Shown here one piece after another: positions 1 through 64,000 of a stretch of 64,000 nt of DNA. Origin of the DNA: Arthrobacter sp. Alg241-R88. Its GTDB lineage: Bacteria; Actinomycetota; Actinomycetes; Actinomycetales; Micrococcaceae. Each line of letters opens with the position of its first letter. The stretch's first letter is position 1. A model generated the notes under the pieces. That model saw only the letters and a program-made list of their open reading frames with translations. It did no database searches and was not told the DNA's origin. The translations under genes were made by a program, and so were the position numbers. The stretch spans positions 1 through 64,000 of the forward strand of contig NZ_UNRG01000008.1 in assembly GCF_900537115.1 (NCBI RefSeq), given 5' to 3'.

Positions 1-21
1 GGGCAACGACGGCCTGAACCT

Positions 22-507
22 TTACCGTCGTCCCTGTTCCCTCAAGGCCCGCAGTTTTCCCAGGTACGCCACCTGGGCGCGCAGCCGCTCGTTCTCCCGC
101 CGCAACCGCTCAAGCTCGGGCAGCTCCGCAGGTGGCAGGGCATCAGGTTTCCGGGGTCTGCCTTTGGGCTTTGGCCGCAACCCGTCCTCACCCTCCAGAC
201 GATACGCCCTGACCCACTTTTGCAGCAGCTCACGGGAGGCCAAACCGGCCTCCACCGCCAGCTCCGGGCCGGGCTCGCCCGCGAGGAATCGCTGCACCAA
301 GGCCAGCTTGAACTCGAACGAGTACGACTTCGCCGGCCTGCTCACCAGCACTCCTTGCCCATGAATCCTCCACCGCCCATACAGTGCCCTGACCGGCACC
401 CAAGGCGCATCCAGCAAACGAGCCGCCGCCCGATACCCGATACCCCTCTCAAACAACGCTACAGCCGCCTCACGCTGCGCCTCAGATAATGAACTACTTG
501 CACGCAT
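22..507 (-). CDS. IS3-family transposase OrfA (helix-turn-helix)
   Basis: This 161-residue protein is the DNA-binding half of an IS3-type transposase. It has two helix-turn-helix units (about residues 8-55 and 60-110), a basic linker PKPKGRPRKP, and a C-terminal heptad stretch ELERLRRENERLRAQ that fits the OrfA leucine zipper. Such proteins normally join orfB by a -1 frameshift to make the full transposase; orfB would lie outside the window. The start codon is directly preceded by a large hairpin made of the terminal repeat, leaving almost no room for a normal leader. Confidence 0.85.
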   Translation of the reverse strand: MRASSSLSEAQREAAVALFERGIGYRAAARLLDAPWVPVRALYGRWRIHGQGVLVSRPAKSYSFEFKLALVQRFLAGEPGPELAVEAGLASRELLQKWVRAYRLEGEDGLRPKPKGRPRKPDALPPAELPELERLRRENERLRAQVAYLGKLRALREQGRR

Positions 508-509
508 AA

Positions 510-565
510 AACTGCTCCCCGGAAGTCGGAACTGAATTTCTCAGTCCAACTTCCGGGGAGCAGTT
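510..565. repeat. IS terminal repeat with inverted copy forming a hairpin
   Basis: The arms at 510-535 and 541-565 are inverted copies separated by 5 bases. The outer 17 bases (AACTGCTCCCCGGAAGT) match perfectly and the inner parts match imperfectly. The right arm is the terminal repeat of the IS; the left arm is an inverted copy of it abutting the transposase start. In other elements such hairpins reduce transposase expression from outside transcription; that role here is inferred. Confidence 0.7.
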
Positions 566-569
566 CAAG

Positions 570-615
570 AGTGAGAGAGCGTCAGGGAAGAACACGCATT
601 AAGTGAGAGAGCGTC
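570..615. repeat. Pair of 14-bp direct repeats between IS end and paaZ
   Basis: AGTGAGAGAGCGTC occurs at 570-583 and again at 602-615, a 32-bp period, starting three bases outside the IS end. On the minus strand it lies just after the paaZ stop. It belongs neither to the IS repeat nor to a coding frame. It may be a genus-specific dispersed intergenic repeat or an old insertion scar. Confidence 0.5.
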
Positions 616-628
616 CCGGGAGGTGGGG

Positions 629-2740
629 CTACTTCGCGACCAGGGTGAGGACGTCGTAGGTGGCGACGATCTCGTCGTTCTGGTTGGTGAGCACTGCGTC
701 CCAGGCAACCTCGCCGTACTCGTCCGTTTCGCGCGGGGTGATCTTCTTGGCAGTCAAGGTCACCCGGATGGAATCGCCCCCGGCCACCGGGGTGACGAAG
801 CGCAGGTTCTCCAGGCCGGAATTGGCCAGCACCGGGCCCGGGGCGGGTTCCACGAACAATCCGGCGGCCCAGCTGAGCAGCAGGTATCCGTGCGCCACGA
901 TGCCGGGGAAGAACGGGTTGGCTTCCGCGGCTTCCTCGTTGGTGTGGGCGTAGAACGTGTCGCCGGTGGAGTTGGCGAAGGCGGTGATGTCCTCCAGCGT
1001 GACCTGGCGCAGCTCCGACCGGACGGCGTCTCCGATCCGCAGCGTCTCCAGTGACTTTTGGAACGGGTGCGTCCCCTCAGTTTCAACGGTGAAGTTGCGG
1101 TCGGCTCCGGCATGCCAAACCCCGGTAATGGCGGTGAGCATGTTGGGCGAGCCCTGGATGGCCGTGCGCTGCATGTGGTGCATCACCGAGCGGATTCCGC
1201 CCAGCTCCTCACCCCCTCCTGCCCGGCCGGGACCGCCGTGGACCAGGTGCGGAACGGGTGAGCCGTGGCCGGTGGAGCTGCGGGCGTCCTCGCGGTTGAG
1301 CATCAGGACGCGGCCGTGGTGGGCGGCGATTCCCATCACGAGTTCGCGGGCCACGGCCGGATCGTTGGTGCACACCGAGGCCACCAGGGAGCCGTTGCCG
1401 CGGGCGGCGAGGCGAATGGCATCGGGAATGTCCTTGTAGCCGATCACGGAGGAAACGGGGCCGAAGGCCTCCAGCGAGTGGACTTCCTCCGCCTCGGGGT
1501 CATGCCAGTTCAGCAGGACCGGAGCCATGAAGGCGCCGCCGTCCAGCACGCCCGTGGATCCGTCTGCGGAGGTGACCGACGGCGATTCGAGCGTTCCGTA
1601 CGCGAGCTCACCACCGGCGTCGAGCATTGACTGCACGGCCGCGCGGACGTCCTCGAGCTGCTCCACCGAGGCGAGCGCGCCCATGGTGACGCCGTCGGCC
1701 CGGGGGTCTCCCAGGACAACACGTTCGGAGATCCGCTTGCCGACGGCCGCAGACACCGCGGCTACGAGCTCCTGCGGGACGATGGCGCGGCGGATGGCGG
1801 TGCACTTCTGCCCCGCCTTTGCGGTCATTTCGGTGACGACGGACTTCACGAAGGCGTCGAATTCCGGTGTGCCCTCTACGGCGTCGGGGCCCAGGATCGC
1901 GGCGTTCAGGGAGTCGGTTTCGGAGGTGAACCGGACCCCGCCCTGGACCACGTTGGGGTGGGATTTGAGGGACAGTGCGGTGGAGGCAGAGCCGGTGAAG
2001 GCCACCAGGTCGCGGTAGTCCAGCACATCCAGCAGCCCGCGGACGGAACCGGAAATCAGCTGCAGCGAGCCCTTGGGCAGGATGTTGGATTCAACAATGG
2101 CCTTCACCACGGCCGCTGCCACGTAGCCGGTGGGCGTGGCGGGCTTGACGATGGTGGGAACGCCGGCGATGAAGGCCGGGGCGAACTTCTCCAGCATGCC
2201 CCACACAGGGAAGTTGAACGCGTTGATCTGCACCGCCACGCCCGGGATGCGGGTGTAGATGTGCTCGCCGGCGAAGGAGCCGTCCTTGGACAGCACCTCC
2301 ATGGGCCCGTCCACCACCACCTGCGAGTTCGGCAGTTCGCGCCGGCCCTTCGAGCCGAACGTGAAGAGGACGCCGATGCCGCCGTCGATGTCGATCATGG
2401 AGTCGACCTTGGTGGCGCCGGTCTGGGCGGAGAAGGAGTAGAAGTGTTCGCGCCGGGCGTGGAGGTACTGCGCCAGTTCCTTGAGCTTGAGGGCGCGCTG
2501 GTGGAAGGTCAGCTGGCCGAGTTCGGCCTGTCCGGTGGTGCGGCCGTAGTCGACGACGGTGGCAAGGTCCAGCCCCTCCGTGCTCACCTTGGCCAAAATC
2601 TCCCCCGTGCTCGCGTCGCGTACGGGGACAGCGGAACCCGTGGAACCGTCGTCGGGCGTCCACCACGCATCCATGATGAAGCTGGGCACTGTCTCCACGG
2701 TGTCGACCGTGGCCTGGGGAGCTGTGGCGGTGGTGGTCAT
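629..2740 (-). CDS. paaZ: PaaZ: oxepin-CoA hydrolase / semialdehyde dehydrogenase
   Basis: PaaZ opens the oxepin-CoA ring in aerobic phenylacetate degradation and oxidises the resulting semialdehyde. The 703-residue protein has an aldehyde dehydrogenase domain (about 10-520; nucleophile Cys in AGQKCTAIRR) and a C-terminal MaoC hydratase domain (about 545-700; NSTGDTFYAH and GIVAHGYLLLS). The length agrees with the roughly 680-residue E. coli enzyme. The ATG at 2740 is chosen because GGAAGGA precedes it; an upstream in-frame ATG at 2824 would cover the operator. It is divergent from paaI across a shared operator region. No ring-oxygenase (paaABCDE) or ligase (paaK) genes are present here. Confidence 0.93.
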   Translation of the reverse strand: MTTTATAPQATVDTVETVPSFIMDAWWTPDDGSTGSAVPVRDASTGEILAKVSTEGLDLATVVDYGRTTGQAELGQLTFHQRALKLKELAQYLHARREHFYSFSAQTGATKVDSMIDIDGGIGVLFTFGSKGRRELPNSQVVVDGPMEVLSKDGSFAGEHIYTRIPGVAVQINAFNFPVWGMLEKFAPAFIAGVPTIVKPATPTGYVAAAVVKAIVESNILPKGSLQLISGSVRGLLDVLDYRDLVAFTGSASTALSLKSHPNVVQGGVRFTSETDSLNAAILGPDAVEGTPEFDAFVKSVVTEMTAKAGQKCTAIRRAIVPQELVAAVSAAVGKRISERVVLGDPRADGVTMGALASVEQLEDVRAAVQSMLDAGGELAYGTLESPSVTSADGSTGVLDGGAFMAPVLLNWHDPEAEEVHSLEAFGPVSSVIGYKDIPDAIRLAARGNGSLVASVCTNDPAVARELVMGIAAHHGRVLMLNREDARSSTGHGSPVPHLVHGGPGRAGGGEELGGIRSVMHHMQRTAIQGSPNMLTAITGVWHAGADRNFTVETEGTHPFQKSLETLRIGDAVRSELRQVTLEDITAFANSTGDTFYAHTNEEAAEANPFFPGIVAHGYLLLSWAAGLFVEPAPGPVLANSGLENLRFVTPVAGGDSIRVTLTAKKITPRETDEYGEVAWDAVLTNQNDEIVATYDVLTLVAK

Positions 2741-2786
2741 CGTTGACGGGTCCTTCCAACAAGGGGCATACAAAGGCGGCCAGTGA

Positions 2787-2808
2787 TTACTGACCGTCCG
2801 TTCGGTAA
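2787..2808. promoter_or_regulatory. TetR/PaaR-type operator between paaZ and paaI
   Basis: A 22-bp imperfect palindrome, TTACTGACCGT followed by CCGTTCGGTAA, lies between the divergent paaZ and paaI genes. Its pattern TTACnGAnCG with the inverse arm recurs at 11089-11110 in front of the thiolase operon. The form resembles operators of TetR-type repressors of phenylacetyl-CoA regulons. The regulator gene is not in the window. Confidence 0.65.
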
Positions 2809-2884
2809 TATATTCACCATACATGAAAGGCCGTGGTGCAGACTAGAAGGCCGGGCCGGAAATGGCCACCCAGAAGGAGAACAC

Positions 2885-3331
2885 ATGAACGCCCCGTCAC
2901 CGAAGGATGCAGCTGTGGAGAACCACCCTGAGGCGCACGAACTGTGGAAGATAACGCTCGGCGAGCTCGACGAGAAGATGGGCGTGAAAATCGTCGAGGA
3001 GTCGGTGGAGCGGGTGGTGGCCACCATGCCTGTGGAGGGGAATAGGCAGTCCTTTGGGCTGCTGCACGGCGGGGCGTCGCTGGCCGTGGGCGAAGCTGTG
3101 GGGTCATGGGCTGCCGTGATCCATGCGAGCACCATGGGCAAGACGGCGGTGGGTGTGGATGTCTCCGCCACCCACCACCGCTCGGCGCGGGAGGGCCATT
3201 TGACCATCACCGCCACACCCATCCATCTGGGCGGGACGCTAACCACGCATCAGGTGGTCATCACCAACGAGGCCGGCCAGCGGCTCTGCACCATGCGCAT
3301 CACCAACCTGCTGATGCGGCGGCACAAATAA
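2885..3331 (+). CDS. paaI: PaaI-type hydroxyphenylacetyl-CoA thioesterase
   Basis: This 148-residue hotdog-fold thioesterase rescues CoA from dead-end intermediates of phenylacetate degradation. The motif LLHGGASLAVGE holds the family's HGG and downstream acidic residue. The length is normal for PaaI. ATG at 2885 follows a strong AGAAGGAG site. It is divergent from paaZ and shares the operator at 2787-2808, which supports the PaaI assignment over a generic hotdog thioesterase. Confidence 0.88.
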   Translation: MNAPSPKDAAVENHPEAHELWKITLGELDEKMGVKIVEESVERVVATMPVEGNRQSFGLLHGGASLAVGEAVGSWAAVIHASTMGKTAVGVDVSATHHRSAREGHLTITATPIHLGGTLTTHQVVITNEAGQRLCTMRITNLLMRRHK

Positions 3332-3361
3332 GCCGTCTGGACGGGTTGCTTGTCCGAACCT

Positions 3362-5986
3362 TTAGTCGGGCGTCTGGCTCCTCCGACGGCGGACCAGCGC
3401 CATCAGCACGGCACCGACGGCGATTGCGGTTGCGGCAGCGCCTGCCGCGGGGAGAAGCGCGGACGGGCCGGTGTAGGCCAGGTTGCCGGTATTCCTCCGG
3501 TCACCGCTGCCTCCGGTATTGGCGAGGCCGGCAGGAAGCACGACGGCGGCGCTATCGCCGGCTGAGGCTGGTTCACTGTCTGCGGCAGGGACCGCAGCAG
3601 GAAGAACCGGAGCCAGGGACGCGTCGAGTTCCACCGTCGGAGCGTCAATGGCGAAGGCCACCGTCGCAGGAGCAGAGCTGACTCCGTCTACAGCCTGGGT
3701 CACTGAAACGGTGTGGGTTCCAACGGCCAGCCCGGCAGGGAACGGCACGGTCCAGGCTCCGCCAGCGACCAGGACCCGTGGCGCCACAGCCTGCGCGGAA
3801 GTTCGTGACCCGGCTGCGCCAACTGCCGGTGCAGCAGAGACCGCTACCCCGTCAACGGACACCATCACCTCCGCACCGGTAAGCCCTGTTCCCGAGATGG
3901 TGGCCGGAAGCATATCCGGCCGAACGTGCTGCCCTTCAGCGATGCTGTGGATAGCTGGGGCGGGTGGCAGAACGGAAAGCGTTGCCGTGACCGGAGGGCC
4001 GTCCGGAAGGCCGGCGTACCGCTGCACAGCAGTCACGTTTACCTTGCCATAAGGGGGTGGGGCCGTCAGCGGAATAGACCAGCTGCCGTCCTGGCCGACG
4101 AGACCAGAGCCTGCGATATCACCGGAAAGGGTCACCGTGGCACCGGGCGTTCCCGTGCCCGCTACGCTCGTCAGCTCAGCCAAGGGATCGATGGCCGACG
4201 TGGTGATGCTCGGCTCCGGAAGGAACGACGGGGCGATCACGACACTCATTGGCGCGGCTCCGGAACTGCTGAAGCCATTCACCGTCTCTGCTGTGAAGGT
4301 GAGGGGGCCCGGTACGTCGGGAGCTGTGAAATACCAGTTCCCTGCAAGGTCCAGGGGCACTTCGAAGGGCTGCCGGCCGGGCAAAGCTATTCGCACCTTG
4401 GAGCCGGCTGCCACCGCGGAAGCCGGGGCAGCCGGGACCCGTCCGGTGACGCTTGTTCCGCCTGGGACCGCACTGCCCGCCGGGACAAGTTCGGGCTTGT
4501 TGAGGAACAGTTCGAGCTCGACCCCGCCAGGGATACTGGCCGTGGCATCCTGCAGGGTTGCTGCAATGGCCCTGGTCTGCGTGCCGTTAAGGCTTTCGGC
4601 CCCGGCATGCATGCCGACAGCAAAATTGCCACTAATCCATGGACCACCTGAATCGCCACCGGCTGACTTCACCGACGCTGAATCGAAGGCACGGATGGGC
4701 CGAAGGTCGGTGCCTGAGCCGTCCGGCAGGTATGCGTTGTTCCGTCCCGGCATCATCCAGATACCTACTGAATCAACCGTGCCGCACTTCCATCCTGTTG
4801 TCCGTCCGGAGCGGCAGACGGCTTGGCCTTCCACGGGAGCAGCGGTCCCGACGATCCGGACGGCGCGCGGGCCCGGCGCCGCAGGGCTATCCCACTTGGT
4901 GGCGGCGGGTTGAAGGTCAAGCCCAGGAGCGAGGTCCTGGATCACGGCAATGTCGGTGCCGATACCCGCTCCAGCTGCTGTTGCGGAGGAATTGTTGGGC
5001 CCACCGAACTGGCTGAAACCAAAGGTGCCAAGAGCGGCATTTGTCGGCGTCAAAGGAATGGTTGAGCCGCCGGCAGGAGCGGCCGTCAGTGGTTCAAGTT
5101 CAGCAACTTTGGCAGCGCCGTCGTCCGTGCAGTGTCCGGCAGTCAGCAACAGTGGCAGCCCGGACGGGCTGAATGCTGCAAACCCTGCTGAACATCGAGG
5201 AAAGCTGTCCACCAGGTACCCCTGTCCGCCAAAGACGTCGTCCTCAGTCCTGACAGTGGTGCCCTCCTGGAGCTGAACATTGGCGTAGCGGGCCGCGAAC
5301 TGCGCAGGCGTCACTTTGCCGGGAGCCGCCGGCGCCACCTCAGGCCCTTGGGAGGACTGCAAGCGAGGACCAGCCTGGAGCCCCGATTCAGGGGTGTTGA
5401 CGAACCCGGTGCGAATAACAAAGCGGCCCTCTGCGTAGGTGACTGCCTGCAGCCCTTGCATTCCGACGTCGCGAACGTAGGCGTGAAACAATTCATCGAT
5501 ATCTGAAGCGACCAGTTCCGGCCCTGGCAGAGCCGCCGGCGAGGCAGAGGCCACCAGCACAAAGTCGCCACCAACCTGCTGGTTCAGCAGGTCCACTTGG
5601 GCTTCCAAGGCGGCGCCCTTGCCTTCTACCCTGATCTTTCCGGCGCCCAGGCTGATACTGGAGTAGCCCGGGAGCCCGCGCAGGGCCTCCGCGGCGGCGG
5701 CAGCGCGGCGGCCAAGTTCACCGGCAGCATTAAATTCCTCAAGGCTCATGCCGAGATCGCGGAGAACCGCTTCGGAAAGGCCCGCCTCGGTGGACCCTGT
5801 GTCGCGGATTCCGGAAGCCTGAGTATCCGCACCCCGATGCCAGCCACCGTCCGAGAATGCTTCCGGCGTCGCGGTTTTAGCGCCCGCTGACACCGGCAGG
5901 GCCGCAGCCGCCGCAGGGAGTCCCAAGACCAGCACTATCCCAGCTGCTGCTCCTGCGCCAAAGATTCGTTTCACTCGCGCCGCCAT
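3362..5986 (-). CDS. Secreted trypsin-like serine protease with LAXTG cell-wall anchor
   Basis: The 874-residue protein begins with a signal peptide (about 1-35) and a long pro-region (about 60-215) like that of alpha-lytic/streptogrisin proteases. The S1-type catalytic domain follows: His near 284 (TAGHCTDDG), Asp near 344 (GIGTDIAVIQ) and Ser near 445 (SAGGDSGGPW). Residues about 500-780 look like repeated Ig-like beta domains. The C terminus carries LAYTG, a hydrophobic helix and RRRR, matching a LAXTG substrate of class E sortase; an earlier LANTG lies about 18 residues upstream. It is probably an autoprocessed surface protease. Substrate unknown; no sortase gene is nearby. Confidence 0.85.
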   Translation of the reverse strand: MAARVKRIFGAGAAAGIVLVLGLPAAAAALPVSAGAKTATPEAFSDGGWHRGADTQASGIRDTGSTEAGLSEAVLRDLGMSLEEFNAAGELGRRAAAAAEALRGLPGYSSISLGAGKIRVEGKGAALEAQVDLLNQQVGGDFVLVASASPAALPGPELVASDIDELFHAYVRDVGMQGLQAVTYAEGRFVIRTGFVNTPESGLQAGPRLQSSQGPEVAPAAPGKVTPAQFAARYANVQLQEGTTVRTEDDVFGGQGYLVDSFPRCSAGFAAFSPSGLPLLLTAGHCTDDGAAKVAELEPLTAAPAGGSTIPLTPTNAALGTFGFSQFGGPNNSSATAAGAGIGTDIAVIQDLAPGLDLQPAATKWDSPAAPGPRAVRIVGTAAPVEGQAVCRSGRTTGWKCGTVDSVGIWMMPGRNNAYLPDGSGTDLRPIRAFDSASVKSAGGDSGGPWISGNFAVGMHAGAESLNGTQTRAIAATLQDATASIPGGVELELFLNKPELVPAGSAVPGGTSVTGRVPAAPASAVAAGSKVRIALPGRQPFEVPLDLAGNWYFTAPDVPGPLTFTAETVNGFSSSGAAPMSVVIAPSFLPEPSITTSAIDPLAELTSVAGTGTPGATVTLSGDIAGSGLVGQDGSWSIPLTAPPPYGKVNVTAVQRYAGLPDGPPVTATLSVLPPAPAIHSIAEGQHVRPDMLPATISGTGLTGAEVMVSVDGVAVSAAPAVGAAGSRTSAQAVAPRVLVAGGAWTVPFPAGLAVGTHTVSVTQAVDGVSSAPATVAFAIDAPTVELDASLAPVLPAAVPAADSEPASAGDSAAVVLPAGLANTGGSGDRRNTGNLAYTGPSALLPAAGAAATAIAVGAVLMALVRRRRSQTPD

Positions 5987-6218
5987 TCAATTCGTCGCCT
6001 AATTGCGCCTGCGCGTCCTCACGCGGACTCGCCAACTGTCACACCAGTCACAATGGTACCGCCCGGCCCAAAACGCCGAAGCGAGAACCCGTGAGCCAAG
6101 ACCACCTAACCCCCCTATGGCAACTGAGGTGCCACCCCCGATGACGCCATGGTCAAGGCGGCGTACGGTGGCGGTGACTGCCTCCCCGACGGGCAGAGAG
6201 ACAACCAAGGAGAACGTC

Positions 6219-7166
6219 ATGGGAAATGCTGCAGCACGACGGCGTTACTCGGCTTTTGCTTCAGGCCTCGCCTGTCTAGTCACGGTCCTCGGGCTTTCTG
6301 CGATGCCGGCTTCTGCCGCTCCCGCGGCCCAGACCGATTACGTTGCATTGGGCGATTCATACACCGCGGGGACCGGAGCCGGTGACTTCGTGCCAACAAG
6401 CCCGTGCGTGCAGACCCCGGGTGGTTATGCCGATGTCGTCGTTGATCTGAATTCATCCGTCAATCTGGTGTTCAACGCTGCATGTCACGGTGCATTCATT
6501 GACTATGTTGACCCAGCCTTCAACGTACCCACCCTTCAGCAGCAGATTGCTTCCCTTACCGCCGCAGGCAAGGTCAACCGGAACACGGATCTTGTCAGCC
6601 TGACAGCCGGCGCGAACGACGCCGGAGTCAACTCCACGCTTTTCGTCTGCGCCACGTCAACCGCGGATGCGTGCAAGCAGGCGGTCGCCGCATCCGTTAA
6701 GGCGATGCCATCGGTGGGGATCAAGCTTTCCAAGGCGCTGGCATCCATCCACCGCGTAGCGCCCGGCGCCAAGATTGCGGTACTCGGATACCCGAAGTTG
6801 TTCAATCCAGACGGCTACCCGCTGCCCATTTCCCGGGACAATCAGCTCCTGGTCAATGGCGGAACGAGCCTGCTTAACGCCACACTTGCGGCCTCCGTAT
6901 CCTCAGCCAACATCTTCCACCGGGCCAACGCCAAGTACATCGATGTCACTGCGAGGTTCAGGGGTCATGCGGTCAACGACCGCGAGCCATGGATCTTCTT
7001 TAACGCAGGCCCCTTCCTGGACCAGAATGGACTGCCCGTCCTGGACCAAAATGGAAACCCTGTCGCTGATCCCCGGAACTTCCACCCGAACATCGCCGGC
7101 CACGGACTTGGCTATGCTCCGGCCCTGACAAGCGCGGTGGGGATTCCACAACTGGTCCAGCAGTAG
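6219..7166 (+). CDS. Secreted SGNH/GDSL hydrolase
   Basis: This 315-residue protein has a signal peptide ending near ASAAPAAQ. The SGNH blocks are VALGDSYTAG (nucleophile Ser), TAGANDAG (oxyanion Asn) and DPRNFHPNIAGH (Asp and His of the triad), so all catalytic residues are present. Family members are secreted lipases or esterases; the substrate cannot be read from sequence. ATG at 6219 follows AAGGAGA at 6207-6213, so the longer in-frame upstream extension is not used. It is divergent from the surface protease across 232 bp. Confidence 0.87.
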   Translation: MGNAAARRRYSAFASGLACLVTVLGLSAMPASAAPAAQTDYVALGDSYTAGTGAGDFVPTSPCVQTPGGYADVVVDLNSSVNLVFNAACHGAFIDYVDPAFNVPTLQQQIASLTAAGKVNRNTDLVSLTAGANDAGVNSTLFVCATSTADACKQAVAASVKAMPSVGIKLSKALASIHRVAPGAKIAVLGYPKLFNPDGYPLPISRDNQLLVNGGTSLLNATLAASVSSANIFHRANAKYIDVTARFRGHAVNDREPWIFFNAGPFLDQNGLPVLDQNGNPVADPRNFHPNIAGHGLGYAPALTSAVGIPQLVQQ

Positions 7167-7183
7167 CTTCCTGCCAAGCGCCT

Positions 7184-7792
7184 TTACCTCCGCCGCGCCA
7201 GCCGGTACTCCAGCCCGGCGCGGACCATGGGCCATTCGTGTTCGAGGATGGAGAACACCACAGTGTCGCGCAGGAGGCCGTCGCGCGTCCTTGAGTGGTT
7301 GCGGAGCACCCCGTCCTGCTTGGCGCCCAGCCGGGCGATGGCCTCGCGCGACTGGTGGTTGAGCCAGTGCGTCCGGAACTCCACGGCAGGGCAGCCAAGA
7401 ACCTCAAAGGCGTGCCGCAGGAGCAGCAGCTTGGAGTCCGGATTTGTCCCGGTCCCCTGCACGGAAGCGGCGTTCCAGGTGGAGCCGATCTCAACACGGG
7501 GAGTGCCGGCGTCGACATTCATGTAGGTAGTCATCCCGACGATCCTGCCGGGGCCGCCGGTGGCCGGGTCGATCAGCCGGGTAGTGAACGGCAGCATCGA
7601 GCCCTGTTCCTGCAGGGCGAGCCGCCGCTCGATCTCCGCTGCCATTTCGTCCGGGGACGGCACCGACGTGTACCAGAGGCGCCACAGCTCGCCGTCGCGT
7701 GCGGCATCAACGAGGCCGTCGTGATGGTCCGGATTCAGCGGCTCCAGGGTTACATACCGGCCAGTCAGGGTAAGGGGTTCAAGGAAGGTCAC
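7184..7792 (-). CDS. GNAT-family N-acetyltransferase (RimJ/RimL type)
   Basis: The 202-residue protein has the RimJ/RimL-like GNAT layout: N-terminal TLTGRYVTLEPL, a central beta strand with PGRIVGMTTYMNVD and a late conserved region EFRTHWLNHQSREAIARLGAK. These enzymes transfer acetyl from acetyl-CoA to an N terminus or small amine; the substrate is unknown. It starts with GTG and no strong ribosome site is visible. It converges with the GDSL gene with only 17 bp between stops. Confidence 0.82.
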   Translation of the reverse strand: MTFLEPLTLTGRYVTLEPLNPDHHDGLVDAARDGELWRLWYTSVPSPDEMAAEIERRLALQEQGSMLPFTTRLIDPATGGPGRIVGMTTYMNVDAGTPRVEIGSTWNAASVQGTGTNPDSKLLLLRHAFEVLGCPAVEFRTHWLNHQSREAIARLGAKQDGVLRNHSRTRDGLLRDTVVFSILEHEWPMVRAGLEYRLARRR

Positions 7793-7867
7793 TGCATCAG
7801 CCTAGGTCCAACGAACCGGGCCGGTTACGCTGGGCAAAGCACCAGGACGGCAAACGAGGGAGATAAC

Positions 7868-8101
7868 GTGTCAGGACACAATCCGGACCCGGAAGACGAC
7901 AAGCTCACTGGCCTGGAGCCGGGAGGCGGAGTGCCGCCAGGGGAAACGCCGCCGGGCGAAGCCTCCACAACCACCACCCAGGGTCATGACGAACACGGGA
8001 CAAAGAGAAGCACGCAGTTCTTCGTGATTGCAGCCATCGCAGCAGTGGTTTTGCTGTCACTCCTGTACTTCGTCGGCTACATTGTGGGCTTTTTCGACTA
8101 G
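7868..8101 (+). CDS. Small single-pass membrane protein (DUF6480-like)
   Basis: The 77-residue protein has an acidic, proline-rich N-terminal half (LTGLEPGGGVPPGETPPGEA) and one C-terminal membrane helix (FFVIAAIAAVVLLSLLYFVG). The LEPGGGVPPGETPP signature recalls the DUF6480 family of small actinobacterial proteins; that assignment is from memory of the motif. The GTG start at 7868 follows GGGAGA. Function unknown. Confidence 0.7.
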   Translation: MSGHNPDPEDDKLTGLEPGGGVPPGETPPGEASTTTTQGHDEHGTKRSTQFFVIAAIAAVVLLSLLYFVGYIVGFFD

Positions 8102-8110
8102 CCGCCGGTC

Positions 8111-8983
8111 CTAGCTGGGCCAGTCAAAAAAGCCCTTCCCGGTTTTGCGTCCCAGTTCGCCGCGAGCCACCTTGTCCTTGAGGATCTGCGGCGGGGCGAA
8201 TCGCTCCCCCAGCGTGGAGTGCAGGTATTCGGCAATGCCCAGGCGCACATCCAACCCGACAATGTCCGTGGTTCGAAGCGGTCCGGTGGGGTGTTTATAG
8301 CCAAGGACCATGGCGGCGTCGATGTCCTCGGCGGATGCCACCCCCTCCTCCACCATGCGCATCGCTTCCAGGGCGATCGCCACGCCTAGCCGGGAGGACG
8401 CGAACCCGGGGGCATCATTGACGACGACGGCGGTCTTGCCGAGTGCCTCCACCCACCCTTTCGCCGCAGCGGCAAGGCCGGGAGAGGTTTTTTCGCCCAG
8501 CACCACCTCGATCAGGGTGGACGCCGGCACCGGGTTGAAGAAATGCAGGCCCAGGAAGTTTTCCGGCCGCTTGAGTTCCCCGGCCAGTCCATTCACGGAC
8601 AGCGAGGAAGTATTTGACGCCAGATAGGCATCATCCGCCAGCCGCTCCTCGATGCCCTGCAGCGCGGTGACCTTCAGGCCCCAGTCCTCGGGCACCGCTT
8701 CGACCACCAGTTGCCGGTCCTTGAAGGCGTCGTAGTCCACGCCCACGGTAAGCCGTGAAACGAGCTCGTCGAGGCTGGCGTCGACGGCACCGCGCTCAAT
8801 GCTCTTGGCTGCGGCCGCTTCCACCCGTTCCCGGGCTGCCTCGGCGGACTGCTCATCGCGCTCGACCACCAGCACGTCCGCCCCCTTGACCAGGAAGGCG
8901 TGCGCGATGCCGGCACCCATGCGGCCCCCGCCCAGGACGCCGACGCGGGAAGGCAGGCCAGGGGCAGGTTGCGGTGTGCTCAT
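8111..8983 (-). CDS. paaH: 3-hydroxyacyl-CoA dehydrogenase
   Basis: The 290-residue NAD-dependent enzyme oxidises 3-hydroxyacyl-CoA to 3-oxoacyl-CoA. The N-terminal Rossmann motif is GVLGGGRMGAGIAHAF; SNTSSLSVNGLA and LHFFNPVP are conserved family segments, and VVVNDAPGFASSRLG leads into the C-terminal domain. The length is that of the stand-alone PaaH/Hbd type. It is the last gene of the thiolase-hydratase-dehydrogenase operon; its ATG overlaps the hydratase stop by 4 nt (ATGA). The phenylacetate role rests on the shared operator; a general butyryl-CoA role is possible. Confidence 0.88.
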   Translation of the reverse strand: MSTPQPAPGLPSRVGVLGGGRMGAGIAHAFLVKGADVLVVERDEQSAEAARERVEAAAAKSIERGAVDASLDELVSRLTVGVDYDAFKDRQLVVEAVPEDWGLKVTALQGIEERLADDAYLASNTSSLSVNGLAGELKRPENFLGLHFFNPVPASTLIEVVLGEKTSPGLAAAAKGWVEALGKTAVVVNDAPGFASSRLGVAIALEAMRMVEEGVASAEDIDAAMVLGYKHPTGPLRTTDIVGLDVRLGIAEYLHSTLGERFAPPQILKDKVARGELGRKTGKGFFDWPS

Positions 8984-9804
8984 GGATTCTTCTCTCCGGT
9001 CTCGGCGCCGGCCTTCACACCGGCGCTGTTGTTGGCCTTGCTGGCCTTTTTGTCCAGGAACCGCTGCATCCGGTCAAACTTGGCCTCGGATTCAAAGAGG
9101 ATGCCTTGGGCCAACTGGTCAATCAGGGGGTGTGCTTCCGCCGGTGCATGGAACACCGACTTGGTGATCCGCACGGCCAGCGGATCCTGCCGGCCGATCC
9201 TGTCCGCCAGGTCCTGCGCGGCGTCCAGAAGCTGGGCGGGGCTATGGATCTCGCTGATGAGGTTCACCGCCAGGGCTTCTTCGGCGCCGAGGACCCGGCC
9301 GGCCAGCAGAATTTGTTTCGCCACCGGCTCCCCCACCAGTTCCTTCAGCCGCCAGCTGGCCCCGGCGGCGGCGAGGATGCCCAGCCCCGTTTCCGGGTTG
9401 CCGATGCGCACGTTCGGTGTGCCGATCCGGAAGTCAGCCGCGTAGGCGAGCTCGGCCCCGCCGCCGAGGCAGTACCCGTCCAGGGCGGCAATCACGGGCA
9501 TGGGCAGCTTGGCGATCCGGACGAAAATCGTGGAGTTGATTCCCTGCAGGGCATCGTCCCGACGGCGTTCCCGCAGCTGTGCGATGTCCGCTCCCGAGGC
9601 AAAAACACCGTCCACGCCGGCGATGATGAGCACCTTCGGGTTCTGCTCAAGGGCAGCGCAGACGATATGGAGTTCATCCACCATCTGCTGGTCGATGGCA
9701 TTCCGGACCTCGGGGCGGTTGAGGAGCACCACCACGCGGTCGCCGCGCTCTTCCACCAGCAGCGCATGGAACTTTTCCGACGCCAGGTCCACAGCGCCCG
9801 GCAT
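8980..9804 (-). CDS. Enoyl-CoA hydratase/isomerase family protein
   Basis: The 274-residue crotonase-fold protein carries the oxyanion-hole segments ASGADIAQLRER and ALDGYCLGGGAELAYAADF and two acidic catalytic candidates. Within this operon it should hydrate or isomerise an enoyl-CoA intermediate of phenylacetate breakdown (PaaF or PaaG role; not resolvable by eye). The ATG at 9804 is taken because it overlaps the thiolase TAA (TAATG). A 16-residue longer start is possible but lies inside the thiolase gene. The C terminus has an unusual Lys/Glu-rich tail. Confidence 0.86.
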   Translation of the reverse strand: MPGAVDLASEKFHALLVEERGDRVVVLLNRPEVRNAIDQQMVDELHIVCAALEQNPKVLIIAGVDGVFASGADIAQLRERRRDDALQGINSTIFVRIAKLPMPVIAALDGYCLGGGAELAYAADFRIGTPNVRIGNPETGLGILAAAGASWRLKELVGEPVAKQILLAGRVLGAEEALAVNLISEIHSPAQLLDAAQDLADRIGRQDPLAVRITKSVFHAPAEAHPLIDQLAQGILFESEAKFDRMQRFLDKKASKANNSAGVKAGAETGEKNP

Positions 9805-11030
9805 TAGACCTTCTCCAGAAGCATGGCGGTGCCCTGGCCGACGCCGATGCACATGGTGGCCAGCCCGATCCGCGCGTCCTCACGCTCCATCCGCCCCAGC
9901 AGGGTGATGGCGATCCTTGCCCCGCTGGAACCCAGCGGGTGCCCCAAAGCGATGGCGCCGCCGTCGTTGTTCACAATTTCAGGTTCCAGGCCCAGCCGGC
10001 GGATGCAGGCGAGGGACTGCGTGGCAAACGCTTCGTTAAGTTCGACGGCGCCGAGGTCACCGACGCTGAGGCCGCTCCGCTTCAGGACTTTCTGCGTTGC
10101 CGGCACCGGGCCGATACCCATAATTTCGGGCTCACAGCCGGCCGAGGCACCATCGATGATGCGGGCGCGGGGTATCAGGCCCAGCCTTTCGATGGCCGCT
10201 TCCGAGGCCACGATGATGGCTGACGCGCCGTCGTTGAGGGACGACGAGTTGCCGGCCGTGACCACGGTGCCGCCGTTCGCCACCGGCTTCAGCCCGGCCA
10301 GGACGTCCATGGTGGTGTCCGCCCGGGGACCTTCATCGGTGTCCACAACATGCTCGGATTTCCGGGTCTTGACGGTGACCGGGACGATTTCGTCCTTGAA
10401 CCGGCCGGCAACCGTGGCGTCAAGGGCGCGCTGGTGCGAGCGGACCGCGAAGGCGTCGGCGTCCTCGCGCGAGATGCCGTCCACGCGGGCCACTTCTTCG
10501 GCCGTCTCAGGCATGGAGTACGTCATTTTGCCCTCGCGGGACAGTTCGCCCTTGTGGAACTGGGGGTTGGTGAAGCGCCAGCCGATGGAGGTGTCGAAGA
10601 TCTGGCCGGGTTTGGCAAAGGCGGCGCTGGGCTTTTCCTGGACCCAGGGTGCGCGGCTCATGGATTCCACCCCACCGGCGATCACGATGTCCGCGGCCCC
10701 GGCCTTGATCATGTGGCTCGCCTGGATGATGGCGCTGAGGCCGGAGGCGCAGAGCCGGTTGACGGTGATGCCGGGGATGTGAAGGGGCAAACCGGCAAGC
10801 AGGGTGGCCATCCGTGCGACGTTCCGGTTTTCCTCCCCGGCGCCGTTGGCGTTGCCCAGGACCACCTCGTCGATGCTGTCCGGATCAAGCCCGGCCCGGT
10901 TCACGGCCTCCCGGATTACCAGGGCTGCGAGGTCGTCCGGGCGGATGGAGGACAGCGCCCCGCCGTATTTGCCCACCGGCGTTCGGACCCCGCCAACAAG
11001 GAAAGCCTGCGGACCTGCGGTAGCAGCCAT
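9804..11030 (-). CDS. paaJ: Acetyl-CoA acyltransferase (thiolase), phenylacetate operon
   Basis: The 408-residue thiolase has all active-site blocks: NRLCASGLSA (acylated Cys), NDGGAIALGHPLGSSGAR (His) and MCIGVGQGTAM (second Cys). It would cleave 3-oxoadipyl-CoA or a related 3-oxoacyl-CoA to give acetyl-CoA. It heads an overlapping three-gene operon and is preceded by the second copy of the paaZ/paaI operator, which supports a PaaJ/PcaF-like role. The ATG at 11030 is favoured because GAAGGGTG precedes it; a start 15 nt upstream is possible. Confidence 0.87.
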   Translation of the reverse strand: MAATAGPQAFLVGGVRTPVGKYGGALSSIRPDDLAALVIREAVNRAGLDPDSIDEVVLGNANGAGEENRNVARMATLLAGLPLHIPGITVNRLCASGLSAIIQASHMIKAGAADIVIAGGVESMSRAPWVQEKPSAAFAKPGQIFDTSIGWRFTNPQFHKGELSREGKMTYSMPETAEEVARVDGISREDADAFAVRSHQRALDATVAGRFKDEIVPVTVKTRKSEHVVDTDEGPRADTTMDVLAGLKPVANGGTVVTAGNSSSLNDGASAIIVASEAAIERLGLIPRARIIDGASAGCEPEIMGIGPVPATQKVLKRSGLSVGDLGAVELNEAFATQSLACIRRLGLEPEIVNNDGGAIALGHPLGSSGARIAITLLGRMEREDARIGLATMCIGVGQGTAMLLEKV

Positions 11031-11088
11031 GGAAACACCCTTCACGCGATAAACAGCACTGTCATCGGCGGCAGGCAGAGCTCAGCAC

Positions 11089-11110
11089 TTACCGACCGTT
11101 CGTTCTGTAA
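11089..11110. promoter_or_regulatory. Second TetR/PaaR-type operator, thiolase operon
   Basis: The 22-bp site TTACCGACCGT followed by TCGTTCTGTAA shares the spacing and outer arms of the paaZ/paaI operator. It lies about 60 bp upstream of the thiolase start. The two copies tie the two transcription units into one regulon. Confidence 0.65.
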
Positions 11111-11160
11111 ATAGTACACGGGCGGGTCTTGGATGGGTACCGGCGCTTCCCTCGAAGGCT

Positions 11161-11838
11161 TTAGAGGACCGTAACGCCCAGATGCGCGGCCAGGAGGGGT
11201 GCCAGGAGACCCAACTGGTACTCGTCCACCACGACGCCCGCCATGCTGCCGAGCCCGCTGATGCTGCGGAACCCCGTGCTCCGGATATCAAAGTCCTTGA
11301 GTTTGGCCCCGCTGAGGTCGAGGGATCCGATGGTGCAGTTCTTGAGCCCCACGCGGGTACCGGTGGCTGAGCCCAGGTCCAGTTCGTTGATGATGCAGTC
11401 GCTGATGAGGACGTCGGTGAGCTTGGCGCCGCGCAGGTTGAGGAAGTCCAGCTTGCCGCCCTCGATGCGGACTGACTGCCAGCCGCTCTCGTACAGTTCA
11501 GCGGAGCCAAGCCGCGGGTTCCGCAACTCAACGTCCCGCCAGGTGGAGCGGGCCGCCTTAAACACCGGCGCATACAGCTCGCCCAGGATGCAGTCCCGGA
11601 ACGAGGACCCGCGGAGCTGCGTGTCATTGAAGGACACCCCCTGGAACTCGCACTCTGCGAAGTCTGTCCCACTGAGTTCGAGACCATCAGCCTCGGCACG
11701 GCTGTACCGGCCGCCGTCGTACCTTTCACCGCGGCGGAAGTCCGACGCCGGCTGGTCCGTCAGGTTCTCCAGCCGCACCGGCGTGAGCCTGGGGGCAATA
11801 ACCTTCGGGTCAGCGGCCTTGGAAGGATGCGCAGCCAC
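11161..11838 (-). CDS. Pentapeptide repeat protein
   Basis: The 225-residue protein has pentapeptide-type A(D/N)Lxx repeats through most of its length (LELSGTDFAECEF, LDFLNLRGAKLTDV, LDLSGAKLKDFDI), predicting a right-handed quadrilateral beta helix. Some family members mimic DNA and protect gyrase; nothing here shows that this one does. It starts with GTG overlapping the TAG of the upstream SRPBCC gene by 1 nt, so the two are translationally coupled. Confidence 0.85.
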   Translation of the reverse strand: MAAHPSKAADPKVIAPRLTPVRLENLTDQPASDFRRGERYDGGRYSRAEADGLELSGTDFAECEFQGVSFNDTQLRGSSFRDCILGELYAPVFKAARSTWRDVELRNPRLGSAELYESGWQSVRIEGGKLDFLNLRGAKLTDVLISDCIINELDLGSATGTRVGLKNCTIGSLDLSGAKLKDFDIRSTGFRSISGLGSMAGVVVDEYQLGLLAPLLAAHLGVTVL

Positions 11839-12299
11839 TACGGAAGCGATTCTGCTTTGGCTGCGATCTCTGCGAGGTCCTTGGTTAGGGCTTTGCGGGT
11901 GGCGGCCATACCCATCCTGCCGAACAGCAGCATCAGGAGCCGGCTCGCTACCGTGGGCTTGATGACCTCAGCGCCGAAGGTAAGGGTAAGCTCGGTGCCG
12001 CCGTCCCGCGGGGCAAGGTTGAACCTCGTGGTGTAGTCCGCGCCACCCTGAACGGCCTTGACGGTGGTGCTGCGGTGCCGCTCTGCTTCCGCCACCCACA
12101 TCTCCACCGTTTCGGACTTGCCCAGCATCTTCCGGGTCTCCTTCCAGCGCGTCCCTTCCCCATAGGGGCCGTCGGTGAGAAGCTGCACGGAATCGACTCC
12201 GGACAGCGTGGCCGCCGAGCCTGGGATGTCCGTGATGACGGACCAGACCTTCTCCGGGGACGCCTGAATGTGCTGGGTGAGGCTGGTGGTGTGCTCCAT
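11838..12299 (-). CDS. SRPBCC (polyketide cyclase-like) protein
   Basis: The 153-residue protein fits the START/SRPBCC helix-grip fold, with an N-terminal HIQASPEKVWSVITDIPG segment and a C-terminal amphipathic helix. The family binds hydrophobic ligands in a central cavity; ligand and role are unknown. It is first in a two-gene unit with the pentapeptide protein and is divergent from the CsbD gene. Confidence 0.82.
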   Translation of the reverse strand: MEHTTSLTQHIQASPEKVWSVITDIPGSAATLSGVDSVQLLTDGPYGEGTRWKETRKMLGKSETVEMWVAEAERHRSTTVKAVQGGADYTTRFNLAPRDGGTELTLTFGAEVIKPTVASRLLMLLFGRMGMAATRKALTKDLAEIAAKAESLP

Positions 12300-12439
12300 G
12301 TTCCGAGCCTAGCCGCGGGTACGGACAATCAACAGACGCCCCTCCCGGAAGGAAAACCTGGGCTTGAAATAGTAAGCAAGCTTCGTGTTAGTGTGAAAAT
12401 GCATTGTTTGATCAACGGAAACGAAAGGAGGCCACCACC

Positions 12440-12616
12440 ATGGGCCTCGGAGACAAGATCAGTAACGCAGCAGAAGATATGGGCGGCAAGGCCAAGGAAG
12501 CTGCGGGCAACGCAACGGACAATGACCGCCTGAAGGCAGAGGGCCAGGCGGACCAGGTCAAGGCCGACGCCAAGAAGGTCGGCGAAAGCGTCAAGGACGA
12601 GTTCAAGCGCGACTAG
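12440..12616 (+). CDS. CsbD-family stress protein
   Basis: This 58-residue hydrophilic protein matches CsbD in size and pattern (MGLGDKISNAAEDMGGKAKE, followed by a repeated GQADQVKADAKK-type segment). CsbD proteins are general-stress induced in many bacteria; their molecular role is not established. ATG at 12440 follows an excellent AAAGGAGG. The 140-bp divergent region with the SRPBCC gene must hold its promoter. A strong hairpin follows the stop. Confidence 0.88.
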   Translation: MGLGDKISNAAEDMGGKAKEAAGNATDNDRLKAEGQADQVKADAKKVGESVKDEFKRD

Positions 12617-12663
12617 CTCCCCGCTGATGCAGCCGCAGCGAACGGCGTGCCGCAACAGTGAGA

Positions 12664-12696
12664 AATGGCGGCGGATCCCACGGATCCGCCGCCATT
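12664..12696. terminator. Bidirectional hairpin between csbD-like gene and dinB
   Basis: A perfect 15-bp stem (12664-12678 with 12682-12696) with a 3-base loop lies 47 bp after the CsbD stop and 18 bp from the convergent dinB stop. No long T-run follows, as is usual in high-GC terminators. It probably serves both genes. Confidence 0.75.
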
Positions 12697-12713
12697 CTGC
12701 TGTCCAGCCAGCT

Positions 12714-13784
12714 TCACCATCCGCTGCGGGTCGGAGTATGCCCCTGCCGGGAGTCCTCGGGCATCGTCATTTCGGCACGCAGTCCGAGGAGCCTGATGGG
12801 GCGGCCCGGCTCGATCTTCGCCACCAGGTCGTGCGTGCGCGCAAGCACTTCCGCGGGGTCGGATGTCTCGGGAATCTTCCGGGCGTAGGTCTTGGTGATG
12901 AACGGCGCGTACCGGACCTTGAGGGTCAATCCGACTACCGGCCGCCCCTCGGCTCCGACATCCTCCAGGACGTGCGCTGCCAACTCCCGGACGGCGTCGT
13001 CAATCTGCCCGGGTTCAGTCAGATCGTGCTGGAAGGTGGTTTCCCGGCTGTGCCCGCGTGCCACCCAGGGCGTGTCATCGACTGTCCGTGACCCGTCGCC
13101 CCGTCCGAGCTGCGCGTACCAGGGGCCCATCTTCGGGCCGAATTCTGGAACCAGGTCATCAGGATTGGACGCCACAAGCTGGGCAACAGTCTTGATGCCG
13201 AGGGTGGCCAGGCGGCGCGACACCTTGGTTCCCACACCCCACAGCTCGATCGTCGGCCGGCTTCCCATCACGTCGAGCCAGTTCTCTTCGGTGAGCCGGA
13301 AGACGCCGGCCGGCTTGCCGAACGTGGTGGCTACCTTGGCTCGGACCAGGGTGTCGCCAACACCCACACTGCAGTGCAGCCGGGTTTCCTCCAGGACGGC
13401 CCGCTGCAGTTGCCGCGCGTAGGCCTCGGGCTCCGCTGCCTGCACGCCAACAAACGCTTCGTCCCAGCCCAGTACCTGGACAGTGGCGCCCGGCTGCGCG
13501 CGCAGCACTGACATGACCTGCTCGGATGCAGCAAGGTAGGCCTCCTGGTCGACGGGCAGGATGACGGCGTCGGGCACCTTTCGTGCGGCGATGCGCAGCG
13601 GCATTCCCGAGCCGACGCCGTACGCCCTGGCTTCGTAGGACGCCGTGGACACCACCGCCCGCTCGGTGGGATCGCCGCGGCCGCCAACGATCACCGCCTT
13701 GCCCGCGAGTTCGGGCCGGCGGAGGACTTCGACGGCTGCAATGAACTGGTCAAGGTCCACATGGAGCACCCAGGGTTCGGTCAC
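12714..13784 (-). CDS. dinB: DNA polymerase IV (Y-family)
   Basis: The 356-residue protein has Y-family palm motifs: HVDLDQFIAAVE at the N terminus, GMPLRIAARKVPDA, and LGWDEAFVG, which keeps the catalytic Asp-Glu pair though the usual Ser-Ile before it is Gly-Trp. A helix-hairpin-helix thumb (IELWGVGTKVSRRLATLG) and a little-finger domain follow. GTG at 13784 (VTEPWVLHVDLDQ) is preferred to an ATG 39 nt upstream, which would add a Gly/Arg-rich tail. The C terminus lacks an evident beta-clamp motif. Confidence 0.85.
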   Translation of the reverse strand: MTEPWVLHVDLDQFIAAVEVLRRPELAGKAVIVGGRGDPTERAVVSTASYEARAYGVGSGMPLRIAARKVPDAVILPVDQEAYLAASEQVMSVLRAQPGATVQVLGWDEAFVGVQAAEPEAYARQLQRAVLEETRLHCSVGVGDTLVRAKVATTFGKPAGVFRLTEENWLDVMGSRPTIELWGVGTKVSRRLATLGIKTVAQLVASNPDDLVPEFGPKMGPWYAQLGRGDGSRTVDDTPWVARGHSRETTFQHDLTEPGQIDDAVRELAAHVLEDVGAEGRPVVGLTLKVRYAPFITKTYARKIPETSDPAEVLARTHDLVAKIEPGRPIRLLGLRAEMTMPEDSRQGHTPTRSGW

Positions 13785-13863
13785 ATGCCCCAGTCTGCCC
13801 CGGCCGGGCGCTCCGCACCACACTCCCAGCGTGCCGCCGTCGTAATCGCTGGCCAGGGAAACG

Positions 13864-13902
13864 ACGACGGCGGGATCCCCGCCCAGGGAATCCCGCCGTC
13901 GT
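13864..13902 (-). terminator. Hairpin terminator after amino-acid permease
   Basis: Arms 13864-13876 and 13890-13902 pair perfectly over 13 bp with a 13-base loop. The hairpin lies 20 bp beyond the permease stop codon on the minus strand. Confidence 0.7.
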
Positions 13903-13922
13903 GGTACTGCTTGGGTGAACCG

Positions 13923-15383
13923 TTAGCTGTACAGCGCGTTCTTCGGTTCGTTCTGCTTGACCTTCTGCCAGCCCAGCCACAGGACAACGGCGAAGAACGG
14001 GATGGTGGCCAGGGTCCACAGGCCCAGGTAGAACACCTCGCCGCTCTTGCTGGTCATCGTGTCGAAGCCAATCAGCACCGTGATGGCCAGCAGTCCGATC
14101 AGGCCGGCCCAGCTGGTCCACGGCGAACCGGGCATCGGCAGCGTGGACGTGACGCCCTTGCGGTGGCGCAGCGCGATCTGGCTGGCGAAGATGGCACCCC
14201 AGGTGAAGATCACGCCGATGGAGGCCGTGTTCAGGGCCAGGTCAAACGCGTGCGAGCCGCCCAGCCAGATGTTGAGCAGGATGCCCACCAGGTAGAAGGC
14301 CGCGATGGCGAGGATGGCCGCGTACGGGACGTGCCGCTTGGACATGCGGGTGAGCCACTGCGGGGCGTGGCCGTTGTTGGCCATGGTGCGGAACACACGG
14401 CCAATCGAGTACAGGCCGGAGTTGCAGGAAGACAGGGCCGCGGTGATCACGATCATATTCATCACGTCGCCCACCCATGCCAGGCCCATCTGACCGAAGA
14501 CCGTCACGAACGGCGAGGTTCCCGCCACGTACTGGTCGGAGGGCAGCAGCATGGCCAGCAGGGTGACCGAACCAACGTAGAACACCACGATGCGGAGGAC
14601 GACGGCGCGGATCGCCTTGGGCACTTCGCGTTCCGGATTCTGCATCTCGCCGGCGGTGATGCCCACCAGTTCGATGCCGTTGTAGGCGAAAATCACGGCG
14701 TTGAGGACCAGGACCATCACCAGGGCGCCCTTGGGGAACATGCCGCCTTCCGCGGCGAACAGGTTCGCCACCGATGCGTTGCCGTCACCCACCTGCGCGT
14801 TGGTGACCACCATGAAGGTGCCTACCGCCAGGAAGATCAGGATGGCACCGACCTTGAGGCAGGAAGCCCAGAACTCGAACTCGCCGAACGCCTTGACGCT
14901 CAGCAGGTTGACCGCCACAAGGAGAGCCAGCGCGGCGATGGCCGAGGCTTCCACTGGAACGTTGGGGAAGAAGAACTGGAAGTAGAGGCCGATGGCAATC
15001 AGTTCGGCGATGCCCGTCATGCCCCAGTTGATGAAGTACATCCAGCCCGAAAGGAACGCGCCCTTCTTGCCGAACATCTCACCGGCGTAGCTCACGAACG
15101 AGCCGGAGGTCTGGCGGTACATGATGAGCTCGCCCAGTGCCCGCATCAGCAGGTATGCAATGACGCCGGCGATGGCGTAGGAAAAAATCAGGGCCGGGCC
15201 GGTGGAGGCCAGGCGTCCGCCGGCACCCATGAAGAGGCCGACGCCGATGGCGCCGCCCATGGCGATCATGGTGACGTGGCGCCTGCCCAGGGTCTTGCTA
15301 TAACCCTCGGCGCTGAGGGTGGGGTCGACGGCGGTGGATGGTGCCGTGGTGTTCTGGAGATCTGTGGGGGTACTTTGAGGCAC
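13923..15383 (-). CDS. APC-superfamily amino acid permease
   Basis: The 486-residue transporter has about 12 membrane helices. TM1 carries the APC glycine signature (MIAMGGAIGVGLFMGAGG) and the segment ELVGITAGEMQNPEREVPKA is typical of the amino-acid transporter family (AnsP, GabP, CycA group). It should be a proton-coupled amino-acid importer; the substrate cannot be assigned. The GTG start at 15383 is chosen because AAGGA sits 6 nt before it; an ATG 57 nt upstream has no such site. Confidence 0.86.
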   Translation of the reverse strand: MPQSTPTDLQNTTAPSTAVDPTLSAEGYSKTLGRRHVTMIAMGGAIGVGLFMGAGGRLASTGPALIFSYAIAGVIAYLLMRALGELIMYRQTSGSFVSYAGEMFGKKGAFLSGWMYFINWGMTGIAELIAIGLYFQFFFPNVPVEASAIAALALLVAVNLLSVKAFGEFEFWASCLKVGAILIFLAVGTFMVVTNAQVGDGNASVANLFAAEGGMFPKGALVMVLVLNAVIFAYNGIELVGITAGEMQNPEREVPKAIRAVVLRIVVFYVGSVTLLAMLLPSDQYVAGTSPFVTVFGQMGLAWVGDVMNMIVITAALSSCNSGLYSIGRVFRTMANNGHAPQWLTRMSKRHVPYAAILAIAAFYLVGILLNIWLGGSHAFDLALNTASIGVIFTWGAIFASQIALRHRKGVTSTLPMPGSPWTSWAGLIGLLAITVLIGFDTMTSKSGEVFYLGLWTLATIPFFAVVLWLGWQKVKQNEPKNALYS

Positions 15384-15556
15384 AACGATTCCTTGTGGGT
15401 TGGGGGTTGGCCGCATCCGGACACGGATGATTCCGCTCACAAATTCGGCGTTTTGCCCTGTTGGGCAACCGAATGTGATCGGAATCTCTCGTGGCGCCGA
15501 AGCTTCGCGCGGCTCGTCTATCTTACAAGACGCGCAGGGATGCTACGTGACGCGCA

Positions 15557-15895
15557 CTACACGCCCGTCTGCAGCACCACGTTCCGGTCCCCGTCCAACG
15601 TCACGTTGTAGCTGCGCAGCGGTTCCTGCCCGGTGGTTGAGCAGCCGGTCGCCAGGTCAAACGCGTGCTGGTGCAAGGGGCAGATCACCACTTGCCGGTC
15701 AATGGTGCCGTCCGCAATCGGCCCGCCGCGGTGCGGGCAGACGGCGGCGAGCGCGCGCAGTGCGCCGTCCCGGAGCCGGAAGACTGCCACCTGTTCGCCG
15801 TCCACCGCAAAAGCCCTGCCCTCACCCAACGGAATCTGGTCAACGGGACCCAGGAGATGAAAGGCTGGGCTCCCATGTGCCTCGGCGCTGTTCAT
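15557..15895 (-). CDS. nirD: Nitrite reductase (NADH) small subunit
   Basis: NirD is the Rieske-type partner of assimilatory NirB. The 112-residue protein has both cluster motifs, CPHRGGPI (C-x-H) and CPLHQHAFDL (C-x2-H). It overlaps the nirB stop by 4 nt (ATGA). No nitrate reductase or nitrate transporter gene follows within the window. Confidence 0.93.
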   Translation of the reverse strand: MNSAEAHGSPAFHLLGPVDQIPLGEGRAFAVDGEQVAVFRLRDGALRALAAVCPHRGGPIADGTIDRQVVICPLHQHAFDLATGCSTTGQEPLRSYNVTLDGDRNVVLQTGV

Positions 15896-18408
15896 TGAAC
15901 CGGCACCTGGGGAAGGACCGTCAGGGGAAGCGACGTCCTGAACTGGCCGGGCGTCAGAGGATCATTGCGCTCGCTCCAGGGGTCCACGTAATTGTCTACG
16001 GAGGCCTGCATGGCGGTGTCCAGCCGCGCTGCAATTCCTTCGGAATCCTCAACAACCACCGCTCGGAGATGTTCGATGCCCACCCGCGGCACATAGGCGT
16101 AGGTACGTTCCAGCCAGTTAGCCTGCTCACGGTAGTACTGCATAAACCGGCCGGTGAGGACCTTCACCTGCTCCGGATCGTCTACAGTCGCCAGCAGGTC
16201 GCCCTTGCGGATGTGGGCGCCTGCTGCTCCCCCTACATAGATCTCCCAGCGGCCGCCTTCCACCGCCACGACGCCAACATCCTTCACCAGCGATTCGGCG
16301 CAGTTCCGCGGGCAGCCGGACACGGCGAGTTTCAGTTTGGCCGGCGACTCGATGCCCTGGAAGCGGGATTCAATCTCGATGCCCAGTTTTGTTGAGTCCC
16401 CTGTGCCGTAGCGGCAAAAGTCCTTACCAACGCAGGTCTTGACCGTGCGGAAGCTTTTGCCGTACGCGTAGCCGGAGGGCATGTCCAGGTCCGCCCACAC
16501 CTGCGGCAGGTCCTCCTTGGGAATGCCCAGCAGGTCGATGCGCTGGCCGCCGGTCAGCTTGATCAGCGGAACCTTGTGCTTCTCAGCGACGTCGGCGATG
16601 CGGCGAAGCTGCTGGACGCTCGTCACGCCGCCTTTCATCTGCGGCACCACGGAGAACGTGCCATCGCGCTGGATGTTGGCGTGCACCCGGTCGTTGATGA
16701 ACCGGGCGTCGCGTTCGTCGATGTAATGGTCCGCCAGCATCATTTTCAGCAGCGAGGCGAGCCCCATCTTGGATTTGGCATCCTCGAGGCTGCCGGGGGC
16801 CAGGGCCTGGAACACCTGGGAGACGGAGCGCAGCCCGCGCTTCCGGATTTCGTCCATGAGCGCCGGCTTGTCCAGTGGGATTCCCGGGACGTAGTAGCCG
16901 GCGGCCGGGTCCTCCTCAACGGCACCGCCAGCCGCCCATTCCACCACCTGCTGCACCAGCAGCTTGCAGGAGCCACAGCCTTTGCCTGCACGGGTGGCGT
17001 CCATCGCACCGGCCACCGTGGTGCAGCCGCCCTTCACCGCTCCCACCAGTGCCTTCTTGTTGACGCCATTGCAGTTGCAGACCTGCGCGTCGTCGTCGAG
17101 TTCGGCCACCCCCACATCGCCGTCCGGGGCGCCCAAATCAAACAGCAAATTGTGCCGCTCCTCCGGGAGCGGCAGGCCGCGGTCGTAGGCCTGGGTCAGG
17201 AATGCCACCTTGCGGCTGTCACCCAGGAGGGTCGCGCCCACCATCTTGTTGTCCCGGACCACAATGGACTTGAAGACGCCCCGGCTGGGTTCTGAAAAGA
17301 CGATGTGTTCGTCGCTGTCGCGTTCCGGCCCGTGCAGGCCCATGGAAGCCACTTCCACGCCCGCCACCTTAAGCTTGGTGGCTGTCCGGGAGCCGAGGTA
17401 GGCGGCGCTCGTGTCCGCGCCAGTGACGTGGTTCGCCAGGACCACGGCCTGTTCCCACAGCGGGGCCACCAGGCCGTACACCTCGCCGCGGTGCTGGACG
17501 CACTCCCCCACGGCGTAGATGTCCTCCTCGTCCTGCACCCGCAGCCTGTCATCCACCACAATGGCCCGTTCCACCGGCAGCCCGCTGAGTACCGCCAGGT
17601 CCACGTTGGGACGGATTCCGGCCGCAACCACCACCATGTCGCAGCTGATTTCCGGCTGATCGCGGAGGCTGATACCCGTGACCCGGTCGGTACCGAGTAC
17701 GGCAGTGGTTCGGCTGCCCGTATGCACCCCGATGCCAAGTGCCTCCACGCTCCTGCGGAGCACCGCGCCGCCGTCGGGCCCCATCTGCGAGTTCATCAGG
17801 TGCCCGCCGGAATGGACCACCTCCACGTCTAACCCGTGGCTGCGCAGGCCGTAGGCCGCCTCGAGCCCCAGGAGCCCGCCGCCGATCACCACGGCGCGGC
17901 GGTGATGCTCCTGCTGGGCATGGGCCACCATCCGCTGGGTGTCATCGATGGTACGGAAGCCGAAAACGCCCTGCTTTACGGAGCCGCCGGGCGTGTGGAG
18001 CCCGTCCATCGGCGGCATGTGGGAGCGGCTTCCGGTGGCGATGATCAGGACATCGTAGGGAGTGACCCTCCCGTAGCTGGAGAAGACGTGCCGGGTGAAT
18101 TTGTCAATCCGTTCGGCCCTGACCCCGGCGTGGAGGGTGATGTTGTTCTCGCGGTACCAGGACAGGGAGTTCAGGAAGATGTCGGCATGGCTTTCCTCGC
18201 CGGAAAGGACGTGGCTGAGCATGATGCGGTTGTAGTTCCCGTACGGCTCATCACCGAACATCGTTATGGTGAACTGGCCGGCGCCTCCCCGGGCAAGGAT
18301 CTCCTCCACTGCCCTGGCGCCTGCCATGCCATTGCCGATCACCACCAGGCGGCGGCGCGGCGGGGTGGTTGCGTGCCTGCCTTGGGGGCGGTCCACCACG
18401 CTGGTCAT
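15892..18408 (-). CDS. nirB: Assimilatory nitrite reductase large subunit
   Basis: The 838-residue enzyme reduces nitrite to ammonium with NAD(P)H in the cytoplasm. Domains in order: FAD/NAD-binding oxidoreductase (1-330; VVIGNGMAGARAVEE and a second Rossmann motif VVIGGGLLGLEAAYGL), a BFD-like [2Fe-2S] region (CNCNG ... CGSCK, about 430-470), then ferredoxin-like and sirohaem domains. The 4Fe-4S/sirohaem ligands are CVGKDFC and CPRNC. All expected ligands are present. Its ATG overlaps the stop of the small upstream gene by 1 nt (TGATG). Confidence 0.95.
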   Translation of the reverse strand: MTSVVDRPQGRHATTPPRRRLVVIGNGMAGARAVEEILARGGAGQFTITMFGDEPYGNYNRIMLSHVLSGEESHADIFLNSLSWYRENNITLHAGVRAERIDKFTRHVFSSYGRVTPYDVLIIATGSRSHMPPMDGLHTPGGSVKQGVFGFRTIDDTQRMVAHAQQEHHRRAVVIGGGLLGLEAAYGLRSHGLDVEVVHSGGHLMNSQMGPDGGAVLRRSVEALGIGVHTGSRTTAVLGTDRVTGISLRDQPEISCDMVVVAAGIRPNVDLAVLSGLPVERAIVVDDRLRVQDEEDIYAVGECVQHRGEVYGLVAPLWEQAVVLANHVTGADTSAAYLGSRTATKLKVAGVEVASMGLHGPERDSDEHIVFSEPSRGVFKSIVVRDNKMVGATLLGDSRKVAFLTQAYDRGLPLPEERHNLLFDLGAPDGDVGVAELDDDAQVCNCNGVNKKALVGAVKGGCTTVAGAMDATRAGKGCGSCKLLVQQVVEWAAGGAVEEDPAAGYYVPGIPLDKPALMDEIRKRGLRSVSQVFQALAPGSLEDAKSKMGLASLLKMMLADHYIDERDARFINDRVHANIQRDGTFSVVPQMKGGVTSVQQLRRIADVAEKHKVPLIKLTGGQRIDLLGIPKEDLPQVWADLDMPSGYAYGKSFRTVKTCVGKDFCRYGTGDSTKLGIEIESRFQGIESPAKLKLAVSGCPRNCAESLVKDVGVVAVEGGRWEIYVGGAAGAHIRKGDLLATVDDPEQVKVLTGRFMQYYREQANWLERTYAYVPRVGIEHLRAVVVEDSEGIAARLDTAMQASVDNYVDPWSERNDPLTPGQFRTSLPLTVLPQVPVQ

Positions 18409-18755
18409 CAGTGCTCCACCATGCCCAGATCAACAACAACCGAACCCTCAATGCCTTCGGGGGCAGCCAGATGGAGCTCGATCACCGAGCCGCCCTCGAT
18501 GTCCTCGACAACGCGGAGCGGCACATGGACATCGCTCTTCGCTCCGATGGGGAAGTAGCGCATGGGTACGCCGTTAAGCACCAGGACCACCGTGACCAGT
18601 TCCCCGCTGGAGTTGCCGCCACGAAAGTAGAGGGTCTGGTTTATCACACCGTCCGGGACGTAATGGGACAGTTCGCTGTGGATCGGGGCCGGTTTTTCCA
18701 GCCCTGCGCCTTTGAAGGGGTAGATGCCTTGGAGGAAAAGGTTCTTGGTGATCAC
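18408..18755 (-). CDS. Unknown 115-residue protein coupled to nirB
   Basis: I do not recognise this protein. It is 115 residues, soluble and beta-rich, with no Cys and only three His, so it is unlikely to be a redox subunit. Notable segments are LYFRGGNSSGELVTVVLVLN and PMRYFPIGAKSDVHVPLRVV, followed by an acidic C-terminal half. The GTG start at 18755 follows AAAGGATC. It is the first gene of the nir operon and its stop overlaps the nirB start, so it is made with the reductase. A role in assembling, protecting or regulating nitrite reductase is an inference from position. Confidence 0.8.
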   Translation of the reverse strand: MITKNLFLQGIYPFKGAGLEKPAPIHSELSHYVPDGVINQTLYFRGGNSSGELVTVVLVLNGVPMRYFPIGAKSDVHVPLRVVEDIEGGSVIELHLAAPEGIEGSVVVDLGMVEH

Positions 18756-18930
18756 GGACAGATCCTTTCGGCCGGCGGAACGACTGGCATGGGCCCATCA
18801 TCCGCCGCCGATGTTTCCGGCCGCCGGTTTCCCGGTAACCATCTCTTGAAGCAATTCTCACCATCGTCCGGGCCTTCGCACCGGCGCTGCCTGGCCAGCC
18901 TCCGCCCTCCGACTCCGCCCCCTCTGCCAT

Positions 18931-18990
18931 TTCGACGGTTCCCTACGGGTTCGACGGCGGCCGACGTCGAGCGGGCGCGGAACCGTCGAA
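18931..18990 (-). terminator. Long-looped inverted repeat after the ABC-F gene
   Basis: Arms 18931-18942 (TTCGACGGTTCC) and 18979-18990 pair perfectly over 12 bp around a 36-base loop that contains a nested smaller hairpin. It lies 34 bp past the ABC-F stop on the minus strand, and also upstream of the nir operon promoter region. It is probably a terminator insulating the two units. Confidence 0.5.
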
Positions 18991-19023
18991 TCGGCGGAGG
19001 CAGCCGCGACCCCAAAACTCACA

Positions 19024-20742
19024 TCATGCCTTAGCGAGTACGCCCTTATCCATGGAGTAGCGGATCCAGCGCCCGTTACCGGCGCCCCCGTCGGTGCTCC
19101 CGCCGTTCACGGTGCTCCCGCCATTCCCGCCGTTCGCGCCGTTCGCCGCTGCACGCTGGCACCTGGCAAACCACTCCCGGAGGGCCCGGTCGTGGCTGAC
19201 CATCACCAGGGTTCCGGTGAAGGTTGCGAGCGCGGCCTCAAGCTGTTCCACCAGTACCGGCGCCAGATGGTTGGTGGGTTCGTCCACAATCAATGTGCTG
19301 TAGCCGCCAAGGAGCAGCCGGGCGAGCGCGAGCCGCCGCTGCTGTCCTGCGGACAGGCTGCCAACGGGAACATGGAACTCGCTGGTGCGGAACAGGCCCA
19401 ACCGCAGGAGCGCCTCGGCATGCTCATCGATGTTCCCGCCCAGCCCTGACGCGAAGGCCGGCAGCAGCCGGAGCGAAGGCCGTTGCGGCAGCTCCAGTTC
19501 CTGTTGCAGGTAGCCCACCCGTTCAGGCCGGGTCACCCGTCCTTCGCTGGGCGCCAGGGTTCCCGCCAACACGGACAATAGCGTGGACTTGCCGGCGCCG
19601 TTGGGCCCGGTGATAAGGACCTTCTGGCCGAGGCCCGCCTGGAAGTCCGTGGCTCGAAGCCGGCTGGGAACGCTGACTCCATGGGCGGCCAGCGGCGCAG
19701 CCATCTCTTCGCCGGATGGCACAGCGTGCAAAGACTCCGGAGCGGCCAGCCGAAGGGGCACCGGCGGCTGCTCCACCGGGCTGGCTTCCAGCCGCCGCAA
19801 CCGTTCCTGTGCGTTCCGGACCTGGCTGCTGGCGGCTTTCTGCCACGTGCCGGCCTTGAAATCGAAGCCCATCTTGTCGCCGTCCCGCTTGCGGCCGTAC
19901 CCCATGGTCCCGGCAACGGTCTCTGCCTGCCGCTTTTCGCCCTCCATGGCGTGCAGCCAGCCGTGGTACTGCTGGATCCAGCGCTGGCGTTCAGCGGCTT
20001 TCTCGCGGAGGTAGCCGTCGTACCCGTTGCCATAGCGGGTGACGGTACGCCGTTCGGCATCCACTTCGATGACATTGGCTGCCACCTTGCGCAGCAGCAT
20101 GCGGTCATGGGAAACCACCACCACAGTGCCCCGGTGCGCCGCCAGCCGGTCCTCCAGCCACGCTGTTCCGCGGGCGTCCAAGTGGTTGGTTGGTTCATCG
20201 AGGAGCAGGATGTCCGCGGGGTCCGCCAGAACGCAGGCCAGCGCCACACGTTCCTGTTCCCCGCCGGAGAGCGATCCGAGGGCACGGCGGCGGTCCAGGC
20301 CGCCCAGTCCCAGCCGGTCCAGCGCGGCCTCCACGCGGGATTCCGCGGCGTATCCTTCGCGCAGCTGGTACTCCGTCTGCAGCCTGCCGTAGGCTTCCAG
20401 GTCGCTCTCCTCCGCGTCGGCCAGCCCGGCCTCAAGCCGGTCCAGCTCTGCTTCAAGGTCCCGGAGCGATGCGAGCGATGCGTCGATGGCCCCTCCCACC
20501 GTCAAGGACTCGGGCAGCCCATGGGTTTGGGCCAGGTAGCCCACCCGGCCGTGGAGAGTGGCCGTCCCTTCCTGGGGCTGTTCGAGTCCGGCCAGGATCC
20601 GCAGCAGGGTGGATTTGCCGGCACCGTTCTCGCCGACCACCGCTGCGTGCTCGCCGGCAGCGATCACCAGGTTGACGCCGTCGAGCAGCAACCGGTCGCC
20701 GTAGCCGTGGGTGACGTCCGAGAGGTTGATGTGTTCAGTCAA
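19024..20742 (-). CDS. ABC-F family ATPase (ribosome-associated type)
   Basis: Two ABC domains in one chain without membrane segments define ABC-F proteins. Domain 1 has GENGAGKST, LSGGEQERVALA and LLLDEPTNHLD; domain 2 has GPNGAGKST, LSAGQQRRLALA and LIVDEPTNHLA. The linker (about 215-310) is charged and helical. The C-terminal tail has Gly/Asn/Ser repeats. Family members act on the ribosome; some give antibiotic protection. Start: TTG at 20742 is preceded by GAGGA at good distance, whereas the in-frame ATG at 20796 has no clear site. It follows the metal permease gene by 157 nt on the same strand. Confidence 0.85.
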   Translation of the reverse strand: MTEHINLSDVTHGYGDRLLLDGVNLVIAAGEHAAVVGENGAGKSTLLRILAGLEQPQEGTATLHGRVGYLAQTHGLPESLTVGGAIDASLASLRDLEAELDRLEAGLADAEESDLEAYGRLQTEYQLREGYAAESRVEAALDRLGLGGLDRRRALGSLSGGEQERVALACVLADPADILLLDEPTNHLDARGTAWLEDRLAAHRGTVVVVSHDRMLLRKVAANVIEVDAERRTVTRYGNGYDGYLREKAAERQRWIQQYHGWLHAMEGEKRQAETVAGTMGYGRKRDGDKMGFDFKAGTWQKAASSQVRNAQERLRRLEASPVEQPPVPLRLAAPESLHAVPSGEEMAAPLAAHGVSVPSRLRATDFQAGLGQKVLITGPNGAGKSTLLSVLAGTLAPSEGRVTRPERVGYLQQELELPQRPSLRLLPAFASGLGGNIDEHAEALLRLGLFRTSEFHVPVGSLSAGQQRRLALARLLLGGYSTLIVDEPTNHLAPVLVEQLEAALATFTGTLVMVSHDRALREWFARCQRAAANGANGGNGGSTVNGGSTDGGAGNGRWIRYSMDKGVLAKA

Positions 20743-20899
20743 GGGAAGTCCTCGCAAAGTTCCGCTGTGTGGGCGCCGGAGCTGGACCGGGTTCATCCGG
20801 TGCTCGACGGCGGCCTTGGATTGTGGGGAACAGTCCGGCGTGGCCGGCCTGCCGGGTTAGGACTTCATCGCTCCAGCCTGCCTGCCCCCGGGCGCCCCG

Positions 20900-21769
20900 T
20901 CAAGCAGTGGCGAGCGCCGCGGCTTTCCTTCGGCGGGCCTTCGCCAGCCGGGTGCCGATCAGCCCCTGCCTGGGGCTGAAGAGGTAGACGACGGCGAACA
21001 CCACTCCCTGCGTGAGGACCACCATGGCCCCGGAGGCCGTGTCCAGGTAGTAGCTGAGGTAGATGCCGGCGAGGGAGCACACAGCGGAGATCACGGGGGC
21101 AATGACCAGCATCCGCGAGAAGCGGTCAGTCAGCAGGTAGGCCGTGGCTCCCGGGATGATCAACATGGCCACCACCAGGACCACGCCCACAGTCTGCAGA
21201 GCCACAACGGACGTCAGGGCCAGCAGGCCCAGGAGCAGCGCGCCAAGGCGCTGGGGTGAGAGTCCTATGGCGTGGGCATGGGTGGGGTCGAAGGCGTAGA
21301 GGGTGAGGTCCCGCCGCTTGAGGATGAGGATGACAAACGCCACCACCCCCAGCACCAGGACCTGGATCAGGTCCGGAACGCTGACGCCGAGCAGGTTGCC
21401 GAAGATGATGTGGTTCAGGTCTGTCTGGCTGGGCGTCACCGAGATCAGCACCAGGCCCAGGGCGAACAGCGAGGAAAACACGATGCCGATCGCGGCGTCC
21501 TCCTTCACACGGCTGGTGTTGCGGACCACCCCGATCAACGTCACGGCAATCAGGGCGAACACCAGCGCGCCGAGCGCAAACGGCGCCCCCACGATGTACG
21601 CCAGCACCACTCCGGGCAGCACGGCGTGAGACACGGCATCGCCCATCAGCGACCAGCCGATCAGCACCAGCCAGCAGCTCAGCACGGCACAGACAACCGC
21701 GGCCAGGGCGGTGGTGACCAGCGCTCGGACCATAAAGTCATAACCCAGCGGTTCGAGGAGGATCTCCAT
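20900..21769 (-). CDS. Metal ABC transporter permease (Mn/Zn/Fe type)
   Basis: The 289-residue protein has about 8-9 membrane helices and the ABC-3 family signature region (WSLMGDAVSHAVLPGVVLAY). It forms the channel of the metal importer with the ATPase and binding protein encoded just upstream. The start at 21769 overlaps the ATPase stop (TGATG); a longer in-frame start would lie inside the ATPase gene and is rejected. Confidence 0.9.
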   Translation of the reverse strand: MEILLEPLGYDFMVRALVTTALAAVVCAVLSCWLVLIGWSLMGDAVSHAVLPGVVLAYIVGAPFALGALVFALIAVTLIGVVRNTSRVKEDAAIGIVFSSLFALGLVLISVTPSQTDLNHIIFGNLLGVSVPDLIQVLVLGVVAFVILILKRRDLTLYAFDPTHAHAIGLSPQRLGALLLGLLALTSVVALQTVGVVLVVAMLIIPGATAYLLTDRFSRMLVIAPVISAVCSLAGIYLSYYLDTASGAMVVLTQGVVFAVVYLFSPRQGLIGTRLAKARRRKAAALATA

Positions 21770-22560
21770 CAGTGGTTCACCCGCTTGCCGTCCAGGGTCC
21801 TGGTGCCCGAAACCTTGCTGTCCGGCTGGTCCCGCTCCAGCACGTCCAGCCCGAAGGCCATCGCCAGGTTTTCGGGCTGCAGCACCACGTCCGGCGGGCC
21901 GTGCATCAGTACTTTGTGCATCAGCAGCACGGCTTCGTCGCACAGCTGCGGCAGGGCATGCAGATCGTGCGTGGACACCAGGATGGTGCAGCCGTCCGAG
22001 GCAAGCTCCCGCAGGAGGCGGGTGATGGTTGCCTCGGACCTCTTGTCCACACCGGCGAAGGGTTCGTCCAGGAGCATGGTGGTTGCTCCCTGTGCGATGC
22101 CGCGGGCCACGAAGGCGCGTTTCTTCTGGCCGCCGGAGAGCTGGCCGATCTGGCGGCCCGCATAGGGTCCCAGTTCCACCCGGTCCAGTGCTTCATCGAC
22201 GGCGGCGCGGTCAGCTTTGGACGCACGGCGGGTAAAGCCCTGGTGGCCGTAGCGGCCCATCATCACCACGTCGCGCACGGACAGCGGAAACTGCCAGTCA
22301 ACATCCTCGCTCTGCGGCACGTAGCCGATGCCGCCCTCCTTGCGCGCCCTCGACGGCGACTGCCCGTTGATGCGTACCGTACCGGCGTCGGGCCTGATCA
22401 TCCCCATGATCACCTTGAACAGCGTGGACTTGCCGGAGCCGTTCATTCCCACCAGGCCGCAAATCCGCGCGGGGTCAAGGGTCAGGGCTGCTGAATCCAG
22501 GGCCCGGACCTCGCCGTAATGGACGGTGACGTTCTCCACGAGGATTGCCGGGGAGGTCAT
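21769..22560 (-). CDS. Metal ABC transporter ATP-binding protein
   Basis: The 263-residue ATPase has Walker A GMNGSGKST, signature LSGGQKKR and Walker B TMLLDEPFAGVD. It powers the metal importer. Its start overlaps the binding-protein stop by 4 nt (ATGA) and its stop overlaps the permease start, so all three subunits are coupled. Confidence 0.92.
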   Translation of the reverse strand: MTSPAILVENVTVHYGEVRALDSAALTLDPARICGLVGMNGSGKSTLFKVIMGMIRPDAGTVRINGQSPSRARKEGGIGYVPQSEDVDWQFPLSVRDVVMMGRYGHQGFTRRASKADRAAVDEALDRVELGPYAGRQIGQLSGGQKKRAFVARGIAQGATTMLLDEPFAGVDKRSEATITRLLRELASDGCTILVSTHDLHALPQLCDEAVLLMHKVLMHGPPDVVLQPENLAMAFGLDVLERDQPDSKVSGTRTLDGKRVNH

Positions 22561-23570
22561 GACCCAGCTCCAGTTGTTGCCCCGGCGAGCGCCTTGGTGA
22601 TGACTTCGGCGTCGTGCCGGATGAGGTCCAGGTACGTGGGTACCGGTCCGTCCGCCTCAGAGAGTGAGTCGACGTAGAGGGTCCCGCCGAATGTGGCTCC
22701 GGTAGCGCCCACCACCTGCTGCATGGGGGCGTCGGAAACAGTGGATTCGCAGAAGACGGCCGGGACCTTGTTCGCCTTGACGTACTCGATGGCCCGGGTG
22801 ATCTGTTGCGGTGTTGCCTGCTGTTCGGCGTTGACGGCCCAGATGTAAACCTCAGTCAGCCCGGCGTCACGGGCCAGGTAGGAGAAGGCGCCTTCACAGG
22901 TGACCAGGGCGCGCTGCGTTTCCGGGACAGCGGCGAGGCTGGACTTCATCTGGTCCTGCACAGCCTGCAGCTCAGCCTTGTAGGCGTCACCGTTGGCCTT
23001 GAAGGTCCCGGCGCTGTCCGGGTCCAGCTCGCTGAATGCCTTCACCATGTTGTCCACGTAGATCTGCACATTCACCGGCGACATCCAGGCGTGCGGGTTG
23101 GGCTTGCCCTGGTACGAGTCTTCACTGATGGACATGACCTGCACGCCATCGCTCACCACGGCGTGCGGGACGTCCAGGCCTTCGACGAACTGTCCGAACC
23201 ATGCTTCCAGGTTCAGGCCGTTGTCCAGGATCAGATCAGCCTTCGATGCCTTCCGGATGTCCCCGGGAGTGGGCTCGTAGCCATGGATCTCGGCGCCGGC
23301 TTTGGTGATCGACTCAACCGTGAGCTTGTCCCCGGCCACGTTCCGGGCGACGTCGGCGAGCACCGTGAAGGTTGTCAGCACCACGGGCTTGCTGTCGCTG
23401 CCGTTTCCGGCGGCACCCCCATTGCCCTCAGCTCCCCCTCCGCAGGCGGCCAGCAGCAGGGAAAGTACGACGGCGGCCGCCGCGGCGGCGAGGGACGTGA
23501 CCCGCGGCACGGGGCTGGTTCGGGCGGCTACTTTGGCGCACCGAAACGAAAATTTAGGCATACCGAACAT
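22557..23570 (-). CDS. Metal-binding lipoprotein of ABC importer (Mn type)
   Basis: This substrate-binding lipoprotein has a signal peptide with lipobox LLLAACGGG. The family segments are HGYEPTPGDI, NPHAWMSP, CEGAFSYLARDAGL, ESTVSDAP and GPVPTYLDL. These match the SitA/MntA group; the His-rich loop typical of ZnuA is absent, which favours manganese (or iron) over zinc. ATG at 23570 or 23561 is possible; neither has a well-placed ribosome site, so a leaderless or short-leader transcript is likely. A palindrome overlaps the start. Confidence 0.87.
   Translation of the reverse strand: MFGMPKFSFRCAKVAARTSPVPRVTSLAAAAAAVVLSLLLAACGGGAEGNGGAAGNGSDSKPVVLTTFTVLADVARNVAGDKLTVESITKAGAEIHGYEPTPGDIRKASKADLILDNGLNLEAWFGQFVEGLDVPHAVVSDGVQVMSISEDSYQGKPNPHAWMSPVNVQIYVDNMVKAFSELDPDSAGTFKANGDAYKAELQAVQDQMKSSLAAVPETQRALVTCEGAFSYLARDAGLTEVYIWAVNAEQQATPQQITRAIEYVKANKVPAVFCESTVSDAPMQQVVGATGATFGGTLYVDSLSEADGPVPTYLDLIRHDAEVITKALAGATTGAGS
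23554..23567. promoter_or_regulatory. Metalloregulator-like palindrome over the metal importer start
   Basis: TTAGGCATACCGAA is an imperfect 14-bp palindrome (10 of 14 positions symmetric) lying between the two candidate start codons of the metal-binding lipoprotein. TTAGG/CCTAA arms are typical of DtxR/MntR-family operators. Binding here would block a short-leader promoter. The regulator gene is not in the window. Confidence 0.45.
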
Positions 23571-23621
23571 TCTAGGCGAAGCACGATTCCCCCGGCAACG
23601 CACAAGCTCGCTGCCTCCCCG

Positions 23622-23679
23622 TTGCCCTATCACTTTTGGTCCCCAAGAACCCGAATGACAACCGGAAGTGATAGGGCAA
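23622..23679. repeat. Inverted repeat between metal importer and CPBP genes
   Basis: TTGCCCTATCACTT (23622-23635) recurs inverted at 23666-23679 around a 30-base loop. It lies in the divergent region just upstream of the CPBP gene. It does not look like a terminator for either gene; it could be a paired operator or a repetitive palindromic element. Confidence 0.5.
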
Positions 23680-23718
23680 GGGCGGGTTGGGGAGGTCGGG
23701 GGAAGCTAGGCTGAAACC

Positions 23719-24480
23719 ATGGCCACCGCACACCGAGTACCACCCGCACCACAGCCACAGCTTTACCGCTTTTCGCCCCTGGATTTCATCGCTGTGGTCC
23801 TTTACGTGGGCCTTGCAGGTTTTTTCGTCCTGGCCGGGCCACTGATCGCTCCTGTCCTTCGGCAGGTGGCGCCCACTCCTGCCGCCGCCTCCTACGCGAC
23901 GAACCTGCTCTTCTATGCCGTCGTGGGCATACTCGCCGTCGTCGCCGCGCGACGGGTGGTGGGCCGTGACTTGCGGGTCCTGGCCACCCGCCCGTGGTTC
24001 ACGTTGCTGATGGTCCCGGCCGCAGTGATTGCGATGATGATCCTCTCCGCCATTGCGGTGGGGGCCAGCGGCAGTGTGGAGACCTCCGAGAACCAGGCAG
24101 GACTTCAGGCTTTGATGCAGCAGGTTCCGGCGTGGCTGATGGTCCCGCTGCTGGTGGTGGTGGGCCCGTTCGTGGAGGAATTCATCTTCCGCCACCTGCT
24201 GATCGGCAAACTGAGCCGGCGGGTAAACATCTGGGTGTGCTGCGTGTTGTCAGTGGTCCTGTTCGCCGCCCTGCACGTGGTGGGCCGCGAAGCCCTCACC
24301 CTCACAGTCCTGCTTCCCTATCTGGCCATCGGGGCAACGCTGGTGTTCGTCTACGTCTGGACCGGCAGGAACTTGATGTTCTCCTACTTTGTCCATGCTG
24401 CAAAGAACCTGCTGGCCGTCGTGTTCATCTACGCCATTCCGCCGGAATTCTACGAACAGCTCCAGCAGGTCCCGGCCTAA
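23719..24480 (+). CDS. CPBP-family intramembrane metalloprotease
   Basis: The 253-residue protein has about 7-8 membrane helices and the CPBP (Abi/CAAX protease-like) motifs: EEFIFR (EExxxR), a His in ALHVVGREAL, and HAAKN (HxxxN) near the C terminus. These are the presumed zinc-binding and catalytic residues and all are present. Substrate unknown. The N terminus is proline-rich and cytoplasmic. Confidence 0.86.
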   Translation: MATAHRVPPAPQPQLYRFSPLDFIAVVLYVGLAGFFVLAGPLIAPVLRQVAPTPAAASYATNLLFYAVVGILAVVAARRVVGRDLRVLATRPWFTLLMVPAAVIAMMILSAIAVGASGSVETSENQAGLQALMQQVPAWLMVPLLVVVGPFVEEFIFRHLLIGKLSRRVNIWVCCVLSVVLFAALHVVGREALTLTVLLPYLAIGATLVFVYVWTGRNLMFSYFVHAAKNLLAVVFIYAIPPEFYEQLQQVPA

Positions 24481-24515
24481 GCAGTCATCCCGGGCGCCCG
24501 CTTTAGCAACACTCC

Positions 24516-26306
24516 CTAGGAGGACTGCTGGCTGAGGGCCCGCAGCGTAAAGACTTGCCTGCCCTTGGTCCTGCCGGTGATGAACACCTTTATGCCTTCC
24601 GAAGCATTCGTTCCGGCAAGGTACCTGTAGCTCTCACCGGGATTGTAGGCCGGCGGAGCGTCCGGATCCGCAGGAAGGCCGGGACCGAATTCGATAACGT
24701 CCGAACCCACCCGGTAGCGCCCCACTCCCGCCACCAGTTGGAAGGCGCCAGGCGAACCCAGCGGCAGCACGCCGTCGAGCACTCCCCCGGGCCGGAAGGT
24801 GAGTTCCAGGGCAAAGGAGGTGTCCGCGCCGTCGAAACCGATGGTCAGGCTCGTCCGGTCGCCCAGGACCTCCACCACAACCCCCGTGTCCAGCCGGTGA
24901 ACCACCGTGGGCCGGCTGCTGAAGTCCATGCCGGCACTGAACCTGCCCTCATGCTCCAGCGCGTAGATGCCGTCCTTCCGCCGTTTTTCGGCGGGAAGGG
25001 GCAGGTAGAAGTTGGCCGCCACTGTCTCGGAAAGCGCCACGGTGTTGCCGTTGCGGACCGTGTGCTGGCTGCGGAAGGGGCCCAGGTCGAAGAAGCTGCG
25101 GGAGAGCCGGACGCCGTCGAGCAGGGCGTCGCCGTTGCCGAAACGGAGGAACGTGGGGTTGCTGGCCAGCCCGGACACCACGCCGGGAACCAGGTCGTCG
25201 CAGCCGCCAAACACCGTTGTGACGGACGCCCCGCTCCGGAATCGGTGGAGGCCGCAGCTCTCCAGGGACGCCTGCGCCGGGGCGAGTGCCGCGGGCAGTT
25301 CCGGCGCGGGCAGTTCCGGCGCGGCAAACCCGGACTGGACCAAGGGAACGTCCGACGGCGATGGATGGGCTTCGGGGACAGCACCGCCAGGCAGCACCTC
25401 CCCCAGCCAGGGATCCAGCTTGGCCAGGGCGAGCAGCTTGGCAGGCTCGTACAGCGGCAGGGTCCCAAGCCAGGCTGCCGCCGCGGCGAAGTCCTTGTTG
25501 CCGTCCTGGTTGGCCAGCCTCCGGTACAGGTGCAGGAACGGGCCGCCGTGGAAGGCCAGCCACTGGTCCTGGCGGCGCGAGAACACGGATTCCACGCTGC
25601 CGTCCGGGTTGAACATCGGCAGGAAGGCCGTGAGGTTCCGGCGGACATGGTCCAGCAGCTCCGGCCGGCCGAAACTGTCCGCGATGGTGGCCAGGGAGGG
25701 ATTGGTGACGGCTGTGGCGTAGAGCGGGCTGCGCTCCGAATACATCCCGTCCGGCAGCTGGTCAATCCCCTCGGCCAGCCATTCGTCGATCCGGTGGGCG
25801 ATGTCCTGCCTGGGCTGCAGCTGGTTCATCTGGGCGAGCGCAGCACACAGCTCCCAGCGGTGGTTGGGGGTGTGGACCCCGCCCGAGACCATGGCGTCCG
25901 TGGCGCTGGCAACAATGCCGCTGAGCCGCGCGTCCACCTCAGCCAGCACCGGAACCGGAGAGTCCAGGGCCCGGATCAGGCGCAGCGCCAGGCACACGTC
26001 ATTCAGGGTGAAGGCGGAATCCGGTGGTGAGCAGAGGTTGGTTCCGTCAAACAGGCCGGTAGGTCCCTGCAGCAGTTCGAGCCGGTCCAGGCACCTGGCC
26101 ATCGGCTCCCGAAGCCGGTCCCCGCCGGAAAAGGCGGAGCCGGGCTCAGTGAGGACCGCGACCAGCGCCAGCAGCCGAGCCATGGCGGCCCGGTGTGGCA
26201 GGGCGGAGGACTCGGCGTGGTGGGTTTCCAGCATCGCCTGCACGTGCTGGTCCGCAGCTTCCACCACCCGGTCCAGGAAGACGACGTCGGCCGGAGCTGT
26301 GTGCAA
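24516..26306 (-). CDS. Candidate alpha/alpha-toroid polysaccharide lyase
   Basis: The 596-residue protein is not clearly recognised. It has an all-helical N-terminal half (1-320) and a beta-sandwich-like C-terminal half (350-590), the layout of toroid-type polysaccharide lyases such as heparinase II/III and PL8. TPNHRWELCAALAQ supplies Asn, His and Arg candidates and ERSPLYATAV a Tyr, residues these lyases use for beta-elimination. No signal peptide is seen, so it would act in the cytoplasm on imported oligosaccharide. It is the last gene after a binding protein and two permeases, which supports glycan catabolism. A glycoside hydrolase remains possible. Confidence 0.6.
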   Translation of the reverse strand: MHTAPADVVFLDRVVEAADQHVQAMLETHHAESSALPHRAAMARLLALVAVLTEPGSAFSGGDRLREPMARCLDRLELLQGPTGLFDGTNLCSPPDSAFTLNDVCLALRLIRALDSPVPVLAEVDARLSGIVASATDAMVSGGVHTPNHRWELCAALAQMNQLQPRQDIAHRIDEWLAEGIDQLPDGMYSERSPLYATAVTNPSLATIADSFGRPELLDHVRRNLTAFLPMFNPDGSVESVFSRRQDQWLAFHGGPFLHLYRRLANQDGNKDFAAAAAWLGTLPLYEPAKLLALAKLDPWLGEVLPGGAVPEAHPSPSDVPLVQSGFAAPELPAPELPAALAPAQASLESCGLHRFRSGASVTTVFGGCDDLVPGVVSGLASNPTFLRFGNGDALLDGVRLSRSFFDLGPFRSQHTVRNGNTVALSETVAANFYLPLPAEKRRKDGIYALEHEGRFSAGMDFSSRPTVVHRLDTGVVVEVLGDRTSLTIGFDGADTSFALELTFRPGGVLDGVLPLGSPGAFQLVAGVGRYRVGSDVIEFGPGLPADPDAPPAYNPGESYRYLAGTNASEGIKVFITGRTKGRQVFTLRALSQQSS

Positions 26307-26352
26307 AATAGTTACCTTTCACGGGTCCCGCCAACAGGCAGGGCGGGACGCC

Positions 26353-27270
26353 CTAATCCTTCAGGCCGGCGCTGACGTCGGCGTTGAGCACGTACTTCTG
26401 GAAGACGAAAAACACCAGGACCAGCGGCAGGATGGAGATCACGGAGGCCCCCAGGAGTACCGGCCAGTCGATGTTTTCCGCCCCCACAATGCTCCGCAGC
26501 GCCACCTGCAGGGTGTACCACTTGGGATCGTTCAGCACGATCAGAGGCCAGATGTAGTCATTCCAGCGCCACTGGAACGAGAAGATGGCCAGCGTAAACA
26601 GGATGGGCCGGGACAGCGGCAGCATGATGCGGAAGAAGATAGCCAGCTCGCTTGCGCCGTCGATGCGGGCCGAGTGCAGCAGGTCATCGGGAACCGTGAG
26701 GAAGAACTGCCGGAACATAAACACACCCGTGGCGGTGAGCACGGAAGGCACGATGATGCCCGCCAGCGAGTTGTACAGCCCCAGGTCACGGATCACCGAG
26801 AACGTGGGGTTCAGGATCACCTCGGTGGGCAGCATGGTGGTGGCCAGGATGCAGACGAAGAACAGCCTGGTGCCCTTGTTGTTGTACTTTGCCAGCGCGT
26901 AGCCGGTGCAGGCGCTGAAGAACACGGTGAGCACGGTGGTGACGATCGCCACCGTGGCGGTGTTCAGGAAGTACTGCGCAAAGTCCACGCGCTCCCAGGC
27001 GTCCACGAACCCCTGGAAGGTCCACTCCCGCGGGATCATGGACAGCGGGTAGCTGAAGAGTTCACTGCCCGGCTTGAACGAGCTGAGCAGGAACCACAGG
27101 AGCGGCAGCGCATAGATCGCCGCGATGAGCCACATCAGCAGGGTCAAGGGAACGGACAGCTTGGCCCGGCCCTCCCGGTTGCCGCGCTGGCCCCTGGCGG
27201 CCTCGACTTTCTCGGCGCCCAGCGCTGGTTCCTCCGCAATGACGGGAGGCAGGTTTGCAGCAGTTGCCAT
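26353..27270 (-). CDS. Carbohydrate ABC transporter permease (MalG type)
   Basis: The 305-residue protein has six predicted membrane helices and the MalG-type EAA loop near DDLLHSARIDGASELAIFFR. It pairs with the MalF-type permease encoded 2 nt upstream. It likely forms an oligosaccharide import channel; no ATPase gene is present in the cluster, so a shared MsiK-like ATPase is expected. Confidence 0.9.
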   Translation of the reverse strand: MATAANLPPVIAEEPALGAEKVEAARGQRGNREGRAKLSVPLTLLMWLIAAIYALPLLWFLLSSFKPGSELFSYPLSMIPREWTFQGFVDAWERVDFAQYFLNTATVAIVTTVLTVFFSACTGYALAKYNNKGTRLFFVCILATTMLPTEVILNPTFSVIRDLGLYNSLAGIIVPSVLTATGVFMFRQFFLTVPDDLLHSARIDGASELAIFFRIMLPLSRPILFTLAIFSFQWRWNDYIWPLIVLNDPKWYTLQVALRSIVGAENIDWPVLLGASVISILPLVLVFFVFQKYVLNADVSAGLKD

Positions 27271-27272
27271 GG

Positions 27273-28217
27273 TCAGGCCTTCTTCCGGTTGAACCGCAGC
27301 TGGATGAGTGCGATCGCCAGCAGGACCACCATCAGCACCATGGAGGCAGCGCTCGCGTAGCCCACCTTGGACTGCTCAAAGCCGGTCTTGTAGATGTACT
27401 GGACGATCAGCGTGTTTTCCGTGCCCGGGCCGCCGTTGGTCAGCGCCTGGATCATGGCGAATTCCTTCATGGCGTGGATGGTGGAGAGCAGGATGACCAT
27501 GAACGACGTCGGCGCGATGCCGGGCAGGGTGACGTTCAGGAATCGCTGCCACGCGTTGGCCCCGTCCAGCTCGGCTGCCTCCAGCAGGGCCTCGGGGATG
27601 TTCTTCAGTGCCGCGATAAACAGCAGCATGTTGAACGCCGTCCCGCCCCACGCCGAGGCGAAGATGACCACCGCCAGGGCCAGGTTGCCGTTGCTGGACC
27701 ACGGCACCGGACTGCCGCCCAGGGTGGCGATTACGAAGTTGACGAACCCGAAGTCCTGCCCGAACATCCACTTCCAGATAACACCCACCACGATCGGTGA
27801 GATCAACCAGGGCAGGAAGATCACGATCTTGGCGGCGGTGCGCCCCCGGACTGCCTTGCTGACCAGCAGCGCCGCCACTCCGAGGGAGCACACGTACACC
27901 AGCGGCACGGACAGGACGGTGTACACAAAGGTCCTGCCCAGCGCCGCATAGAACGTGGCGTCGGCGAAGAGCTTCTGGAAGTTTGCCAGGCCGATGAAGT
28001 TCAGCCTGCCCACGCCGCGGTAGTCGGTGAAGGAATACAGCAGCCCCAGCGCCCCGGGCCACACAAAGAACACCAGGAAGAGCACCACGTTGACGCCGAT
28101 CAGGACCAGCGGTGCAATGACATACCGGTTCCGGCGTTTCTGCTGGGATTTGCTCCGGACGGCGCCCGCCCCGGGCGTTCCCGACGCCACCGTGGTGCTC
28201 ATGGTTGGATTGGCCAC
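27273..28217 (-). CDS. Carbohydrate ABC transporter permease (MalF/UgpA type)
   Basis: The 314-residue protein has six membrane helices and the EAA loop IPEALLEAAELDGANAWQRF. The basic N terminus (SKSQQKRRNRY) sits in the cytoplasm. It lies 3 nt downstream of the binding-protein gene and 2 nt upstream of the second permease gene. Confidence 0.9.
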   Translation of the reverse strand: MANPTMSTTVASGTPGAGAVRSKSQQKRRNRYVIAPLVLIGVNVVLFLVFFVWPGALGLLYSFTDYRGVGRLNFIGLANFQKLFADATFYAALGRTFVYTVLSVPLVYVCSLGVAALLVSKAVRGRTAAKIVIFLPWLISPIVVGVIWKWMFGQDFGFVNFVIATLGGSPVPWSSNGNLALAVVIFASAWGGTAFNMLLFIAALKNIPEALLEAAELDGANAWQRFLNVTLPGIAPTSFMVILLSTIHAMKEFAMIQALTNGGPGTENTLIVQYIYKTGFEQSKVGYASAASMVLMVVLLAIALIQLRFNRKKA

Positions 28218-28220
28218 TGA

Positions 28221-29492
28221 TCAGGCGCCGTTGTAAAGCTTCACGATGTTGTCCACCGTGGTTTTCGCGTCCTGGCTGCCGGAGAGCATCTTGACGGTCT
28301 CCTCGCGCAGGGGGTCGCCGGAGAACGGGGTCTCCGCGTAAGCCTCGGACACAACGCGCTTGATGGCGTTGTCACCCTTGGCCTCATTGCCGGCAATCTG
28401 CTTCTGGTACAGCTCGAAGGAGGCCTGCTGGAAGGGGTACTCAACCTTGAGGTCCTTCACCGGCAGGTAACCGCCCAGCTTCGCGAACTCGGTGTAGTTG
28501 GCGTCGTCGTAGAACCAGTCGATGAACTTCTTGGCCTCCTCGTCCTGCCCGGTGTCCTTGAAGGCAACCATAAAGCCGCCGCCGAGATTGGTGGCGTTGA
28601 CTTCCTTCTTGGGCAGCGGCACGGACAGCCACTCGAAGTCCTTGATGTTTTTGTTGAAGTCGGCAACCTGCCAGCTTCCGGAGTAGTACGCGGCCACCTG
28701 GCCGCTCTTGAACATCGCATTGCCGTCCTCGCCGCTGAGCCAGACGGATTTGGGCATGGTCTGGTCGTCGTTGATCCTGGCGAAGTACTCGAGGGTCTCC
28801 ACGGCTTTGTCGTCGGCAGCGTACTTGTCGCCTTCCTTGGCGAAGGCCGTGCTGCCGAACTCGTACATCATGGCGCGGAGGCGGTGGCCGGAGCGGTCCA
28901 TAACCACGCCGTACTTGGCGCCTGCCTTCTCGCGCACCTCATTGACGGCTGCAACAAATTCGTCCCAGGTCCACGTTTGTTCGATGGCGGTGGGGAAGCT
29001 GACGCCGGCCTTCTCGAACAGGCTCTTGTTGATGAACAGGCCCACGGCGGTGAGGTCTGAAGGAATCGCGGGAATGATTCCGTCCGGGGATTCCTGCAGG
29101 AAGTTCCCGTCGATGCCGCGGGACTTGGCGATGTCCGAAAGGTCCTGGAGCTGGTTGACCCACAGCGGATCGATGCTGGTGACGCGGGCCAGGGCAGGAA
29201 GGTCATTGGCGGTGGCGGCGTTCTTCAGCTTGGTGGTAATGTCCGCGGTCGGAACGTCAACAACCTCGATGGTGATGCCTGTTGCTTCCTGGTACTTCTT
29301 GGCAGCGGCCGCGAACGCGCCGCCCTGGTTGGTGTCACCGGAGAGGACCAGCTGGAGGGTTTTGGAACCGCCTTCGGACGTACCTCCGCCGCTGCCGCAG
29401 GCGGTGAGTCCTGCGGCCAGAGCCGAGAGTCCGAATGCCGTCAGCCCGAACTGCCGGCGGCTGATGCTGGAGATTGCTGTCTTCTCTGACAA
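28221..29492 (-). CDS. Sugar ABC transporter substrate-binding lipoprotein
   Basis: The 423-residue family 1 extracellular binding protein has a Tat-like start (SRRQFGLTAFG) and lipobox GLTACGSG. Later segments such as VWLSGEDGNAMFKSGQVAAYYSGSW are typical of oligosaccharide-binding proteins. The TTG start at 29492, a short distance after AGGA, gives a signal peptide of normal length; an in-frame upstream ATG at 29597 would add an odd Arg/Pro-rich tail. First gene of the transporter-lyase operon. Confidence 0.85.
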   Translation of the reverse strand: MSEKTAISSISRRQFGLTAFGLSALAAGLTACGSGGGTSEGGSKTLQLVLSGDTNQGGAFAAAAKKYQEATGITIEVVDVPTADITTKLKNAATANDLPALARVTSIDPLWVNQLQDLSDIAKSRGIDGNFLQESPDGIIPAIPSDLTAVGLFINKSLFEKAGVSFPTAIEQTWTWDEFVAAVNEVREKAGAKYGVVMDRSGHRLRAMMYEFGSTAFAKEGDKYAADDKAVETLEYFARINDDQTMPKSVWLSGEDGNAMFKSGQVAAYYSGSWQVADFNKNIKDFEWLSVPLPKKEVNATNLGGGFMVAFKDTGQDEEAKKFIDWFYDDANYTEFAKLGGYLPVKDLKVEYPFQQASFELYQKQIAGNEAKGDNAIKRVVSEAYAETPFSGDPLREETVKMLSGSQDAKTTVDNIVKLYNGA

Positions 29493-29600
29493 TGCTCTGT
29501 CCTGTCTCTCTTTGCTCCCGGCCCTGGTCGGACCTTTGCTGAAAGTGGGCCTTCCGCCGGCAGCACGCCGTTGGGGGAAAAGCCTTTCCGCCCCCAACTG

Positions 29601-29625
29601 TGACCTATGTCATGACAATATGTCA
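29601..29625. promoter_or_regulatory. Tandem palindromic operator before the sugar transporter operon
   Basis: Two adjacent palindromes lie about 110 bp upstream of the binding-protein start: TGACCTATGTCA (29601-29612) and TGACAATATGTCA (29613-29625), with a perfect TGTCATGACA at their junction. On the minus strand TTGACA, a possible -35 element, lies inside the second. The form suits a dimeric repressor such as a GntR or MarR protein; no regulator gene is adjacent. Confidence 0.55.
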
Positions 29626-29718
29626 AGAGTACTTTTCGCCCCTACAATTCCTTCGGCGCATGCCCGTGCAAACTGGCAGCATCTACCGTAGGAGCACCTG
29701 CCACCGTACCTTGGTGGG

Positions 29719-30159
29719 ATGGGACTGAACATCCAGATTGTCATCGACTGCAGGGATCCGCACTACCTGGCCGACTGGTGGGCCGAGTCGCTCGAATGGG
29801 CGGTGGAACCGCAGGACGAAGGCTTCATCCGCTCCATGATCGAGCAGGGGTTCGCCACCGAGGACCAGACAACAGTGCACAACGGCAAGCTGGTGTGGCG
29901 GGAAGGCTGCGCGATCCGCCCACCGGAGGAACTGGAGGCAAAAGCACCGGCCAGGCGGCTCCTGTTCCAGACGGCCCCTGAAGGCAAGACGGTCAAGAAC
30001 CGCGTTCACTGGGACCTTGATCTGGCAGGGCGGGACAAGGACGAGGTGCGCCGGGAACTCGAGGCCCGGGGCGCCACTTTCCTTTGGAGCGCCAGCCAAG
30101 GGACACATTCGTGGCACACCATGGCGGACCCTGAGGGCAACGAGTTCTGCATCAGCTGA
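29719..30159 (+). CDS. VOC (glyoxalase-fold) family protein
   Basis: The 146-residue protein has two glyoxalase-like beta-alpha-beta-beta-beta modules; HWDLDLAG and DPEGNEFCIS are typical of the actinobacterial glyoxalase-like subfamily. Family members bind metal and small organic ligands; role unknown. It sits directly before menB but a 22-bp gap and different context make a menaquinone role unlikely. Confidence 0.82.
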   Translation: MGLNIQIVIDCRDPHYLADWWAESLEWAVEPQDEGFIRSMIEQGFATEDQTTVHNGKLVWREGCAIRPPEELEAKAPARRLLFQTAPEGKTVKNRVHWDLDLAGRDKDEVRRELEARGATFLWSASQGTHSWHTMADPEGNEFCIS

Positions 30160-30181
30160 CCCCGATTACTAGACTTGGACG

Positions 30182-31135
30182 GTGAGCAACCAAATCCCCG
30201 CCTCGGTGTCCGACGTCTTCGATCCCACCCGCTGGCGTGTTGTGTCCGGCTTCGACGACTTCCAGGACATGACCTACCACCGGCAGGTGGAGCGGGATTC
30301 CGGCGGCGGATGGGTGCGCGACCTGCCCACGGTGCGGATCGCCTTCAACCGCCCCGAGGTCCGGAATGCCTTCCGCCCCGGCACGGTCGATGAACTGTAT
30401 CGGGCGATGGACCACGCGCGGATGTCCCCGGATGTCGCCACGGTGCTGCTGACCGGAAACGGCCCCTCCCCGAAGGACGGCGGCCACTCCTTCTGCTCCG
30501 GCGGTGACCAGCGCATCAGGGGCCGGGACGGCTACCGCTATGCCGACGGCGAGACGCAGGAAACCATCGACCCGGCCCGGGCCGGGCGGCTCCATATCCT
30601 GGAAGTCCAGCGGCTGATGCGCACCATGCCCAAGGTGGTCATCGCCGTCGTCAACGGCTGGGCGGCCGGTGGCGGGCACTCCCTGCACGTAGTCTCAGAC
30701 CTCACCATCGCCTCCCGCCAATTCGGCAGGTTCAAGCAGACCGACGCCACAGTGGGAAGCTTCGACGCCGGGTACGGCTCGGCCCTGCTGGCGCGCCAGA
30801 TCGGGCAAAAGGCTGCCCGGGAGATCTTTTTCCTGGCCCGCGAATATTCCGCTGAGGACATGGTTCGGATGGGCGCCGTCAACGAGGCCGTGGACCATGA
30901 ACGCCTGGAAGAGGTTGCCCTGGAGTATGCCGCCGATATCGCCCGGCAGTCGCCCCAGGCGATCCGGATGCTCAAGTTTGCCTTCAACCTCGCGGACGAC
31001 GGCCTGGCGGGTCAGCAGGTGTTCGCCGGCGAAGCCACCCGGCTGGCGTACATGACGGACGAAGCGGTGGAGGGCAAGGAAGCGTTCCTGGAAAAACGCG
31101 ACCCGGACTGGTCCAGCTTCCCGCACTACTTCTAA
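30182..31135 (+). CDS. menB: 1,4-dihydroxy-2-naphthoyl-CoA synthase
   Basis: MenB closes the naphthoate ring of o-succinylbenzoyl-CoA in menaquinone synthesis. The 317-residue crotonase-fold protein has the MenB pattern FSSGGDQ-like FCSGGDQRIRGRDGY, the oxyanion segment NGWAAGGGHSLHVVSDL, and SFDAGYGSALLARQIGQ. It starts with GTG. It is followed by menE after 13 nt and then menA, while menC, menD and menF are not in the window. Confidence 0.94.
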   Translation: MSNQIPASVSDVFDPTRWRVVSGFDDFQDMTYHRQVERDSGGGWVRDLPTVRIAFNRPEVRNAFRPGTVDELYRAMDHARMSPDVATVLLTGNGPSPKDGGHSFCSGGDQRIRGRDGYRYADGETQETIDPARAGRLHILEVQRLMRTMPKVVIAVVNGWAAGGGHSLHVVSDLTIASRQFGRFKQTDATVGSFDAGYGSALLARQIGQKAAREIFFLAREYSAEDMVRMGAVNEAVDHERLEEVALEYAADIARQSPQAIRMLKFAFNLADDGLAGQQVFAGEATRLAYMTDEAVEGKEAFLEKRDPDWSSFPHYF

Positions 31136-31148
31136 GGCAGGACGCTCG

Positions 31149-32402
31149 ATGAACACCGAACCCCAAGGTAACGGAACCCTGAACACCGGATCCCTCGGAG
31201 CAGGCACGCCCGGAAGCGGCGTGCTGGACATCGACCCGGCGCTGAAGGCGCTGGCAGCCGCCCTCCACGGCGAGGGCCCCGCCGTCGAACTTTCCGTGGG
31301 TGAAGACGGTGCCCTGGTAGTGGGCCACCTGGAAACGCCCGGCTGCGACGACGCCGTTGCCGTGGTGCGCACCTCCGGTTCCACCGGCGCCCCCAAGGCC
31401 ACGGTCCTGACGGTGGAATCCCTGGCCGCTTCATCGATGGCTACGGCCCTGGCCCTCAAGGGCGAGGGCCAGTGGCTGCTGGCACTGCCCGTCCAGTACG
31501 TGGCCGGAATCCAGGTCCTGGTACGTTCGCTGTTCGCGGGCACGCGCCCCTGGGTGATGGACATGTCCGGCGGGTTTACACCCGAAGCCTTTACGGCCGC
31601 AGCGCAGGAACTGACCGACAAAATCCGCTTCACCTCGCTGGTCCCCACCCAGCTGCAACGGTTGCTTGACGCGCCGTCCCCGGAGACCCTCGCGGTCCTG
31701 CGGCGCTTCAACGCCGTGCTGCTGGGCGGCGCGCCCGCCCCCGCCTCGCTGCTGGCGGCCGCGAGGGATGCCGGCGTCCGGGTCATCACCACCTACGGTT
31801 CGGCCGAGTCCTGCGGCGGCTGCGTCTATGACGGCTTCCCGCTGGAAGGGGTGTCCGTGCGCATTGAAAAGGACGGCCGCATCCTGCTGGGCGGCGACAC
31901 GATCGCCGCGGGCTACCTGGAAGCACCGGATGAAGGCGGGAGCACCTTCTTCGAGGAGGACGGCGTGCGCTGGTACCGCACCAGCGACCTCGGCAGCATT
32001 GACGACAACGGCCGGCTCACCGTTCTGGGCCGCGCCGACGACGTGATCATCACCGGCGGGATCAAGGTTTCGGCCGCGCACGTGCAGGAGGAACTGGAAA
32101 AGTCCGACGCCGTCGCCGCCGCTTTTGTGGCCGGTGTCCCGTCCGCGGAATGGGGCCAGGCCGTGGCAGCTTACGTGGCCTTGGCCACCCCGCCTGGAGG
32201 GACCGCAGCGCCTGCTGAGCCAGCCGGCACCGGAGGGACCGGGGACCACGCCGTCGTCCTTGAAAAGGAGTGGCACCGGACGCTGGGCATCCTTGCGCCG
32301 AAAACAGTCCTTGCGGCGTCCTCCCTGCTGATGCTGCCCAACGGCAAGCCGGACCGCCTGGCCATGGCCGCCGAACTCAACGCCCTGCATCAGGGAAAGT
32401 AA
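31149..32402 (+). CDS. menE: o-Succinylbenzoate-CoA ligase
   Basis: The 417-residue adenylate-forming enzyme activates o-succinylbenzoate with CoA. ANL motifs present: RTSGSTGAPKATVLT (P-loop-like), TTYGSAESCGG, YRTSDLGSI and LGRADDVIITGGIKVS. It is shorter than most acyl-CoA ligases, as actinobacterial MenE usually is. AGGACG precedes the ATG. An Ala/Pro/Gly-rich insert (about 350-370) interrupts the C-terminal domain. Confidence 0.92.
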   Translation: MNTEPQGNGTLNTGSLGAGTPGSGVLDIDPALKALAAALHGEGPAVELSVGEDGALVVGHLETPGCDDAVAVVRTSGSTGAPKATVLTVESLAASSMATALALKGEGQWLLALPVQYVAGIQVLVRSLFAGTRPWVMDMSGGFTPEAFTAAAQELTDKIRFTSLVPTQLQRLLDAPSPETLAVLRRFNAVLLGGAPAPASLLAAARDAGVRVITTYGSAESCGGCVYDGFPLEGVSVRIEKDGRILLGGDTIAAGYLEAPDEGGSTFFEEDGVRWYRTSDLGSIDDNGRLTVLGRADDVIITGGIKVSAAHVQEELEKSDAVAAAFVAGVPSAEWGQAVAAYVALATPPGGTAAPAEPAGTGGTGDHAVVLEKEWHRTLGILAPKTVLAASSLLMLPNGKPDRLAMAAELNALHQGK

Positions 32403-32470
32403 AGTAGACCTGCACCACCCCGGCGGGCCCCCATCCTGCCGCCTTCCCGAAACAACGCGAGGTACTGACC

Positions 32471-33352
32471 GTGGCCACAGCCGCACAATGGATCCAAGGC
32501 GCCCGACTCCGAACACTGCCGGCCGCGATTGCGCCGGTGCTGATCGGCTCCGCCGCCGCCTATGAAATGGATTCGTTCCTGCTCTTCAACGCCATCCTCG
32601 CGGCGCTGGTGGCCCTCCTGCTCCAGGTGGGCGTGAACTTCGCGAACGACTATTCGGACGGTATCCGCGGCACGGACGACGACCGCGTGGGCCCGCTCCG
32701 CCTGGTGGGCTCTGGCGCTGCCAGCCCCGAGCACGTGAAGCGTGCCGCCTTTGGTGCGTTTGCCGCCGCCATGGTTTTCGGGCTGATCCTGGTGGTAATC
32801 ACGCAAAGCTGGTGGCTGATCCTGGTGGGGCTCGGCTGCGTGATGGCGGCCTGGGGCTACACCGGAGGCAAGAACCCGTACGGCTACATGGGCCTCGGCG
32901 ACGTTTTTGTGTTTGTGTTCTTCGGGCTGGTGGCCACCCTGGGCACTACCTACACGCAGGCCGGGCAGATCAACCTGCCGGCCATTATCGGCGCGATCGG
33001 CACGGGGTTGATTGCCACCGCGCTCCTGATGGCCAACAACGTCCGTGATATCCCCACCGACATGCAGGCCGGCAAGAAGACCCTCGCGGTGCGGCTCGGC
33101 GACAAGCACGCCCGGGAGAGCTACGTGCTGATGCTCGCCGTAGCCATCATGCTGGTGGTGATCCTGGCCCCCGGGCGGCCGTGGATGCTGATCGTCCTGC
33201 TGCTGATTCCGGCCTGCCTCATGCCGGCGTGGCTGATGATCAACGGCCGCAAGCGCAAGAGCCTGATCCCGGTCCTGAAGCAGACCGGCCTGATCAACCT
33301 CGGCTACAGCCTGCTGTTTTCACTGGGTTTGGTGCTGAGCCACGGCTTCTAG
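32471..33352 (+). CDS. menA: 1,4-dihydroxy-2-naphthoate polyprenyltransferase
   Basis: MenA attaches the polyprenyl side chain in the membrane. The 293-residue UbiA-family protein has about 8-9 helices and the two Asp-rich motifs NDYSDGIRGTDDD and DIPTDMQAGKKT. It starts with GTG, 68 nt after menE, and completes the menB-menE-menA run. Confidence 0.94.
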   Translation: MATAAQWIQGARLRTLPAAIAPVLIGSAAAYEMDSFLLFNAILAALVALLLQVGVNFANDYSDGIRGTDDDRVGPLRLVGSGAASPEHVKRAAFGAFAAAMVFGLILVVITQSWWLILVGLGCVMAAWGYTGGKNPYGYMGLGDVFVFVFFGLVATLGTTYTQAGQINLPAIIGAIGTGLIATALLMANNVRDIPTDMQAGKKTLAVRLGDKHARESYVLMLAVAIMLVVILAPGRPWMLIVLLLIPACLMPAWLMINGRKRKSLIPVLKQTGLINLGYSLLFSLGLVLSHGF

Positions 33353-33394
33353 GACTGCCGGGCTGCGCGGCCTTTTTGCCGCAGGGGGCTTGCG

Positions 33395-33712
33395 CTACGA
33401 ACTGCTGCGCTTGGGGTCCTTGGCGTCATTGCTGATGGCGATGTCCGGGTTGGCGTCCAGGAGGGTGTCCTCCGCGTGGGCGTCCTGGACTTCATTGGCT
33501 GAACGGATCGGCTTGGCCTTGCCCGAGAAACGCTGGTGGATCGCCGCGGCCGCCTCGTCCCGCTGCTTCTGGAAGAAGAGGTAGCTCACGGCGAAAGCGA
33601 TCAGGGCTGCACAGATCACGGACATCAGCACGCCCAGCTGAAGCAGCATAAAAACCACAAACAGGGGCGCGAACAGAGCCAGGCGGATCAGGGAATATTT
33701 CAAAAAGGCCAC
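33395..33712 (-). CDS. DUF4229 membrane protein
   Basis: The 105-residue protein has two membrane helices (about 8-27 and 29-47) followed by FFQKQRDEAAAAIHQR and a hydrophilic tail. This matches DUF4229, often found beside menA in actinobacteria. Function unknown. Convergent with menA and divergent from the PLDc_N protein. Confidence 0.85.
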   Translation of the reverse strand: MAFLKYSLIRLALFAPLFVVFMLLQLGVLMSVICAALIAFAVSYLFFQKQRDEAAAAIHQRFSGKAKPIRSANEVQDAHAEDTLLDANPDIAISNDAKDPKRSSS

Positions 33713-33774
33713 TATTCAAGTTTAGCCGCCTCCCGCCCAAGGCCCCTGCGCCTCCTGACGATAGACTTAATGGC

Positions 33775-34173
33775 ATGCTCCTCCGTGTGGCTTTGGCCGT
33801 CGCAGTCCTCGTCATCTTCGTGTATGGCCTCGTGGACGTGATCCGCACTGACGGACGCCTCACCCGAGGGATCTCCAAGCCAGCCTGGATCGTGGTCATG
33901 ATCGTCCTGCCAGTGGTCGGTGCCATTCTCTGGCTCCTGATCGGCCGGCCACGTGGCAGCTCTCCCCAGCAGCAGAGCCAGCGCCATCCCACCGCGCCTG
34001 ACGATGATCCGGACTTCCTCCGCAACCTCGAAGCCCGCCGCCGCAACCAGGCAGAAGCAGAGCGCCTCAAGAAGCTCAAGGACGACATGGATGCCAAGGC
34101 GAAGGACGACGGCAAGGGCAGCGGCAAGGACAAGCACGAGACCGACGAACACGATAACGACGGCCTGAAGTAG
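33775..34173 (+). CDS. PLDc_N-domain membrane protein
   Basis: The 132-residue protein has two N-terminal membrane helices with VYGLVDVIRTD between and WLLIGRP after, the PLDc_N signature (phospholipase D nuclease N-terminal). No catalytic domain follows; the C-terminal 75 residues are charged, Lys/Asp-rich and helical. Role unknown. Confidence 0.85.
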   Translation: MLLRVALAVAVLVIFVYGLVDVIRTDGRLTRGISKPAWIVVMIVLPVVGAILWLLIGRPRGSSPQQQSQRHPTAPDDDPDFLRNLEARRRNQAEAERLKKLKDDMDAKAKDDGKGSGKDKHETDEHDNDGLK

Positions 34174-34224
34174 GGCGCTTCGCTGACGAGCAGTCGGCGG
34201 GCTCCCCCGTTGTTAGGCGGGTTG

Positions 34225-35712
34225 TTAGGCTGGCTGGCGTTGGCGGGCCGACGATTCCGCCAGCACTCCCTCGCAACTGCGAACGACAACCCGGCAGGCA
34301 TCAAGGGCTGAACGGTCCGTCAGCGGGTTCTCGGCAACGGCGCGCCATCGAACCAGATGGCGGCGGGCCTCATCAGCGAGCTCGCCTGGCGTTGTGTCTG
34401 CAGTCAGCCCCAGCCGCGCGTATGACGCTGCGCCCCAGCCGCCGACCAGGCCCTCGGCCTCCGCAGCCAGTTCGGGGCTGAGCGGCACGCCCGTGGTCCG
34501 AAGCGTAGCGAGCAGCCTCAGTTCCCTGAACTCATGCGCGTTTGCCTGAAGCCGCTCCAGGTCTGCGGCCAGGTGCCCGGTCCCCGGGCGGGGGGAAGTG
34601 CGCAGCAGGGTTTCCACTCCCACCAGGGCCGTCCGTGCCTTCAATGCCTCGGCACGCGCCTGGAACTGGCGGTCCAACAGGTCCAGCAACGGATCCAGGC
34701 CGCTGCGCCTCGCGAGCTCGTGCGCCAGCGGGGTAGGTTCGTTGAATCCGTTCGGGATCAGGACTACAGCCAGCCGGATGCCGAACAGCCCGTATCTCCC
34801 CAGCAGGGAGGCCCTGGACTCCGCGCTCAGCCCTTCCGGCATGGTGGACCGAAGGAACCTGTCAGCCGAGAGCAACATCTTTTCGCGGTCGGCACGGTCC
34901 AGCCCCGCCAGCAGTTGAAGTGCTGCGAAGTCCTGCTGCCGCATTGTCCGGGCGCTCTGGGCGAGGAGGCCTGCCACCGGCACCACTCCCAGTGCGAGCT
35001 TCCGCAGGTTATGGTCATGACGGTACCTGTCCGCAATCTCTCCTGCGGAAAGCAGCGAATCGATGCGGCCGCCACCCACTTCATCGGCCCGCGCGAGGAC
35101 CGCGATTGCGTTGACCGTGCCTGAGCGTCCCGCTTCCGTGTCCCGGAAGGATTCGAGGAACCGCAGGTCCGCGGCGTGCATGTGGCGCATCAGGTAAATG
35201 ATCGCGTCCGCTTCCGACTGCGTATCCGCAGGGGCCAGGAAGGCGGTGGAGCGGGCAGACACATCTTCGGACAGCGAAGCGATGCCGGGGGTGTCGATCA
35301 GGGTCATGTTCCGCAGCGCCGGCGACGGCCATTCCACGTCCAGCCGGTCCACATCACTGGCCCGCACCTCCCCCAGCACGAACACAAGCCGGCCGTCCAC
35401 GCGTTTTAGCGGCAAGGTCCGGGGCTTGCCTTCCAGGGGATACAAGGTGATCCGGGGAGTGTGCCCATGCCGATACCAGGTGATGATCCGGGTACACTCG
35501 CCCGTGTCTGTGGGCGCTATCTCCTCGCCGATAATCGCGTTGAGCAGGGTGGACTTGCCGGCTTTCACCATGCCCGCAATCGCAATGCGCAGCGGCTCCG
35601 CGAGCCTCCGGGCTAATCCTTCCAGAACGGCGGCGCTTGCGGGATCGTCGCCGTAGACTTTCAACGCCTCCTGAACCAGGTCCACGGCTCCGGCAATTGT
35701 TGAGCGATTCAT
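34225..35712 (-). CDS. iniC: Dynamin-like GTPase, IniC homologue
   Basis: The 495-residue protein has a GTPase domain at 40-250: G1 GMVKAGKSTLLNAIIG, G2 Thr in the TDTGECT region, G3 DTPG and G4-like ARAD. Helical stalk sequence follows and no membrane helix is seen. Length and position after the larger dynamin match mycobacterial IniC (about 493 residues, by recall). Its ATG overlaps the iniA-like stop by 4 nt. Bacterial dynamins remodel membranes as pairs; in mycobacteria iniBAC responds to cell-wall inhibitors. Homology is by motif and gene order, not by search. Confidence 0.8.
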   Translation of the reverse strand: MNRSTIAGAVDLVQEALKVYGDDPASAAVLEGLARRLAEPLRIAIAGMVKAGKSTLLNAIIGEEIAPTDTGECTRIITWYRHGHTPRITLYPLEGKPRTLPLKRVDGRLVFVLGEVRASDVDRLDVEWPSPALRNMTLIDTPGIASLSEDVSARSTAFLAPADTQSEADAIIYLMRHMHAADLRFLESFRDTEAGRSGTVNAIAVLARADEVGGGRIDSLLSAGEIADRYRHDHNLRKLALGVVPVAGLLAQSARTMRQQDFAALQLLAGLDRADREKMLLSADRFLRSTMPEGLSAESRASLLGRYGLFGIRLAVVLIPNGFNEPTPLAHELARRSGLDPLLDLLDRQFQARAEALKARTALVGVETLLRTSPRPGTGHLAADLERLQANAHEFRELRLLATLRTTGVPLSPELAAEAEGLVGGWGAASYARLGLTADTTPGELADEARRHLVRWRAVAENPLTDRSALDACRVVVRSCEGVLAESSARQRQPA

Positions 35713-37595
35713 TGTGCGCCCTCAGGGGTCCTGTTGGCGGCGTCCGATACTTCTGCAGCAACTGCCTCCGCGGCGTGGTGGAGGGCATCCACCTTCTTGA
35801 GCTCAGCCTTGATGTCCCTGATGCGGGCGTCCTTTTCCAGTGCGTAGGTGTTGGCGGCCGTCTGTGCCGCCGCCACAGAATCGGCGAGGGAGCGGTGATG
35901 CTCGTCCGCTATCTCGGTGAAGTGGTCGCGGATGGTGCGCTGCACCAGACGCAGCCGGTCCTTCAGTTGCTTGCCGACCTGGAAGGTAACGTCGTCGAGC
36001 TGCCGCCTGACCAGGGCCTTGGCTTCAACCTGACGGCGCTTGAGCCGCGCTTCCTTATCTTCGCGGTAAGCCTTGCGTCCCAGCAGTAGGCCGGCGCCCA
36101 AAGAGAGAGGGTTGATGAGTGCCATACCGAAGATCCCGGTCAGGAGCCCGAACATGAGCACGCCGCCGTAGGACCCTCGCATGCCGATCAGCACTTTTTG
36201 CACCGGGTTCACGTGTCCTGAATCCATCCCCGGCATCGCATCCACGGGAATTAGCAGGTCTGCCGAATTGGAAGCGTGCATCACCGGCAACCGCGCTTCC
36301 TCTGCCGCGAAGTGCTCAGCCACCTGCGCAGCGAGCCATTCCGCCCGCTCGCTGGTCAAGACGAAGGTGTCAGAAATGGCGGCGGCAACACATTCCTCCA
36401 GCCACTGTGAAAATTCCGCCCAGACGGGTCCCGGGTCCTCCTGCTCAATGGCGGTTTCGGCTTCCCGTTGGACCTGGCGAAGGCGGTTTCGGAGATCGTA
36501 CTCCATGTCGGCGATAAGGTCGCTGACGCCGTCGTTGAGCGTGATTTGCCAGCGTGCAGAGCGTTTCCGCAGGTCATCCGCCTCTGCCTTTGCCAGCTCC
36601 AGCTCCGCTATCATCTGGGGCGTGCCTTCAGGGTTTTCCAGTGCTGCAAGCTCAGATTGCAGGGAAAGGCGCAGGTTTTCGGTGACACCCAGCAGGTCCT
36701 GGCTGACCGAGCGGCGCTGGAGGCGCTGCGCCTGCCCCACGATCGCGTTGAGAAGGTAGGCAATCAATTCAGGAAAGCCCGATTCAACGTTCAGTTCACT
36801 GTCCTGCAGGCGTGCTGCTTCGAGGCGGAGGTCGGAGGACACGGGAAACAGCGGAATATCGGGGGCGACCGTGCCGAGGTGGCATCGATCCGTCTCTTCC
36901 ACCCGCCGCCAGTCCGGGTAAAGGTCGGTTTTGGTCAGGACCCCCACAACGTTGGGGGTGATCCGCATGGCCTGGCGGAGGAAGCGCAGCTCCGGTTCGG
37001 TGTACTCCTGCGAGGCGTCCGAGACCAGGAGCATCGCATCAGCCGTGGGCAATGCCGTGAGGGTGGCCAGGGTGTGGGCGGACCCCATTCCCCCCACGCC
37101 GGGTGAATCGATGACACTAAGTCCGCCGGCCAGGATCTTACGGGGCAGGCATACTTCGGCAGCCAGGAGTTTCCTGCTGTTCCCGGGGTTCCCCTTTTCG
37201 GAAACATAGGCCGGGAGCTCGGTGATGGGGATTGGCTGGCGTTCAGCGATGCCGTCGTCGCCAGGGCCCGCGTCTGCCTTGGGGGTCAGGACCGCGGCCG
37301 ACGCCGGATCCCCGTAGCGCACAACCGTGGGCACGGAGGTAGCAATGTCGTCGTCAACAGGGCAGGCCGGTGCGCCGACCAGGGCGTTGATGAGCTTGCT
37401 CTTGCCCTGCTTAAACTCACCCACCACGATGACCCGGATGCTGGGATCCTTAAGCCTCCCCAAGGTCAGGTCCAGGCGTTTTCGCAGATCCTCCCGGTCT
37501 CCAGTGCCGACGAGTTGAAGGCCGTGCTCCACAAGTTGGATCAGCTGCCCAGCCGTCACCGGTGTTGATGGGTTTGCCGGTCCAGTTTCTGCCAC
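35709..37595 (-). CDS. iniA: Dynamin-like GTPase with membrane segment, IniA homologue
   Basis: The 628-residue protein has G1 GEFKQGKSKLINALVG, G3-like DSPGVGG and G4 TKTD in an N-terminal GTPase domain (about 50-260), a long helical region, and a hydrophobic hairpin near 480-515 (GGVLMFGLLTGIFGMALINP) suited to membrane insertion, then charged helices. Size and order fit mycobacterial IniA, shown to be a membrane-remodelling dynamin. G1 ends KS-K rather than KST. The GTG start at 37595 follows AAAGGACA, 52 nt after the iniB-like stop. Confidence 0.82.
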   Translation of the reverse strand: MAETGPANPSTPVTAGQLIQLVEHGLQLVGTGDREDLRKRLDLTLGRLKDPSIRVIVVGEFKQGKSKLINALVGAPACPVDDDIATSVPTVVRYGDPASAAVLTPKADAGPGDDGIAERQPIPITELPAYVSEKGNPGNSRKLLAAEVCLPRKILAGGLSVIDSPGVGGMGSAHTLATLTALPTADAMLLVSDASQEYTEPELRFLRQAMRITPNVVGVLTKTDLYPDWRRVEETDRCHLGTVAPDIPLFPVSSDLRLEAARLQDSELNVESGFPELIAYLLNAIVGQAQRLQRRSVSQDLLGVTENLRLSLQSELAALENPEGTPQMIAELELAKAEADDLRKRSARWQITLNDGVSDLIADMEYDLRNRLRQVQREAETAIEQEDPGPVWAEFSQWLEECVAAAISDTFVLTSERAEWLAAQVAEHFAAEEARLPVMHASNSADLLIPVDAMPGMDSGHVNPVQKVLIGMRGSYGGVLMFGLLTGIFGMALINPLSLGAGLLLGRKAYREDKEARLKRRQVEAKALVRRQLDDVTFQVGKQLKDRLRLVQRTIRDHFTEIADEHHRSLADSVAAAQTAANTYALEKDARIRDIKAELKKVDALHHAAEAVAAEVSDAANRTPEGAQ

Positions 37596-37647
37596 AGCCT
37601 GTCCTTTGCGTTATGCCTCAGATCGGTTATAGCACCTTGACGGGTTC

Positions 37648-38367
37648 CTAGGAATCAAACTCCAAGTGGTCCTCCGCCTCCTCAGCGTCAGCGGCATCGT
37701 CGACATCGCCCAGGACCGGGTCTTCCTGGGTGAAGTTGGGCTCGTTATCGAAGTATGCGGCCGTGTCCTCGCTAAAGGAATCGCTGATGGAAATGGATGG
37801 GTTGGTGGTGGGGCCCGCATTCTCCGCGTGGGCATCAGTGGCAACGTCAAAGTCGAACAGGTTGTCAATCCTGGTATCGGCGAAGCCCATGTCGCTTCCA
37901 ACACCGGGGGCAGGGCCGCCGAAGGCAAGCGAGTCACTGTCGAACCATTGCTCAACATCGCCGTCCGCCCAGATGTTTTGGCTCACGGACTGGTCCAGGA
38001 CGGCGCTGCGGTCATCTCCCGCCGAGGGGTAGGCGTAATTTGCTACTACGTGCTGAAGCTGCTCGACCGCGTGTCCGTGGTCGTCGTGCCCGCCGGCACC
38101 GGGAGGCGGGGTCCAGCCACTGCCGGCATGGCCGGTACTGGCATCGTTGCCGCCGGGGTTGTAGTGCTGGTCGAAGCGGGATGCATTGACGCTGATGGGA
38201 GCGTAATCGAGGACGACTGGCATTGCCGCATCAACATCCGCGGAGCGGACACCCCCCAGACCGTGGTTTTCCAGAACGCCTTCGGGATCATCCAGGAAGT
38301 CCTGCGCCGCCTGGCGGTCGCCGAAGAGGTTCATTAGGAACTGGACGACATCCTTTGCGACTGTCAT
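37648..38367 (-). CDS. iniB: IniB N-terminal domain protein
   Basis: The 239-residue protein starts with an IniB-N-like helical domain (about 1-60: FLMNLFGDRQAAQDFLDDPE and GLGGVRSADVDAAM), followed by a disordered acidic region rich in Asp, Ala, Gly and Ser (net strongly negative). Mycobacterial IniB is longer and Gly/Ala-rich. ATG at 38367 follows GAGGACC. It leads the iniB-iniA-iniC unit and a tandem repeat lies in its promoter region. Role unknown; perhaps a partner or scaffold for the dynamins. Confidence 0.78.
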   Translation of the reverse strand: MTVAKDVVQFLMNLFGDRQAAQDFLDDPEGVLENHGLGGVRSADVDAAMPVVLDYAPISVNASRFDQHYNPGGNDASTGHAGSGWTPPPGAGGHDDHGHAVEQLQHVVANYAYPSAGDDRSAVLDQSVSQNIWADGDVEQWFDSDSLAFGGPAPGVGSDMGFADTRIDNLFDFDVATDAHAENAGPTTNPSISISDSFSEDTAAYFDNEPNFTQEDPVLGDVDDAADAEEAEDHLEFDS

Positions 38368-38406
38368 GTGCTGGTCCTCAAATCTTTAGTGTTGTCCGAT
38401 TCTCCG

Positions 38407-38440
38407 GCCTGGATGTCGAGCCTGGATGTCGAGCCTGGAT
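38407..38440. repeat. 13-bp tandem repeat in the iniB promoter region
   Basis: GCCTGGATGTCGA is repeated 2.6 times head to tail (38407-38419, 38420-38432, 38433-38440), 40-73 bp upstream of the iniB-like start. Tandem direct repeats at this distance are typical binding sites for MalT/LuxR-type activators. The adjacent regulator gene is a natural candidate ligand. Confidence 0.6.
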
Positions 38441-38477
38441 CAAACGTACTGTTGCTGCCGGGGACGGGGCATCGGGG

Positions 38478-38515
38478 CGGTTCCCCTAACCGGTGGCCGC
38501 CTTGGTGGGGAACCG
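38478..38515 (-). terminator. Possible hairpin terminator after the LuxR gene
   Basis: Arms 38478-38486 (CGGTTCCCC) and 38507-38515 pair perfectly over 9 bp around 20 bases. It lies 29 bp past the regulator stop and before the iniB promoter repeats, suggesting that iniB has its own promoter. Confidence 0.4.
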
Positions 38516-38543
38516 GCGCCGGCCCTCTTTGGGGCGTTAGGGG

Positions 38544-40616
38544 CTAGTCATGGGCTTGACTTTCCGGGCCCAAGGCAACCCGCAGCTTAGCCAGCAGATC
38601 CGAGCGGTTTTCAGCACCCAGCCGGCGCCGCATCCGTGCGATGTGGTGCTCCGCGGTCCGGGGGGAGATGTAAATGGCTTCGCCAATTTCACGGTAGGTC
38701 TTGCCGTCAAGCACCAGCCTGGCGACTTCCTTTTCCCGCTCGCTAAGCCCTGCGCCATCCGGGTGCATCGCGTTACCCGTATCAGTGGGGGGAGCATTGC
38801 GGGATTCGGCCGGCACGGATCCACCCGTGCCGGCCGAACTGGCCTGCGGGTGAAGGTCCCGGGCGCAGGACAGCAGGCGCACCATGTCTTTGCGGTCATC
38901 CGACCGGGCTGCCGCGTGGCCTGCAAGCCTGGCTCCTTCCCAACGCATTCCCACGCCGCCCAGGCCCCGTGCCGCCGTCTCGACATCGTCAGGATGGAAC
39001 CGCTCGGCCAGCACGGTTACCCAGGCTCTCCCTGCCGCCGCGAACACGGCGGCGAGGTGGCTTTGCCCAGCGGCGCGGGCCAACGCCGCGGCATGCGGTG
39101 CCAGGTCGGCGGGCCGTTCGTTCAGAAGGGCTGCCTGGACTGCCGACCAGTGGAATGGGACGGCCCACAGCGGAGGATCTCCGAGTCGCTCCAGCAAGTT
39201 CCATGCCTCATCAAGGTAAGGGATAACCCTGCGGCCCTCCCGAAGGCGGGCGGCTGCGATCATCAGCTCGCCCCACGGGAGAAGGCTGTACAGGTCTACG
39301 GCCGTGTGGAGCGTCGCTTCACGCGCCCGTTCCCACGCCTTGATAAGCCCGGGAACATCGCCGTTACGGCGGGCTATGCCCACTTCCAATGCCGAACAAA
39401 GGAACTCGTCCCGCGGCACCAGCGGCCAGTGGTTCGCCTTCGATGCCTCATTGATGGAGAGCCGGGCGTCGTCGAGCCGGTCCTGCATCATCGCTGACCA
39501 TGCTTTCAGCAGGAACAGCCTTGGCTTGGCTGCATCGCCCCCCTGACCAGCGGCAGCTGCTGACCGGCAAATTGTTTCCGCCAGGTTCGGCTCCCCGCTG
39601 TGCAGGGCCATCAGGGCTGCCAGCGCAGCCGGCGTCTCGGGCAGGGGAAGTACAGTATCCGCTGCGTTGAGCATGTCCGAGGCATGGATGAGCATCTGGA
39701 GGCCCTGATGGGAGTCGCCGGCAAGCGATTGGAGGATGCCTTTGCCGGTTTGGGCAAGGGTGGTTGCGAGCAGCGTCGGCGACGCGGGTGGTGCGTCGGC
39801 GCGGAAGATGGCTTCCGCATCGGCCCGGTTGCCGGAGCCAATCAGGGCAACGGCAGCAAGGGGTCCGGATGGGCCCAGCCGGGAGGGTCCCAGCCAACGG
39901 TAGACGTCGGCCCCACGGCCCAGCATGCCTCGCTGGGCCCAGACGGCGGCAGCAACGTCGGCGGCACGGCGCACGTCCGGCGGATCCTTCTGTACCAGGA
40001 GGGTGTCCACAATGCGTGCAGCGGCGTCAAGGTCGCCGTTGGCTGCGGCGGCCTGGGCACGCCGCGCCGCAGTGGCTTTCTCGTCGCCGCCGGCCAGCAG
40101 GGCTTCATCGTAAAGCTGGTATGCCAATCCGGGATCGTGCTCAAGGGCCTTGTCGCCGGAACGCTCCAGTTCCGCTGCCACGCGCGTATCGGCAAGTCCG
40201 GCCCGGGCCAGCTCCCGGGCGAGATCTCCCAACGGCTGGCCGTTCGCTGCGTAAACCGTCACGAGCTCCCGCTGAAGGGCGTGCACCTTGGTTGTGGGGG
40301 CGACAGTGAGCAGCTCATGCTGCACAGGGCCTGCGACAGTTCCGTCAGGAGTCAGGAGACCAGAGGACTCTGCCCGTTGTATCAGGGCATCAAGGCTGCC
40401 CGTCCCGTCGCCGTCGATCCTGCGCTGCAGCTCGGCGGGCAGCGGTCCCGGCAGGGCAAAACCTACGGACAACGCCAACAGCAGTTCCCGGACGGCCCCA
40501 TTCTCGCCCTCGAGTTGGCTGGCCATGAGCTCTGTACTGTGGGGTGCAGGTCCCTGGGGCTCCTGTTCCGGATGACGAAAAGCCGGCTTTTGTACGTGCG
40601 ACTGATAGCTGACCAT
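38544..40616 (-). CDS. LuxR-type regulator, STAND/MalT-like without NTPase domain
   Basis: The 690-residue protein ends in a LuxR helix-turn-helix (about 625-685: LSEREKEVARLVLDGKTYRE, TAEHHIARMRRRLG). The middle (about 120-600) is TPR-like alpha-helical repeat. Residues about 35-120 resemble the winged-helix segment that follows the NTPase in MalT-type STAND regulators (ALSVGFALPGPLPAELQRRI), but no Walker A or B motif is present anywhere. The start at 40616 is chosen because it lies 1 nt after the Hsp70-like stop codon. It should regulate the divergent-function but same-strand ini genes. Mycobacterial iniBAC is likewise controlled by a large LuxR-type protein, from memory. Confidence 0.75.
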   Translation of the reverse strand: MVSYQSHVQKPAFRHPEQEPQGPAPHSTELMASQLEGENGAVRELLLALSVGFALPGPLPAELQRRIDGDGTGSLDALIQRAESSGLLTPDGTVAGPVQHELLTVAPTTKVHALQRELVTVYAANGQPLGDLARELARAGLADTRVAAELERSGDKALEHDPGLAYQLYDEALLAGGDEKATAARRAQAAAANGDLDAAARIVDTLLVQKDPPDVRRAADVAAAVWAQRGMLGRGADVYRWLGPSRLGPSGPLAAVALIGSGNRADAEAIFRADAPPASPTLLATTLAQTGKGILQSLAGDSHQGLQMLIHASDMLNAADTVLPLPETPAALAALMALHSGEPNLAETICRSAAAAGQGGDAAKPRLFLLKAWSAMMQDRLDDARLSINEASKANHWPLVPRDEFLCSALEVGIARRNGDVPGLIKAWERAREATLHTAVDLYSLLPWGELMIAAARLREGRRVIPYLDEAWNLLERLGDPPLWAVPFHWSAVQAALLNERPADLAPHAAALARAAGQSHLAAVFAAAGRAWVTVLAERFHPDDVETAARGLGGVGMRWEGARLAGHAAARSDDRKDMVRLLSCARDLHPQASSAGTGGSVPAESRNAPPTDTGNAMHPDGAGLSEREKEVARLVLDGKTYREIGEAIYISPRTAEHHIARMRRRLGAENRSDLLAKLRVALGPESQAHD

Positions 40617-40617
40617 C

Positions 40618-42792
40618 TTAGGCTGCCGGCGTCGTGGTAGTGGCCGAGGCCGTGAAGGATTGATCGGAGTCCGGAAACCCCTCCAGCAATGGCGACGGGG
40701 ACACGCCAACCGTTGGCGAGGGCGAATCCTGAACCGTCGGCGAAGGCGAACCGTCCGTTGCCGGCATCGCCGTTATTGCTTTATCTGTAGGAGTAGCGCT
40801 TGCCGTTCCGGTCGAGTTGCCGGACGCCGTTCCGGTCGAGGTGCCTGACGCCGTTCGGGTCGAGGTGCCGGTCGGCCTTCCGGTCTGGCTGCCGGATGCC
40901 GTTCCGGTCGGCGTTCCGGTCTGGCTGCCGGACGGCGTTCCGGTCGGGCTGCCCGATGAGTTTTCGGACGGCGTTTCGGACGGACTGCCGGACGAGGTCT
41001 CGGACGGAGTAGCGGACGGCGTTTCGGACGGACTGCCGGGCGGCGTCTCGCCGGTAGTCGCCGTATCCGAGGGTGTGGTCGTCGTGCCTCCGGCCCCTGG
41101 CGCAGTTTCCGTTGCCCCATTGCCCTCAGCGACGGCAGCCGGCGCTGCACCGCCGGCGGAGGTTTCCGCGGAAACACCATTGTTGATAGCCGCAACAGCG
41201 GACAACCGGCTGGTGGGCCCGGCCTCCAACCCGAGGGCCGCCGCCTGGGAGGAGCCACCCTGCTTCCCGCTGGCCTCGATGCCTGTTACTGGCAGCCGGG
41301 CATCCGCCGCAGCGGCGGCCGTGGGGCCTGTCCCACTGCCACCGGTTCCTGTGGGCGGAAGTGTCTCGAAGGAGTCCGAAGCTCCGGCAGGCGGGACGAA
41401 CACGGATGTCAGGCCGCTGAAGCCTTCCGGACTTTGGGCGGCGGTGGCGCTAAGAACCGTGAATAAGGCAGCGGTAGCCGCGATAGCAGTGAGCCGCACC
41501 CTCGGTTTCGGCGCGTGCGCTCCTCCCCTCTCCCTGGAGCCTGGCCCGCGGGCCGCTGCCGTGGCGGAACCTGGCGCCGTCGTTGCGTTTCGTGACCACG
41601 GGACCACCCGAACAGGAATGTGCCCACTTTCCGGGGCAGGACTTTGTGGGCTTTCGCCGCCTGTGCCGGCTGAACCGGGATCCACCGCGGCAGAAGCCTC
41701 AGTGGGGGCTGGTTGCCCCAGCACTGCGGAAACGGCGGCGCCCAGGCAGATTGACGATTTGGGGTCGGCATCCACGGCGATGGGCCTGTCAAGCTGCTCC
41801 GAGATCAGCTGTGCAACGAGGGGAATCCGGGAAGATCCGCCAATGAGCAACACAGCGGTGAGGTCCGGGGGCCCCAGCTCCAGCTGCCCCAGCGATTGTT
41901 CCAGCGCGTCCACCGTGTCCCGAATGTGTTCCTCAATCAGTGCTTCGAATTCCGGGCGGACCAGGCGGACCTGCTGCTGGATGCCCGGCAGGAGCACGGA
42001 GATGCTCGCCTCGCTGTCGGAGGAGAGCGCTTCCTTGGCTTCCACGCACTCCCGTCGCAGCCGGGCCAGCGCGGCGAGCACTCCAGGCTCGGCGGTGTCC
42101 AGCTCTGCCAGGGCCCCACCGGTGTTTTCAGCCACGAAACGGAAAAGGGCGGCATCAAAGTCGGCGCCGCCCAGGTCTTCAAAGCCCTCCGGCCGCCCCA
42201 GCAGTTCGAAGCGGTTGCTGGCAGTCTTACGGAGGACAGCAGTATCGAAGGTCCCACCGCCGAGGTCGTACACAGCGATGGTACTGCCGGCTTCCACCCG
42301 CACCTGCGAGGCATAATGCAGGGCGGCTGCTTCCGGTTCGCTCAGCAGGGTGACTTTCCCAAGTCCGGCTGCAGCAAGGGCGTCCTTGATGAGGGACGTC
42401 CGGTGGGCGCCCCATGCGGCGGGATGGGTCAGGATGATTTCCGACGGCGGCTCAGCCTCGCGCTCGGTTGCCCGGTCTGCCACCCACCGGGCCATGGTGG
42501 CGAAGACGTCCTCGGCTGGGAGCGACCGCATGCCTACTGAGATGGGCACAGCATCGCCCACCCGGCGCTTGAACTCACGAACTACGCGCCCAGGGGAATC
42601 GAGCCCGCGGCGCTCCGCGGCCTCCCCCACCAGGACGGGGCCTTCCTCCGGGTAATACACCACAGACGGCACAGCTGATCCCCGAAGGCCCAGCGGCAGG
42701 CACTCCGGAACTGGCGCGGCTCCGTCATGAAAACGGACAACAGCGGCCGCCGTGAAACTGGTCCCCACATCAATGGCGAGAACGTAGCTCAT
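40618..42792 (-). CDS. Membrane-anchored Hsp70-like ATPase with Thr/Ser/Pro tail
   Basis: The 724-residue protein has an Hsp70/actin-fold nucleotide-binding domain (1-375): phosphate loops AIDVGTSFTAAAVV and AVYDLGGGTFDTAVL and adenosine loop VLLIGGSSRIPLVAQL. There is no Hsp70 substrate-binding domain. A basic stretch, then one membrane helix (about 430-455), leads to a roughly 270-residue tail rich in Thr, Ser, Pro and Gly with SETPSGSP- and TGTASGS-type repeats, predicted outside the cell. ATG at 42792 follows GAGG. Its stop lies 1 nt before the LuxR start. I infer a transmembrane sensor whose cytoplasmic ATPase acts on the regulator. Confidence 0.8.
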   Translation of the reverse strand: MSYVLAIDVGTSFTAAAVVRFHDGAAPVPECLPLGLRGSAVPSVVYYPEEGPVLVGEAAERRGLDSPGRVVREFKRRVGDAVPISVGMRSLPAEDVFATMARWVADRATEREAEPPSEIILTHPAAWGAHRTSLIKDALAAAGLGKVTLLSEPEAAALHYASQVRVEAGSTIAVYDLGGGTFDTAVLRKTASNRFELLGRPEGFEDLGGADFDAALFRFVAENTGGALAELDTAEPGVLAALARLRRECVEAKEALSSDSEASISVLLPGIQQQVRLVRPEFEALIEEHIRDTVDALEQSLGQLELGPPDLTAVLLIGGSSRIPLVAQLISEQLDRPIAVDADPKSSICLGAAVSAVLGQPAPTEASAAVDPGSAGTGGESPQSPAPESGHIPVRVVPWSRNATTAPGSATAAARGPGSRERGGAHAPKPRVRLTAIAATAALFTVLSATAAQSPEGFSGLTSVFVPPAGASDSFETLPPTGTGGSGTGPTAAAAADARLPVTGIEASGKQGGSSQAAALGLEAGPTSRLSAVAAINNGVSAETSAGGAAPAAVAEGNGATETAPGAGGTTTTPSDTATTGETPPGSPSETPSATPSETSSGSPSETPSENSSGSPTGTPSGSQTGTPTGTASGSQTGRPTGTSTRTASGTSTGTASGNSTGTASATPTDKAITAMPATDGSPSPTVQDSPSPTVGVSPSPLLEGFPDSDQSFTASATTTTPAA
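40800..41050. repeat. Degenerate tandem repeats coding the Thr/Ser/Pro tail
   Basis: The DNA coding the Hsp70-like tail consists of variants of a short unit (plus-strand forms such as CGGACGGCGTTCCGGTC and CGGACGGCGTTTCGGACGG) repeated many times, with many internal 12-base identities. Such low-complexity coding repeats usually vary in copy number between strains. Confidence 0.6.
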
Positions 42793-42907
42793 GGGTACCT
42801 CGGTAAAACTCGTGGTCGCCAGCAAGCTTCATCACGGGCGCACGTCACCAAGGTAGCATCACGGCCGGGACCGCGAATACCCCCATTGCTACACCGATTT
42901 GTTATTT

Positions 42908-42925
42908 GCCCGCGGTACAGCGGGC
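42908..42925 (-). terminator. Terminator after the cytochrome c biogenesis operon
   Basis: GCCCGC (42908-42913) and GCGGGC (42920-42925) pair over 6 bp, extended by flanking A-T pairs, around a 6-base loop, 20 bp beyond the ccsB stop; AAATAAC follows on the minus strand. Confidence 0.6.
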
Positions 42926-42944
42926 ATTAGGGAGAAACCCCTGC

Positions 42945-44030
42945 TCAGAGGCCCGAATACGAGTGAAGCCCGTTAAAGAACTGGTTCACGATGGTGAAGT
43001 TGAAGATAACGCAGAGGTAGCCAACGATCGACAACCAAGCTGCGCGCGTTCCTGTCCAGCCGCGGGTTGCGCGGGCGTGCAGGTAGCCCGCGTAGACAAC
43101 CCAGATAACGAACGTCCACACTTCCTTGGTGTCCCAGCCCCAGAACCGGCCCCAGGCTTTCTCGGCCCAGATGGCGCCAAACATGAGAGTGAAGGTCCAT
43201 CCGATGAACGCGATGGCGTTGATGCGGTAGGAAAGGTTCTCGAGGCTCAGCGCGGACGGCACCAGCCGCATAAAGCCCAGCTTGTCCGTACCGCCGGCGG
43301 CAACGGTCTTCAGCCGGCGCGCCTGGACCAGCTGCAGCGCCGACATCGCGAACGTCAGGGTGAACAGGGCCGAGGAGAGCACGGCGATGGACACGTGGAT
43401 GATCAGCCAGTAGCTCTGCAGGGCGGGAACCAGGTGGCCAACGGGCGTCCAGTACGCCACGGAAGCGGCCACCAGCATAATAATGACCAGGCCCACTACG
43501 AACGTGCCGAGGAAGCGCAGGTCGCGGCGGATCAGCACCAGCAGGAACACGGCGGCGGCAACGAAGGCGCCGGTGGTGAGGAACTCGTACATGTTGCCCC
43601 AGGGCACCCGGCCCGCGCCCAGCGCGCGGGTCAGCACCCCGGCGCCATGGATCAGCGCACCCAGGACCGTCAGGGCTACGGCCACCCGGGCGGGAGCGCG
43701 CCTTTCGGCAGCGTACTTCATGTCGCCGTCGGCGGTGATGGCTCCCCCGGCCCCGTTCTCTGCTGACGGGGAGGCGGACGACGACGGCCGTTCAGCCCTG
43801 CCCGCCGGCCCGGCGAGGTGCGACTCGCTGCGGGCTCCCGCCCCGGCCCCCACCGGCATCCGGGCCGGGTCTTCCGCCTGCGCCGCCTTGAGGTCGATGG
43901 CGCGCAGGGCCTTGCTGCTCTTGGCCAGGTCCCACGCGAAAGCTATGAAGGCCACCGTGTACGTGCCTGCAGCGAGCAGCATAAAGAGCTCGCTGTACTG
44001 GCCCATGGTTTCGTTGATTCCGTACGGCAT
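42945..44030 (-). CDS. ccsB: Cytochrome c biogenesis protein CcsB/CcsA (System II)
   Basis: The 361-residue protein has about 8 membrane helices and the haem-handling WWD-type motif WGRFWGWDTKEVW, with conserved His residues in the surrounding helices. With ResB it carries haem outward and attaches it to apocytochrome c. An Ala/Ser-rich hydrophilic insert follows the first helix. Start overlaps the resB stop (TAATG). Confidence 0.92.
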   Translation of the reverse strand: MPYGINETMGQYSELFMLLAAGTYTVAFIAFAWDLAKSSKALRAIDLKAAQAEDPARMPVGAGAGARSESHLAGPAGRAERPSSSASPSAENGAGGAITADGDMKYAAERRAPARVAVALTVLGALIHGAGVLTRALGAGRVPWGNMYEFLTTGAFVAAAVFLLVLIRRDLRFLGTFVVGLVIIMLVAASVAYWTPVGHLVPALQSYWLIIHVSIAVLSSALFTLTFAMSALQLVQARRLKTVAAGGTDKLGFMRLVPSALSLENLSYRINAIAFIGWTFTLMFGAIWAEKAWGRFWGWDTKEVWTFVIWVVYAGYLHARATRGWTGTRAAWLSIVGYLCVIFNFTIVNQFFNGLHSYSGL

Positions 44031-45784
44031 TACTGGTCCTTTTCGGGCCCGGTGGGGCCTGCTGGGGTGGTGACTGAGCCTGTAGTGGTGGCCGCGCCGA
44101 GGTCATTGTCCTGCTCGCGGCTGGGCGTTTGCTGGGGGGCTTCCGGCCCGGCTGCTTCTGCATCGAGCTGCCATTCCCCGGACAGCAGTTTCCGGACGGC
44201 TTCGGCTTCCGCGGCGAGGCGGTGGTCCTCACCGCGGGCCAGGAGCCCGTACTCCACCATGGTTCGGCCGTCAGCGTGGGTGCCCGTGCGGACCCAGACG
44301 CGGCGGCGGTTGACGTAAAGGGAGAGGATCAGGCCGGCCACCGCGAGGAGCGCGAAAATCAGCGCGTAGAGCTGGCCGGGGTTGTGGTGGATGTCCACGC
44401 CGATGTACCGCTTCACGCCGTCGAAGCTGATGGTGCCCTTGCCGTCCGGCAGCGTGTAGCTGCTGCCGGGGGCCAGGGTGATGCCTCCGGCGTCCAGGTT
44501 CCTCGCGTTCAGCGGAGTGAGGTCCTGCACATCCAGCTCGAAGACGTTTTGCGGGGCGCCGTCGTCCAGGCCCAGGTCCCCGTAGTAGGAGTTCAGGGTC
44601 AGCTGCGGGTTGAAGAGGTCGGGGTCGCCGCTGAAGGACACCCCCTCGTTCGAGATGAAGGCCGTGGGCAGGAAGAAGCCGGCGAAGCCCAGCTGGTCCG
44701 GCTTGGCATCGGGAACCTTGATGACCACTGAGGAGTAGTAGTTGTCCCCCTGAAGCTTGGCCACCACCGGCCCCTGCATGGCCACGTTTCCGTCGCCGTC
44801 GCGGATGGTCACTACGGGGGCGTACCCGTTGCCGGTGAGGTAGATGCTGGTGCCGCCCAGTGTGATGGGGTCGTTGACCTTCAGGATTTCCTTCTGCGCC
44901 GGCGCGTCCGGGTTCTCCTTGGTGGTCACGGCGGCCGAGAAGTCGATGGGCTGGCCGAACTTGCCCTCGGACTCGCGGTCGAAGGTGATGTCGAACTTGT
45001 CCAGCTGGACGGAGTAGGGCTGCAGCTGGCCGGACTCGAAGTTGGTGCCGGGCGTGAACTGGTCGTAGCCCACCAAGGTGTTCACGAAGGTGTCACCCTC
45101 CACCAGGATCCGCTGGCCGCTGTAGCCGAACAGTCCGCCGATGGCCACGGACACCAGCACTCCGATCAAGGAAGTGTGGAACACCAGGTTTCCCACTTCC
45201 TTTGTGAAGCCGCGCTCCGCGCCCAACGAGGGACGTTCGCCGCCGCTGTCCCGGACCTCCACGCGGTAGCCGCGCTTCTTCAGCACCGCCGCGGCACTGG
45301 TGATGGCGTCCGACGCCGGGATCCCGGCGTCGGCCGGAATGACCAGGGTGCCGTACTCAGGGAGGCGGGACAGGCGCTTGGGCGTCCGCGGGGGCTGGGA
45401 GCGCATCGCCTTGTAGTGGGCGATGGCCCGGGGCACCACACAGCCGATGAGGGAGATGAACAGCAGCAGGTAGATGGCCGAGAACCAGGCCGAGGAATAA
45501 ACGTCGTACAACTGCAGGGTGTCCAGCAGCTTGCCGTAATCCGGGTTGTCCTTGATGTACTGGGTGACCACTGACGGGTTGGCCGGGCGCTGGGGGAACA
45601 GCGAGCCCGGGACTGCCGCGACGGCGAGGAGCAGCAGCAGGAACAGCGCTGTGCGCATGCTGGTCAGCTGGGTCCAGGCCCAGCGGAGCATGCCCATCAG
45701 CCCCAGCGCAGGCAGCGCCGCTTCCGCTTTGGCTTCAGCCACCGGATCGGACGATTTCTTGTCTACGTTCACGCGCTCGCTCAT
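44030..45784 (-). CDS. resB: Cytochrome c biogenesis protein ResB
   Basis: The 584-residue ResB has membrane helices near 40, 100 and 200, a large extracytoplasmic domain (about 220-500) and a last helix near 510 (YALIFALLAVAGLILSLYVN). It is the haem-export partner of CcsB. The start at 45784 overlaps the ccdA stop (TGATG). A much longer in-frame extension exists but runs through ccdA in another frame and is rejected. Confidence 0.93.
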   Translation of the reverse strand: MSERVNVDKKSSDPVAEAKAEAALPALGLMGMLRWAWTQLTSMRTALFLLLLLAVAAVPGSLFPQRPANPSVVTQYIKDNPDYGKLLDTLQLYDVYSSAWFSAIYLLLFISLIGCVVPRAIAHYKAMRSQPPRTPKRLSRLPEYGTLVIPADAGIPASDAITSAAAVLKKRGYRVEVRDSGGERPSLGAERGFTKEVGNLVFHTSLIGVLVSVAIGGLFGYSGQRILVEGDTFVNTLVGYDQFTPGTNFESGQLQPYSVQLDKFDITFDRESEGKFGQPIDFSAAVTTKENPDAPAQKEILKVNDPITLGGTSIYLTGNGYAPVVTIRDGDGNVAMQGPVVAKLQGDNYYSSVVIKVPDAKPDQLGFAGFFLPTAFISNEGVSFSGDPDLFNPQLTLNSYYGDLGLDDGAPQNVFELDVQDLTPLNARNLDAGGITLAPGSSYTLPDGKGTISFDGVKRYIGVDIHHNPGQLYALIFALLAVAGLILSLYVNRRRVWVRTGTHADGRTMVEYGLLARGEDHRLAAEAEAVRKLLSGEWQLDAEAAGPEAPQQTPSREQDNDLGAATTTGSVTTPAGPTGPEKDQ

Positions 45785-46539
45785 CAGATCGGCAACTTCA
45801 CATCGGTTTGGAACCAGTACTGCAGTCCGGTGACCCAGGTGCCCCAGACGCCGCTGGCCATCAGCAGCCCGAGGACCACCAGGATGCCGCCGCCGATGCG
45901 CTGGATTGCCAGCCGGTGCTTGCGGAAGAAGGCCATGACACCCATCCCCCGCCGAAGCGCCAAAGCAATCAGCAGGAAGGGGATCCCCAGGCCGAGGCTG
46001 TAGACGAAGGCCAGGAATGCGCCCTTGGCGGCGGACGAGCCGCCGGACAGGCTCAGGAGCTGGACCGCGGAGTAGGTGGGCCCGATGCACGGGGCCCAGC
46101 CCAGGCCAAACGTGAGGCCCAGGAGCGGCGCCCCCCACAGCCCCGCCGGCGGCTTGGCGTGGATCTTGGCGTCCCGCTGCAACCAGCTGAACCCGCCCAT
46201 AAACACCACGCCCATAACGATCACCAGGATGCCCAGGACCTGCGTGATCCAGGCATTCTGCGGCCCGGCGATCAGGCTGCCCAGCTGGCCGAACGCACCG
46301 CCGAGGAGGACGAAAATCACGGAAAAGCCCAGCACGAACAGCCCTATGCCCAGCAGCATCCGGCCGCGCTTCTGCTTCTCCAGGTCCACGCCTGACAAAC
46401 CCGTGACGTATCCCAGGTAGCCGGGAACCAGCGGAAGTACGCACGGGGACAGGAAGGAGACCAGTCCGGCCAGCAGCGCCACCGGAATGGCAAGGAGGAG
46501 CGAGCCGTTGAGGATGGCTTCGGCGAAGGGGCTGTTCAC
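45784..46539 (-). CDS. ccdA: Thiol-disulfide membrane transporter CcdA
   Basis: The 251-residue protein has six membrane helices and the DsbD-like signatures SFLSPCVLPLVPGYLGY and GLGWAPCIGP, whose two Cys carry reductant across the membrane to ResA. Part of the phosphatase-resA-ccdA-resB-ccsB operon. Confidence 0.94.
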   Translation of the reverse strand: MNSPFAEAILNGSLLLAIPVALLAGLVSFLSPCVLPLVPGYLGYVTGLSGVDLEKQKRGRMLLGIGLFVLGFSVIFVLLGGAFGQLGSLIAGPQNAWITQVLGILVIVMGVVFMGGFSWLQRDAKIHAKPPAGLWGAPLLGLTFGLGWAPCIGPTYSAVQLLSLSGGSSAAKGAFLAFVYSLGLGIPFLLIALALRRGMGVMAFFRKHRLAIQRIGGGILVVLGLLMASGVWGTWVTGLQYWFQTDVKLPI

Positions 46540-46548
46540 GGATCCGCG

Positions 46549-47184
46549 CTACTCTGCCACGGCGGCAGCGATGAGGGCTTTCAGGGTGCCCTTCTGGATC
46601 TCACCGAGGACGCGGGAGGCCACGCGCCCCTGCTTGTCCAGCACGAGGGTTGTGGGAACCGCGCCGGGCGGCACCAGGCCGGAGACCGCCAGCAGGACGC
46701 CGCCGTCCTTGTCGTCGAAGCTGGGGTACGTCAGGTTGAAGGACTTGTCGAAGGCATCAGCAGTGGCCTTCTCGTCCCGCAGGTTGACGCCGTAGAACTG
46801 CACGCCCTGGGGCTTGAATTCCTGGTGCAGTTCTTCGAGGATGGGCGCCTCAACCCGGCAGGGGGCACAGGCGGCGAACCAGAAGTTCAGGACGGTGACC
46901 TTGCCCTGGAGGTCAGCCGGCGCAACCGTGGTTCCGTTGAACAGCGTGCCGTTGATCTGGAGCGCGGACTTCCGGTCCCCCGCCGCGAACTCCGTGACGG
47001 AGCCGTCGCCGGCCACATAGTTCTTGTTGTCCCCGGCCCTTGCCTGTTCCGCAAGGGCATCTTCCTGGGCACAGGCCGAAAGTCCCAGGGTGATCGCGGT
47101 CAGCGCCAGGCCGCCGGCAGCAAGGACGCTGCGGCGGGAGGCGGGCAGGCCGTGCCGGCCCTTTTGAGTAAAACTGTCAGACAC
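46549..47184 (-). CDS. resA: TlpA/ResA-like thioredoxin-fold lipoprotein
   Basis: The 211-residue protein has a signal peptide with twin Arg (ASRRSVLAAGG) and lipobox GLSACAQ, then a thioredoxin domain with WFAACAPCRVEAP (CxPC active site). It reduces the haem-binding thiols of apocytochrome c. GTG at 47184, two bases after the phosphatase stop and 8 nt after GGAG, is taken as start. Confidence 0.9.
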   Translation of the reverse strand: MSDSFTQKGRHGLPASRRSVLAAGGLALTAITLGLSACAQEDALAEQARAGDNKNYVAGDGSVTEFAAGDRKSALQINGTLFNGTTVAPADLQGKVTVLNFWFAACAPCRVEAPILEELHQEFKPQGVQFYGVNLRDEKATADAFDKSFNLTYPSFDDKDGGVLLAVSGLVPPGAVPTTLVLDKQGRVASRVLGEIQKGTLKALIAAAVAE

Positions 47185-47186
47185 TT

Positions 47187-47867
47187 CTAGGCTCCAGGGG
47201 TGCTGGCTGCACCGGGAAGAAGGGACGCCGCGGGTTCGCTGTACGTGACGCGCATGAGTGTGCCGTCGTCGTCGAACACCAGGGACGTGATGGAGGTCAG
47301 CGTGCACTCGCGCTTTCGCGGGTCGTGCCACAGGGGCTTGCCTTCCGCGCTCAGGCGGGTGGCCCAGATAGGAAGCTGGTGGCTGACCATGATCGCCTCG
47401 GGCCCCTCTGTTCCGAAGTCGCCGTCGGCCAGCTCGATGGCACGGAGGCGTGCCTCCTGCGCCGCTGCCATAACCCTTGCCGCCTGCTGCTTGTACGGCT
47501 CGCCCCAGGAAGGCCGGAGGGGGTTGACCAGCCGCGGCCAGTGCTTGGGCCTGCGCAGTTCCGCCTTGCTGACCTTCATGCCCTCGAAGTAGTTTTCCGC
47601 CTCGATGATCCGCTCTTCCGTGTGGATGGGCAGATGCAGGGCTTCCGACGTCGGCCGCGCAGTTTCCTGCGCCCGGTCCAGCGGCGAGGCAGCCAGGTAG
47701 GTGATGCGGGCCCCGTTTTCGGCGCGCTGCCGGAAGTGCTCAGCGAGGGTGCGTGCCATCTCCAGCCCCAGCTCGGAGAGGTGGAATTCGGGCAGCCTTC
47801 CGTACAAAACGCCGTCAGGATTATGGACCTCGCCGTGGCGGAGCAGATGGACAGTGGCTTGGGGCAT
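47187..47867 (-). CDS. Histidine phosphatase family protein
   Basis: The 226-residue protein has the phosphoglycerate-mutase-like signature LLRHGEVHNPDG (RHG, phosphorylated His) and a second His in VSHQLPIWA. Its substrate is unknown. It leads the cytochrome c biogenesis operon, as the homologous gene does in mycobacteria, but no haem function is shown. Confidence 0.88.
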   Translation of the reverse strand: MPQATVHLLRHGEVHNPDGVLYGRLPEFHLSELGLEMARTLAEHFRQRAENGARITYLAASPLDRAQETARPTSEALHLPIHTEERIIEAENYFEGMKVSKAELRRPKHWPRLVNPLRPSWGEPYKQQAARVMAAAQEARLRAIELADGDFGTEGPEAIMVSHQLPIWATRLSAEGKPLWHDPRKRECTLTSITSLVFDDDGTLMRVTYSEPAASLLPGAASTPGA

Positions 47868-47964
47868 GTTTACCAGTTTCTCAAAGATGGCGTTCGATCC
47901 GAAATCTTCTACACCCAGTAGAACTGAAATTTATGAAGAAATGTTCCGAAGCCGGGAACAAAAG

Positions 47965-48013
47965 ATGCATATGCATGTTTATAGTAGACGCAGCAGTTAG
48001 TTGAGACTTCAAC
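47965..48013. promoter_or_regulatory. Operator-like palindromes upstream of yceI
   Basis: The region holds a perfect 12-bp palindrome ATGCATATGCAT (47965-47976), a TATAGT sequence that could be a -10 element (47980-47985), and GTTGAGACTTCAAC (48000-48013) with perfect 5-bp arms; a further TTCAAC follows at 48023-48028. MarR-type repressors often bind such TTGA-n4-TCAA sites. The AT-rich patch stands out from its high-GC surroundings. Confidence 0.5.
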
Positions 48014-48069
48014 CGATGAAGGTTCAACGGCACGACCGTCAACAGGTAACACCCCAAAGGAGCAACATC

Positions 48070-48618
48070 ATGGCACTTCCCGCAGACGTCACCACCGGCA
48101 CCTGGACCCTCGACAACTCCCACAGCGAGATCGGCTTCACCGTCCGCCACGCAGGCATCAGCAAGGTCCGCGGCCAGTTCAAGGAAGCAGCAGCAACCCT
48201 GGAACTGAGCGAGGACGTGGCGGATTCCCGGATCAACGCCACCATCAACACCGCCAGCTTCGACTCCGGCGATGCCAACCGCGACGGCCACGTCAAGGGC
48301 GAGGACTTCTTCGACGTGGAGAAGTTCCCCGAGATGTCCTTCGTCTCCAACGGCCTGGTGGCCAAGGGCAACAGCTACGAACTGACCGGTAACCTGACCA
48401 TTAAGGGTGTCACCCGCCCGGTCACCCTGGACACCGAGTTCAACGGTGTGGCCGTGGACCCGTTCGGCAACACCCGCGCCGGTGTCTCCGCTGAAACCAC
48501 CATCAGCCGCAAGGACTTCGGCCTGACCTGGAACGCTGTCCTCGAGACCGGCGGCGTCCTGGTGAGCGACAAGGTTGCCATCAACCTCGAACTCGCCTTC
48601 ATCGCCCCCGCAGCATAA
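48070..48618 (+). CDS. YceI-family protein (lipocalin-like)
   Basis: The 182-residue protein fits YceI: TWTLDNSHSEIGFTVRHAGI at the start, GDANRDGHVKGEDFFD in the middle, and KDFGLTWNAVLE near the end. Family members form an extended beta barrel binding polyisoprenoids. No signal peptide is present, as in other actinobacterial forms. AAAGGAG precedes the ATG. A strong terminator follows. Confidence 0.92.
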   Translation: MALPADVTTGTWTLDNSHSEIGFTVRHAGISKVRGQFKEAAATLELSEDVADSRINATINTASFDSGDANRDGHVKGEDFFDVEKFPEMSFVSNGLVAKGNSYELTGNLTIKGVTRPVTLDTEFNGVAVDPFGNTRAGVSAETTISRKDFGLTWNAVLETGGVLVSDKVAINLELAFIAPAA

Positions 48619-48631
48619 TCATCCTTTCCGC

Positions 48632-48673
48632 CGGAACCCCGGCACCGGCTTTCACGTCGGTGCCGGGGTTCCG
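48632..48673 (+). terminator. Terminator after yceI
   Basis: Arms 48632-48647 and 48658-48673 pair perfectly over 16 bp around a 10-base loop, 14 bp after the stop codon. Confidence 0.85.
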
Positions 48674-48705
48674 TCGTTGATGGCGTTCGGTGCAGGGCTA
48701 CAGTG

Positions 48706-49167
48706 ATGGCCATGAGCAACTTTGACAGCACGAGGCCCCGCAACGGTTTTGCCGGCATGTTCTCGGTGGCGGGACTTCCCACCGAGCTCAAGGTCTCGTT
48801 CTGGATCTGGTTCCTGGGCGGCATCCTTGGCCTCCTGGGCGGGCTGCTGGGCATGCTGGCCTCACTGGTGCTCTTCGCGGCGGCGCCCGGTGCGGCCGCG
48901 CTGGTTCTGGCGCTGATGCTGCTGGCGGCGGCCGTGGGAGCCGCGCAGATCGTCTTTGCCCTCAAGATGAAAGAGGGAAGGCAGTGGGCACGGCTGGCCC
49001 TCACAGTCCTGACGGGCGTCACCCTGGTCCTCGCCCTGGTCAACCTGGCCATGGGTGTTGGCCAGGGCGGCAACTGGGCGGGCTTCGTGATCAGCCTCGC
49101 GGCAACGGTCCTGCTGTGGCTGCCGAACTCGCAGGCATGGTTTGCGGCGCGGGGGAACAAGGGTTAG
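48706..49167 (+). CDS. Unknown four-helix membrane protein
   Basis: The roughly 153-residue protein has four predicted membrane helices, with KMKEGRQWARLALTVLTGVTL in the middle and a short cytoplasmic N terminus (STRPRNGFAGMF). The Gly-rich first helices and the KxGRxWAR segment resemble the C-terminal part of the next gene (RKGKNWARILGTVF), so the two are probably related membrane modules. GTG at 48703 is an alternative start. Function unknown. Confidence 0.75.
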   Translation: MAMSNFDSTRPRNGFAGMFSVAGLPTELKVSFWIWFLGGILGLLGGLLGMLASLVLFAAAPGAAALVLALMLLAAAVGAAQIVFALKMKEGRQWARLALTVLTGVTLVLALVNLAMGVGQGGNWAGFVISLAATVLLWLPNSQAWFAARGNKG

Positions 49168-49330
49168 CAAGGCATCGCCGGGCAACCGCTGAACAGGGGG
49201 CGGAATACCTCCCTGGAATGACCCATCTGCCGCCAGTCCGGGGGTACGGTGGACTTAAGCCATGCTGGGGGTAGGGCACAGGACCGAAACCCGGCAGCCT
49301 ACCAGAACCCGACATGCCAAAGGACAGCTC

Positions 49331-50110
49331 ATGAGTAATCCTCCCGTCCCGCCTCCCGTGCCCAACGATCCCGAGCAGGGCAACCAGCAGCCGCGCTACG
49401 GGGAAAACGCCCCGCAGTACGGACAGAACGCTCCCCAGTACGGGCAGAACCCGCCGCAGTACGGGCAGAACGCTCCACAGTACGGCCAGTCCGGCGCCCC
49501 GCAGTACGGGCAAAACACTCCACAGTATGGCCAGAACCCGCCGCAGGCTCCGGGCTTTGGCCAACAACCGTACGGTCAGCAGCCTTACGGCCAGTCCCCG
49601 TACGCGCAGTACCCTTCGGAGCAGCCGCAGCCCACGGGCAGCAACGGGGTGCCGCAGCTGGTCAACATCTCGTTCTGGCTGCTGATCGCCTCGGCCGCCA
49701 TCTTCGTCATCTCCATGCTCACCGGGCTCACCCAGCTGGACGATCCGGTATTCCGCCAGACCTTTGAGCAGCAGATGGAGGGCAGCGGAGCGGGCGTCAC
49801 GTACGAGGACATCAAGGGCGTCATCGCCGGCACCCTGGTGGTCTTCGCCATCCTCGGCGCAGGGCTCTACCTGCTGGTGGCCTTCTTTGTCCGCAAGGGC
49901 AAGAACTGGGCGCGCATCCTGGGAACCGTGTTCGCTGCCCTGTCCATCTTCGGCCTCTTCGGTCCTCCCAGCATTGGAACCATCGGCACCCTCCTGGGGA
50001 TCGCCGCCATCGTCCTGCTGTACCTGCCGGCGGCAGCCCCCTACTTCCGGAAGCAGCAGCCCTTCGCCAACCCTTACGGTGGCAGCATGGGCAACCCCTA
50101 CGGCCGGTAG
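49331..50110 (+). CDS. PQYGQ-repeat membrane protein
   Basis: The 259-residue protein begins with a Pro/Gln/Tyr-rich domain holding seven near-identical copies of a PQYGQN(A/P/T) unit (about residues 25-72), then QQPYGQ and SPYAQY units, followed by four membrane helices (about 105-240) with RKGKNWARILGTV between helices two and three. A short tail NPYGGSMGNPYGR ends it. ATG at 49331 follows AAAGGACA. Such tails are common on actinobacterial membrane proteins and may mediate condensates or cell-envelope interactions; role unknown. Confidence 0.82.
   Translation: MSNPPVPPPVPNDPEQGNQQPRYGENAPQYGQNAPQYGQNPPQYGQNAPQYGQSGAPQYGQNTPQYGQNPPQAPGFGQQPYGQQPYGQSPYAQYPSEQPQPTGSNGVPQLVNISFWLLIASAAIFVISMLTGLTQLDDPVFRQTFEQQMEGSGAGVTYEDIKGVIAGTLVVFAILGAGLYLLVAFFVRKGKNWARILGTVFAALSIFGLFGPPSIGTIGTLLGIAAIVLLYLPAAAPYFRKQQPFANPYGGSMGNPYGR
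49402..49545. repeat. 21-bp coding repeats (PQYGQN units)
   Basis: The DNA of the Gln/Tyr/Pro domain repeats a 21-24 bp unit around CAGTACGGGCAGAAC about seven times. Near-identity at DNA level suggests recent expansion or copy-number variation. Confidence 0.7.
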
Positions 50111-50122
50111 TTTTACGCACTT

Positions 50123-50142
50123 CCCACACCAGCGGGCGTGGG
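50123..50142. terminator. Weak hairpin between PQYGQ gene and rex
   Basis: CCCACACC (50123-50130) and GGCGTGGG (50135-50142) pair over 8 bp with one mismatch around a 4-base loop, between two convergent genes. Confidence 0.45.
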
Positions 50143-50163
50143 TCCCGGAACCGCCGGAGAAAT

Positions 50164-50868
50164 CTAGGCGGTCTGCCCCGGGGCCTGCGCCCGTTGTGCG
50201 TGGTAGGCCAGGATCTGCAGTTCAGTGGCCATGTCCACCTTGCGGAGGTTGACTCCCTCGGGCACCTGGAGCATCACGGGGGCGAAGCTCAGGACACTGC
50301 GGACGCCGGCGGCCACTACTCGGTCGCAGACATCCTGTGCCACGGCCGCCGGCAGCGCCAGCACCACCATGTTCGCTCCGGTCCGGTGCAGCACTGTTTC
50401 CAGGTCGGCAACATCGCTGACGCGCAGCCACCCCACCTCGTTGCCCACCACCATCTGGTCGGCGTCGAAAATGGCCACGACGTCGAACCCCCGGGATTCG
50501 AATCCGCCGTACCGTGCCAGGGCCTTGCCGAGGTTGCCGGCACCGACGATGGCGACCTTCCAGTCGTGGGTCAGCCCGAGTGCCGCAGCGATGTGGCGGC
50601 TCAGGTACTGCACTTCGTAGCCAACACCGCGGGTACCGTAGGAGCCCACGTGGGACAGGTCCTTGCGCAGTGTGGCGGAACTGACGCCTGAGGCTTCAGC
50701 GAGGGATTCGGAGGAAACGCGCTCCACTCCCTCGGCAAGCAGGGTGTTCAGGGCACGCAGATAGAGCGTCAGCCTGGCCACCGCTGCGGGCGGAATCTGC
50801 TTGGCTGGCGTGCCAGTAGTACCCGGAAGATCCGGGACAGCCTGGGGAGTCGAATCCAGCGAAGCCAC
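50164..50868 (-). CDS. rex: Redox-sensing transcriptional repressor Rex
   Basis: Rex represses respiratory and fermentative genes according to the NADH/NAD ratio. The 234-residue protein has an N-terminal winged helix (SSATLRKDLSHVGSYGTRGVGYEV) and a Rossmann domain with GAGNLGKALARYGGF. The GTG start at 50868 follows GAGGGAGG directly; a longer in-frame start lacks such a site. It precedes the cytochrome biogenesis block in a conserved actinobacterial arrangement. Confidence 0.93.
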   Translation of the reverse strand: MASLDSTPQAVPDLPGTTGTPAKQIPPAAVARLTLYLRALNTLLAEGVERVSSESLAEASGVSSATLRKDLSHVGSYGTRGVGYEVQYLSRHIAAALGLTHDWKVAIVGAGNLGKALARYGGFESRGFDVVAIFDADQMVVGNEVGWLRVSDVADLETVLHRTGANMVVLALPAAVAQDVCDRVVAAGVRSVLSFAPVMLQVPEGVNLRKVDMATELQILAYHAQRAQAPGQTA

Positions 50869-50972
50869 CAGCCCCTCCCTCGCATCGCGTTGTGACTCCA
50901 CTCTAGAGCCCTCCGGACGATGCCAACAAAGCAGCCGGCCACAAGGCACGCGCGGTCACTGGTGCTGCTCCC

Positions 50973-51227
50973 CTAATCTGCCATGGCCCGCTGAAGCACG
51001 CGTTCGAGCCGGATCTCATCGATCTTCCAGAAGTCGCGCTGCACGCCGTCCACCAGCACTACCGGGATTTCCTCGGCATAGCGGTCCCGCAGTTCCGGCT
51101 GGTGGTCCACCAGCTCTTCCGTCCACTCAAGGCCAAGCGAGGCGGTAACCCGGCCGACGGCGTCGCGCGCCTCTTCGCACAGGTGGCAGTCAGCTTTGGT
51201 GATCAGGACGACGTGCGGTGTTGCCAT
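50973..51227 (-). CDS. Glutaredoxin-like protein
   Basis: The 84-residue protein has a thioredoxin fold with redox motif ADCHLCEEA (CxxC) and cis-Pro segment EEIPVVLVDG. It is of the DUF836-like glutaredoxin type. It lies upstream of rex on the same strand and is divergent from the HAD phosphatase. Confidence 0.88.
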   Translation of the reverse strand: MATPHVVLITKADCHLCEEARDAVGRVTASLGLEWTEELVDHQPELRDRYAEEIPVVLVDGVQRDFWKIDEIRLERVLQRAMAD

Positions 51228-51304
51228 GGCTTAACCGTAGCCCCGTTGACTGTGCCCCGCGACGCCGACCGTGTCCACCGACTGGATTGACTAGACTCGA
51301 CACC

Positions 51305-52123
51305 ATGCCCGAGGAGAAGTACGTCGCCGTAGTCACCAAGCCGGTTGCGGCGCCGCAACCCGGCGAGGCGGCGTTCTTCGATGTGGACAACACCCTCATG
51401 CGCGGCGCCAGCCTCTTCCATGTTGCCCGCAAGATGCACCAGCGCGGAGCCTTCACCATGGGCCAGGCTGCCGGGTTCGCGTGGAAGCAGTTCAAGTTCG
51501 TGGCCCGCGGTGAAAACATGGACGACGTCCACGCTGTCCGGGACTCCGCGCTGACCCTGGCCGCAGGCATCACGGTGGACGACATCAAGGCCCTCGGCGA
51601 AGAGGTCTACGACGAGATGATCGCCTCACGGATCTGGCCGGGCGCCAAGGCGTTGGCCGAGCAGCACCTGCGGGTGGGCCGTCGGGTGTGGCTGGTCACT
51701 GCGACCCCCATAGAGGTGGCCACCGTGATCTCCACCCGGCTGGGACTCACGGGAGCGTTGGGGACTGTCGGGGAAATCTCGGAAGGCATGTACACAGGCC
51801 GCCTGGTGGGAGACATCCTGCACGGCTCCGCCAAAGCAGTGGCTGTCCAGGCAGTAGCGGATGCCGAGGAGCTGGACCTGAAGCGCTGCTGGGCCTACAG
51901 CGACTCCTTCAATGACATTCCACTGCTTACCCTGGTGGGCCATCCGGTGGCCATCAACCCGGACGCCCGCCTCCGCCGCCACGCCCGCGACAACAACTGG
52001 CCCGTCTACGACTTCCGGGCCGGCCGCCGCGCCGCCACCTTCGGCCTCAAGGCAGCCACCGCCGGCGGCGCCGTCTACGGACTCTGGAAAGGCTTCGCCC
52101 GCATCCGTGGCCCCCGGGCCTAA
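51305..52123 (+). CDS. HAD-IB family phosphatase (SerB-like)
   Basis: The 272-residue protein has HAD motif I FFDVDNTLMRGAS, a motif II-like Thr in VTATPIEVA, and motif III/IV CWAYSDSFNDIPLL. The helical cap (about 30-120) is of the HAD-IB type shared with phosphoserine phosphatase. The substrate is unknown. A Gly/Ala-rich C-terminal segment may be a membrane-associated helix. An earlier in-frame start would overlap the glutaredoxin gene and is rejected. Confidence 0.87.
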   Translation: MPEEKYVAVVTKPVAAPQPGEAAFFDVDNTLMRGASLFHVARKMHQRGAFTMGQAAGFAWKQFKFVARGENMDDVHAVRDSALTLAAGITVDDIKALGEEVYDEMIASRIWPGAKALAEQHLRVGRRVWLVTATPIEVATVISTRLGLTGALGTVGEISEGMYTGRLVGDILHGSAKAVAVQAVADAEELDLKRCWAYSDSFNDIPLLTLVGHPVAINPDARLRRHARDNNWPVYDFRAGRRAATFGLKAATAGGAVYGLWKGFARIRGPRA

Positions 52124-52173
52124 CGGGCGCGGGCATAGCGGGCACCAGGGCTTAACAGGCACCGGGCAAAACA

Positions 52174-52207
52174 AAATGCCCGCCACCTCGGAAGGCGACG
52201 GGCATTT
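52174..52207. terminator. Terminator between HAD phosphatase and bS22
   Basis: AAATGCCCG (52174-52182) pairs with CGGGCATTT (52199-52207) around 16 bases. On the minus strand the stem is followed by TTTTGTTTT, a good intrinsic terminator for bS22; on the plus strand it can end the phosphatase transcript. Confidence 0.8.
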
Positions 52208-52227
52208 CTACGCTGTTCGAAGTATCT

Positions 52228-52326
52228 CTACTTCTTGTTGCGGCGCTGGTGACGAGTCTTGCGAAGCAGCTTGCGGTGCTTCTTCTTGGCCATACGCTTG
52301 CGACGCTTCTTAATAACTGAACCCAC
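52228..52326 (-). CDS. bS22-type 32-residue ribosomal protein
   Basis: A 33-codon frame encodes GSVIKKRRKRMAKKKHRK and then LLRKTRHQRRNKK, preceded by the GTG start. This is the AURKAIP1/COX24-domain protein known in mycobacteria as bS22, a small basic ribosomal protein. GTG at 52326 follows AAGGAAC. It is too short for usual gene callers. The next gene upstream on the strand is a helix-turn-helix protein, the same pairing as mycobacterial Rv0500A-Rv0500B (from memory). Confidence 0.92.
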   Translation of the reverse strand: MGSVIKKRRKRMAKKKHRKLLRKTRHQRRNKK

Positions 52327-52516
52327 GAAAGTTCCTTACAAACTAGATGCAGTACCTGTCTGATGGAAAGTGTTCGTGGACAGAGCTACGAACTGAACAA
52401 CTGACAGATTCTTACAATGACGTAAAACGTTCCTTAACAGGGTACCGCTTATCCGGAGCCGCTTCTGACCGGTGCGGCTTCCACCGGCGAAAACACGGCG
52501 AATGCGACGAAAGGAC

Positions 52517-52729
52517 TCAGGCGGTTTCGGTGTGGCCGTCCACCACGGCACCCTTGAGGTACTGCTCAACGGCGGCTTCGGGTACCCGGTAGGAGCGGCC
52601 GAACCGCACTGCCGGCATCTCGCCGGAGTGGACCAGCCGGTAGACAGTCATTTTGGAGACGCGCATGACCTGGGCTACTTCTGCCACGGTCAGGAACTTC
52701 GCGTTGGAGAAGTTCTGTTCTGCCGACAT
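52517..52729 (-). CDS. Excisionase-fold helix-turn-helix protein
   Basis: The 70-residue protein has a MerR/excisionase winged helix: FLTVAEVAQVMRVSKMTVYR, then GEMPAVRFGRSYRVPEAAVEQYL. It is a stand-alone DNA-binding protein related to BldC-like regulators. ATG at 52729 follows AAAGGAAAATAGGG. Constant linkage with bS22 in actinobacteria suggests a housekeeping role rather than phage excision. Confidence 0.86.
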   Translation of the reverse strand: MSAEQNFSNAKFLTVAEVAQVMRVSKMTVYRLVHSGEMPAVRFGRSYRVPEAAVEQYLKGAVVDGHTETA

Positions 52730-52902
52730 TTCCCTATTTTCCTTTGCTGACGGATGGACAACAGTGACCCCAGGTACGTGCCAATGCGGTGTTCCGATGC
52801 TGAGCCATCCACCAACCACCTTCTAGATACTCTAGATGTTCCTGTGGCCAATGTGAAAGTAGTGCGGTCCCCCTATTTGCTCCCCCATTCCGCAGCGGGC
52901 GC

Positions 52903-54042
52903 CTACCTTCTGCGCTTGCGGGCGGAAGCGGCGAGCTGGTCCAGTACCGAGGCGGAAACGTCCCAGTCCATGCAGGCGTCCGTCACGCTCTGCCCGTACA
53001 CCAGCTCCGACCGGCCGGCCGCGTGCTCGGCGACATCGAGGTTCTGCGCGCCGCCCACCAGGAAGCTTTCCAGCATGACGCCGGCAATTGCCTGCGCGGA
53101 AGCGCCTCCATCCTCCAGCTGCGCCCCGATCTCCAGCGCCACTTCTGCCTGGCGGTGGTGGCTCTTTCCGCTGTTGGCGTGGCTGGCGTCAACGATGAGG
53201 CGCGGGTTCAGCTGCTTGCCGGCGAGCTTGGCTGTTGCAGCCTCGACGTCGGCAGCAGAGTAATTGGGCCCCTTGCGTCCGCCGCGGAGGATGACGTGGG
53301 TGTCAGGGTTTCCCGCGGTGGCCACGAGCGCGGCCCGGCCGTCGCCATCGATGCCAAGGAAGGCCTGGGCCGCCGCGGCAGCACCGCAGGCGTCGATGGC
53401 AACCTGGAGGTCGCCGTCGGTCCCGTTCTTGAATCCGATGGGCATGGAGAGGCCGGAGGCGAGCTGCCGGTGGATCTGGCTCTCGGTGGTGCGGGCCCCA
53501 ATGGCGCCCCAGGAGATGAGGTCTGCCATGTACTGCGGGCTGATGGGCTCAAGGAATTCGGTGGCGGTGGGGAGCCCGAGCGCGGTGACCTGCTGCAGGA
53601 AATGCCGTGCCGTGCGAAGGCCTGTCACCATGTCGTGGCTGCCGTCCAGTCTCGGATCGTTGATCAGGCCCTTCCAGCCCACTGTGGTGCGGGGCTTTTC
53701 GAAGTAGGCGCGCATCACGATCAGCAGGTCTTCCTTGTGCTTCTCCGCCTGGCTGACCAGCCGCCGCGCGTACTCCAGCCCGGCCTTGGGATCGTGGATG
53801 GAGCACGGCCCCACGATCACCAGCAGGCGGTCATCAACACCGTCCATGATGGCGCGGACTTCGTCACGCCCGCGTTCGACGACGTCCGCCACCCGGGCGT
53901 CCAGCGGCAGTTCCGCGATGAGTTCCTGCGGCGTGGGCAACGCAGTGAACTCGCTGACACGCAGGTTCGACGTCGATTTTGCTGCGGCTTCACCACGGGG
54001 GTTGCCGGCGGTGGCGTTTGCGGGGGCTGTTGCGGTGCTCAT
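52903..54042 (-). CDS. aroF: 3-deoxy-7-phosphoheptulonate (DAHP) synthase, class I
   Basis: This enzyme starts the shikimate pathway from PEP and erythrose 4-phosphate. The 379-residue protein is of the AroF/G/H type: LVIVGPCSIHDPKAGLEYA, RAYFEKPRTTVGWKGLINDP, IGARTTESQIHRQLASGLSM and DASHANSGKSHHRQ. An N-terminal extension of about 30 residues precedes the domain. Which aromatic amino acid inhibits it cannot be read. It is preceded by a leader peptide rich in aromatic codons, so its expression is probably controlled by aromatic supply. Confidence 0.93.
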   Translation of the reverse strand: MSTATAPANATAGNPRGEAAAKSTSNLRVSEFTALPTPQELIAELPLDARVADVVERGRDEVRAIMDGVDDRLLVIVGPCSIHDPKAGLEYARRLVSQAEKHKEDLLIVMRAYFEKPRTTVGWKGLINDPRLDGSHDMVTGLRTARHFLQQVTALGLPTATEFLEPISPQYMADLISWGAIGARTTESQIHRQLASGLSMPIGFKNGTDGDLQVAIDACGAAAAAQAFLGIDGDGRAALVATAGNPDTHVILRGGRKGPNYSAADVEAATAKLAGKQLNPRLIVDASHANSGKSHHRQAEVALEIGAQLEDGGASAQAIAGVMLESFLVGGAQNLDVAEHAAGRSELVYGQSVTDACMDWDVSASVLDQLAASARKRRR

Positions 54043-54104
54043 GTTCGGGTCCTGTTCCAGATGGGAAGCGGGCCCAGATCAGAACCCGCCGGAGAAACGG
54101 CGAA

Positions 54105-54187
54105 GGGCAGAGAATGATCTCTGCCCTGTTGGCTCTGAAGGAAAGTTGGATGCGTGTCAGTTAGACGCGGGCCCCTCCAGAGCCAAC
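54105..54187 (-). promoter_or_regulatory. Attenuator-like stems in the DAHP synthase leader
   Basis: On the minus-strand RNA, arm A (54187-54178, GTTGGCTCTG) pairs perfectly over 10 bp with arm B (54137-54128). Directly after arm B comes a perfect 9-bp hairpin (54126-54105, GGGCAGAGA arms, 4-base loop). Arm A overlaps the leader reading frame just after its aromatic codons, so a ribosome stalled there would free arm B. No T-run follows the hairpin, so control may be by Rho or at translation. Confidence 0.6.
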
Positions 54188-54216
54188 GAAAAATACGCAT
54201 ACCAACGGTTTGTCAT
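54157..54216 (-). CDS. Leader peptide of DAHP synthase (aromatic-codon attenuator)
   Basis: A 19-residue frame, MTNRWYAYFSLALEGPASN, starts at 54216 and ends with TGA at 54157, 115 bp before the DAHP synthase start. Residues 5-9 are Trp, Tyr, Ala, Tyr, Phe: four of five codons are for the pathway's three end products. Followed by alternative stems. A leader peptide (aroR) controls aroF in Corynebacterium glutamicum, as I recall, giving precedent. No strong ribosome site is visible before the ATG. A second overlapping frame from 54200 is less convincing. Confidence 0.7.
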   Translation of the reverse strand: MTNRWYAYFSLALEGPASN

Positions 54217-54256
54217 GTCATGAACCATAACCGCGGGCCGCCGTGGCCGCAAACTG

Positions 54257-55585
54257 TTACGTCGCATCCCGCGCCAGGCTTGCCACCAGCTCCGCGTGCT
54301 TCTGGTCGGTCAGGCGGTACCAGTACATGATCCCGACCGAGGCCAGCACCAGGGCCCCCGGCAGCAGCCCTGCCGCCGCCCTGATGGCGAGGGTGGCAGC
54401 ATCAGATTGCTCCGCGGTACCCGAAACGTAGCCGCCCCAAGCGAGTGAGAAGGCGACGACGGCGGCCCCGAATCCCATGCCGAGCTTCCGGGTGGCGGCC
54501 AGGAGCGCGTAATTGATTCCTTGGACCCGGACTCCCGTTTTCCACTCACCGTATTCCACGGTGTCTGCGATCAGGGCCCAGGTCACGATGCTGACGGACG
54601 CCGAAGCAAGGAGCCCCAGCACGAGGCCCGCCAGGCCGAGCAATGGCATGTCCGCGGGGGCCAGGAAGACCAGCGCTCCGCCCACCGCCCCGAATCCGCC
54701 GCCGACGCTGTAGACCGCCCGCTTGCCCCATCGGGCCACGGGAAGCGGCATCAGGACAGCCAGCGTCAGCGTGATCACCACTTGGGCTGCGGCCATGACG
54801 GGGAAGAGGTCCACACGGGACAGGACGTCCCGGAGGTAGTAGAACTGGGAGGCGCCGGTGGCAGAAGTTCCGGTGACGAAAAGGACGGAGCTCACGCACA
54901 GAATCACCAGCGGTGAGTTTGCCTTGAGCGCTGCCACACTCTGGCGAAGGGTGATTTTGGGGACGCTGCCGGGGACCTGCTCAACGCACACTATGCCCGT
55001 GAAGCAATAGAGCAGTGAGCCAACGACAGCGAAGGTAATCGTCAGCCAGGTGAAGATCTGCTGCATGTCCTGGCCGGCACCGAGGAGCGGTGCAATGAAA
55101 AAGCCAAGGGTCGCCCCCACCGACAGGCCGCCGATGGTTCGGGCACCACCGAGCCTGGCGCGTTCCTTCGCGTCCTGGGTCATAGCCCCCACCAGGCACC
55201 CGTAAGGCACATTGACCATGCTGTAGGCCACACACACCAGAGCGTAGGTGCAGTAGGCGTACAGCAGTTTCAGGGACGGGTCGACGTCCGGAACGTGGAA
55301 CACCGCCACGCTCAGCAACAGGGGAATGAAGCCGAACATCAGGAACGGGCGGAACTTTCCCCAGCGCTTGCTTGGCACACGGTCCACGATGCGGCCGGCC
55401 GCTATGTCGGTGAAGGCGTTAAAGACCCGCGCAACGAGCAGCAGTGTTCCTGCCGCCGCTGCGCCGATCCCCGCTACATCGGTGTAATAGACAAGCAGGA
55501 ACATGTTTCCGGTACTGATGATCATGCTGTTGGCCGCATCGCCGGCACCGTAGCCGAAAACGCTGAGCCTGCTGAGTTTCTTCAT
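54257..55585 (-). CDS. GPH-family sugar:cation symporter
   Basis: The 442-residue protein has about 12 membrane helices and fits the glycoside-pentoside-hexuronide family (MelB/XynP type): FGYGAGDAANSMI at the start, DIAAGRIVDRVPSKRWGKFRP in loop 2-3. It likely imports a disaccharide or acetylated oligosaccharide. ATG at 55585 follows AAGGA; an ATG 39 nt upstream is an alternative. It is downstream of the acetyl esterase gene by 54 nt and probably cotranscribed. Confidence 0.87.
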   Translation of the reverse strand: MKKLSRLSVFGYGAGDAANSMIISTGNMFLLVYYTDVAGIGAAAAGTLLLVARVFNAFTDIAAGRIVDRVPSKRWGKFRPFLMFGFIPLLLSVAVFHVPDVDPSLKLLYAYCTYALVCVAYSMVNVPYGCLVGAMTQDAKERARLGGARTIGGLSVGATLGFFIAPLLGAGQDMQQIFTWLTITFAVVGSLLYCFTGIVCVEQVPGSVPKITLRQSVAALKANSPLVILCVSSVLFVTGTSATGASQFYYLRDVLSRVDLFPVMAAAQVVITLTLAVLMPLPVARWGKRAVYSVGGGFGAVGGALVFLAPADMPLLGLAGLVLGLLASASVSIVTWALIADTVEYGEWKTGVRVQGINYALLAATRKLGMGFGAAVVAFSLAWGGYVSGTAEQSDAATLAIRAAAGLLPGALVLASVGIMYWYRLTDQKHAELVASLARDAT

Positions 55586-55639
55586 TGCTTCCTTGTCCGC
55601 CGGACCGAGAAACCGCTTTCTCATGCCCGCAGAAGAAAC

Positions 55640-56659
55640 TTACCCCAAAATTATGCGGAGAAACAGCAGCTGCCGGATCCAGTGGTGTTCCTGGCCGCCT
55701 TCGTGGTTGTTAAACCGGTAGACCTCGATCTCCTTGGCCGCTCCGGTGCCGGAAGAATCCGGGGTGCCGGAGCCGTAGGCATTGAAGCTGGCAAAGACGG
55801 TGGACGGCGGGCAGATATCGTCCATCTGGGCTGCGGAGTACAAGGCCGGTGCCGTGGCCCAGCGGGCGAGGTTGACGCCGTCGAAATAGCGGAGGACATC
55901 AAGCACGGGCTCGTAGCGGTCCCGGTGGCGTGCCAGGAACTGGGCGATCTCCGGGTACGGGCCGCGCGGCGTGATGTCGATGACACGGGGGAAGTCCTGC
56001 AGGAACGGAACGTCCGGCAGTGCGGCCACTACGCCGTCGAGCCTGCCCGCCGCCAGGCCTGCAGTGGCAACCACGATGCCGCCGCCCTGGCTGACGCCGG
56101 CCAGCACCACCTGTGCCGGGTCGATCTCCGGGTGGCTTTGGACCGCTTCCACGGCCCGGAAAGCGTCCACGTAGACCCGGCGGTAGTAGTAGTCTTCCCG
56201 GCTTGCGATGCCCCTGGTCATGAGGCCCGCATGGGCCACTTCTCCGGCGGAGGGATGCGGGTCGGGCGTCTCACCCAGGGTGCCGCCGTAGCCCTGGCCG
56301 CGGGTATCCATAATGAAGTGCGCGTAGCCTGCCTGCGCCCACTTCGTGTCCTGGTTGACCAGGCCCCGGCCGCCGGAGTAGCCCACATAATGCACCACTA
56401 CCGGCAACCTTGTTCCGGCGGCCCTGTTGGCAGGAAGGTGCAGCCAGCCCTTGATGGCGGCGCCCCCATAACCGGCGAACGTCACATCGAAGGTATCGAT
56501 GACCGACAGGTAGTTCTCCACCGGTTCAAAGGATGCATTCAACGGAAAGGCCCGGGCTTCGGCGATTGTGGTGTCCCAGAATTCGCGGAAGTCTTCCGGC
56601 GGCGTCATCTGGGACGTGTAGCCGCGGAGCTGGGCAAGCGGGAGGTCGAAGAGTGGCAT
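55640..56659 (-). CDS. CE7-family acetyl esterase (acetylxylan/cephalosporin C)
   Basis: The 339-residue alpha/beta hydrolase has nucleophile motif GVSQGGGIVVATAG, the CE7 hallmark DTRGQGYGGTLGETPDP, and a C-terminal NNHEGGQEHH with the catalytic His. It removes acetyl groups from xylo-oligosaccharides or similar sugars in the cytoplasm; no signal peptide. Paired with a GPH symporter, it suggests uptake and deacetylation of plant-wall fragments. Confidence 0.9.
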   Translation of the reverse strand: MPLFDLPLAQLRGYTSQMTPPEDFREFWDTTIAEARAFPLNASFEPVENYLSVIDTFDVTFAGYGGAAIKGWLHLPANRAAGTRLPVVVHYVGYSGGRGLVNQDTKWAQAGYAHFIMDTRGQGYGGTLGETPDPHPSAGEVAHAGLMTRGIASREDYYYRRVYVDAFRAVEAVQSHPEIDPAQVVLAGVSQGGGIVVATAGLAAGRLDGVVAALPDVPFLQDFPRVIDITPRGPYPEIAQFLARHRDRYEPVLDVLRYFDGVNLARWATAPALYSAAQMDDICPPSTVFASFNAYGSGTPDSSGTGAAKEIEVYRFNNHEGGQEHHWIRQLLFLRIILG

Positions 56660-56767
56660 GGGCTATCCGGTCCTGTCAGGTAGTGGGCATGGTCTACGGC
56701 ACTGCTTACAGGCCGGCGGGACACTTCTCGAAGATCTTAGGGGCCGCCGCACAGTCCCGACACGGCC

Positions 56768-56801
56768 GCATGACGCCGCGTTCAGCAACGTGGCGTCATG
56801 C
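56768..56801 (-). terminator. Terminator after rhaB
   Basis: GCATGACGCC (56768-56777) pairs perfectly with GGCGTCATGC (56792-56801) around 14 bases, 35 bp beyond the rhaB stop. It separates the rhamnose operon from the esterase-symporter unit. Confidence 0.7.
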
Positions 56802-56835
56802 GTCCGCGCATTGCGGATCTTTGCCTGCGCTGGAC

Positions 56836-58347
56836 CTACAGGCGCGAGAGCTCCGGTACAAACACCTGCAGCGGACTGCTGGCCACCACCAGGGCGCGGA
56901 GTTCTCCCAGGCTGCCGGTAACGGAACCCGCAGCGCGTGCCTGTACCAGGACGTTGCCCAGGGCAGTGGCTTCCACCGGCCCAGCCACTACTTTCCTGCC
57001 GGTGGCATCGGCGGTGAGCTGGCAGAGCAGCCGGTTCTGGGAACCGCCGCCCACCACATGCACCACGTCCACTGACCGGTCCGCGAGCCGCTCGGCGTCG
57101 CGGATGGTGCGGGCATAGCCGGCGGCCAGGCTGTCCATGATGCAGCGGGTGATCGCGGCAGGATCGTTCGCCAGTACCTCTCCGGTGCGGCGGACCGCGG
57201 CGCGGATACGGTCCGGCATGTTGTCCGGGGCAATGAAGTAGGGGTCGTCAGGGTTGATCTGTGGCCCGCCGGGCGGCAAAGCGGCGGCCGCGGTCAGCAG
57301 GGCCGGAAGTTCCGGCCGGAACCCTTGCTGCGCCCACGTCCGCTGGCATTCGCTGAGGAGCCACAGACCGCCCATGTTGCGGAGGTAGCGGATGGTGCCG
57401 TCAACGCCGCGCTCATTGGTGAAGTTCGCCTCACGGCTGGCCTCAGTGAGGACCGGGTGCTTCAGCTCAAGCCCCACCAGGGACCAGGTGCCGGAGGAGA
57501 TATAGGCAAAGTCCTCCTCTCCGTCGTCCGCTTTCGCGGGGACGGCTGCGACGGCGGAGGCGGTGTCATGCGAGCCGACGGCCACCACTTGGGTTTCCCG
57601 CGGAAGGCCCACCTGGGCCGCAATGGCCGGCAGGAGGGTGCCAACAGTTTCACCGGGCTGGACCAGCGGCGGGAACAGGTCCTTCCGCAAACCCAGAGCC
57701 GTGAGGAACTCGGTGGCCCACTCCCCCGCCACGGCGTCGAACAAGCCCGTGGTGGAGGCATTGGTCGCCTCGGTCCTTCGCTGCCCCGTCAGGAGGAACG
57801 CGATCAGGTCCGGGATCAGGAGCGCCTGGAGGCCGTCCAGGTCCGGCTCGCTGGCCAGCTGGTAGATCGTGTTGAACTGCAGGAACTGCAGCCCCGTTGT
57901 CCCGTACAGCCGTGCAGGGTCCAGCTTCCGGTGCACCGGCTCCACAGCGGTCCGGCTTCGGTCGTCCCGGTAGCTGAACGGCTGGGCGGTCAGTTCGCCG
58001 GCGGCGTTGACCAGGCCGTAGTCCACGGCCCAGGTGTCGATGCCGATGCTGGCCACCCGCTCACCTTGCACGGCGGCAACGGTCGCCGCCGCCGAGAGCC
58101 CCTTGAGTACCTCGGCGAAGAGTGCGTTGAAGTCCCAGCACAGCCCGCCGTCGATCTCCACCACGCCGTTGGGAAAGCGGTGGACAACTTCCAGCTCCAC
58201 GCTGTTTTCGCCGCCGGCGTTAACCCGGCCCAGGATGACCCGGCCGGAGGAGGCGCCAATGTCGACCGCGGCGAAAACCTTTGAGGGGCCTGCGGAAACT
58301 GCCCCGGCCTGGGCCGGGGCAGTTTCCTTGGTGCGTTCGGTGCTCAT
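56836..58347 (-). CDS. rhaB: Rhamnulokinase
   Basis: RhaB phosphorylates L-rhamnulose at C1. The 503-residue FGGY-type kinase has AVDIGASSGRVILG, DTWAVDYGLV, FNTIYQL and the second-domain VGSHDTASAVAAVP and YISSGTWSLVG. An extra Ala/Pro-rich N terminus of about 25 residues precedes the domain. It overlaps the rhaD stop by 4 nt (ATGA) and ends the rha operon. Confidence 0.93.
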   Translation of the reverse strand: MSTERTKETAPAQAGAVSAGPSKVFAAVDIGASSGRVILGRVNAGGENSVELEVVHRFPNGVVEIDGGLCWDFNALFAEVLKGLSAAATVAAVQGERVASIGIDTWAVDYGLVNAAGELTAQPFSYRDDRSRTAVEPVHRKLDPARLYGTTGLQFLQFNTIYQLASEPDLDGLQALLIPDLIAFLLTGQRRTEATNASTTGLFDAVAGEWATEFLTALGLRKDLFPPLVQPGETVGTLLPAIAAQVGLPRETQVVAVGSHDTASAVAAVPAKADDGEEDFAYISSGTWSLVGLELKHPVLTEASREANFTNERGVDGTIRYLRNMGGLWLLSECQRTWAQQGFRPELPALLTAAAALPPGGPQINPDDPYFIAPDNMPDRIRAAVRRTGEVLANDPAAITRCIMDSLAAGYARTIRDAERLADRSVDVVHVVGGGSQNRLLCQLTADATGRKVVAGPVEATALGNVLVQARAAGSVTGSLGELRALVVASSPLQVFVPELSRL

Positions 58348-60380
58348 CGCAGGAAGGCTGCGGCCACCCCGGCGTCCACGGGGATGTGCAGGCCGGTGGT
58401 GTGGGACAGTTCATTGCTGGTGAGCACGGCGGCGGCGTTGGCCACGTGCTCGGGCAGGACTTCGCGCTTGAGCAGGGTGCGCTGGGCGTAGTACTCGCCC
58501 AGTTTCTCCTCGTCCACGCCGTACACGGCGGCGCGCTTGGCGCCCCAGCCGCCGGCGAAGATGCCGGAGCCGCGGACCACGCCGTCGGGGTTGATGCCGT
58601 TGACGCGGATGCCGTGCTCACCGAGTTCCGCGGCGAGCAGGCGCACCTGGTGGGCCTGGTCTGCTTTCGTGGCGGAGTAGGCGATGTTGTTGGGGCCGGC
58701 GAAGACGGAGTTCTTGGAGGAGATGTAGATGATGTCCCCGCCCAGTCCCTGGGCAATCATGACCTTCGCGGCGGCCTTGGCCACCAGGAAGGAGCCCTTG
58801 GCCATCACGTTGTGCTGCAGGTCCCAGTCCTTCTCGGTGGTTTCCAGCAGCGGCTTGGAGATGGACAGGCCGGCGTTGTTGACCACCAGGTCCACACCGC
58901 CGAACGCCAGGACAGCGGCGTCGATCGCGGCTGCGACCTGCGCTTCGTCCGTCACGTCAGCCTGGACCCCGATGGCAACGTCCGGCCCGCCGAGCTCTTC
59001 GGCCACCTTTCCGGCGTTCTCCAGGTTCAGGTCGGCGATGACCACGCAGGCGCCTTCCGCGGCGAGGCGGGTGGCAATGGCCTTGCCAATGCCGGAGGCG
59101 GCGCCGGTGACCAGGGCGATGCGGGTGGCGTGGGACTTGGGCTTGGGCATGCGGGCCAGCTTGGCTTCCTCCAGCGCCCAGTACTCGATCCGGAACTTTT
59201 CGGATTCCTCGATCGGGGCGTAGGTCGAGATGGCCTCGGCGCCGCGCATCACGTTAATGGCGTTGATGTAGAACTCCCCGGCGACGCGGGCGGTCTGCTT
59301 GTTGGCGCCGAAGGAGAACATGCCGACGCCGGGAACCAGCACAATGGCCGGGTCCGCGCCGCGCAGCGTCGGGCTGTTTTCGTCCGCGTGGCGGTCGTAG
59401 TAGGCCTGGTAGTCCTCGCGGTAGTCCGCGTGCAGCTCGTGCAGCCGGGCAATGGAGTCCTCGACTGAGGCGTCGGCGGGCAGGTCCAGGATCAGCGGCT
59501 TGACCTTGGTGCGCAGGAAGTGGTCCGGGCAGGAGGTGCCCAGGGCGCCGAGGCGCGGGTGCTCGGCGGCTTCGAGGAAGTCCAGGACGACGGCGTCATC
59601 GCTGAAGTGCCCCAGCTGCGGCTTGTCCGTGGAAGCGAGGCCGCGGATCACGGGTGCGAGGGCTGCGGCCTTGGCGCGGCGCTCTGCCTCGGGCAGTGCT
59701 GCGTAGCCGGGCAGCTTGGGCCCGAAGGGTTCGGCCTTGCCGTTGTCTTTGATGTACTTCTCGGCCTGTTCGATGATCCACAGCGAGTTCTGCTCTGCTT
59801 CTTCGCTGGTGGCGCCCCAGGCGGTGATGCCGTGCCCGCCCAGGATGGTGCCGATGGCCTGCGGGTTGGCGTCCTTGATGGCGGCGATGTCCAGGCCCAG
59901 CTGGAAGCCGGGGCGGCGCCAGGGAACCCAGACAACCTTGTTGCCGAAGATCTTGGTAGTGAGGGCCTCGCCGTCCACTGCGGTGGCGATGGCGATGCCG
60001 GAGTCCGGGTGCAGGTGATCAACGTGCGCGGCGTCCACCAGCCCGTGCATTGCGGTGTCGATCGACGGAGCGGCGCCGCCCTTGCCGTGCAGGCAGTAAT
60101 CGAACGCGGCCACCATCTCGTCTTCACGCTCAACGCCCGGGTAGACGTTCTTCAGCGCATTCAGGCGGTCCAGGCGCAGCACCGCCAGGTTTTCGGCCCT
60201 CAGCGTGCCGAGGTCCCCGCCGGAGCCCTTGACCCAGAGCAGCTGGACGTCCTCGCCCGTCACCGGGTCCTTCTCCGTGCCCTTGGCGGAGGTGTTGCCG
60301 CCGGCAAAGTTGGTGTTCCGCTTGTCCGCACCCAGGCGGTTGGAACGGGAAATCAGGTCTTCAACAGTCTTATTACTCAT
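58344..60380 (-). CDS. rhaD: Bifunctional rhamnulose-1-P aldolase / lactaldehyde dehydrogenase
   Basis: The 678-residue fusion has a class II aldolase domain (about 1-400; LPGYAALPEAE and the zinc His segments HVDHLHPDSG and GGHGITAWG) and a short-chain dehydrogenase domain (about 420-678; ALVTGAASGIGKAIATRL, catalytic YSATK). The first part cleaves rhamnulose 1-phosphate to DHAP and lactaldehyde; the second probably converts lactaldehyde. This two-in-one form is known in actinobacteria and Bacillus. Six bases separate it from rhaI. Confidence 0.93.
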   Translation of the reverse strand: MSNKTVEDLISRSNRLGADKRNTNFAGGNTSAKGTEKDPVTGEDVQLLWVKGSGGDLGTLRAENLAVLRLDRLNALKNVYPGVEREDEMVAAFDYCLHGKGGAAPSIDTAMHGLVDAAHVDHLHPDSGIAIATAVDGEALTTKIFGNKVVWVPWRRPGFQLGLDIAAIKDANPQAIGTILGGHGITAWGATSEEAEQNSLWIIEQAEKYIKDNGKAEPFGPKLPGYAALPEAERRAKAAALAPVIRGLASTDKPQLGHFSDDAVVLDFLEAAEHPRLGALGTSCPDHFLRTKVKPLILDLPADASVEDSIARLHELHADYREDYQAYYDRHADENSPTLRGADPAIVLVPGVGMFSFGANKQTARVAGEFYINAINVMRGAEAISTYAPIEESEKFRIEYWALEEAKLARMPKPKSHATRIALVTGAASGIGKAIATRLAAEGACVVIADLNLENAGKVAEELGGPDVAIGVQADVTDEAQVAAAIDAAVLAFGGVDLVVNNAGLSISKPLLETTEKDWDLQHNVMAKGSFLVAKAAAKVMIAQGLGGDIIYISSKNSVFAGPNNIAYSATKADQAHQVRLLAAELGEHGIRVNGINPDGVVRGSGIFAGGWGAKRAAVYGVDEEKLGEYYAQRTLLKREVLPEHVANAAAVLTSNELSHTTGLHIPVDAGVAAAFLR

Positions 60381-60386
60381 GGCTAT

Positions 60387-61553
60387 TTAGGCGCCCCATC
60401 CGGCTTGCTGGCCGCCTACGCGGTCCTCGTTGATCTTCTTCTGGTAGCCGCTGGCCTTGAAGGCAGCCAGCGGGTCCGCGGGCAGGCCGCGGGATTCACG
60501 CCACTCGGCCAGGACCGGCCGGACGTCGGTGTAGAACGCATCGTTGAAGATGCCGTTGGCGGCCAGGACATCCCCGGCGCGCTGTGCCTCTGCCAGGGCT
60601 GCAGTGTCCACCAGCAGGGCGCGTGCGGTCATTTCCTGCACGTTCAGTACCGATCGGATCTGGCCCGGGATTTTTTCTTCCAGGTTGTGGCACTGGTCCA
60701 GCATGAGGGCAACGCCCGAATCCTTGCCGTAGCCGCCGCCGCGGATGACCTCGTGCATGATGCGGAAGAGCTGGAACGGATCCGCGGCACCCACAATGAG
60801 GTCGTCGTCGGCATAGAAGCGCGAGTTGAAGTCAAAGGAGCCCAACTTGCCCAGGCGCAGCAGCTGCATCACGATGAACTCGATGTTGGTGCCCGGGGCG
60901 TGGTGGCCGGTGTCCAGGCAGACGAAGGCTTTCTCGCCCAACGCCAGGGTCTGGGCGTAGGAGGTGCCCCAGTCCGGGACGTCGGTGTGGTAGAAAGCGG
61001 GCTCGAAGAACTTGTACTCAAGCACCAGCCGCTGCTCGTCCCCCAGGGCGGCGTAAATCTCCTGCAGGGATTCGGCGAGGCGGTCCTGGCGGCCGCGGAT
61101 GTCGTCCTGGCCCGGGTAGTTGGTGCCGTCGGCCAGCCAAATCTTCAGGTCCTTCGACCCCGTGGCGTGCATGATGTCGATGCAGTCCAGGTGGTGGTCG
61201 ATGGCCCGGCGCCGGACCGTCTCGTTGGAGGAGGTCAGGGAGCCGAACTTGTATTCGTCATCCTGGAAGGTGTTGGAGTTGATGGTGCCCAGGCCAACGC
61301 CCAGGCCGGCGGCGTACTCCTTCAGGGCGGCGTAGTCATCAACCTTGTCCCACGGGATGTGCAGCGCAACGGTGGGAGCCAGGCCGGTCAGTTCGTGGAC
61401 CTTCGCCGCATCCGCAAGCTTTTCCTGCACGGTGCGCGGGGTGCCGGGCGTGCCGAACACCTTGAACCGCGTACCGGAATTTCCATAAGCCCACGAGGGG
61501 ACCTCGATGGCAAGCTCCTCGAGCCTGCCCAGCGCCGTTGCTACGTCATTCAT
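60387..61553 (-). CDS. rhaI: L-rhamnose isomerase
   Basis: The 388-residue TIM-barrel protein converts L-rhamnose to L-rhamnulose. It is of the Pseudomonas/Bacillus RhaI type rather than E. coli RhaA. Metal-site candidates are LEYKFFEPAFYHTDVPDWG, CLDTGHHAPGTN and FDFNSRFYADDDL. ATG at 61553 follows GGAAAGAA; an upstream in-frame start lacks support. Confidence 0.92.
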   Translation of the reverse strand: MNDVATALGRLEELAIEVPSWAYGNSGTRFKVFGTPGTPRTVQEKLADAAKVHELTGLAPTVALHIPWDKVDDYAALKEYAAGLGVGLGTINSNTFQDDEYKFGSLTSSNETVRRRAIDHHLDCIDIMHATGSKDLKIWLADGTNYPGQDDIRGRQDRLAESLQEIYAALGDEQRLVLEYKFFEPAFYHTDVPDWGTSYAQTLALGEKAFVCLDTGHHAPGTNIEFIVMQLLRLGKLGSFDFNSRFYADDDLIVGAADPFQLFRIMHEVIRGGGYGKDSGVALMLDQCHNLEEKIPGQIRSVLNVQEMTARALLVDTAALAEAQRAGDVLAANGIFNDAFYTDVRPVLAEWRESRGLPADPLAAFKASGYQKKINEDRVGGQQAGWGA

Positions 61554-61651
61554 GATGGTTCTTTCCGGTGTCTTGTCTTGCTGTGGTCTGGTTGGTGTTG
61601 CAGTGTCCGGCGTGGCCCCGCTGCTGGAGCGCACGAGCCTGGCCTGCAGTG

Positions 61652-61999
61652 TCAGCTTGGAGCGGATTTTGCCGCCGTGAGCTGGCTGTCGAGGTTGAAG
61701 ACTTCCTCAAGTACCTGGAACCCCTCATCGGGCGCCCGGTCCGTGTCTTCGAAAAGCTTGGCCATTTCCGCCTGCCAGCGGGCGTTTACGTCCTCGAGGG
61801 CCATCCGTGCCCGGGCTGCGTCGAAGTCGTCGCACTCCAGGTAGCCGATCAGGAGCCCGTCCCCGCCGAGGAAAAGCGAGTAGTTGTTCCAGCCGGCATT
61901 CTTGAGGGCACGGAGCATCTCCGGCCACACGGCAGCGTGCCGCCGCCGGTATTCGTCGATCAGCGCCGGCTGGACCGAGGAACGGAAGCACACCCTCAT
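61652..61999 (-). CDS. rhaM: L-rhamnose mutarotase
   Basis: The 115-residue protein interconverts rhamnose anomers. RhaM features: MRVCFRSSVQ at the start, RHAAVWPEML (catalytic His), NYSLFLGGDGLLIGYLE (Tyr) and a C-terminal LEEVFNLD. ATG at 61999 follows AGGAGAG. It is the first gene of the rha operon. Confidence 0.93.
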   Translation of the reverse strand: MRVCFRSSVQPALIDEYRRRHAAVWPEMLRALKNAGWNNYSLFLGGDGLLIGYLECDDFDAARARMALEDVNARWQAEMAKLFEDTDRAPDEGFQVLEEVFNLDSQLTAAKSAPS

Positions 62000-62024
62000 T
62001 TGGAACTCTCCTGAACTCGCAAAT

Positions 62025-62055
62025 CTTTGAATCGTTTCATTGTTACGATTCAAAG
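62025..62055. promoter_or_regulatory. Paired LacI-type operators of the rha divergon
   Basis: CTTTGAATCGT (62025-62035) and ACGATTCAAAG (62045-62055) are perfect inverted 11-mers around 9 bases. Within them, TGAATCGTTTCA (62028-62039) matches the LacI-family pattern TGAAnCGnTTCA, and a weaker copy lies at 62041-62052. The site lies between rhaM and the divergent LacI gene, so it can control both. Confidence 0.75.
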
Positions 62056-62149
62056 TACTCTTGAACGTGAGCAGGTGTCAAGCATTCCGGGACCTGTTCC
62101 TCACCAAGACCGGGAGGCATCTGCACTCGGCCCAGCAGCACGGAGAATC

Positions 62150-63172
62150 ATGAACCGCTCAGCCAGCATCAAGGACGTAGCCAACCACGCCAGCGTGGCG
62201 GTGGGCACTGTTTCGAATGTGCTGAACTACCCGGACAGAGTCTCGCAGCGGACCAAGGATCGCGTACTGCGCGCCATTGATGAACTCGGTTTCGTCCGCA
62301 ATGACGCGGCACGCCAGCTCCGCGCCGGACACAGCCGCACCATTGGGCTCATCGTCCTGGACGTGGGAAACCCCTTCTTCACCTCCGTGGTGCGCGCCGC
62401 CGAGGATGCGGCCGCCCTCCAGGGCAGCGCCGTGCTGCTGGGCGACAGCGGCCACGACGCCGGCCGTGAGGCCAATTACATCGACCTGTTCCAGGAGCAG
62501 CGCGTCCAGGGGCTGCTCATTTCGCCCGTGGGCGACGTGACCGAGCGGCTGGACCTCCTCCGCGAGCGCGGCGTACCCACGGTCCTCGTGGACCGGCTGG
62601 CTGACGAGGAGAAGTTCTCCTCAGTGGCCGTTGACGACGACGCGGGCGGTTACCTGGCTGCCAGGCACCTGCTGGACACCGGCCGCCGTCGGCTGGCCTT
62701 TGTGGGTGGCTCCACGTCCATCCGCCAGGTGGCTGACCGCCTCCAGGGAGCCCAGCGGGCAGTGAAGGAAGAACCGGACGCCACGCTTGAGGTGCTCGTC
62801 TCGGAAGGCCAGACTGTCCTGGCCGGCCGCAGCGTCGGCAACATGCTGGTGGAACGGGACCGCGGCGAGCTGCCCGACGGTATCTTCTGCGCCAATGACC
62901 TCCTGGCGCTCGGCGTCATGCAGTCGCTCACCATGACGCACACCTACCGGATCCCGGAGGACATCGCACTGATCGGCTACGACGACATCGACTTCGCAGT
63001 CTCCGCCGTGGTGCCGCTCTCCTCCATCCGGCAGCCAACCGAGGCCCTGGGCAGGACGGCCATCGAACTCCTGGCCGAAGAGGTTGAAGCCCAGCACGCC
63101 CGGCACCGCGCAGTCGTCTTCACCCCGGAACTGGTGGTCCGTCAGAGCACCGGGGCGCCGTCCGCTGACTGA
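62150..63172 (+). CDS. LacI-family regulator of rhamnose genes
   Basis: The 340-residue repressor has the LacI helix-turn-helix SIKDVANHASVAVGTVSNVL with hinge, then a periplasmic-binding-like sensor domain (IGLIVLDVGNPFFTSVVRAA, VLVDRLADEEKFSSVAVDDD, ANDLLALGVMQSL). ATG at 62150 follows CGGAGA; a longer in-frame start would cover the operators. Divergence from rhaM and the paired operators suggest rhamnose or a derivative as inducer. Confidence 0.9.
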   Translation: MNRSASIKDVANHASVAVGTVSNVLNYPDRVSQRTKDRVLRAIDELGFVRNDAARQLRAGHSRTIGLIVLDVGNPFFTSVVRAAEDAAALQGSAVLLGDSGHDAGREANYIDLFQEQRVQGLLISPVGDVTERLDLLRERGVPTVLVDRLADEEKFSSVAVDDDAGGYLAARHLLDTGRRRLAFVGGSTSIRQVADRLQGAQRAVKEEPDATLEVLVSEGQTVLAGRSVGNMLVERDRGELPDGIFCANDLLALGVMQSLTMTHTYRIPEDIALIGYDDIDFAVSAVVPLSSIRQPTEALGRTAIELLAEEVEAQHARHRAVVFTPELVVRQSTGAPSAD

Positions 63173-63193
63173 CCGGCCTCTGGCCCGGAACGA

Positions 63194-63568
63194 TCACCCG
63201 GCCTGCAGCAGCCAGGCCATGGATTCAGTCCTGGACGTAAAGAAGCGGGTGGGGCAGGGCGGGATGTGGACGCCCAGGAAGAAGTTCGCCAGGATCCGGT
63301 CCACCGGACTGGAACCGAGCAGCGCGATCCGGTTGGCGGCGCAGGGGATGGAAAACACCGAACGGGCCGCCCTGGTGACATTTTCGGTAGTAGCCATGTC
63401 CACGAGCATCGGGTAGGTCTTGTCCCCTGCTATCGCGTTGACAGCCGCCATCGCCGCCTGGGCATCATGCTGTTCTATACGGACCTGCGGCTCCCAGATA
63501 AGGTGGATGACACCGTCGGGACGCAACTCCACCGTGCCTTTGCCACCATCAACCATTACAGGCTCCAT
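63194..63568 (-). CDS. STAS/SpoIIAA-like unknown protein
   Basis: The 124-residue protein has an alpha/beta pattern with PMLVDMATTENVTRAARSVF and GSSPVDRILANFFLGV, resembling the STAS/SEC14-like small proteins common in Arthrobacter. These may bind a ligand or a regulatory partner, but the function is unknown. The C terminus (TRFFTSRTESMAWLLQAG) is family-typical. Confidence 0.72.
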   Translation of the reverse strand: MEPVMVDGGKGTVELRPDGVIHLIWEPQVRIEQHDAQAAMAAVNAIAGDKTYPMLVDMATTENVTRAARSVFSIPCAANRIALLGSSPVDRILANFFLGVHIPPCPTRFFTSRTESMAWLLQAG

Positions 63569-63701
63569 GCCCAGCCTCCCTCCCAGTGCAGACTCCCCTA
63601 TTCTGCTCCAACTTTGACCTCGCGGCGCTGCCTCCTGCTTTCACAGCCTCCCCACAGGCTTCCCGAACCGCAGGCACAGTGCGGCCCAGTATGAAAGAGA
63701 C

Positions 63702-64000
63702 ATGACACTTCGCGCGAGACGACCATCAGCCCTCATTGTTGTGCTGGGAATTGACGGTGCCGGCAAATCCACCGCCGCGCGCGAAGTGGCGGATCTTCTG
63801 CCCGGCACGCCAGTGCTGGTGCTCGGCAACTACTCGGGAAGGAAAACCATCGCTGGCCTGGCCCGGCGCTTCGCGGTACCCCTTCCCGTGCAGGTCGCGG
63901 ATATCCTCGAAACCACTGTGAGGGTCTTCAACGTCGTGCTCAACCACCTGCGGGCCCGGCGCTTTAACGGCCTGGTCATCATGGACCGGCATCTGTACTG
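63702..64000 (+). CDS. P-loop nucleoside/thymidylate kinase-like protein, partial
   Basis: The frame runs from ATG at 63702 off the right edge (99 complete codons). Walker A is VLGIDGAGKSTAAREV, and IMDRHLYC near the edge fits the DR motif of thymidylate-kinase-like P-loop enzymes. A basic, proline-containing N terminus (TLRARRPSA) precedes it. The substrate cannot be judged from the fragment; a longer polyphosphate- or nucleoside-kinase relative is possible. Confidence 0.8.
   Translation, partial: MTLRARRPSALIVVLGIDGAGKSTAAREVADLLPGTPVLVLGNYSGRKTIAGLARRFAVPLPVQVADILETTVRVFNVVLNHLRARRFNGLVIMDRHLY

Follow-up and report, generated by a model that had tools for sequence, protein, structure and literature searches.

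How does damage to the cell envelope reach the regulator that answers it? Among the drug-induced operons of mycobacteria, iniBAC is the classic case, with IniR (Rv0339c / MMAR_0612) as its activator. According to PMC5760070, mycobacterial IniR binds upstream of iniBAC, and induction of the operon depends on it; there, Boot et al. assign the trehalose-sensing system to the periplasm and raise the question of IniR's binding partners. Here we analyse a cluster from the Pseudarthrobacter-like genome of the soil bacterium Arthrobacter sp. Alg241-R88, within a window of 64,000 nucleotides (the whole stretch of DNA that was analysed), in which a membrane-spanning Hsp70-like protein may be the missing envelope-stress sensor of such a regulator.

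Both iniBAC and IniR are already known. A dnaK-like gene beside iniR has been mentioned in print, in one sentence on M. smegmatis in PMC5760070. Our literature search found no paper joining IniR with Hsp70, nor dynamin with IniB, Hsp70 and actinobacteria, and a search for iniBAC in Arthrobacter returned nothing but work on OtsA.

An iniBAC operon behind an Hsp70-regulator pair

Five genes lie on the minus strand in the transcription order hsp70-like, luxR-like, iniB, iniA, iniC, and an open reading frame check of the window found each of them where a reading made from the sequence alone had placed it. As a whole, the observation of that sequence-only reading is confirmed and its interpretation is partly supported. 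The Hsp70-like protein (724 aa, 40618..42792) and the regulator (690 aa, 38544..40616) abut, as had been proposed, with 1 nt between the stop codon of the first and the ATG of the second (TAA g ATG). The maximal open reading frames are longer, starting at 42825 and 40709 respectively, and we placed the start of the regulator at the ATG because of this junction.

Gene order, an IniB N-terminal domain and two dynamin-like GTPases together identify the remaining three genes as iniB, iniA and iniC, in agreement with the sequence-only reading. IniB (239 aa, 37648..38367) carries the only IniB_NTERM match in the genome (NF038175 of NCBIfam, 64.9 bits, cut-off 40), followed by a C-terminal part that matches no family. 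The iniA and iniC reading frames share 4 nt. Residues 16-614 of the IniA-like GTPase (628 aa, 35709..37595) match the solved IniA of M. smegmatis (PDB 6j72/6j73, E 6e-141), and the IniC-like GTPase (495 aa, 34225..35712; Dynamin_N 53 bits, cut-off 27) weakly matches solved dynamin-like proteins. The Pfam matches to Dynamin_N (both GTPases), HSP70 and GerE all lie above their cut-offs. The arrangement recurs across actinobacterial families, and is therefore no chance grouping.

The regulator is a relative of IniR without its NTPase

Judged by its sequence, the LuxR protein is related to IniR, which activates iniBAC in mycobacteria. Its best NCBIfam match is the IniR profile (NF038181, isoniazid response ATPase/transcriptional regulator), which it matches over profile positions 223-825 of 827 with 368.8 bits, below the equivalog cut-off of 750 bits. 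Alignment, motif and profile searches all indicated that the N-terminal P-loop NTPase (Walker A/B) is absent from this protein and its close relatives, as is the STAND NTPase module of MalT-type regulators. The protein has a LuxR helix-turn-helix (residues 625-687, 38556..38744; Pfam GerE 46.6 bits, also in the predicted structure). The sequence-only reading, which spoke simply of a LuxR protein, overlooked both the kinship and the missing NTPase.

The predicted structure also contains a helical repeat region (residues 242-592, 38841..39893) resembling MalT domain III. The regulator model aligned to 1hz4 with Z 20.7 (340 aligned residues, rmsd 4.2), with three unrelated TPR chains within Z 1 of this score. 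Foldseek ranked eukaryotic TPR proteins first, and MalT domain III topped the list in the second aligner alone.

An Hsp70 domain inside, a disordered tail outside

Counted from the ATG at 42792, residues 1-360 of the Hsp70-like protein (41713..42792) form an Hsp70 nucleotide-binding domain, as indicated by Pfam (HSP70 147.8 bits, cut-off 20.6), the predicted structure and Foldseek (best match DnaK 4jn4, E 4e-29). The phosphate-1, phosphate-2 and adenosine motifs are present and all six scored catalytic residues are intact. No C-terminal substrate-binding domain was seen: the Pfam match stops at profile position 376 of 599, and after residue 360 the model consists of a membrane helix and disorder only. 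The single hydrophobic segment of the protein (residues 434-452, 41437..41493; helix 437-452 in the model) is the predicted membrane helix, and it precedes a Pro/Thr/Ser/Gly/Ala-rich tail (40621..41436) that is predicted to be disordered and to face outward, with Pro, Thr and Ser making up 47% of it. Such a helix is found in 99 of 106 loci, and in 98 of these 99 there are more K/R residues before the helix than after it, an inside-to-outside charge pattern that bears out the anchor and external tail first read from the sequence. At some dynamin loci without IniR, the nearby Hsp70 domains are fused to WD40 or PQQ propellers in place of the tail.

Because the activator of this lineage is without an NTPase, the Hsp70 domain is the sole recognisable ATP-using domain on the sensor side. 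One could imagine that it took over from the NTPase of the regulator, the energy switch having moved to the membrane partner, with the reverse in other lineages. Indeed, at the NTPase-less loci of Micrococcaceae and of the family to which the window belongs, the Hsp70 keeps all six catalytic residues in 45 of 46 cases and five in the other. By contrast, a Walker A motif is present in each of the 12 presumed mycobacterial IniR proteins, and the Hsp70 of their clusters keeps one of the six. A second copy in genome G696 likewise pairs an NTPase-bearing IniR with an Hsp70 that has no phosphate-2 motif (three of six residues kept). In the pooled loci, scoring an Hsp70 with five or six catalytic residues as intact, regulators without the NTPase stand beside 48 intact and 3 degenerate Hsp70 domains, and those with it beside 26 and 29. 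However, these states change at least five and at least seven times on the tree, and an independent-pairs test showed no association (3 starred pairs, p 1); moreover, 3 non-redundant rows are without both NTPase and intact Hsp70 and 19 have both. With every one of the four combinations represented and no association on the tree, we rejected strict general replacement, and we consider even the looser form of this idea improbable. The count of membrane helices and the fourfold table exclude frameshifted L080 and L112, identical cores (L049, L125, L126) and loci with a cut or truncated regulator (L021, L029, L033); L080, L021 and short cores were dropped from the regulator tree and L028, L112 and L129 from the Hsp70 tree. 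The single catalytic residue kept in the presumed mycobacterial Hsp70 proteins also means that ATP switching cannot be general.

The Hsp70 gene stays with the regulator

A link between the Hsp70/LuxR pair and the dynamins in related genomes, on whose absence the sequence-only reading would have fallen, proved to be conserved in our class and genus samples. Of the 296 genomes in the class sample, 27 gave an IniR match above 100 bits. An Hsp70-like gene is in the cluster in 26 of these, directly upstream on the same strand in 19 and elsewhere in the cluster in 7; in the remaining genome the cluster spans two contigs, and an Hsp70-like gene stands at the end of one of them. Among 118 distinct IniR sequences in the pooled sets, the Hsp70 gene is adjacent in 102, elsewhere in the cluster in 10 (two of which are one locus), cut off by a contig edge in 5 and missing in 1. 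When the in-frame ATG or GTG nearest the junction is taken as the start, 93 of the 102 junctions fall within -10 to +15 nt, mostly at +3, +1 or -4. Three fragmentary order matches (G332, G370, G435) were left out, and L085, L095 and L093 were assigned to the adjacent class by hand. We regard the apparent Hsp70-regulator fusions at L085 and L095, each a single open reading frame, as artefacts: the former crosses unknown bases, and the tail of the latter turns Arg/His-rich, apparently out of frame. In favour of a common unit, the Hsp70 domain has a gap and a changed motif at L063 and L158, which are without dynamins, and L159, with IniA in pieces, has no Hsp70. Against it, the 20 kb examined around IniR at L128 contain neither Hsp70 nor IniB nor dynamins.

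Hsp70-like genes also accompany dynamin pairs that have no IniR, in 9 of 20 cases, within up to ~10 kb on each side (20 of the 26 such IniA places were examined, some in stretches of less than 20 kb), and the Hsp70 may therefore serve the dynamins and not the regulator. It would then assemble, disassemble or recruit IniA/IniC at damaged membrane and stand beside the regulator merely through the shared cluster, which would fit the propellers borne by some of these Hsp70 proteins and the 10 rows in which the Hsp70 is in the cluster, away from IniR. However, the Hsp70 and IniR genes abut, apparently translationally coupled, in the 102 adjacent cases, and the dynamins often form a separate or divergent unit. 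Furthermore, the stretch examined holds no Hsp70 at 11 of the 20 IniR-less dynamin pairs, compared to 1 of 113 IniR rows uncut by a contig edge. We regard a partnership with the dynamins instead of the regulator as rather unlikely.

Within the genus, IniA was found in 62 of 121 genomes, IniR in 63 and Hsp70 in 62; 61 genomes have all three and 58 none. Any block of genes that travels as a unit would also show linkage and co-loss of this kind. Such patchiness, and the clean empty site seen in 2 of the 6 genomes inspected, could suggest that dynamins and Hsp70 here make up an anti-phage or conflict system. IniA indeed matches a PADLOC Leo dynamin model (45.8 bits), and Hsp70 proteins without a peptide-binding domain occur in predicted conflict systems, according to PMC7159879. 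Nevertheless, the dynamins match PADLOC models only in part, with 27 to 46 bits, the regulator, IniB and Hsp70 match nothing there, and the nearest relatives form an envelope-stress operon with a studied inducer (PMC5760070). We find a role in conflict very improbable.

Conserved boxes in front of iniB

The iniB promoter region (38368..38543, minus strand) was examined with a 15-locus footprint alignment and a k-mer test. It contains CCCCTAA boxes followed by a conserved CCCGATG and a TANNNT-like TACGTT at 38443-38448. One box, CCCCTAAC (38536..38543), comes right after the regulator stop codon and is the only exact direct copy; a degenerate copy, CCCCAAAG, occupies 38527-38534, and a pattern search revealed an inverted box at 38483..38490, reading CCCCTAAC on the plus strand and GTTAGGGG on the minus strand. 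In each of three groups tested apart, CCCCTAA ranks first among the 7-mers upstream of iniB: it occurs in 19 of 34 loci of the first group (0.9 expected), in 10 of the 12 presumed mycobacterial loci (0.2 expected) and in 9 of 12 other loci (0.2 expected). The exact CCCCTA hexamer is missing in 10 of 52 non-redundant loci. Both these boxes and the wider association of Hsp70 with dynamins had escaped the sequence-only reading.

Single CCCCTAAC boxes in the window are near chance (2 found, 1.19 expected). The inverted pair has one site in the 4.37-Mb genome, the iniB promoter, and a reversed control pattern also occurs once per strand count. Because the pattern was derived from this promoter and the control is equally rare, we set aside genome-wide uniqueness as evidence for an operator; it is weak, and conservation carries the claim. 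Upstream of the hsp70-regulator unit (42793..42944, minus strand), an alignment of loci shows a conserved GTAGCA (42887-42892) and TGCTAC (42853-42858) and no CCCCTAA box. A simple sigma-70 scan of 37300-43100 found no promoter-like site (0.7 expected).

A model for control by the Hsp70-like protein

The sequence itself shows the component genes and how consistently they are linked, the predicted topology, the lack of an NTPase and the conservation of the boxes. We give slightly better than even chances to an iniBAC-type envelope-stress unit in which a membrane Hsp70 holds an IniR-type activator, MalK-like, and releases it on envelope damage. The genes would probably form two transcription units. 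The first would be the sensor side, in which the Hsp70-like protein, its ATPase domain inside and its tail outside, is probably translationally coupled to the activator; the second would supply IniB and the dynamin pair IniA/IniC to remodel the plasma membrane. Published work on relatives indicates that IniA cuts membranes. At rest, the Hsp70 domain would hold the activator at the membrane, as MalK holds MalT. Wall or membrane damage would act on the outward tail and alter the Hsp70 domain in its nucleotide state or its assembly, and the freed activator would bind the CCCCTAA boxes and turn on iniB-iniA-iniC. We infer the contact between Hsp70 and regulator, its sign, the sensing by the tail and the binding to the boxes.

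Of the species that Boot et al. compare (PMC5760070), only M. smegmatis is described as having the dnaK-like gene, and thus some mycobacteria seem to regulate iniBAC without an Hsp70. A broader reading, possible but doubtful in our view, is that actinobacterial Hsp70-domain proteins form a family of envelope sensors controlling membrane-remodelling dynamins: a (pseudo-)ATPase domain would lie inside, and the sensing part would vary between a Pro/Thr tail and a WD40 or PQQ propeller. Within the branch that has iniBAC, such a protein would be the missing transmembrane partner of IniR, acting by MalK-like sequestration and able to outlast loss of the regulator NTPase. The abutting of its gene and iniR in 102 of 118 sequences makes the membrane-spanning Hsp70-like protein a concrete candidate for the IniR partner; if it is that partner, Hsp70 domains would gain a role in signalling and a connection to bacterial dynamins.

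Comparison with known systems

The cluster shares with mycobacterial iniBAC/IniR the order IniB, IniA, IniC and an adjoining IniR-type regulator with a MalT-III-like region and LuxR helix-turn-helix. With the presumed mycobacterial loci it shares the CCCCTAA boxes upstream of iniB (10 of 12) and an Hsp70-like gene directly upstream of iniR (11 of 12). In contrast to mycobacterial iniBAC, the regulator here lacks an N-terminal NTPase, the Hsp70 is intact at all six scored catalytic residues, and the regulator pair and iniBAC share one orientation. Like its Arthrobacter relatives, the host presumably has no mycolic acids. Like the GTPase-centred conflict systems in PMC7159879, the cluster links a lone Hsp70 domain to GTPases, but the GTPases there are different and the words dynamin, IniR and IniB are absent from the main text of that paper. 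The ATPase fold and catalytic motifs are those of Hsp70/DnaK chaperones, whereas the membrane helix, the long outward tail and the absence of a substrate-binding domain are not.

In the E. coli maltose regulon, the transporter ATPase MalK holds MalT, and repeated MalT boxes lie at the promoters. Unlike that system, the cluster has no STAND NTPase, its membrane ATPase is Hsp70-like and not ABC, and there is no transporter in the block. It resembles MalT/MalK in the MalT-domain-III-like region, the C-terminal LuxR helix-turn-helix, the repeated G-rich promoter boxes and the gene for a membrane-bound ATPase that here adjoins the regulator.

Results

Composition of the five-gene block

Five minus-strand genes lie in transcription order: an hsp70-like gene (40618-42792), a luxR-like regulator gene (38544-40616), iniB (37648-38367), iniA (35709-37595) and iniC (34225-35712). 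An ORF check of the window found all five to be real and positioned as in the sequence-only reading, and the iniB-iniA-iniC identity it proposed was borne out as well: both GTPases, IniA and IniC, score above the Pfam cut-off for Dynamin_N, IniA aligns with the solved structure of its M. smegmatis namesake (PDB 6j72, E 6e-141), and the IniB N-terminal domain is above its NCBIfam cut-off in the window IniB, the sole match to that domain in its genome. One nucleotide separates the Hsp70 stop from the regulator ATG, and there is a 4-nt overlap between iniA and iniC. The genome comprises 4.37 Mb in 19 contigs. Arthrobacter sp. OY3WO11 and Pseudarthrobacter oxydans (85% identity) are among the regulator's closest named relatives in the matches listed, so we regard the host as Pseudarthrobacter-like; such bacteria are not known to have mycolic acids.

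The Hsp70-like product has the predicted features of a membrane-anchored ATPase, as proposed: the ATPase domain of Hsp70 (147.8 bits in Pfam) and a single hydrophobic segment at residues 434-452. The predicted model has pLDDT above 90 across nearly all of residues 1-360, and DnaK is its top Foldseek match. The window protein has no substrate-binding domain; its 272-residue tail is 47% Pro, Thr and Ser and is predicted to be disordered. A segment scoring at least 1.5 by a Kyte-Doolittle script is present in the Hsp70-like protein of 99 of 106 loci (lower in L024, L026, L031, L086, L105, L113 and L119), and at 98 of these 99 the 15 residues before it are richer in Lys/Arg than the 15 after, which predicts an inside-to-outside topology. 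The paired protein of five Micromonosporaceae loci (L105, L113, L116, L118 and L119) lacks the long tail, and that of L105, L113 and L119 also the membrane segment. The window genome carries a third Hsp70-like gene, G000:C2:737841-739274 (L041), distant from both DnaK and the window protein.

IniR is the top NCBIfam match of the regulator (368.8 bits, profile positions 223-825 of 827), which retains the HTH and middle region of the profile. The N-terminal NTPase is absent from the profile alignment, and the segment that carries Walker A and DDAH motifs in other IniR proteins is missing when these are aligned. Since two tests of IniR membership found it below the equivalog cut-off and without the NTPase, we call it an NTPase-less IniR-type regulator.

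Conservation of the Hsp70-regulator pair

IniR matches above 100 bits occur in 27 of 296 genomes sampled from the class (families f1, f4, f10, f14, f19, f33 and f46), all others scoring at most 53 bits. In the fetched stretches, an Hsp70-like gene, detected with a profile built from members of the same loci, lies directly upstream of IniR on the same strand in 19 genomes and elsewhere in the cluster in 7; in G107 the cluster is divided between two contigs, and an Hsp70-like gene stands at the end of one of them. G255 (L028) gave a weak match in which the first motif is missing. Genus f10/g15 is presumably Mycobacterium, because 12 genomes in it score above the IniR equivalog cut-off of NCBIfam. 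Within the host's own order IniR occurs in 20 of 396 genomes, and among 17 examined the Hsp70-like gene is adjacent in 14, in the cluster in 2 and lacking in 1 (L128). The best 80 loci among the matches listed from one scan of named genomes, a set biased by ranking on likeness to the window, gave 76 adjacent and 4 at contig edges. Pooling all sets, these 80 included, gave 118 distinct regulator sequences, with Hsp70 adjacent at 102, in the cluster at 10 (L021 and L022 being one locus), at contig edges in 5 and lacking in 1. The conserved linkage on which the sequence-only reading depended is thus present in related genomes. In a small control, none of five loci with an IniB-type gene that lack IniR and dynamins had an Hsp70-like gene.

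A degenerate Hsp70-like gene follows IniR (L007:11590-13347, L009, L010, L011 and L013) or IniC (L012, L016 and L018) in eight presumed mycobacterial loci; in L016 it is the sole Hsp70-like gene. G107 also encodes a short IniR paralogue (L019:2827-4392) in which the NTPase part (profile 3-325) seems joined directly to the HTH (745-824), the MalT-like middle being absent, and a weak Hsp70-like match follows (4338-5606).

Across 121 genomes of the genus, IniA occurs in 62, IniR in 63 and the window-type Hsp70 in 62; 61 have all three and 58 none. G739 has IniR and Hsp70 without IniA, and G756 has no Hsp70 and a fragmented IniA. At G739 and L063, both without dynamins, the Hsp70 domain shows a gap and an altered motif. 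The block (window 33775-42944 compared) lies between ccsB and a small ORF, then menA. Two of six block-less genomes (L163 and L164) have a clean empty site, with ccsB about 200 nt or less from the small ORF, then menA; in the other four the flanking genes had no match within the approximately 1.5 kb examined. Co-inheritance as a block accounts for part of this pattern, which therefore does not prove interaction.

Two ATPases

The loci form two groups by the spacing between the Hsp70 stop and the regulator core: 211-289 residues in 50 loci with the NTPase, and 20-123 in 51 of the 52 that lack it, the exception being the frameshifted L080. The NTPase is missing from Pseudarthrobacter, Paenarthrobacter, most Arthrobacter loci, Compostimonas, L102, L025, L027 and L028, and present in L075, L076 and Zafaria. 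We scored Hsp70 intactness against the genome's own DnaK at six positions, which we take from DnaK biochemistry to be catalytic. Among the 46 loci without the NTPase from Micrococcaceae and the window's own family, 45 keep all six; presumed mycobacterial Hsp70-like proteins keep one. Taking an Hsp70 that keeps five or six residues as intact, the 106 pooled loci gave 48 intact and 3 degenerate Hsp70s where the NTPase is absent and 26 and 29 where it is present; among 61 non-redundant regulators (54 with both states known) the counts were 16 and 3 against 19 and 16. Replacement of one ATPase by the other, attractive also because the genome G696, of the window's genus, carries the entire block a second time as a divergent copy of the other type, is statistically unsupported: in the non-redundant set the NTPase and Hsp70 states changed at least 5 and 7 times on the tree, with no association by independent pairs. 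In that second copy (L157, G696:C1:145000-164999) the IniR bears an NTPase, and the Hsp70 keeps 3 of the 6 residues and has lost the phosphate-2 motif. Because the pairing survives where catalytic residues are lost, a binding role is at least as arguable as ATP turnover.

Boxes upstream of iniB

Between regulator and iniB, 15 aligned Pseudarthrobacter/Paenarthrobacter-type loci share CCCCTA (14/15, missing from L063), CCCCTAA (13/15), inverted TAGGGG (10/15), CCCGATG (14/15) and TA(C/G)GTT (14/15). When 7-mers before iniB were enumerated by group, with expectations from first-order Markov resampling, CCCCTAA ranked top in all three: 19 of 34 loci in the first group (0.9 expected), 10 of 12 presumed mycobacterial loci, a set not thinned (0.2 expected), and 9 of 12 others (0.2 expected). 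Three boxes, at spacings of 17-18 and 15 nt, occur in eight of the 12 loci presumed mycobacterial, and CCCCTA occurs once or more, on either strand, in 42 of 52 non-redundant loci. In the window an exact box comes right after the codon that ends the regulator gene; a degenerate direct copy accompanies it, and an exact inverted one lies 45 nt farther on. Upstream of hsp70, 14 relatives including the window share GTAGCA (11/14) and TGCTA (14/14), and CCCCTAA is found in none on either strand. In view of the published ChIP of IniR described below, we infer that the CCCCTAA boxes form the operator of the regulator. The presumed iniB 5' leader also holds a short tandem repeat (38408-38440) in two and a half copies (ATCCAGGCTCGAC), which visual inspection did not show in the 14 aligned relatives.

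Hsp70-like genes beside other dynamins

IniA relatives occur in 48 of the 296 class genomes. We fetched 20 of 26 IniA places without IniR, up to about 10 kb each side, and 9 contained Hsp70-like genes. Association with Hsp70 is thus not confined to the dynamins of iniBAC. Some of the encoded proteins end in WD40 or PQQ propellers and others have a membrane segment. The propeller-ended proteins of L145:13853-16288, L148:11301-13364 and L150:14110-16626 adjoin dynamin pairs without IniR or IniB, and L147 has three Hsp70-domain genes with ends similar by appearance. Such neighbourhoods support an alternative in which the Hsp70-like protein is a partner of the dynamins, and also the boldest reading, in which Hsp70-domain proteins would form a sensor family serving dynamins that remodel membranes.

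Discussion

The Hsp70-regulator arrangement is real and conserved, and in part already known. A single sentence in print, about M. smegmatis, describes an Hsp70-like gene beside iniR (PMC5760070), and our literature search, largely by listing, found no further published treatment of the pairing. The main text on HpoR, a further iniBAC repressor described in BCG, does not use the words Hsp70 or DnaK (PMC13413693). In our preferred reading the Hsp70-like protein would contact the regulator, with a sign that is likewise conjectural.

IniA carries out GTP-dependent membrane fission (PMC6715688). IniR is needed for iniBAC induction and binds the iniBAC promoter, and trehalose is an inducer whose import seems not to be needed; ChIP places IniR directly upstream of iniBAC, and the section describing it names no box (PMC5760070). 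Using Phyre2, Boot et al. assigned mycobacterial IniR a domain resembling MalT-III (PMC5760070). The predicted model of the window regulator is nearly all helical (mean pLDDT 87.5), and MalT domain III is the best structural match to its residues 242-592 (1hz4, Z 20.7 over 340 residues, rmsd 4.2), level to within Z 1 with three unrelated TPR chains. The CCCCTAA boxes, as we take it, resemble MalT boxes.
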